From a virus, in the IMG/VR virus record IMGVR_UViG_3300024346_000637, positions 1 through 20,854 of that record: a DNA stretch of 20,854 nt. The stretch is one strand, 5' to 3'. How positions within the stretch are numbered: the stretch's first letter is position 1; every line of letters starts with the position of its first letter. Below are positions 1 to 20,854 of this stretch, piece by piece. Below the pieces are notes generated by a model that saw only the letters and a program-made list of their open reading frames with translations, had not been told where the DNA came from and made no database searches. A program made the translations under genes and the position numbers.

Positions 1-15
1 GACTGCAATCTTCAT
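1..15 (-). CDS. start of a gene cut by the left edge
   Basis: An ATG at 15-13 overlaps the TGA stop of the upstream 59-aa gene as ATGA, the same coupling seen at most junctions of this leftward operon. Only five codons (MKIAV) lie inside the window, so nothing can be said about function. The call rests on the coupling pattern alone. Confidence 0.35.
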
Positions 16-191
16 TTCTTTTCTACCTGTGGTTTTCTAGAAATGCTTTGAAATGCTGGCTGTTGCGGCTCTTTATAACCACAACTTAAACCGTGTTTAT
101 TTGCTTCATGCAAACCAGAATATGCCCAATTACAAAGCGTGCATACATAATATGGTGAATTACCAAGCGCATCTAGTTTACGTTCAATCAT
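12..191 (-). CDS. small Cys/His protein (59 aa), possibly zinc-binding
   Basis: Fifty-nine codons start with an ATG at 191-189, overlapping the RusA stop as ATGA, and end with TGA at 14-12. A purine-rich GGAAAAAG precedes the start. The protein carries C17-x2-C20, H28, H33 and C37, a spacing that could bind one zinc ion, followed by a polar tail rich in Gln and Lys. It has no membrane segment or signal peptide. It lies downstream of the Holliday-junction resolvase in the leftward early operon. I do not recognise the family; the zinc-binding idea is inference from residue spacing. Confidence 0.6.
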   Translation of the reverse strand: MIERKLDALGNSPYYVCTLCNWAYSGLHEANKHGLSCGYKEPQQPAFQSISRKPQVEKK

Positions 192-610
192 TCTTTTTCC
201 TTAATTAAAATATCTACACCTGCATTTATTGCGTAGCGTTTGGTTGAGTGCAAATCCACCACCTGGTCATCATCTTCATAGACGATACCGTTCATGCCAT
301 CCATGAAAGATTTCACAACATTGTCCAGGTCTGGTTTCTTGCATGGCCTCTCCAAGCCACTTAAACAGGCCTCAGTGCGCTTTTTAGAGTAAGACTGTGG
401 CACAGGTAGCCTGACGTAAATAAAAGCCTCTAGCGCCGTTTTAAACGGTTCGCTGCTGCCCATTGCTTGCAAGGCGTAAAAACGAATCTGATCTTCATAG
501 CTGGCTGTGGCTGCATCGGTGTAGGTTTTAACAAAGTTTCCCCGTCTGGCAAAGCGTGGTCGCCCCTTCCCGCGAGGTTGGCCTGGCACTTCAAAGCAAA
601 TTTGCATCAT
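188..610 (-). CDS. rusA: RusA-family Holliday junction resolvase
   Basis: This 140-aa protein matches RusA endonucleases, which act as dimers to cut four-way DNA junctions during phage recombination and to debranch DNA before packaging. The N-terminus has the GKGRPRF segment near residues 14-20 typical of the family. The acidic active site is clear: KPDLDNVVK gives D94, D96 and K100, and YEDDDQVV gives D115. The spacing between these residues equals that of E. coli RusA D70, D72, K76 and D91. Length is close to the usual 120-140 aa. It begins with two consecutive ATG codons; the first overlaps the upstream stop as ATGA. It is a late member of the leftward replication operon, and its substrates would be junctions made by the recombination cassette encoded rightward at 4.8-7.1 kb. 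Confidence 0.93.
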   Translation of the reverse strand: MMQICFEVPGQPRGKGRPRFARRGNFVKTYTDAATASYEDQIRFYALQAMGSSEPFKTALEAFIYVRLPVPQSYSKKRTEACLSGLERPCKKPDLDNVVKSFMDGMNGIVYEDDDQVVDLHSTKRYAINAGVDILIKEKE

Positions 611-819
611 TTCAATGCCCTAATTTTGGTGTGAATCATTACTGTGATGCCGGGAAAATCCTGTTCCAATTCTTGAAACCGTTGCACCAAGTAATCCCGT
701 CTGCCCTGTTTCTGGGCCTGGTCGCCACCAGCTAACGCCATCTGTGCATACGTCTGGGTCAATGTCTCCAACCAGGCCAAGTGCGGTTGTAATGTCAGCG
801 TAGGTGTGATTGTGTCCAT
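607..819 (-). CDS. small phage protein (70 aa), overlaps another ORF out of frame
   Basis: This 70-aa frame ends with TGA overlapping the RusA ATG (ATGA), as expected for translational coupling. The central part is predicted to be helical, with Leu, Ala, Gln and Glu heptad-like spacing, and the segment around TYAQMALAGG resembles small phage proteins found beside RusA. Its first 200 bases lie inside the coding part of the 80-aa ORF 620-862 in another frame, so the N-terminal 15-20 residues are less trustworthy. The start ATG at 819 has no strong ribosome binding site. Function unknown. Confidence 0.55.
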   Translation of the reverse strand: MDTITPTLTLQPHLAWLETLTQTYAQMALAGGDQAQKQGRRDYLVQRFQELEQDFPGITVMIHTKIRALK

Positions 820-862
820 CTCGCACTTCGTCTAGCAGTTTGTGGGCGTAAAAATAATTCAT
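620..862 (-). CDS. small phage protein (80 aa), overlaps 70-aa ORF
   Basis: The ATG at 862 overlaps the stop of the upstream 160-aa gene as ATGA, so the start is well supported. The first 35 residues (beginning MNYFYAHKLLDEVRDG) look like a genuine helical phage protein with an HKLLDEVR-type helix. The C-terminal half, rich in Trp, Pro, Ser and His, looks like an out-of-frame shadow of the 70-aa ORF at 607-819. Either both genes are real and overlap by about 200 bases, or a single protein is made after a frameshift in this stretch. Function unknown. Confidence 0.5.
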   Translation of the reverse strand: MNYFYAHKLLDEVRDGHNHTYADITTALGLVGDIDPDVCTDGVSWWRPGPETGQTGLLGATVSRIGTGFSRHHSNDSHQN

Positions 863-1341
863 GTTGGATTAAAAGAATCAAAAACTTCTCGGTAATCAAA
901 ATTCTGTTTGAAACATTGTTCAATTGTTGTCATGGAATCACTGCGCCCAATTACTTCGCCGTTATAGGTAAAAACTTTGTCTGGGCTTTGTATTTTGTTT
1001 TGTGAAAAAAGCCTACCATATTCAGTTACTCGCCACATTCCTGAGTGTTTTAATTCTTCCTTTTTATTTGTATCGTTGCGTTCCACCATATCCCACCAGC
1101 GCAGGGTTGGCAATTGATTTGATCTTAATACCCAGGTTGGCGCAGTGTTTGGCACATCAACCCATTCTGTTCCTTTTGATGCAAGCCAAATCAATGAGCG
1201 TGCCATTGTGCTGTTAATGCCCCTAGGATAAATCTTGCCCCATCGGTCACATACGGGGCAATGTCCACCATCGTTTTTGATAGTGTCATCCCATTCTGAT
1301 TTTAATATCGCCAATTCGATGCCGTAATTTTGATTTTTCAC
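859..1341 (-). CDS. phage protein with CPVC motif (160 aa), GTG start
   Basis: The reading frame is open upstream to 1464, but that extension lies wholly inside the preceding gene in another frame. The likely start is GTG at 1341-1339, which overlaps the upstream TGA stop (GTGA) and has AGGAG five bases before it. The protein has one HCPVC cluster (H27, C28, C31), then a segment around residues 40-115 ending in GMWRVTEYGRLF that resembles the wing of a winged-helix fold. The last 45 residues are polar. I believe this is a widespread phage hypothetical family near RusA; its job is not known. Nucleic-acid binding is inference only. Confidence 0.75.
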   Translation of the reverse strand: MKNQNYGIELAILKSEWDDTIKNDGGHCPVCDRWGKIYPRGINSTMARSLIWLASKGTEWVDVPNTAPTWVLRSNQLPTLRWWDMVERNDTNKKEELKHSGMWRVTEYGRLFSQNKIQSPDKVFTYNGEVIGRSDSMTTIEQCFKQNFDYREVFDSFNPT

Positions 1342-1589
1342 CACGGCTCCTTGTTGTACCAAGTGCTGACGGGCGGCAGGCCAGGACTGTCCTTGTCTGC
1401 CAGATATTGCTGGTAGGTTTTGGTGTTGCCAACCTTTGGCTGCTGCCACTGGTGATGGCTGCATTTCGGTAGCTGCCCATCAATCCGCACGCTCCAGCGG
1501 CTATTGCAACCGTCTACGCTGCAAAGCAAATCTGATTTGCCACCATCCAGCGGCTCTTTCACTGGCATCAATTGATTCTTAAAAGTCAT
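1338..1589 (-). CDS. small zinc-finger-like protein (83 aa)
   Basis: The ATG at 1589 overlaps the stop of the DUF1376 gene (ATGA), and its own TGA overlaps the next GTG start, so it is locked into the operon on both sides. Residues C23-x4-C28, then C43-x-H45-H46, could form a zinc site. The region between, NSRWSVRIDGQ, looks like a short beta hairpin. The C-terminus is basic and polar with no membrane segment. Small putative zinc proteins next to phage replication initiators are common, but I cannot name a function. Confidence 0.72.
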   Translation of the reverse strand: MTFKNQLMPVKEPLDGGKSDLLCSVDGCNSRWSVRIDGQLPKCSHHQWQQPKVGNTKTYQQYLADKDSPGLPPVSTWYNKEPW

Positions 1590-2332
1590 GATTTACCCCG
1601 ATTGTCGTACTGTCCTTCAACCACTTTGAGAAAGTTGGTGGGTTGAATCAACCAATCGAAATTGCTTTTCCACTGCCGCCCAGCCGTTCTGCCACACAAA
1701 AAATCAGATTTGTGAACCTTGCTAAAAATGTCTTGAAAAATCTTTAGGCCATCCTCGGCAGTCTCCAAGTGGTCTTCCGCATCCACTTCACGCCAACGGC
1801 TGACCAGGTGCTTTTTGCGCTTGTCGTTCAACATCATCACTCTAGGCAATGTTGGACATTCTTGGTGGTACAGCGCCAGCAGCTTGTCTGTAGGACAGGC
1901 AATGCGGCTCGGCATCGGGTCTAAACCATCGGTTTTGACAAGTATGGTATCTATTGGCTTATGGGTTATGTGTAATGTGTTATGTGTAGCATTGCCTTTG
2001 GATTGCGTTCGCAATGCGTCCGCATCCCAACGGGCTCTTGCACTCTCAGACGCCTTTCGGCTCTTGTCGCCAGCTTTAGCAATTTCTCGTTGTACACGAT
2101 CTGAAACCCATCCTGTTTCTGTGCAAATAAAAAACTCTTGCAATACGATGGCAATGCTTTCGCAATGCGTTCGCATCCGAATGTTTCGGGCAACTTCGTT
2201 AATTTCTTTGGGAATTGGCTTTTCGTGAAGATAAATCCAATCAAGCATACGCCTGTACGCTAAATCTTCAATCTCAGAAAGATGCCCTGTGTGTGACTGA
2301 TAGTCACCAATGTTGAACTGGTAATAGTGCAA
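1586..2332 (-). CDS. DUF1376 (YdaU-like) phage replication protein
   Basis: The N-terminal 90 residues beginning HYYQFNIGDYQSHTG are a clear DUF1376 domain, found in phage replication or replisome-organiser proteins. A low-complexity linker (around NATHNTLHITHKP) follows, then a C-terminal region of about 100 aa ending in a segment (FDWLIQPTNFLKVVEG) of the kind seen at the C-terminus of phage O-like replication proteins. The frame is open to a TTG at 2446, which would give 286 aa. I prefer TTG at 2332 because DUF1376 proteins usually start at MHYYQ and because TAAGG lies six bases upstream. The linker DNA holds tandem and palindromic repeats that may be a replication origin. It is the first large gene behind the HTH regulator. 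Confidence 0.85.
   Translation of the reverse strand: MHYYQFNIGDYQSHTGHLSEIEDLAYRRMLDWIYLHEKPIPKEINEVARNIRMRTHCESIAIVLQEFFICTETGWVSDRVQREIAKAGDKSRKASESARARWDADALRTQSKGNATHNTLHITHKPIDTILVKTDGLDPMPSRIACPTDKLLALYHQECPTLPRVMMLNDKRKKHLVSRWREVDAEDHLETAEDGLKIFQDIFSKVHKSDFLCGRTAGRQWKSNFDWLIQPTNFLKVVEGQYDNRGKS
1960..1987. repeat. four 7-bp tandem repeats inside the replication gene
   Basis: The + strand reads TATGGGT, TATGTGT, AATGTGT, TATGTGT in perfect 7-base register (ACACATA on the coding strand). The array encodes the Thr/His/Asn-rich linker of the DUF1376 protein. A 7-bp period does not follow codon periodicity, so selection on the protein alone does not explain it. It may be part of an origin of replication. 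Confidence 0.7.
2002..2176. repeat. ATGCG/ATTGCG palindromes, candidate origin iterons
   Basis: Three near-perfect palindromes occur here: ATTGCG-TT-CGCAAT at 2002-2015, ATGCG-TC-CGCAT at 2014-2025 (overlapping the first) and ATGCG-TT-CGCAT at 2165-2176. The 17-base sequences GCAATGCGTCCGCATCC (2011-2027) and GCAATGCGTTCGCATCC (2163-2179) differ at one position. A further GCAATGC lies at 2151-2157. They sit in the coding region of the replication protein, as lambda iterons sit inside gene O. Initiator binding is inference. Confidence 0.5.
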
Positions 2333-2432
2333 TTTTGACCTTACTTCATTGGCCTGCTTCACAAAAAGGAGAACATCGGCAGAAGGGTGAAGAATCCTCT
2401 TTTCCCCCGCTAAGGGTAGCCGCTGTTCAAAA

Positions 2433-2627
2433 TTATAGCTTACCAAACCACTCAGGCCTGCTAGCCTGTAGCTGCGCCAGCCTTGCGTTTGGCATTTTGC
2501 GCCATTGCGCTACAGCAGGAGGTGTCACGCCCAGCAGACGGGCCAGGGCTGACTTGCTGCCTGCTTTCTGGATAGCCGTTGCCAAGGTTGCATCGTGCGC
2601 TTTTTTCAATTGTTCAAGGGTTTGCAT
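2433..2627 (-). CDS. Cro/YdaS-like helix-turn-helix regulator (64 aa)
   Basis: The protein contains a textbook HTH: GSKSALARLLGVTPPAVAQWRK, residues 23-44, with Ala and Gly at the turn and Gln/Trp in the recognition helix. The short tail (LAQLQASRPEWFG) resembles that of Cro and YdaS-type phage regulators. It is the promoter-proximal gene of the leftward operon, opposite a rightward operon, which is where a Cro-like switch protein belongs. Its operators are probably in the 2628-2801 divergent region. The start ATG at 2627 lies 14 bases after an AAGGAAAAGG stretch, a rather long spacing. No partner CI-type repressor is seen in the window. Confidence 0.82.
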   Translation of the reverse strand: MQTLEQLKKAHDATLATAIQKAGSKSALARLLGVTPPAVAQWRKMPNARLAQLQASRPEWFGKL

Positions 2628-2686
2628 CCGCGCATTTTATACCTTTTCCTTAACATCTTATATACATTAAAGTTGTGTTTTTTGCG

Positions 2687-2711
2687 TTTTATATAACAAT
2701 TCTATATAAAA
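2687..2711. repeat. 9-bp perfect inverted repeat, possible operator
   Basis: TTTTATATA at 2687-2695 and TATATAAAA at 2703-2711 are exact reverse complements separated by seven bases (ACAATTC). The position in the divergent promoter region suggests an operator for the HTH protein, although an AT-rich palindrome of this kind can also arise by chance. Confidence 0.5.
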
Positions 2712-2728
2712 ATATCTTAAAAAAAGGC

Positions 2729-2755
2729 TTGTGACGTTAAGAAAACGCTTATAAT
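2729..2755 (+). promoter_or_regulatory. candidate rightward early promoter
   Basis: A perfect -10 hexamer TATAAT lies at 2750-2755. The best -35 is TTGTGA at 2729-2734, with a short 15-base spacer, so the promoter may be weak or need an activator. Transcription would start near 2762, about 40 bases before the first gene. The CGTT-N5-AACG dyad lies in the spacer, a good place for repressor control. Confidence 0.55.
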
Positions 2756-2801
2756 TACATCAATCCCCAACGCATCGTAAGGGGTATTTTTAGGAAACAT
2801 C

Positions 2802-3059
2802 ATGACAACATTTCAAAAAGCATTAGACAAATTGCCCGATGGCACAGGCTTTGATGCCTACAGTCATAAGACAGTGGAAGACCTCTGCTGGATATGCCTA
2901 CATGAACTTGATCTACACGCAGAAGGCGAACATTTTGTGCCGATAACACTTCGTAAAAAGTACCTGGCCTTTAACAAAAAATTTGGCTTTTACGTCAATG
3001 AAGCACAAGAAATGTTTAACGCTGGCAAAAGCGTAACCCAAGCAGACTGCTACATCTAA
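2802..3059 (+). CDS. hypothetical early protein (85 aa)
   Basis: This is the first gene of the rightward operon, behind a TTAGGA ribosome binding site six bases from the ATG. The 85-aa protein is mixed-charge and soluble, with a cluster of Cys, Trp and His near residues 27-40 (VEDLCWICLHELDLHAEG) that might bind metal, and an aromatic segment around FNKKFGFYVNEAQ. I do not recognise a family. First genes of rightward phage early operons are often host-takeover or regulatory proteins, but nothing in the sequence shows that here. Confidence 0.75.
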   Translation: MTTFQKALDKLPDGTGFDAYSHKTVEDLCWICLHELDLHAEGEHFVPITLRKKYLAFNKKFGFYVNEAQEMFNAGKSVTQADCYI

Positions 3060-3066
3060 TCACAAC

Positions 3067-3080
3067 GGGGCTTCGGCCCC
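3067..3080 (+). other. GGGGC-TTCG-GCCCC hairpin before the DUF932 gene
   Basis: A perfect 5-bp G+C stem closes a C(UUCG)G tetraloop, the most stable RNA tetraloop class. It lies between genes, 13 bases before the next ATG and just upstream of its purine-rich ribosome binding site. No U-tract follows, so it is not a standard intrinsic terminator. A sister hairpin lies at 4064-4077. Confidence 0.75.
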
Positions 3081-3093
3081 AGAAAGAAACATC

Positions 3094-4056
3094 ATGGCAC
3101 ATCTCATCGAAAACAACGAAATCACCGGCAAGGCAGAAATTGCCTATGTCAACAAAAAGCCTTGGCATGGCCTGGGGCAGCAGCTTACCGCTGACGCACC
3201 CATTGAGGTATGGCGCAAAGAGGCGGGGCTAAATTGGGAGGCGCAAACTTCTCCGGTGTTGTTCCAGCACAATGGCGACACTAAGCTGGTTAAAAACCAA
3301 CACGTCATCTACCGCAATGACACTGGCACTGCCTTGGGAATTGTGTCCCATCGCTACAAGGTGCATCAACCAAGTGATGTGCTGGACTTTTTTAACACGC
3401 TAGTGCAGTCTGCTGGCTTTACCTTAGAAGTCGCTGGCGCAATCAAAGGCGGCAAGCGCATCTGGGCACTGGCAAACGTCAACAAAGAGTCAGTCGTACT
3501 GCATGACGATGCCGTTAAGGGCTATTTGCTGCTCAGTACATCATTTGACGGCACTACGGCAACTGTAGGGCAGTTCACCAGCATCAGAGTTGTTTGTAAC
3601 AACACGCTATCGGCGGCTGATACAGAGACTGCGCCTAGCCGGGTCATGCTTACACATGGCACTGACTTTGATGCCAGCATCATGCGTGACCGTTTAGGGC
3701 TAATTGTTGGCGGCTTTGACGGCATGATGGACAAGTACCGGGCTTTTGCCAAGGCTGATGTGTCTAGCCAATACGCCAAGAATTTCATCAACCAACTATT
3801 CCCAGCCATGCTAGACCCTGAGACACAAACGCTAAAAGAGTCACGGGGCTACAAACGGGTTTTGCAATTGTTTGATGGTGCTGGCCTTGGCGCATCAGAG
3901 CAGGGCGTCTACGGCACTCGCTGGGGCTTGCTTAATGCCGTTACTCAGTACATCGACCATGAGCGTGGACACAATGTAGATACCCGCATGAATAACGCTT
4001 GGTTTGGCAATGGCAACCGCATGAAGTCGGAAGCCGAGTCTCTTTTACTTGCTTAA
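3094..4056 (+). CDS. DUF932 phage/plasmid-like protein (TIGR03299 type)
   Basis: The 320-aa sequence matches the DUF932 family found on phages and plasmids. It begins with MAHLIENNEITGKAEIAYV and PWHGLGQQL, continues with the conserved WxAQTSPV-like region near residues 48-55 and YRNDTGTALGIVSHRYKVHQP around 72-92, and has a central TSFDGTTAT and R(I)VVCNNTLS near residues 150-170, which are family hallmarks. Length is normal. The biochemical role of the family is not established; on phages it often lies near recombination or DNA-metabolism genes, as here. The ribosome binding site is weak (AGAAAG) and a UNCG hairpin lies just upstream, so expression may be set at the RNA level. Confidence 0.85.
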   Translation: MAHLIENNEITGKAEIAYVNKKPWHGLGQQLTADAPIEVWRKEAGLNWEAQTSPVLFQHNGDTKLVKNQHVIYRNDTGTALGIVSHRYKVHQPSDVLDFFNTLVQSAGFTLEVAGAIKGGKRIWALANVNKESVVLHDDAVKGYLLLSTSFDGTTATVGQFTSIRVVCNNTLSAADTETAPSRVMLTHGTDFDASIMRDRLGLIVGGFDGMMDKYRAFAKADVSSQYAKNFINQLFPAMLDPETQTLKESRGYKRVLQLFDGAGLGASEQGVYGTRWGLLNAVTQYIDHERGHNVDTRMNNAWFGNGNRMKSEAESLLLA

Positions 4057-4063
4057 ACATTAC

Positions 4064-4077
4064 GGGGCTACGGCCCC
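4064..4077 (+). other. GGGGC-TACG-GCCCC hairpin before the 49-aa gene
   Basis: The stem is the same as at 3067-3080, but the loop is UACG instead of UUCG, so the only change is at the free position of the UNCG rule. It lies eight bases after the DUF932 stop and 14 bases before the next ATG, just upstream of an AAAGGA ribosome binding site. No U-tract follows it. Confidence 0.75.
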
Positions 4078-4091
4078 ATAAAGGATGCATT

Positions 4092-4241
4092 ATGGAAGAC
4101 TATGACGAAGACGTAGCGGCTTATATGTCTAACGACAGCGAGCCTTGCGACACAGATATTTGCCCAGCTTGCGAAGGCAGCGGCGAAGGCGAGTTTGATG
4201 GTGCCGTGTGTCATACCTGTCGTGGCAGAGGTGAGGCATGA
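4092..4241 (+). CDS. tiny DnaJ-type zinc-motif protein (49 aa)
   Basis: The ATG at 4092 has AAAGGA six bases upstream. The protein is acidic at its N-terminus and carries two CxxCxGxG motifs, CPACEGSG (C24, C27) and CHTCRGRG (C40, C43), as in the cysteine-rich domain of DnaJ. One zinc would be held by the four cysteines. There is no J domain. Similar stand-alone repeats occur in other phages and plasmids. It ends with TGA overlapping the next ATG. Role unknown; protein or nucleic-acid binding is possible. Confidence 0.78.
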   Translation: MEDYDEDVAAYMSNDSEPCDTDICPACEGSGEGEFDGAVCHTCRGRGEA

Positions 4242-4447
4242 ATTGGCTGGCGGCTGGGCTAGTCGCTTTAGTAATGTCAGCAGCTTACTTGCTGGATGGC
4301 CCATCTGAGCATGAGGCACGGGTAGATACGGTAGAGGAAAAAATCCAGCGGCTCTGTGGAGAAAACGCAGGCTGGAAAATGTTAGACGATAAATCAATAC
4401 AGTGCTTTACGCATCGTGGGCACAAAACCAAAAAGGTGCAATTATGA
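4238..4447 (+). CDS. small single-pass membrane protein (69 aa)
   Basis: Residues 3-19 (WLAAGLVALVMSAAYLL) form one membrane segment or an uncleaved signal anchor. A charged stretch follows, then a small domain with two Cys (in LCGENAGW and IQCFTHRGHKT) that could form a disulfide if it lies outside the cytoplasm. It is coupled to its neighbours by ATGA on both sides. The C-terminal CGENAGW...CFTHRGHKT pattern resembles a small protein I have seen in many Burkholderiales phages; its role is not known. Confidence 0.75.
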   Translation: MNWLAAGLVALVMSAAYLLDGPSEHEARVDTVEEKIQRLCGENAGWKMLDDKSIQCFTHRGHKTKKVQL

Positions 4448-4641
4448 AAATTGACGCAACCATTGAAGAAATAAACAAAATTGCTAATCGTGCCTATGCC
4501 GGGGCTAATCCTGCTGACAGGTTGGCATTTGAGAATGGAATGTTGATAAGTGCTTTACGGGAAATGTCCTGCTTGCTGGATAACGCTAAAGATCATTGCA
4601 AGCAGTTGGAAATTGAATTAATGCATAAGGACAACACATGA
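4444..4641 (+). CDS. hypothetical helical protein (65 aa)
   Basis: The frame is open from 4402, but the ATG at 4444 overlaps the previous stop as ATGA and is the better start. The product is mostly alpha-helical, with a Leu/Ile/Met-rich segment near residues 34-45 (GMLISALREMSCLL) and a charged tail. It ends four bases inside the next gene (ATGA). I do not recognise a family. Confidence 0.7.
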   Translation: MKIDATIEEINKIANRAYAGANPADRLAFENGMLISALREMSCLLDNAKDHCKQLEIELMHKDNT

Positions 4642-4820
4642 CAAGCATATTGATTCACAGGGTTAAAACTTTGATAATAAAAGAGCCATCTAGTTTAGAC
4701 GGCGCTGTTGCAGTGTTTTGGACACGCAAAATATTTGTGACTGACACAGACGGTCATAAAACAGAGATTACTTTGTTTGCCGACAACGAAGAATCATTAG
4801 AAATAAAGGAATTGACATGA
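4638..4820 (+). CDS. hypothetical beta-rich protein (60 aa)
   Basis: A 60-aa protein coupled by ATGA at both ends. Alternating hydrophobic residues (SILIHRVKTLIIKE, AVAVFWTRKIFVTD, TEITLFAD) suggest a small beta sheet. No membrane segment or catalytic motif is visible. It lies directly before the annealing-protein gene. Function unknown. Confidence 0.7.
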   Translation: MTSILIHRVKTLIIKEPSSLDGAVAVFWTRKIFVTDTDGHKTEITLFADNEESLEIKELT

Positions 4821-5386
4821 ACAATTTACAAGATTTAAGGAAACCATTTCCCGATCATCAAATTAGCTATTTGCCAAAAGGCGGTACAAAATTAGCATAC
4901 GTAGGCCATGCAGCTTTGACTGACCGACTGTTGGACGTTGACCCTGGCTGGACATGGGAGCCGCTGGCAATGAGTCCTCACGGCTTGCCTGTGATGGACG
5001 ATTTGGGCGGTATGTGGATACGTTTGACAGTGTGCGGTGTTACCAGGCTTGGCTACGGGCACGCTGGCAACAAGCAAGGCGGTGACGCCATCAAAGAAAT
5101 CATTGGTGATGCCCTGCGAAATGCAGCTATGCGATTTGGCGCTGCATTAGAGTTGTGGCATAAGGGCGATTTGCATCTGGATGCAGCAGACGATAGCAAT
5201 CCACTAGACATTACTGATCATTTATTGGCAATTGAGGGCAGCGGCAACAGCGAACAATTAGCAACGCTTTACAAAGATGCGTTGGCTGCTTGTGAAGGAA
5301 ACCAGGTGCTGCAAACCAAAGTTATTGCAGCAAAAAAAGCCAGAATTGACAAAGCTAAACAGGAACAAATAAATAAACAAAACTAA
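4817..5386 (+). CDS. putative Rad52/Sak-like single-strand annealing protein
   Basis: The 189-aa product has the layout of phage Rad52-like annealing proteins. YVGHAALTDRLLDVDPGWTWEPL (residues 28-50) corresponds to the first strand-helix unit. GGMWIRLTVCGVTRLGYG (64-81) forms the beta sheet. GGDAIKEIIGDALRNAAMRFG (88-108) closely resembles the Rad52 signature in which a GDALK/R helix leads to an RxFG turn. The C-terminal 60 residues are charged and helical. Such proteins coat and anneal single strands made by a partner exonuclease; that partner (6292-6900) and an SSB-like protein lie just downstream. AAGGA lies six bases before the ATG, which overlaps the upstream stop. The exact subfamily is inference. 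Confidence 0.65.
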   Translation: MNNLQDLRKPFPDHQISYLPKGGTKLAYVGHAALTDRLLDVDPGWTWEPLAMSPHGLPVMDDLGGMWIRLTVCGVTRLGYGHAGNKQGGDAIKEIIGDALRNAAMRFGAALELWHKGDLHLDAADDSNPLDITDHLLAIEGSGNSEQLATLYKDALAACEGNQVLQTKVIAAKKARIDKAKQEQINKQN

Positions 5387-5390
5387 GCGA

Positions 5391-5500
5391 GGCATGGTTC
5401 GGCTAGGCAGGGCTGGGCAAGGCGCGGCAGGGCTCGGCAAGGCGCGGTTGGGCAAGGCGCGGCCTAGCGGGGCCGGGCTAGGCAAGGCAAGGCAAGGTAA
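5391..5500 (+). repeat. GGCNN pentamer array, block 1 (22 units)
   Basis: Twenty-two consecutive 5-base units run without any insertion or deletion. Eighteen begin with exact GGC, three with GGT and one with AGC; the last two bases vary (AA, GC, TA, AG, CG and others). The period of five rules out selection as a codon repeat. All G-runs are on the + strand, the mRNA strand of this operon. The first unit starts five bases after the annealing-protein stop codon. Confidence 0.9.
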
Positions 5501-5557
5501 GCTGTTTACAGCCGATTGACTATTGACAACAGTAGTTTTTCGGGTGGCAACACCAAA
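5501..5557 (+). other. 57-bp core between the two pentamer arrays
   Basis: The pentamer register is broken here by a non-repetitive core. It begins with the inverted repeat GCTGT-TT-ACAGC (5501-5512), then a direct repeat TTGAC-TA-TTGAC (5516-5527), and ends with GGTG-GCAA-CACC (5543-5554), a short stem with a GNRA-type loop. No -10 element follows the TTGAC hexamers at the right distance, so I do not call a promoter. Confidence 0.6.
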
Positions 5558-5652
5558 GGCGCGGCGCGGCTTGGCCAGGAAAGGCGCGGCGAGGCGGGGC
5601 GTGGTTGGGCACGGCGATGCTGGGCGCGGTCGGGCAAAGCAAGGCAAGGCAT
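5558..5652 (+). repeat. GGCNN pentamer array, block 2 (19 units)
   Basis: Nineteen more phased 5-base units; fourteen start with exact GGC and the rest differ by one or two bases (GGA, GGT, TGC, AGC). The variable pair is more often G+C-rich here than at the end of block 1. The array ends in GGCAT and a run of six T, with another run of five T shortly after, then the AGGA ribosome binding site of the next gene. Confidence 0.88.
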
Positions 5653-5677
5653 TTTTTAACTTTTTACAGGACAATAT

Positions 5678-6292
5678 ATGACAACAGCAAACACAAGCGA
5701 TACAAGACTTAACATCATTAAAAGGTCAATATCAATCCGTGGCGTAACGCCGCTAATGTTCGACCGCTATGCGGGAGACAATCAAACTAAACTCGAATGG
5801 TCGCAAAAAATTTACCTCCGTCCCGGCACTTCAAACCTGTGCCTTCCGACATTAAACCTGGTTTCATTCTTCACCGCGCACAACACGAACTCCGCGCCCA
5901 AGAGGTTACGCGACAAGAGAATTTACAAAGGGATTTGCAACGCCATTTTGAGTTTCGTGCAAATAACCGGCGTTGACAATAACGCTGAAAATATTTTGAT
6001 ACAACGGGACGGTAAGCCAATTACTGTTGGCACATTTACCGACAGATTGGATGTAGAAAGCGGTTTATTTTTGCATCGTGCAGTAGCTAGGCTGGACAAA
6101 GGTATTCCCAATCCCAAAGAGCGTCCCGTACTGCCATTGCCTTGGGAATTAAATTTTGAAATGACGATCTATCCCAACAAAGAAATAAAAGAGCAGGAAA
6201 TTAAAAACTTGTTGGCAGAAGGCGGCATGGCAATTGGCCTTGGTACTTTTCGAGGAGTTTTTGGCAAGTTTGAAATTACAAGGTGGGAATAA
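5678..6292 (+). CDS. unknown 204-aa protein of the recombination cassette
   Basis: AGGA lies six bases before the ATG. The protein starts with a beta strand and the segment ISIRGVTPLMFDRY (residues 18-31), has a central beta-rich region, and ends with PLPWELNFEMTIYP (152-165) and a glycine-rich motif, GGMAIGLGTFRGVFGKFEITRW (182-203). A first-strand xxIxGxTPLM pattern plus a C-terminal GxGxxRGxFGxF loop recalls ferredoxin-like RAMP proteins, but that is a weak resemblance by eye. It lies between the annealing protein and the exonuclease and overlaps the latter (TAATG), so a role in recombination is likely from context. The codons in the first third look more G+C-rich than those in the last third, which may reflect mosaic origin. 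Confidence 0.75.
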   Translation: MTTANTSDTRLNIIKRSISIRGVTPLMFDRYAGDNQTKLEWSQKIYLRPGTSNLCLPTLNLVSFFTAHNTNSAPKRLRDKRIYKGICNAILSFVQITGVDNNAENILIQRDGKPITVGTFTDRLDVESGLFLHRAVARLDKGIPNPKERPVLPLPWELNFEMTIYPNKEIKEQEIKNLLAEGGMAIGLGTFRGVFGKFEITRWE

Positions 6293-6900
6293 TGGATCAA
6301 GGCACTGACGAATGGTTTGCCGCCAGGCTGGGCAAAGTAACAGCAAGCAGGGCAGCAGATGTAATGACCAAGAAAGGCAGCGCAGCCAGGGCTAATCTGT
6401 CTGCCCAATTGGTTCTGGAGCGCCTGACAAACACCAAAGGCGAATCGTTTAGCAGCGCAGCAATGCAATGGGGCGTAGATCAAGAGCCGTTTGCACGGGC
6501 AGCGTATGAGGCTCACAGCGGCGTTTGGGTTGACACTGTAGGTTTTGTGCAGCATCCGACAATTGAACGTGCTGGGGCGTCCCCTGATGGCTTGGTGGGG
6601 CATGATGGTCTGGTGGAAATTAAGTGCCCTAACACCGCCACCATGATTGACACGTTGTTGACGGGCAAAGTTCCTGGCAATTACGCTACGCAAATGCAAA
6701 TGCAAATGGCTTGTACTGGACGGGCCTGGTGCGATTATGCGGTGTTTGACTCTCGGATGCCTGTTAAAGCGCAGTTGTTTGTTAAGCGAGTGCAGCGTGA
6801 TCAAAAATACATTGATGATTTAAACAAAGAAATCATTGCGTTTTTGGCAGAGGTAGAAATCAGTTATCAATTTTTAATCAATTTCATTGAAAGCAAATAA
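6292..6900 (+). CDS. YqaJ/lambda Exo-family recombination exonuclease
   Basis: The 202-aa protein has the PD-(D/E)xK nuclease core of the YqaJ/lambda exonuclease family. EWFAARLGKVTASRAADVM (residues 7-25) is the usual N-terminus, GVDQEPFARAAYE (61-73) carries the conserved Glu65, SPDG has Asp99, and VEIKCP supplies Glu109 and Lys111. YATQMQMQMACTG (131-143) is the QxQ motif. Members degrade one strand of double-stranded ends and hand the other to an annealing protein, here probably that at 4817-5386. I chose the ATG at 6292 (TAATG overlap, AAGGTGGG upstream) over an in-frame GTG nine bases earlier. Confidence 0.92.
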   Translation: MDQGTDEWFAARLGKVTASRAADVMTKKGSAARANLSAQLVLERLTNTKGESFSSAAMQWGVDQEPFARAAYEAHSGVWVDTVGFVQHPTIERAGASPDGLVGHDGLVEIKCPNTATMIDTLLTGKVPGNYATQMQMQMACTGRAWCDYAVFDSRMPVKAQLFVKRVQRDQKYIDDLNKEIIAFLAEVEISYQFLINFIESK

Positions 6901-7142
6901 TGTCATCAGTCATAAAAGAACTTAGCACCATTGTGGGCACATACACCAACAGCAAAGGCGAGAAAAAGAATCGCTATCAACGTGTCGGCAGCATTATCCA
7001 GACCCAGCGGGGCGAGATGGTAAAAATTGATGTTATCCCGTTAAAAGAAGGCGGCTGGGATGGCTGGGCATACATCAATGACCCCAAGCCAAAGGATGGT
7101 TATCAAGGGTTGCCCAAAGACGAAGACGATTTAGCATTTTGA
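6900..7142 (+). CDS. putative single-stranded-DNA-binding protein (80 aa)
   Basis: A short beta-rich domain (YTNSKGEKKNRYQRVG, GEMVKIDVIPLKEGGWDGWAYIND) resembles small phage OB-fold proteins that replace or assist SSB. The C-terminus is acidic and ends in DEDDLAF, like the DDDIPF tip by which SSB binds its partners. It overlaps the exonuclease stop (TAATG), so the two are probably made together. The family call is inference from the tail and the context; a different small beta protein remains possible. Confidence 0.55.
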   Translation: MSSVIKELSTIVGTYTNSKGEKKNRYQRVGSIIQTQRGEMVKIDVIPLKEGGWDGWAYINDPKPKDGYQGLPKDEDDLAF

Positions 7143-7150
7143 GGTGCGAC

Positions 7151-7273
7151 ATGGATGATGATGAAGATTACGAATTAGCCAATCTTATGTACTTGATTGC
7201 TAAGATAATTCTGGCATTGTTTGCCGTGACAGGCATTGCTGGCCTAGCAGGATTTGTTTGGGGGATGCTATGA
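7151..7273 (+). CDS. very small membrane protein (40 aa)
   Basis: Forty codons begin with ATG at 7151, with GAGGTG about five bases upstream, and end in a TGA that overlaps the next ATG. The N-terminus is strongly acidic (MDDDEDYE) and residues 14-37 form one long hydrophobic helix, so it should insert in the inner membrane with its acidic end probably outside. I do not recognise it. Confidence 0.7.
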   Translation: MDDDEDYELANLMYLIAKIILALFAVTGIAGLAGFVWGML

Positions 7274-7713
7274 ACTTTGAAGAAGACGAATTTAAACGCA
7301 TTGAGGCCGAGGCTTTGCGTTTGTGGGCAGCGCAAACTGACGATGGCTTACGCTATCAGAGCAAGGGGGAACACATAAGCCGCTTACTACACGCTGCCGC
7401 CCGTAAAGCAAGGATTGAATGCTGGCTGCTGCCACAGAAAAAATGGATACCTGCCATTGCCGTTCGGGTTGCCGATGGGTTGCACATTGACTACCGCATC
7501 CACCCCAATGACGAACACTTGCAGTATGGCCCGATTAGCACGGCGTTGCGGGAGATAGCTGAGAACGATTCTTGGCGTTCGGGCTGGGAGCGGTATCTTG
7601 CCCATGCCGCTGCGAATGAGTTTACTGAACACTTTGATTGCAGGCAGGGAGAGCCTGACTACCCTTTGTACTATCTATTTCTAGCCGAGTTTCTGGCCGA
7701 TTTTGGTTTATAG
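7270..7713 (+). CDS. hypothetical soluble protein (147 aa)
   Basis: The frame is open from 7258, but the ATG at 7270 overlaps the upstream stop as ATGA and is preferred. The product is acidic, with a helical N-terminus (EEDEFKRIEAEALRLWAAQ), a basic stretch (HAAARKARIECWLLPQKKW) and an aromatic C-terminus (YPLYYLFLAEFLADFGL) that is too polar in its setting to be a sure membrane helix. No motif is recognised. Confidence 0.72.
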   Translation: MNFEEDEFKRIEAEALRLWAAQTDDGLRYQSKGEHISRLLHAAARKARIECWLLPQKKWIPAIAVRVADGLHIDYRIHPNDEHLQYGPISTALREIAENDSWRSGWERYLAHAAANEFTEHFDCRQGEPDYPLYYLFLAEFLADFGL

Positions 7714-7721
7714 GAGCAATC

Positions 7722-8450
7722 ATGAGCATTAACAGAAAGCGCGGCAGCATAGCCTTGGCAAGACAGCTTTGTTATGAAATCGCAGGGGCAACCAGCGAAG
7801 ATGACAATATAAGCGGAAGCGATTACGGCAGCGTTGATGTTGCCGAGATTTTGTCAGCAGAAATTGAACGGTTGCGCGAAGTCTTGGCACAGCTAGAGCA
7901 AGAGCCGGTGGCAAAAGTTGTAAGCACAGCGCCTGACCGAATTTGGCTTGATCTTGGTTTTGACCCGCAAGACGAAACTGAGGTTTTGTTTGGCGAATTG
8001 AATGATGTGACATGGAGTCAAGATAACGCAAGCGGCTATGGCATTGAGTATGTTCGCGCTACCCCAACCGCAGCACAGCCAGAGCCAACCCCGTGGCGAG
8101 AAATGGTAGTAGTTAGCCTAGCCCGAGAAGGCATCGACAAGCACAAAGCGCGGGAACTTGCTGATCACTTTGCAGCACAGCCAGCGCAGGAGCCAGTAGC
8201 GTGGGCGGTGCAGGCTTGCTCAAAGATGTGGCGTGGGGAGTTTGCGGAGATTGACGCCAAGGCAGAGGCCAAACGTATCGGCGGCACTTGCGTTGCTTAC
8301 GCTTTGTACACCGCACCAACACAGCGCCAGTGGCAAAGTCTGACGGACGACGATTGGGAAAAAGTAGCAAACAGAAAAGACACAGTGCTTGACACATTTG
8401 AGCAAGGCGCAACGTGGGCGGCATACAAACTAGAAAGGCGCAACACATGA
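7722..8450 (+). CDS. modular early protein with EPVA repeats (242 aa)
   Basis: AGGAG lies five bases before the ATG. Residues 59-65 (EQEPVAK) and 156-162 (QEPVAWA) are copies of a motif common in patchwork phage early proteins. After the second copy comes CVAYALYTAPTQRQWQSLTDDDW, a familiar segment of the same proteins. Between them lies a separate block, PDRIWLDLGFDP to EYVRA (71-113). The protein looks assembled from exchangeable pieces joined by Ala/Pro/Gln linkers. I know of no proven role for such proteins; inhibition of or binding to host proteins has been suggested only from context. Confidence 0.72.
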   Translation: MSINRKRGSIALARQLCYEIAGATSEDDNISGSDYGSVDVAEILSAEIERLREVLAQLEQEPVAKVVSTAPDRIWLDLGFDPQDETEVLFGELNDVTWSQDNASGYGIEYVRATPTAAQPEPTPWREMVVVSLAREGIDKHKARELADHFAAQPAQEPVAWAVQACSKMWRGEFAEIDAKAEAKRIGGTCVAYALYTAPTQRQWQSLTDDDWEKVANRKDTVLDTFEQGATWAAYKLERRNT

Positions 8451-8641
8451 CTGACCAACAGCAATTTGATGCCTTGGTGCAATCTTTTCTTGCACCGTCA
8501 AAACAACTATTAACATCTGAGCAAAATGCTTTGGCAGACATTGCTAAATTGATTTGGCCTTTTCCTACTCAGTTGCCGCCAGCAAAACCAAGCAAACCAA
8601 TTCCGTTTAACCCAGAAAACTTTGAGGACGCACCGTTTTAA
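8447..8641 (+). CDS. hypothetical protein (64 aa)
   Basis: The ATG at 8447 overlaps the previous stop as ATGA and is preferred over an earlier in-frame start at 8414. The protein has a helical N-terminal half and a Pro/Phe/Asn-rich tail (PPAKPSKPIPFNPENFEDAPF) that is probably disordered and ends in an acidic-hydrophobic tip reminiscent of SSB tails. Function unknown. Confidence 0.65.
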   Translation: MTDQQQFDALVQSFLAPSKQLLTSEQNALADIAKLIWPFPTQLPPAKPSKPIPFNPENFEDAPF

Positions 8642-8644
8642 ATT

Positions 8645-8872
8645 ATGACTATTACAGTATTGTCTAAACGCATACGTGACGCTTTGGCGCAATCACCAGA
8701 CGGTTTGACCCCCCGTGAAATTGCAGTAATGCTAGATGTTGATGTATCACAAATCAATCGCTCGTTGGCGCTGATGCCTGATGTTTATATTGATCGCTGG
8801 ACTGTTTGCAAAAACAAGTACACATCTGTGCATTGCCTAGCTTTTATTCCAGATGATTGTCCACATCCATGA
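8645..8872 (+). CDS. small winged-helix/HTH protein (75 aa)
   Basis: Residues 7-40 (SKRIRDALAQSP, GLTPREIAVML, VDVSQINRSLALM) form a clear HTH of the winged-helix kind used by MarR-like and phage regulators, followed by a short beta wing (VYIDRWTVCKNKY). No ribosome binding site stands out before the ATG, which comes three bases after the previous stop, so translation may depend on re-initiation. The stop overlaps the next ATG. DNA binding is likely from the fold; the target is unknown. Confidence 0.68.
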   Translation: MTITVLSKRIRDALAQSPDGLTPREIAVMLDVDVSQINRSLALMPDVYIDRWTVCKNKYTSVHCLAFIPDDCPHP

Positions 8873-9045
8873 CGCCTACCTTTGCAACCTGGGACAGAGC
8901 CGTACTGGACAAGTTTGCGCTTGAGGCTTACCTGAGGATGCGAAAGCAGCAAGATCAGCTTGAGCAATTGCGTAATGACCTAAAGGATGCGATTGAGGCG
9001 TACCCGGCGGTTATACGAAAGGCCGAGTTCCCTGACGGTCAATAA
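8869..9045 (+). CDS. coiled-coil protein (58 aa)
   Basis: The ATG at 8869 overlaps the upstream TGA (ATGA). An in-frame TTG twelve bases earlier is less likely. The middle, from about residue 20 to 45, is a charged amphipathic helix (RKQQDQLEQLRNDLKDAIEAY) likely to form a coiled coil. It is the last gene of the rightward operon, and its 3' end overlaps the endolysin gene on the opposite strand by 35 bases. Confidence 0.7.
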   Translation: MTPTFATWDRAVLDKFALEAYLRMRKQQDQLEQLRNDLKDAIEAYPAVIRKAEFPDGQ

Positions 9046-9415
9046 TTAGAGCCTGACGCCGGGGCTTGTCGCTGATGCTGATGTGCGTCCAGGCGTCATA
9101 CTCGCGGATGATCTGGTCAAATGGTAAGTGCAGCAATGCCCTCACAACAGCGTCTGGAGCCATCCCAGGCACTCGGAAATCACAAGCTAACCCTAGCCTA
9201 TGGCTTGAGGTATCTTTGCTGCCTACAGCATCATTCACGGCTTTGGAGCGGAAGGCGCTGTTAATCATTATTGGCTTACCGCCTAGCGTGGTTTTCACTG
9301 TCTCCAGAAACTCTGCCAACCGCTTGAGGTTTGCCAATTCGCCAGCGTTGGGCTTGTTGTCCAGCAGTCTGTGTTCGGTGTGCGTTAACTCGGCAAGGCT
9401 GAAATGCGGAGTCAC
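9011..9415 (-). CDS. M15 family peptidase endolysin
   Basis: The 134-aa enzyme matches peptidase M15A proteins that cut the peptide stem of peptidoglycan. The fold signature is SAFRS (residues 53-57), then SHRLGLACDF, whose H72 and D79 are zinc ligands, and WTHIS, whose H111 is the third ligand. No signal peptide or membrane anchor is present, so release should depend on a holin; candidate holins lie directly upstream. It is the last gene of the leftward late operon and is coupled to the upstream holin gene (ATGA). Length is typical of single-domain phage endolysins. Confidence 0.9.
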   Translation of the reverse strand: MTPHFSLAELTHTEHRLLDNKPNAGELANLKRLAEFLETVKTTLGGKPIMINSAFRSKAVNDAVGSKDTSSHRLGLACDFRVPGMAPDAVVRALLHLPFDQIIREYDAWTHISISDKPRRQALIIDRQGTRPFV

Positions 9416-9798
9416 TTGGATGCTACGCCCTGGGTCTTCTCAAACGTCCTCAGACCGCCCAGGCCCAGCATCCCCATCATCAACTGCCAAAGATTGTCAT
9501 CAAGGCCGGGGAAGGCCAAAGCAGGCATAAAGGCAATCATCAAGGGCCGCGCCAAGTACTGGTAGCCCATTGCCAAAGCGCAGACCCAGCCAATCGCTGG
9601 GCGCCAGCCCGACACAAACACAGACGGGTTGCTGGCCTCTGCCTTGTTGATTTCAGTTTGGGCAGTCATTGCCGCCAGTTCGCCCGACTGTTGCAGCTTG
9701 AGCAACTCCAGCCGTGCCGCATCCTGGGCAGCAGGGTCAGGAATCAGCTTGTCAATCAGTTTGCCGCCGATACCAAGGATAGCGTCTAGTCCAATCAT
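9412..9798 (-). CDS. three-TM holin (PF11351-like)
   Basis: The 128-aa protein has a charged helical N-terminus (LELLKLQQSGELAAMTAQTEINKAEA), then NPSVFVSGWRPAIGWVCALAMGYQY, the characteristic motif of the three-transmembrane holin family linked to gene transfer agent release and many Proteobacteria phages. Two or three hydrophobic helices follow to about residue 120. It should form the inner-membrane hole that lets the M15 endolysin reach the cell wall. It overlaps both neighbours by ATGA. Confidence 0.85.
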   Translation of the reverse strand: MIGLDAILGIGGKLIDKLIPDPAAQDAARLELLKLQQSGELAAMTAQTEINKAEASNPSVFVSGWRPAIGWVCALAMGYQYLARPLMIAFMPALAFPGLDDNLWQLMMGMLGLGGLRTFEKTQGVASK

Positions 9799-10019
9799 TT
9801 TGGTTCTTCCTCATCATGTGATAGTTTGACGCCAGCAAGCAATCCAATAAACCCGCCGACAATGGTCTGAAACGCTGGAGAGATAAGTTTGAAAATTTCC
9901 GAGTTGTCCACTTTGTCGTCAAACAAACCGATCATTAGCACAGCTACCATACCAACAACAACAACGCATAACGTCAGGCTGACCATCAGAGTCACGGCGA
10001 AGGTAAGTTTTGCTTTCAT
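9795..10019 (-). CDS. two-TM small membrane protein (74 aa), possible holin partner
   Basis: Hydrophobic helices span about residues 7-32 and 46-66, joined by a polar loop (DDKVDNSEIFKLISP). The C-terminus is acidic (HDEEEPK). It lies directly before the 3TM holin gene and is coupled to it by ATGA. Holin or antiholin action is inference from topology and position. Alternatives are a membrane anchor for another lysis factor or an immunity protein. Confidence 0.7.
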   Translation of the reverse strand: MKAKLTFAVTLMVSLTLCVVVVGMVAVLMIGLFDDKVDNSEIFKLISPAFQTIVGGFIGLLAGVKLSHDEEEPK

Positions 10020-10168
10020 TTTTCTTTGCGGTTAAATATCTCAAACAACGATTTAACTTTTTCTTCCAACACGGCAATCTTGATATCCATCTTCGCCAGC
10101 ACAATGATCAATCCAATCAGCGCCAGCAGCATGGGCCAACCTTTTGCCAGTGCTTCTAGAAATTCCAT
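10016..10168 (-). CDS. small membrane protein (50 aa) of the lysis cluster
   Basis: Fifty codons run from the ATG at 10168 to a TGA at 10018-10016 that overlaps the next gene (ATGA). Residues 11-26 (WPMLLALIGLIIVLAK) form one membrane helix, and a charged amphipathic helix (VLEEKVKSLFEIFNRKEK) follows. A spacing of two bases separates it from the preceding gene. Its topology suits a one-TM accessory holin, but I do not recognise the family. Confidence 0.7.
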   Translation of the reverse strand: MEFLEALAKGWPMLLALIGLIIVLAKMDIKIAVLEEKVKSLFEIFNRKEK

Positions 10169-10170
10169 GA

Positions 10171-10335
10171 TTAGCGGAATGTGAGGCTTGCATAAACGAT
10201 AGCCGACATTGAGACGATAAGCACCCCGGCGGTCTTCATAATCACGCCCTCAAGTCGTTTTAATCGTGCATTTATCTGCGCGTATCTCTCAGCGCAGACC
10301 GCTTCATGGGCTGAGAATTGTGCTTCAAGGTTCAT
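10171..10335 (-). CDS. small protein with coiled coil and C-terminal TM (54 aa), XhlA-like
   Basis: The ATG at 10335 lies inside the end of the preceding gene. The N-terminal half (AHEAVCAERYAQINARLKRLEG) is a coiled-coil helix and residues 34-52 form one membrane segment. This order matches XhlA-type hemolysin/holin accessory proteins, which cooperate with a holin. The match is by architecture, with no distinctive motif. It ends with TAA at 10171-10173. Confidence 0.65.
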   Translation of the reverse strand: MNLEAQFSAHEAVCAERYAQINARLKRLEGVIMKTAGVLIVSMSAIVYASLTFR

Positions 10336-10471
10336 CTTTTGCTTTCGGTACTTGCGCTTCTGCTTGCTCTTTAATCTTGACGATCAGCGGCCAGCATCCG
10401 CTGCTTGATGGCAACTGCCCCAGCGTCTGGAGGACAAAGTTGATTTCGTTTACGTCGAGGTCGAGGGTCAT
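10325..10471 (-). CDS. small phage protein (48 aa) of unknown role
   Basis: The ATG at 10471 overlaps the upstream stop (ATGA). The short protein (beginning MTLDLDVNEINFVLQTLGQLP) has a helix, a turn with one Cys, and a charged helix (IVKIKEQAEAQ). I recognise the LDLDVNEINFVLQTLGQLP pattern as a common short phage protein between tail fibre and lysis genes, but its role is not known. The 3' end overlaps the next gene by 11 bases. Confidence 0.7.
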   Translation of the reverse strand: MTLDLDVNEINFVLQTLGQLPSSSGCWPLIVKIKEQAEAQVPKAKDEP

Positions 10472-10764
10472 GCTTGGCTCCACGGAGTTCCTTGGGCGGT
10501 TACGGGGTTCTTCTGCAATGCAATCTGCTGGGCCAGTGCTGCTTCAGTCGCGTCCTTGTCCACGCCTGCTGCGTAGCACCATGCCAGCACCTCATCCATT
10601 GTCACATCAGCGTAAGGGATGGTGGGTGTGCCTGCTTGCCATGAGCAGGTTGACCAGATAGAGGCCGTGTAGCCATCGTCTACTGCTGTGGCAGTCCAGT
10701 GGGCGGTGGTGATGAAACCATTTGCGGTTTGGTAGTCGGTTTGGGTGATTGTCCAAGTGATCAT
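10468..10764 (-). CDS. small tail-associated protein (98 aa), DUF7936-like
   Basis: The first 50 residues (MITWTITQTDY, AHWTATAVDDGYTASIWST) form a small beta-rich domain and the rest is helical (VLAWCYAAGVDKDATEAALAQQI). This two-part layout is that of a phage protein usually found just downstream of tail fibre genes. It is coupled to the fibre stop (ATGA) and to the next start. It may help assemble or attach the fibre, but that is inference from position. Confidence 0.7.
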   Translation of the reverse strand: MITWTITQTDYQTANGFITTAHWTATAVDDGYTASIWSTCSWQAGTPTIPYADVTMDEVLAWCYAAGVDKDATEAALAQQIALQKNPVTAQGTPWSQA

Positions 10765-13700
10765 GGTGTCTCCAGTGCAGTGATACGGGCGGTGAGTTGG
10801 GTGATGAGGGCTTGTTGCTCTTGGATGGCTTTGACCAAATGCGGAATGATCCCGCCTGTCATGCCACCAGTAAGACCTTTACGGACTTCTTCACCTTCGT
10901 TAGACATATTGTCAACGACAAACTCAGGAAATACTACTTCAACATCTTGAGCAATAAAACCAGAGTTAACGTGTTCGCCAGATTTAATCCAATCAAATGC
11001 AACAGGTTTAAGAGCAGAAATCTTGTCAAGCGAACCAGACATCGGTTGAATGTTGGTCTTTTCACGGGCATCAGATAGTGTCGCAAATTGCACGTTGCTT
11101 GCACCGTTCCCAACAATGCCGCCCATAGGCGTAGTAGAAACGCCTCCTGCAAAAAATTGAACAAATCTAGCGGTACTAGATGTGGTCGTCATTGCTTTTG
11201 AAAGCCCCAAAACTGGAGAGTTATCTCCTGAGGATGCTTCTGCATTAAAAAAACCAACTACAGAAGCGCCACCATTCGTTTGTTTACCTTGAACTGCAAA
11301 ACCACCCTCTGAATTTCCGTTGATAATGGTGCTAACTGTAGATATAACCCCCACCAGCAAGTCACCGCTGGAGGTGATACGGGCGCGTTCTGGTGTACCA
11401 TCGCCTGCGCTTGTTTGCGTGTAAAAGCCTAAAGCACCGCCATTACTAATAGCTTTATCTTGAATGCCACCAATTGCAGCCGCATAAGTATTTCCAGTAC
11501 TGCCACCCGCAGTATTTTGTAATGCAAAGCCCAATCTGATTTTATCTCCAACTACTGCAGTTCCAGACGTTGGTCCAATAACCACTGCATCAGAATTCTG
11601 AGTAGTGCCTGTTGATACATCTAATTTTAAGCGAGGGCTTGCAGTCCCAATACCTACATTACCCGTCACGCCGAGGGTTTGGGGTATGGTTACTGCACCT
11701 GTTGCACTAGCTATAGATAAGAATGGAGTGGTATTTCCCCTAATTGAAAATAATCCAGTCGTTGCTGTATTAATCAAATCCCAAGTGTAAACACCTGTTT
11801 GCGTTAATTCGAGTACTGGAGAAGTTCCAGATGCCTTAGTGCTAAAAAATCCTCCTCCTGTAGCTGAGATATTTCCCGTTGCACTCAGCGTCCCGGTGAT
11901 TGCTAGGCCGGAGGTGGTAAATCGTGAGACTTCTGCGCCAAGAACGGCGACTGACATTGCTCCGTTTGTTGAGCGATACAAGCCAGTGCCTGTTTCGTTT
12001 GTGAAACTAAAAGTAGGAGTAGCGACTACGCCATCTGAGGTACGAATTGTTGTTGTCGCACTCAGCGTCCCGGTGACTGCTAGGCCGGTGGAGGAGACTG
12101 AGGTAGTTGCAGTGCTTGCCCCACCTGAATAAGTCCTGACAGGCCCATTTGCGCCTACTATATTAAGACCCCCGCCGCGACCTGAAACTAGAGTTCCCGC
12201 CGAGGCTATATTGGGTGGGCTGTCTGGGTTGACGGGAGCAGTGTTGTATGTAGTGCTAGTTTGCACAAGACGAATTCCTTGTGATTCGTCTGCCCGAACC
12301 TCTATTGACATACCGTTTGCGGCTCCTGCCGTGGTATTTACCGCTAAATTGGTGGGAACCCCTGTGCCCGGAATAGTTATAGTGATAATGCCGCTAGTAT
12401 TTACAGTAGTAAACACACCCGTACTCGCAGTCGTAGCGCCGACAGTCATGCCGTTGATTGTCCCTCCGGTCAGCGTTGCACCGCTTGAGACAAGCGTGTT
12501 GAGCGTAGCCGTGGACGATGCGGTGAGGGTTGTAAACGCACCAGCCAGCGGAGTCGTTGTGCCAATCACCACGTTGTTGATTTGATTGCCGCCGCCTGAT
12601 ACTGTGCCGCCAAGGGTAAAAGCTGGCATGGTTCCCACGCTGGATGGGCTGCCGAGTGCCGGTGTAACTAATGTCGGAGAAGTTGCAAATACAACCACGC
12701 CTGTGCCGGTTTCGTCAGTTAAAGCACTAGCAAGATTGGCAGAGGTAAATGAGCCTAATAATGTTGCATTGCCTACACTGGTGACTGCTCCTGTGAGGTT
12801 GGCGTTTGTCGTTACATTGCTAGAGGTAAAGGATGTGGCTGTGCCGGTGATGTTTGTACCCACCAATGCAGATGGTGTACCAAGGTCAGGCGTCACCAGC
12901 GTAGGCGAAGTACTAAACACCAAGTTGGTTGAGGTCGTGCCTGTTGCGCCTGACGCCGTGTAACCTGTGATGTTGTTAAACGATGCTATGCCTGCGCTTG
13001 TTGCGTTTGTGCCGCCCAAGGCTACTGTGACAGGTGCAGTAAGACTAAACGCTGTGCCGGTTAGCGTCAGGCCAGTGCTGGCGGTGTAGCTGCCTGCGCC
13101 TGCAAACTGCACAAATGTGATTGCCGTAGTGCCCAGCGTGCCACCAGCGTTTGACGTACAGACCCAGCCCGTATCAGCGTATAGCGTGCCTTGTTCTATA
13201 AAGGTAAATGCGCCTGGCACTTCCAGCCAAACATTCATGTCGGCTGATCTAGCCCAGGCTCCAGCGGCTACAACGTAGATGCCGTTTTCTGCTGGCGCTG
13301 TTTGGTCTTTGACTAGGCACCTGTCTGCTGCAATCAAAGCCACGCCGTCAATTGTTTGCGTGCCAGATAGCGTGATGTTGGCGGTGGTTGCAGCTACGCA
13401 AGAGGCTTTCGGGTCTAGTCCTTGCGCTACGGTATCGACATAATCCTTGTTTGCAATGTCTGTTGAGGCCGATGGCGTTGTTGAAATGGTGCCTGCCGTG
13501 ACAGACAGATTGGCAATCGTGCCGAGACTTGTAAGTGATGAGCCGGTAACGCCTGCCGCCAGTGTGCTGCCTGTTAGTGTGCCTGCCGGTGCAATGACTG
13601 CTGCTGTGGTGATGCTGGTCGTCAAACCTTTGGCGTTGATTGTCACCACTGGAATGGCAGTGCTAGAACCTGTTACGCCTGCCGTTGCTACTGTTGCCAA

Positions 13701-15350
13701 CGTGCCTGCTGCAATGACGTTTCCAGTGCCGTCAAAGGTTGGCGAGGTATAGGCCAGGTCGCCCGTGATTTCAATTGTCCTGCCTGTTGCCAAGGCGGTG
13801 GCTGTGCTGGAGTTGCCGGTCAATGCTGCTGTGACAGTACCCGCTGTAAAGTTACCACTGGCGTCCCGAGCAACAATTGCGTTTGCAGTGTTTGCTGATG
13901 CCGCCGTAGTAGCTGAGTTGCTGACTTTTGATGCGGTGGATATGGTTGCTAGCTTGGTATCGTCAATGGCGGCAGATGCGTTTATGTCTGCGTTGACAAT
14001 TACGCCAGCGGCAATTGCAGTTGCGTTGCCAATTGAGGTTACATCGCCCGTCAGATTTGCATTGGTAGTGACATTGCTTGCGGTAAAAGACGTTGCTGTG
14101 CCGGTGATATTTGTGCCTATCAACGCAGTTGGTGTGCCTAAATCTGGCGTAACTAAAGTTGGTGAGGTGTCAACAACAAACTTTGTCCCTGTGCCTGTTT
14201 GACTTGCAATTGATGTGACATTTCCGACTGACGTTATTGGCCCCGTCAGATTGGCGTTAGTTGAATTATTGCCATCAAGTTTTTGAATTGCTTGCAGGAT
14301 TGAATCTGTGGCTGAAACTGTGCCTGCGCCAGAAATGTAGCCCGTCAATACCTTTGCAATCACAGGTGCATTGGTCAGCGTGGTTGCATTGCCAATTGAC
14401 GTAATGTCGCCCGTCAAGTTTGCATTTGTAGTGACGTTGCCAGCAGTCAAACCAGCCGCTGTGCCGGTGACGTTTGTCATTACGCCTGATGCCGGTGTTC
14501 CAAGTGCTGGGGTAACAAGTGTCGGGCTGGTTGCAAATACGGCAGCACCTGTGCCTGTCTCATCCGTCAATGCAGCCGCTAGATTGGCGCTAGAAGGCGT
14601 TGCAAGGAATGTGGCTATGCCTGTGCCTAACCCGCTGATGCCGGTCGCTACGGGCAATCCTGTGGTGTTGGTGAGGGTTCCTGACGCTGGCGTGCCAAGC
14701 ACGGGCGTGACCAAGGTCGGGGAAGTTGATAGGACTGTGTTTCCAGTGCCTGTGCTTGTTGCCACCCCGGTGCCGCCATTGACAACAGGCAACACGCCAG
14801 TGATGTCGGCGGTAGATAAACTGATGGCATCCCAGGATGAATTGGTGCCGTCTGTTTGAAGGTACTTGTTGGCCTGGCTTGCTTGAGCCGGTAGCAACGC
14901 ATTAAGGCCAGAGTTAGCCGTTGTCTGTCCAGTACCGCCGTTGACAATTGGCAACGTACCAGTAATGTCAGCAGTAGAAATATCTAGTGCGTCCCATGCA
15001 GAATTGGTGCCGTCTGTTTTAAGATATTTGCCAGATGCCGATGCTTGACTTGGGGCCAAAGCATTGAATCCTGCATTTGCTGTGGTTTGACCAGTACCGC
15101 CCAGATTAACTGGCACTGTCAACAGGCTGATGGTTGACCCAGAAATATTGATTGGCGTGGTTGCGTTGTATTGAATAACGCCCACAGGCCCAACCGTTTG
15201 GGTCGTGCCGTTGGTGTAAGTGATAAGCAGGTAATTTGCTTGGTTAATGACAACCAGTTGCACGCTTGCAATCCCAACACCCGCTACACCACGATCTAAA
15301 CTGACAGTGACATTGTTGCCGTCTACGACAGTAACTTGCATATTTGCCAT
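10761..15350 (-). CDS. large tail fibre with S74 intramolecular chaperone (1529 aa)
   Basis: AAGGGG lies seven bases before the ATG. The C-terminus (about 1425-1529) is an S74 chaperone: SDAREKTNI starts with the expected cleavage residue Ser1426, and IAQDVEVVFPEFV and a final helix (LVKAIQEQQALITQLTARI) follow. The chaperone helps trimers fold, then cuts itself off. Residues about 80-200 hold two GGTGQTTAN...TDGTNS.WDA units. TSPTLVTPxLGxP occurs five times (near 209, 275, 395, 814 and 890) and NANLTG.xTSxGN four times. Residues 622-752 (ANKDYVDTVAQGLDPKAS, TLSGTQTIDGV) match a common phage fibre domain. The middle is Ser/Thr/Gly/Ala-rich beta repeat. It should be the main host-binding fibre. 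Confidence 0.93.
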   Translation of the reverse strand: MANMQVTVVDGNNVTVSLDRGVAGVGIASVQLVVINQANYLLITYTNGTTQTVGPVGVIQYNATTPINISGSTISLLTVPVNLGGTGQTTANAGFNALAPSQASASGKYLKTDGTNSAWDALDISTADITGTLPIVNGGTGQTTANSGLNALLPAQASQANKYLQTDGTNSSWDAISLSTADITGVLPVVNGGTGVATSTGTGNTVLSTSPTLVTPVLGTPASGTLTNTTGLPVATGISGLGTGIATFLATPSSANLAAALTDETGTGAAVFATSPTLVTPALGTPASGVMTNVTGTAAGLTAGNVTTNANLTGDITSIGNATTLTNAPVIAKVLTGYISGAGTVSATDSILQAIQKLDGNNSTNANLTGPITSVGNVTSIASQTGTGTKFVVDTSPTLVTPDLGTPTALIGTNITGTATSFTASNVTTNANLTGDVTSIGNATAIAAGVIVNADINASAAIDDTKLATISTASKVSNSATTAASANTANAIVARDASGNFTAGTVTAALTGNSSTATALATGRTIEITGDLAYTSPTFDGTGNVIAAGTLATVATAGVTGSSTAIPVVTINAKGLTTSITTAAVIAPAGTLTGSTLAAGVTGSSLTSLGTIANLSVTAGTISTTPSASTDIANKDYVDTVAQGLDPKASCVAATTANITLSGTQTIDGVALIAADRCLVKDQTAPAENGIYVVAAGAWARSADMNVWLEVPGAFTFIEQGTLYADTGWVCTSNAGGTLGTTAITFVQFAGAGSYTASTGLTLTGTAFSLTAPVTVALGGTNATSAGIASFNNITGYTASGATGTTSTNLVFSTSPTLVTPDLGTPSALVGTNITGTATSFTSSNVTTNANLTGAVTSVGNATLLGSFTSANLASALTDETGTGVVVFATSPTLVTPALGSPSSVGTMPAFTLGGTVSGGGNQINNVVIGTTTPLAGAFTTLTASSTATLNTLVSSGATLTGGTINGMTVGATTASTGVFTTVNTSGIITITIPGTGVPTNLAVNTTAGAANGMSIEVRADESQGIRLVQTSTTYNTAPVNPDSPPNIASAGTLVSGRGGGLNIVGANGPVRTYSGGASTATTSVSSTGLAVTGTLSATTTIRTSDGVVATPTFSFTNETGTGLYRSTNGAMSVAVLGAEVSRFTTSGLAITGTLSATGNISATGGGFFSTKASGTSPVLELTQTGVYTWDLINTATTGLFSIRGNTTPFLSIASATGAVTIPQTLGVTGNVGIGTASPRLKLDVSTGTTQNSDAVVIGPTSGTAVVGDKIRLGFALQNTAGGSTGNTYAAAIGGIQDKAISNGGALGFYTQTSAGDGTPERARITSSGDLLVGVISTVSTIINGNSEGGFAVQGKQTNGGASVVGFFNAEASSGDNSPVLGLSKAMTTTSSTARFVQFFAGGVSTTPMGGIVGNGASNVQFATLSDAREKTNIQPMSGSLDKISALKPVAFDWIKSGEHVNSGFIAQDVEVVFPEFVVDNMSNEGEEVRKGLTGGMTGGIIPHLVKAIQEQQALITQLTARITALETP

Positions 15351-15361
15351 GATTGTTCCCC

Positions 15362-15859
15362 TTAAATTTTAATAATGCCATCTGACCGTACCAAGAACAT
15401 CAAAAAGATGATGCTGTCATCGGCAGGCGTTGGCGAGTTTGCAGGGAATGAAATCTTGATGCGCCCAGAAAAGCACACTGGATTGTTAACGTCAATGCCT
15501 AATTCGGCATCGGTTGTCAGCAGCCCCCAGGTAGCATCGTTGATCGTGACAGTAAATGAGCCTGCCGCTGTGACAATGTTGCTGACGGTCAATGCGACTG
15601 CCGTGGGCGCCGGTGAAAAATCGCCAATGTCAAACACTAAACCATTGCGAGTGTCAATTAAATTTGTGACAGTGCGCCGTAGGATTTGTGCGTTGATGGT
15701 AACGCCAGTAAGGTCTACGGGTTGCTGGACGCCTGCTGAATCCGCTGCTGTTAGCGTCAGGTTCCAGTAAGTTTGCTGGTTGTAAACCAACTCGCCAGCG
15801 ATAACGGGATTGTCAAACCCCGATACCTGCGAGATTGTATTCTTTGCGAATTTTGCCAA
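15362..15859 (-). CDS. small structural protein (165 aa), TTG start
   Basis: A TTG at 15859 has TAGGGGA about seven bases upstream, the best start available. The protein is beta-rich with Thr, Val and Asn (YWNLTLTAADSAGVQQPVDLTGVTINAQILRR), as expected for an immunoglobulin-like or baseplate-type fold in which a property is described as 'linear plus range'. The final part (PVCFSGRIKISFP) is a further strand pair. It lies between collar adhesin and tail fibre and is probably a virion component, perhaps a fibre adaptor. The precise role is not clear. Confidence 0.68.
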   Translation of the reverse strand: MAKFAKNTISQVSGFDNPVIAGELVYNQQTYWNLTLTAADSAGVQQPVDLTGVTINAQILRRTVTNLIDTRNGLVFDIGDFSPAPTAVALTVSNIVTAAGSFTVTINDATWGLLTTDAELGIDVNNPVCFSGRIKISFPANSPTPADDSIIFLMFLVRSDGIIKI

Positions 15860-15889
15860 GATGTTTCCCCTAACTCGGGTAATGACGCT

Positions 15890-15907
15890 CCCCGCTGACT
15901 CGCAGGG
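15890..15907 (-). other. weak hairpin in the gap before the 165-aa gene
   Basis: In the mRNA sense the sequence is CCCUGC-GAGUCA-GCGGGG, a six-pair stem with one U-G wobble. It sits in the only gap of about 60 bases inside this part of the late operon. No U-tract follows, so it is not an obvious terminator; it may tune expression of the downstream genes. Confidence 0.35.
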
Positions 15908-15921
15908 CTACGATTCTTGTC

Positions 15922-16497
15922 TTATGACTTCATAATATAGCACAGTGCGTAGTACGGTGGCAAGTTAGCGTTAGTGCCGCTGCTGCCTGTAGCGGTGTTT
16001 GTGCCGCCAGCAACCACTGATGATGTATTGCTTGTGCCGTTGTACCAGGCGTTAGCATTTGAACCATCTGCCAAACCGTTGCCAGCGCCGCCAACTGTGT
16101 GATCGTGAGCAGTGCCTGTAAAAGTGTGCGTGTGAGTGACAACAATTGCATTGGCAGAACCGCCACTGGCAGCAACCGCATACGTTAACCCTGCACCAAC
16201 AATAAATCTATCTCGCAAATCGGGTGTGGTCAAAGAACTAGGCGTAATTTGTCCATTGCACAAATACCAACCTGTTGGTATGCTTGCAGTTGAACCATAC
16301 CAAAGAATAATGCCGCCTGCTGGCACTGCGTATGCTGATGCTGCAACGTCTAAATTAGTCCTGGCATTGGCTGCTGTAGTTGCTCCTGTGCCGCCATTGG
16401 CAATGGGCACTGCACCGACTAGGCCATCCGTGGCATCAAGCTGGCCCGAGGTGTTGAGGTTGTTGGCTAGTTGCCCTAAATTAAAGGCTTGGGTCAT
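15922..16497 (-). CDS. tail-collar-domain adhesin (191 aa)
   Basis: Residues 58-103 are a phage tail collar domain: VPAGGIILWYGS, then IPTGWYLCNGQ and TPDLRDRFIVGAG. After it come two HxH pairs (HTH at 122-124, HDH at 131-133) like those that hold iron in T4 gp37-type fibre tips, then a Gly/Asn/Ser-rich tail and a closing NLPPYYALCYIMKS motif common to the family. The N-terminus has VPIANGGTGATTAANARTNLDV, a segment also used by the large fibre. It is coupled to the tail-tip gene by TAATG. It probably lies at the tip or side of the tail and contributes to receptor binding. Confidence 0.9.
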   Translation of the reverse strand: MTQAFNLGQLANNLNTSGQLDATDGLVGAVPIANGGTGATTAANARTNLDVAASAYAVPAGGIILWYGSTASIPTGWYLCNGQITPSSLTTPDLRDRFIVGAGLTYAVAASGGSANAIVVTHTHTFTGTAHDHTVGGAGNGLADGSNANAWYNGTSNTSSVVAGGTNTATGSSGTNANLPPYYALCYIMKS

Positions 16498-19400
16498 TAT
16501 GCTGCTCCATCTCTTGCAAATGTTTGTTGATTTAGCAAAGTAAAATTATTTGGGATTGCAGTGACTAGGTTGTAATTCACTTGGCTGGCAGTGTAGTCGT
16601 AAGTTTTAGCAAGAATAACCCCGTTGGCGTAGACTTCCATTGCAAGTGGATTGCTGGCAAATGTGTAAGTTTGTGCGCCGTTAACTGAATACGCCACGCT
16701 GTTGGTCACGTTGCTGGCTGGCACGCCATAATTGTTTGGCGCGTAAAGAATGATTGTTATTTTGCCTGTTACTGCGCTTGGAAATCCAACAATTGCAGGG
16801 CCATCTAAATCGTAATCAACCTCGCTGAATTGCACGCCGTTGACGTAGATTGATTCAAACCCGTTTTGAATTGTAATTGTGGTTGGCGTGTAAGTTGTTA
16901 CCGCTGTAACGTCTGCGCTGTATCTTGACCACGGGCGATAAGTTGATGACGCTGCTCTGTATCGGTAAACGCTAGCACCATTTAAATTGCCACCTTGATT
17001 TGGGCTAAATTCAACAATACTAATGCCGGGATAAAACGCTGTAACCGTGTACTGCGTTGGTGTTCCTACATTTGTAAATGTAAGGATATCTCCTACTACT
17101 ATATTTTGATAGGGTTGATTGGCATACTCAACATAATTTACGCCGTTGTCAACAACAAATAAGCCTAAATCTTCAAAATAAATTGATGTGCTAACTGCCC
17201 TCATGTTTATGATGATGACGGTATCGTTTACTGTACACGCTGTTCCTAAGACTACGGTTGTGCTTGTCTCGGTGTATTCTGTTGTATCAAGCAGCAAGCC
17301 ATTCTTGAATACTAAAACATCACCAACAATGTGCGTCACAGAAAATGTTGTTTGCGCTGCTGTGGCTTGGAATGTTGATTCGGTGTAATAGAAATTGTCA
17401 GGAGAAGTAAACCCGACCACTCGCCCAAACACATCAATTGTCAATGTAGCGGCTGCAAAACTTTTAGAATAAACGCCTGCACCAAAGTTTAAAAATGGAT
17501 GTAACTTAACTACCATTGCTCCGCTGGTGTCATTTGTTACTGAAACAATGCCATCTGTTATATAAATTCCTGTCGTCCCGACTGAGGTTAATTGCCCTGT
17601 TCGTGCATCTAAATCAATGCTGTTAGTACCATCTTCCAAACCTAGCCATAATGTGCTGTCATACACCGCGGTATCGGTTGGCACAAACAATGGGCCTAAA
17701 TTTAAAAATGATGCAGCACCAACTGCAAAACTGAATTTGCGATTGCCACGGTTTACGTAAAGCAAATATAAATTTGTTGAGAAATTGGAGGATGCTAAAT
17801 ACCAGGTGTAATCAGATGCGTTAGGACTGCCGGTCGTGCTGGGCGTGTTTTGCAGGCCGTAGTACGCTTTGTTTCTTGGGTTGGTAGTAAAGCCTGTACC
17901 CACCAGATCATTGCCGTAGCGCACATTGATGTAACGCTCTGTGTATTGAAAAGTTGTTGGACGCCATTGCAAGACTGTTGAGGCTACAGAATATGCGCTG
18001 GTTGCAATCCCGTTTACCAATCGGGCAAACAGATACCAATTACCGCCTGGCAGTGTTGCCGATATAGTTGGCAGCGATTGATTTGGTGAGATTGGTACGC
18101 CGTTGCTTGGAACTTGCGTAAACCCGAGCAGGTATAGCTGACCTGGTGTTGGGCTGGCAAATGCTGAGTACCATATCTCTGCAACGGTTACAAAACTTGC
18201 TGTGCCAACGTAAGGTTGAACCGTAATGGTCGGCACTGCTGCTGATGGGTAACTGGCGGTGACTGTCGGCGCAGGCACTACACCAAAGAATGACGGGTCT
18301 GTGATTTGCGTATTTGGTGCTGGGCTGTACTGGACTATCGTGGCGTTGTCGTAAACAGCAGCGTTGTATTCGTTAAGTTCTAGACTTGCGCCCAGGTTGC
18401 CGTCAGGTAGCGATACCTCGCTGACCTTCATTACCCGAAACAGTTTGGCGCTCCAGCCGTAACTGGTGTTTGTGATGGATACCACATCGCCAGCATCTAG
18501 CTGGATGGCTGGATAAGCTGCATTGATGCCGACAATCAAATCTTCTCTAGCCTGCTCCAGCACTCTGTTTGCCAAGTAGCTGACTTGAACAGACTCGTTT
18601 ATTAAATCAAAATTGCATGAAAATTTATTAATTGGTTCGTTAGCGTACAGCAGATTGGCAGGGGTTTCAAGATACACCAAATCTCGCTGGTCACGGTTTA
18701 ACTTGTTGGGGAATTGCGCTTCAATTTGATTGATCGAACTTGTGATATCTGTCAGGCTAACTTTTATGTCGCCGATAATGTTGGTGTCGTCAAAAGCGTA
18801 TGCGGTGCTTTCCGCTTTGTTAATCACGATTGACCACTGCCCTGACGCAGCGTTATAGGCGTTCCAAGAATCGCAGGCTAGCATGATGCGGTCAATGTTG
18901 GCAAGGACATTTTGCCCTGTATCCAACACGCCGTTGATGCGGTATCTGGCTTGGGTTGCAGGGTTGCCGTTGCTGTCGGTAAACGTAATTGTTTCGTCGG
19001 CGTAGGTGTTGAGCGCAGTTGCGGATGCGGTGTTAATCAAGCCTGCTGCCATGCCGCCGCCGTAGACTTCATTGCCTAAATAGTCTGCCCACACATCGCC
19101 AGGTTTGGCTGCGCCAGTGCCGTTTAGATTTTGAGTAACATTAAATGTAATGGCTTGTAGATTTGTTGTACCTGCGTCTTGGTTGTAGTTTAGCTTTACG
19201 ATTGCAAACGCCAAGCCATTCATTTGTCTAACAGCAGCAGGCCAGCGTTCCGCTGCAATAATGTCTGCGCCGCCCATTGCGGTATTTGGTGCGCTGCCCG
19301 TAATGGTAGTAATGGCACCTGCATCGGTTGAAGTGTACAAATTGATGTAAAGATAGCCGCTGATTTTTGTGTCTACATTTCCAGCGCCGTCTGTCAGGCT

Positions 19401-19793
19401 GACTACTTTGGTCAAGTCTGACGCATCAAAAGTAACTAAGCGGTCGCCGTAGTAAAACTTAGTGCGATCAAAAGTAAATTGCCCATTAGGGCTAATGCTG
19501 CTGATTGCCAGCACGTAGTACATTGATTGCTGGTCAATCGTCAGCACAGCATCCACAAATGTGCCGCCCATATAGGCGTTGCCGTATGCGATTGGCAGGC
19601 TGTTGGTGGTGTTAGGTGCTACCTGTTGTCTAACGCCCTGGTCAACGGGTTTATTTGCTGTTGGGTCATTCGGGGCAAATATTCTACCGACAACATAACT
19701 GACGGCAAAGTTAACCGCAAAGGTTGATATTGCTACAGCAGTAGCCCCGCCTCCTAATAACGCTGCTCCATACGCAATAATTGTTGCAACCAT
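16497..19793 (-). CDS. tail tip / central fibre protein (GpJ-like, 1098 aa)
   Basis: The 1098-aa protein begins with a hydrophobic segment (residues 3-33), a pattern typical of the tail-tip proteins of siphoviruses. The region from about residue 330 to 480 (SSINQIEAQFPNKLNRDQRD, LDAGDVVSITNTSYGWSAKLFRVMKVSEVSL) resembles the J-like domain that connects the tail tube to the fibre. The second half is beta-rich, and the last third has three copies of a strand-turn module built round VFKNGLLLDTTEY, IYVNGVQFSEVDY and VYANGVILAKTYDY. Its stop is TAA overlapping the next ATG. It should plug the tail and start infection. Confidence 0.85.
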   Translation of the reverse strand: MVATIIAYGAALLGGGATAVAISTFAVNFAVSYVVGRIFAPNDPTANKPVDQGVRQQVAPNTTNSLPIAYGNAYMGGTFVDAVLTIDQQSMYYVLAISSISPNGQFTFDRTKFYYGDRLVTFDASDLTKVVSLTDGAGNVDTKISGYLYINLYTSTDAGAITTITGSAPNTAMGGADIIAAERWPAAVRQMNGLAFAIVKLNYNQDAGTTNLQAITFNVTQNLNGTGAAKPGDVWADYLGNEVYGGGMAAGLINTASATALNTYADETITFTDSNGNPATQARYRINGVLDTGQNVLANIDRIMLACDSWNAYNAASGQWSIVINKAESTAYAFDDTNIIGDIKVSLTDITSSINQIEAQFPNKLNRDQRDLVYLETPANLLYANEPINKFSCNFDLINESVQVSYLANRVLEQAREDLIVGINAAYPAIQLDAGDVVSITNTSYGWSAKLFRVMKVSEVSLPDGNLGASLELNEYNAAVYDNATIVQYSPAPNTQITDPSFFGVVPAPTVTASYPSAAVPTITVQPYVGTASFVTVAEIWYSAFASPTPGQLYLLGFTQVPSNGVPISPNQSLPTISATLPGGNWYLFARLVNGIATSAYSVASTVLQWRPTTFQYTERYINVRYGNDLVGTGFTTNPRNKAYYGLQNTPSTTGSPNASDYTWYLASSNFSTNLYLLYVNRGNRKFSFAVGAASFLNLGPLFVPTDTAVYDSTLWLGLEDGTNSIDLDARTGQLTSVGTTGIYITDGIVSVTNDTSGAMVVKLHPFLNFGAGVYSKSFAAATLTIDVFGRVVGFTSPDNFYYTESTFQATAAQTTFSVTHIVGDVLVFKNGLLLDTTEYTETSTTVVLGTACTVNDTVIIINMRAVSTSIYFEDLGLFVVDNGVNYVEYANQPYQNIVVGDILTFTNVGTPTQYTVTAFYPGISIVEFSPNQGGNLNGASVYRYRAASSTYRPWSRYSADVTAVTTYTPTTITIQNGFESIYVNGVQFSEVDYDLDGPAIVGFPSAVTGKITIILYAPNNYGVPASNVTNSVAYSVNGAQTYTFASNPLAMEVYANGVILAKTYDYTASQVNYNLVTAIPNNFTLLNQQTFARDGAA

Positions 19794-20243
19794 TTAATGC
19801 ACTCGAAAGAATGTTGCTTGCATTGGTGCGTAGCCTCGTTTGGTGTAATCGATCCAAGTATTGTTAGCCATCACAGCGGTTACAGCTACATCAATGCGTC
19901 CATCGTCAATTAAATCTGTAGCCAGGCGGTCAAATTCCTTCCAGAGCCTGCCGCCTACTGTCCCATTTCTATGCTCTGGCTTGACCCACCAAGCCAGTTC
20001 GTGCAGTTCGTAAACCTCTGGGCACCAGACATTAGTGGTAATAAGCGCAGCAATAAACCCTCGGGATTCATTGTCAATCAACACAAAGCCACGCCCTGCC
20101 ATCATCTGCGTCATCAAGTTGGCAACGTGCGCCTCGTCATGCGCTGCTGCTGCTTGTAATGCTGGCACAGGCGTCTGCGTGCTGTAGTCCCGCATCATTT
20201 GCAGCAACTCAGGCATATCGTGTTTGTTGGCTTCACGAATCAT
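19794..20243 (-). CDS. GNAT-fold acetyltransferase in the tail operon
   Basis: The 149-aa protein has the GNAT layout: N-terminal IREANKHDMPELLQMM, a beta core with GFVLIDN and GFIAALIT, and ELAWWVKPEHRNGTVGGRLWKEF (residues 82-104), the acetyl-CoA pyrophosphate loop. The loop has R92 and G97-G98 but with one extra residue compared with the R-x-x-G-x-G/A consensus, so activity is likely but not sure. It lies between two tail genes with a TAAATG junction downstream and an ATGA overlap upstream, so it is transcribed with virion genes. The substrate is unknown; a tail protein or a host factor are possibilities. Confidence 0.82.
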   Translation of the reverse strand: MIREANKHDMPELLQMMRDYSTQTPVPALQAAAAHDEAHVANLMTQMMAGRGFVLIDNESRGFIAALITTNVWCPEVYELHELAWWVKPEHRNGTVGGRLWKEFDRLATDLIDDGRIDVAVTAVMANNTWIDYTKRGYAPMQATFFRVH

Positions 20244-20854
20244 GCGCTATCCCTGCCGGTATCAGTTGTTTGAGCGTTTGAAGTGTTGCTGCTGACAGTT
20301 GCAGACTGTGGTGGTTTGCCAAAGTCAAAATAAGTGGCTGCAATCGCTGGAACACGGTTCATGCTAGTGTCGCTAGGGTAGATAAAGTTCCACGCCTTGG
20401 GAGTCGTTTTGATGCCCTGGATGCGGTTCTCTAAGATGGTACGGAAACTAGCGCAGGTAATGCCTACTGTTGCAATGCGTGTTCTTAGCTGATCGTTAAA
20501 ATCTTCAGTGATTGAGCAATTGCTGACGATGCCAGAGTAGCGTTTAAAAAACTGTTGGCTAGGGCTGGTGATAATCTGATTGTTGCTGTCCAAGAATCCA
20601 CGCCATACGTCAATGTTGCTGCCCTTAATGTTGGCGGCAAGCACTACGGCAATGTTGGTGCCGTCTACGCCTGTGAGCGAAATTGCTAGGTCGGCGCTGT
20701 TGGCTTTAATGTTTCTGTCAATTGCGCTGATATTTAACAAGCTGCCCAGGTTGGTAAACGTCATGCTGTCTACGGTAATTGCTGCTGCTGCATTGCAAAA
20801 GTAATAGGTTGCCGTGCTGGTGATTAGCCGGATAAATTCAGCCTGGATGATGGA
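20240..20854 (-). CDS. tail protein, 5' end beyond the right edge
   Basis: The frame is open through the right end of the window; the internal ATG at 20764 is preceded by 30 more codons of sensible protein (for example FIRLITSTATYYFCNAAAAITVDS), so the true start lies outside. The visible 204 residues are beta-rich, with segments IKGSNIDVWRGFLDSNNQII, RYSGIVSNCSITEDFNDQLRT and SFRTILENRIQG, the pattern of a minor tail protein found beside the tail-tip gene in other phages. I cannot give a family name with confidence. It is coupled to the acetyltransferase gene (ATGA). Confidence 0.75.
   Translation of the reverse strand, partial: SIIQAEFIRLITSTATYYFCNAAAAITVDSMTFTNLGSLLNISAIDRNIKANSADLAISLTGVDGTNIAVVLAANIKGSNIDVWRGFLDSNNQIITSPSQQFFKRYSGIVSNCSITEDFNDQLRTRIATVGITCASFRTILENRIQGIKTTPKAWNFIYPSDTSMNRVPAIAATYFDFGKPPQSATVSSNTSNAQTTDTGRDSA

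What the first reader, a model, noticed from the sequence alone, without database searches (positions are those of the whole stretch)
5387..5677. Two phased GGCNN pentamer arrays inside a phage recombination cassette
Seen: 22 and 19 consecutive 5-base units in strict register, 32 of 41 beginning with exact GGC, with the two trailing bases free to vary, flanking a non-repetitive 57-bp core. The period of five, the lack of insertions, and the conservation of GGC while NN drifts show selection on the spaced GGC pattern and not simple slippage. All G pairs lie on the mRNA strand, and G2N3 repeated many times could in principle form two-tetrad G-quadruplexes or a phased protein-binding lattice. Context: just downstream of a Rad52-like annealing protein gene and upstream of an unknown protein and an exonuclease. 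Inference: a loading site for the annealing protein, a replication or recombination hotspot, or an RNA element. I know of no named class that matches.
Basis: partly seen in the sequence, partly recalled or inferred. Interest (0 to 1): 0.82.

Follow-up and report, generated by a model that had tools for sequence, protein, structure and literature searches.

The report
Phage VIPR guide RNAs with Cas7-like gene
The repeated GGC pattern is a pair of guide-RNA genes beside a CRISPR-like (Cas7-fold) protein gene in a phage, a new example of the recently described VIPR system that phages are thought to use to switch off rival phages.

Summary
The interpretation (loading site for the Rad52-like protein, recombination hotspot, G-quadruplex) is not supported. 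The arrays belong to the next gene, 5678-6292. In an independent protein search, 76 of 78 viral contigs encoding relatives of that gene carry GGCNN arrays beside it on the sense strand and nowhere else; 67 unrelated viral loci have none. Its relatives belong to PHROG 4652, and its predicted structure (pLDDT 93) is a Cas7/Csm3 RAMP (Z 12.7). The 57-bp core is a structured RNA with compensatory changes. This anatomy is that of VIPR (Viral Interference Programmable Repeat; PMC13142463, 2026): a Vipr RAMP protein plus vrRNAs of alternating GGY/NN, whose NN bases pair with DNA, skipping one target base each time. The prototype, phage SUSP1, is in the same family and has GGYNN arrays at the reported places. 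The window is therefore a new VIPR member, with long vrRNAs and no recognised vap gene, inside a recombination operon. No target was found for its two guides. In passing: several related VIPR loci have arrays punctuated by tRNA-minihelix-like elements, not mentioned in the preprint's main text.

The parts
5391..5500 (+). Array A, repeat tract of vrRNA 1: 22 GGY-NN units, NN = AT TC TA AG TG AA GC AG TC AA GC TG AA GC CT GG CG TA AA AA AA AA; last four probably constant
   Evidence: starts 5 nt after the stop codon at 5386
5501..5557 (+). Core: structured RNA tail of vrRNA 1 (stem GCTG/CAGC, long middle stem, GGTG-GCAA-CACC stem-loop)
   Evidence: z-score -3.3; 10 of 19 pairs show compensatory change over 9 relatives, 86.8% of cells paired against 22-53% in slid controls
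5558..5652 (+). Array B, repeat tract of vrRNA 2: 19 units, NN = GC GC TT CA AA GC GA GG GT TG AC GA TG GC CG AA AA AA AT
5653..5677 (+). T-rich short spacer and ribosome-binding site (AGGA) before the vipr start; no tail hairpin like the core is seen here
   Evidence: sequence
5678..6292 (+). vipr: 204-aa Cas7/Csm3-fold RAMP protein with glycine-rich loop GLGTFRGVFGKF; PHROG 4652
4817..5386 (+). Rad52-like single-strand annealing protein (PHROG 3290); neighbour, not part of the system
   Evidence: present in 1 of 78 vipr loci
6292..6900 (+). YqaJ-type exonuclease; neighbour, not shown to be a vap gene
   Evidence: PF09588 E 9.6e-31; present in 9 of 78 vipr loci

Best explanation
The locus is a VIPR system. 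The two GGCNN tracts are transcribed as guide RNAs (vrRNAs). Copies of the Cas7-like Vipr protein (5678-6292) polymerise along each tract, one per five bases, gripping GGY and exposing NN. The NN dinucleotides pair with DNA with one target base skipped between them, and the bound complex blocks transcription of the target gene, most likely in a competing phage or prophage. The 57-bp core is the folded 3' tail of the first vrRNA. Shown here: repeat pattern, gene association, protein family and predicted fold, RNA structure of the core. Inferred from the VIPR preprint: RNA production, 1-nt-skip DNA pairing, silencing. Unknown: the targets.
For: 76/78 vipr-encoding viral loci have sense-strand arrays next to the gene, none more than 1.2 kb away; 0/67 control loci; period 5 only. 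In the reverse direction, 85 of 120 loci found by the DNA pattern alone encode the protein, and all 69 members scanned match PHROG 4652. Predicted fold pLDDT 93, Csm3 Z 12.7, and all 50 listed entries are Cas7-family effectors; a remote member gives the same. The SUSP1 prototype vipr is PHROG 4652 (1.4e-96), matches the window-clade profile (2.9e-11), and has one upstream and three downstream GGYNN arrays, as published. NN hypervariable, GGY conserved. Guides fit codon positions 1-2 in 67% of 362 cases, against 45-52% shuffled and 30% reversed, as expected if the skipped base is the wobble base. Covarying core.
Against: No target found: four 8-unit seeds in IMG/VR gave only chance hits; none in 399 Burkholderiales genomes with up to 3 mismatches; a local all-guide search shows no excess at any skip. 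Tracts of 22 and 19 units exceed the published 9-16 unless the A-rich ends are tail. Array B lacks a tail like the core. No vap gene recognised. Transcription not tested. The true-coding control of the codon test discriminates weakly (54% for true positions 1-2, 40% for 2-3).
Confidence: 0.93

Rival explanations
1. The arrays are cis-acting mRNA leaders: the RAMP protein binds its own 5' leader to regulate its synthesis, with no targeting in trans.
For: Arrays are sense-strand, in the leader of vipr and just after stop codons; targets of the window guides not found.
Against: Simple autoregulation gives no reason for NN at near-maximal entropy or codon-like NN statistics; arrays also lie downstream of vipr in 53 of 78 loci; the SUSP1 relative is shown to act in trans (PMC13142463).
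Confidence: 0.04
2. Binding lattice or recombination site for the Rad52-like annealing protein or exonuclease.
For: Position in the recombination operon.
Against: Annealing protein in 1 of 78 and YqaJ in 9 of 78 array-bearing loci; arrays follow vipr instead.
Confidence: 0.01
3. G-quadruplex or simple-repeat slippage product.
For: GG every five bases.
Against: NN entropy 3.7-3.8 bits and no unit homogenisation; conserved gene linkage; some relatives have GGT rather than GGC.
Confidence: 0.01

Closest known systems
VIPR (Viral Interference Programmable Repeat) systems, PMC13142463, bioRxiv 2026.04.26.720920; prototype Escherichia phage SUSP1
   Same: RAMP protein of the same family (PHROG 4652); adjacent arrays of alternating GGY/NN; structured tail; phage-encoded; several arrays per locus
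   Different: GGC rather than mostly GGT; 22 and 19 units instead of 9-16; different three-stem tail; no vap1 (PHROG 5926) found; embedded between an annealing protein and a YqaJ exonuclease gene
Class 1 CRISPR-Cas Cas7 proteins (Csm3, Cmr4, type VII Cas7)
   Same: Predicted fold, Z about 12, glycine-rich loop near the C terminus
   Different: About 10-15% identity; no CRISPR repeats or other cas genes; 5-nt RNA period with fixed GGY instead of a 6-nt period with contiguous guide
PHROG 4652
   Same: Family profile matches the window protein (1.3e-6) and all relatives
   Different: Annotated only as unknown function

Membership tests
VIPR | Vipr: small RAMP protein with RRM core, G-loop and thumb | tested here: met
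   AF2 pLDDT 93, Csm3 Z 12.7; G-loop GLGTFRGVFGKF invariant at G187, G189, R192, G196 in the clade; the thumb was not examined separately
VIPR | Homology to the prototype SUSP1 Vipr | tested here: met
   SUSP1 protein hits the window-clade profile at 2.9e-11 and both match PHROG 4652; hhalign prob 95% over the C-terminal 53 columns
VIPR | Adjacent vrRNA tracts of alternating conserved GGY and hypervariable NN | tested here: met
VIPR | 9-16 repeats per vrRNA | tested here: inconclusive
   22 and 19 units; about 18 and 15 if the A-rich ends belong to the tail
VIPR | Conserved structured 3' tail | tested here: met
   For array A; array B has none of this form
VIPR | vap accessory gene | tested here: inconclusive
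   vap1/PHROG 5926 not seen; no gene is regularly linked in the close clade; vap2-6 models not available
VIPR | vrRNA transcribed and bound by Vipr | not testable with these tools
   needs RNA sequencing and pull-down
VIPR | NN pair with DNA under the 1-nt skip rule; targets in competing phages | tested here: inconclusive
   No target found; indirect codon-phase support
Class 1 CRISPR-Cas | CRISPR array and multi-gene cas locus | tested here: not met
   No other cas-like or defence gene in the proteins scanned; repeats are GGYNN, not CRISPR repeats

The most novel reading that the evidence does not exclude
The window's clade is a distinct VIPR variant without a vap gene, using long GGC-type vrRNAs with a three-stem tail, and related clades use tRNA-minihelix-like elements between vrRNAs as processing sites, an array architecture not listed in the main text of the VIPR preprint.
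Probability: 0.3. Interest if true: 0.6.

Novelty: new member of a known kind. Interest (0 to 1): 0.5.

Why it matters
It adds a clade of at least 78 viral contigs to a system known from one preprint, gives a function to PHROG 4652, and shows that a plain DNA pattern (GGCNN at period 5) finds VIPR loci without a protein query. It supplies independent, purely computational support for the GGY/NN architecture (hypervariable NN, codon-like NN statistics, covarying tail), and many new guides whose targets can be sought.

Tried and rejected
Rad52/YqaJ association: rejected by distribution. Known RNA family: no Rfam match on the arrays. Pfam, NCBIfam, PADLOC for the gene: nothing useful. Target search with window guides: IMG/VR seeds (12, 41, 3 and 11 hits, none extending), 399 Burkholderiales genomes, and 446 guides against 2.3 Mb of local loci: no convincing target; excess at skip 0 and 3 was low-complexity only. 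Search for the vipr gene itself in 399 Burkholderiales genomes: none, so the host is unproven; the tail-tip protein is 40% identical over its length to Methylophilaceae phage P19250A. GGCNN pattern in bacterial genomes: many hits in GC-rich actinobacteria; only 3 of these 120 loci encode the protein, and ten of the genomes lack it, so the pattern alone is not specific outside viruses.

Full report
Observation. Register scores of 36 and 28 compare with at most 10 in 2,000 Markov sequences of the same local composition. Only the + strand carries them.

Who owns the arrays. In these the arrays lie on the sense strand of the neighbouring genes and often begin 4-40 nt after a stop codon. tblastn of the window proteins showed that only the 'unknown' gene, 5678-6292, recurs beside them. 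An iterated profile found it in 85 of the 120 loci. The reverse search, starting from the protein, fetched 78 usable viral loci: 76 carry arrays beside the gene, 50 upstream and 53 downstream. None lies more than 1.2 kb away, and 67 viral loci drawn by unrelated patterns (576 kb) have none; periods 4, 6 and 7 give 0, 2 and 0 loci. The annealing protein and YqaJ are found in 1 and 9 of the 78, so the recombination setting is incidental.

What the gene is. It has no Pfam, NCBIfam or PADLOC match. It matches PHROG 4652 of unknown function (1.3e-6), as do all 69 members scanned, window protein included. AlphaFold2 gives pLDDT 93. Foldseek returns Csm3, Cmr4 and type VII Cas7 chains (E about 1e-5), and VIA-align gives Z 12.7 to Csm3 with only Cas7-family effectors among the 50 entries shown; a remote relative gives the same picture. 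The C-terminal GLGTFRGVFGKF looks like the RAMP glycine-rich loop.

What the arrays are. Over 142 arrays of the clade GGC carries 1.4-1.9 bits per base and NN has 3.7-3.8 of 4 bits of entropy, except in the A-rich last units. The core folds (z -3.3), and in nine relatives 10 of 19 pairs change on both sides, with 86.8% of cells paired against 22-53% when slid. It is thus a structured RNA joining two repeat tracts.

Known system. This is the anatomy of VIPR, described in a 2026 preprint (PMC13142463): a RAMP protein, Vipr, with vrRNAs of alternating GGY/NN, whose NN bases pair with double-stranded DNA leaving one target base unread, usually the codon wobble base, and repress competing phages. 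I tested the link directly. The SUSP1 protein encoded between GGYNN arrays is PHROG 4652 (1.4e-96) and hits the profile of the window's clade (2.9e-11); my array finder locates one upstream and three downstream arrays, as the preprint reports.

The code. Under the skip rule NN should look like codon positions 1-2. Of 362 guides 67% fit that phase best, against 45-52% of shuffled and 30% of letter-reversed guides; true coding strings of positions 1-2 score 54%. This is suggestive, not proof: guides within a phage are related and the classifier is weak. Direct search for targets of the two window guides failed in IMG/VR and in 399 Burkholderiales genomes.

Differences from the published systems: longer tracts (22 and 19 units; 9-16 reported), GGC dominance, a three-stem tail, no recognised vap gene (PHROG 5926, the gene after vipr in SUSP1, not seen in the window; no regularly linked gene in the clade, apart from a GIY-YIG-like nuclease judged from its sequence in a 13-locus subclade). 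I therefore call it a new member, with a possible variant status that the preprint's supplement would settle.

A side finding: in about ten related loci the arrays are separated by elements that look like a tRNA acceptor stem plus T arm (TTCGANY loop). 20 of 22 such motifs in 1.56 Mb of vipr loci lie within 60 nt of a same-strand array. ARAGORN does not call them tRNAs in the seven loci tested, Rfam matches none in the ten loci tested, and the word tRNA does not occur in the preprint's main text.

Noticed in passing
L336 4762-4810, 6218-6262, 6362-6405; L334 1651, 2984; L298 5657-6190; L319 5639; L322 5620, 5769; L099 1493-1815; L010 3784; L025 (- strand): GGYNN arrays of other VIPR loci are separated by tRNA-minihelix-like elements (acceptor-like stem plus T arm with TTCGANY loop), perhaps RNase P or RNase Z processing sites; 20 of 22 motifs in vipr loci are within 60 nt of an array.
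   Followed up: partly
L329 4430-5000 and 6025-6330 (Felixounavirus VpaE1); L404 27500-29330 (SUSP1): The arrays are GGTNN and are preceded by a repeated hairpin (ATCACTTAAGAGTCTTCTAAGAGGGTTTTTAAGTGAT), with a different hairpin following.
   Followed up: no
L336 4998-6160 (LittleE), L328 4995-6021 (Medea1), L333 4980-5609 (ODay): The vipr gene, in LittleE and Medea1 together with the next gene, sits as a cassette between tail genes, which suggests it moves as a moron-like unit; in SUSP1, VpaE1 and LESphi2 the next gene is PHROG 5926.
   Followed up: no
L298-L325 subclade, about 450 nt upstream of vipr (e.g. L301 4550-5200): Thirteen loci share a GIY-YIG-like protein (judged from its sequence) just upstream of vipr, a candidate accessory nuclease.
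   Followed up: no
window 2356-2426 (- strand): Rfam int-alpA RNA (RF02996), 44.9 bits, next to the Cro/YdaS-like repressor gene.
   Followed up: no
L254 4654-4800 and 4800-4946: Two neighbouring vrRNA tracts with almost the same NN series and identical tails, as if one guide had been duplicated and was diverging.
   Followed up: no
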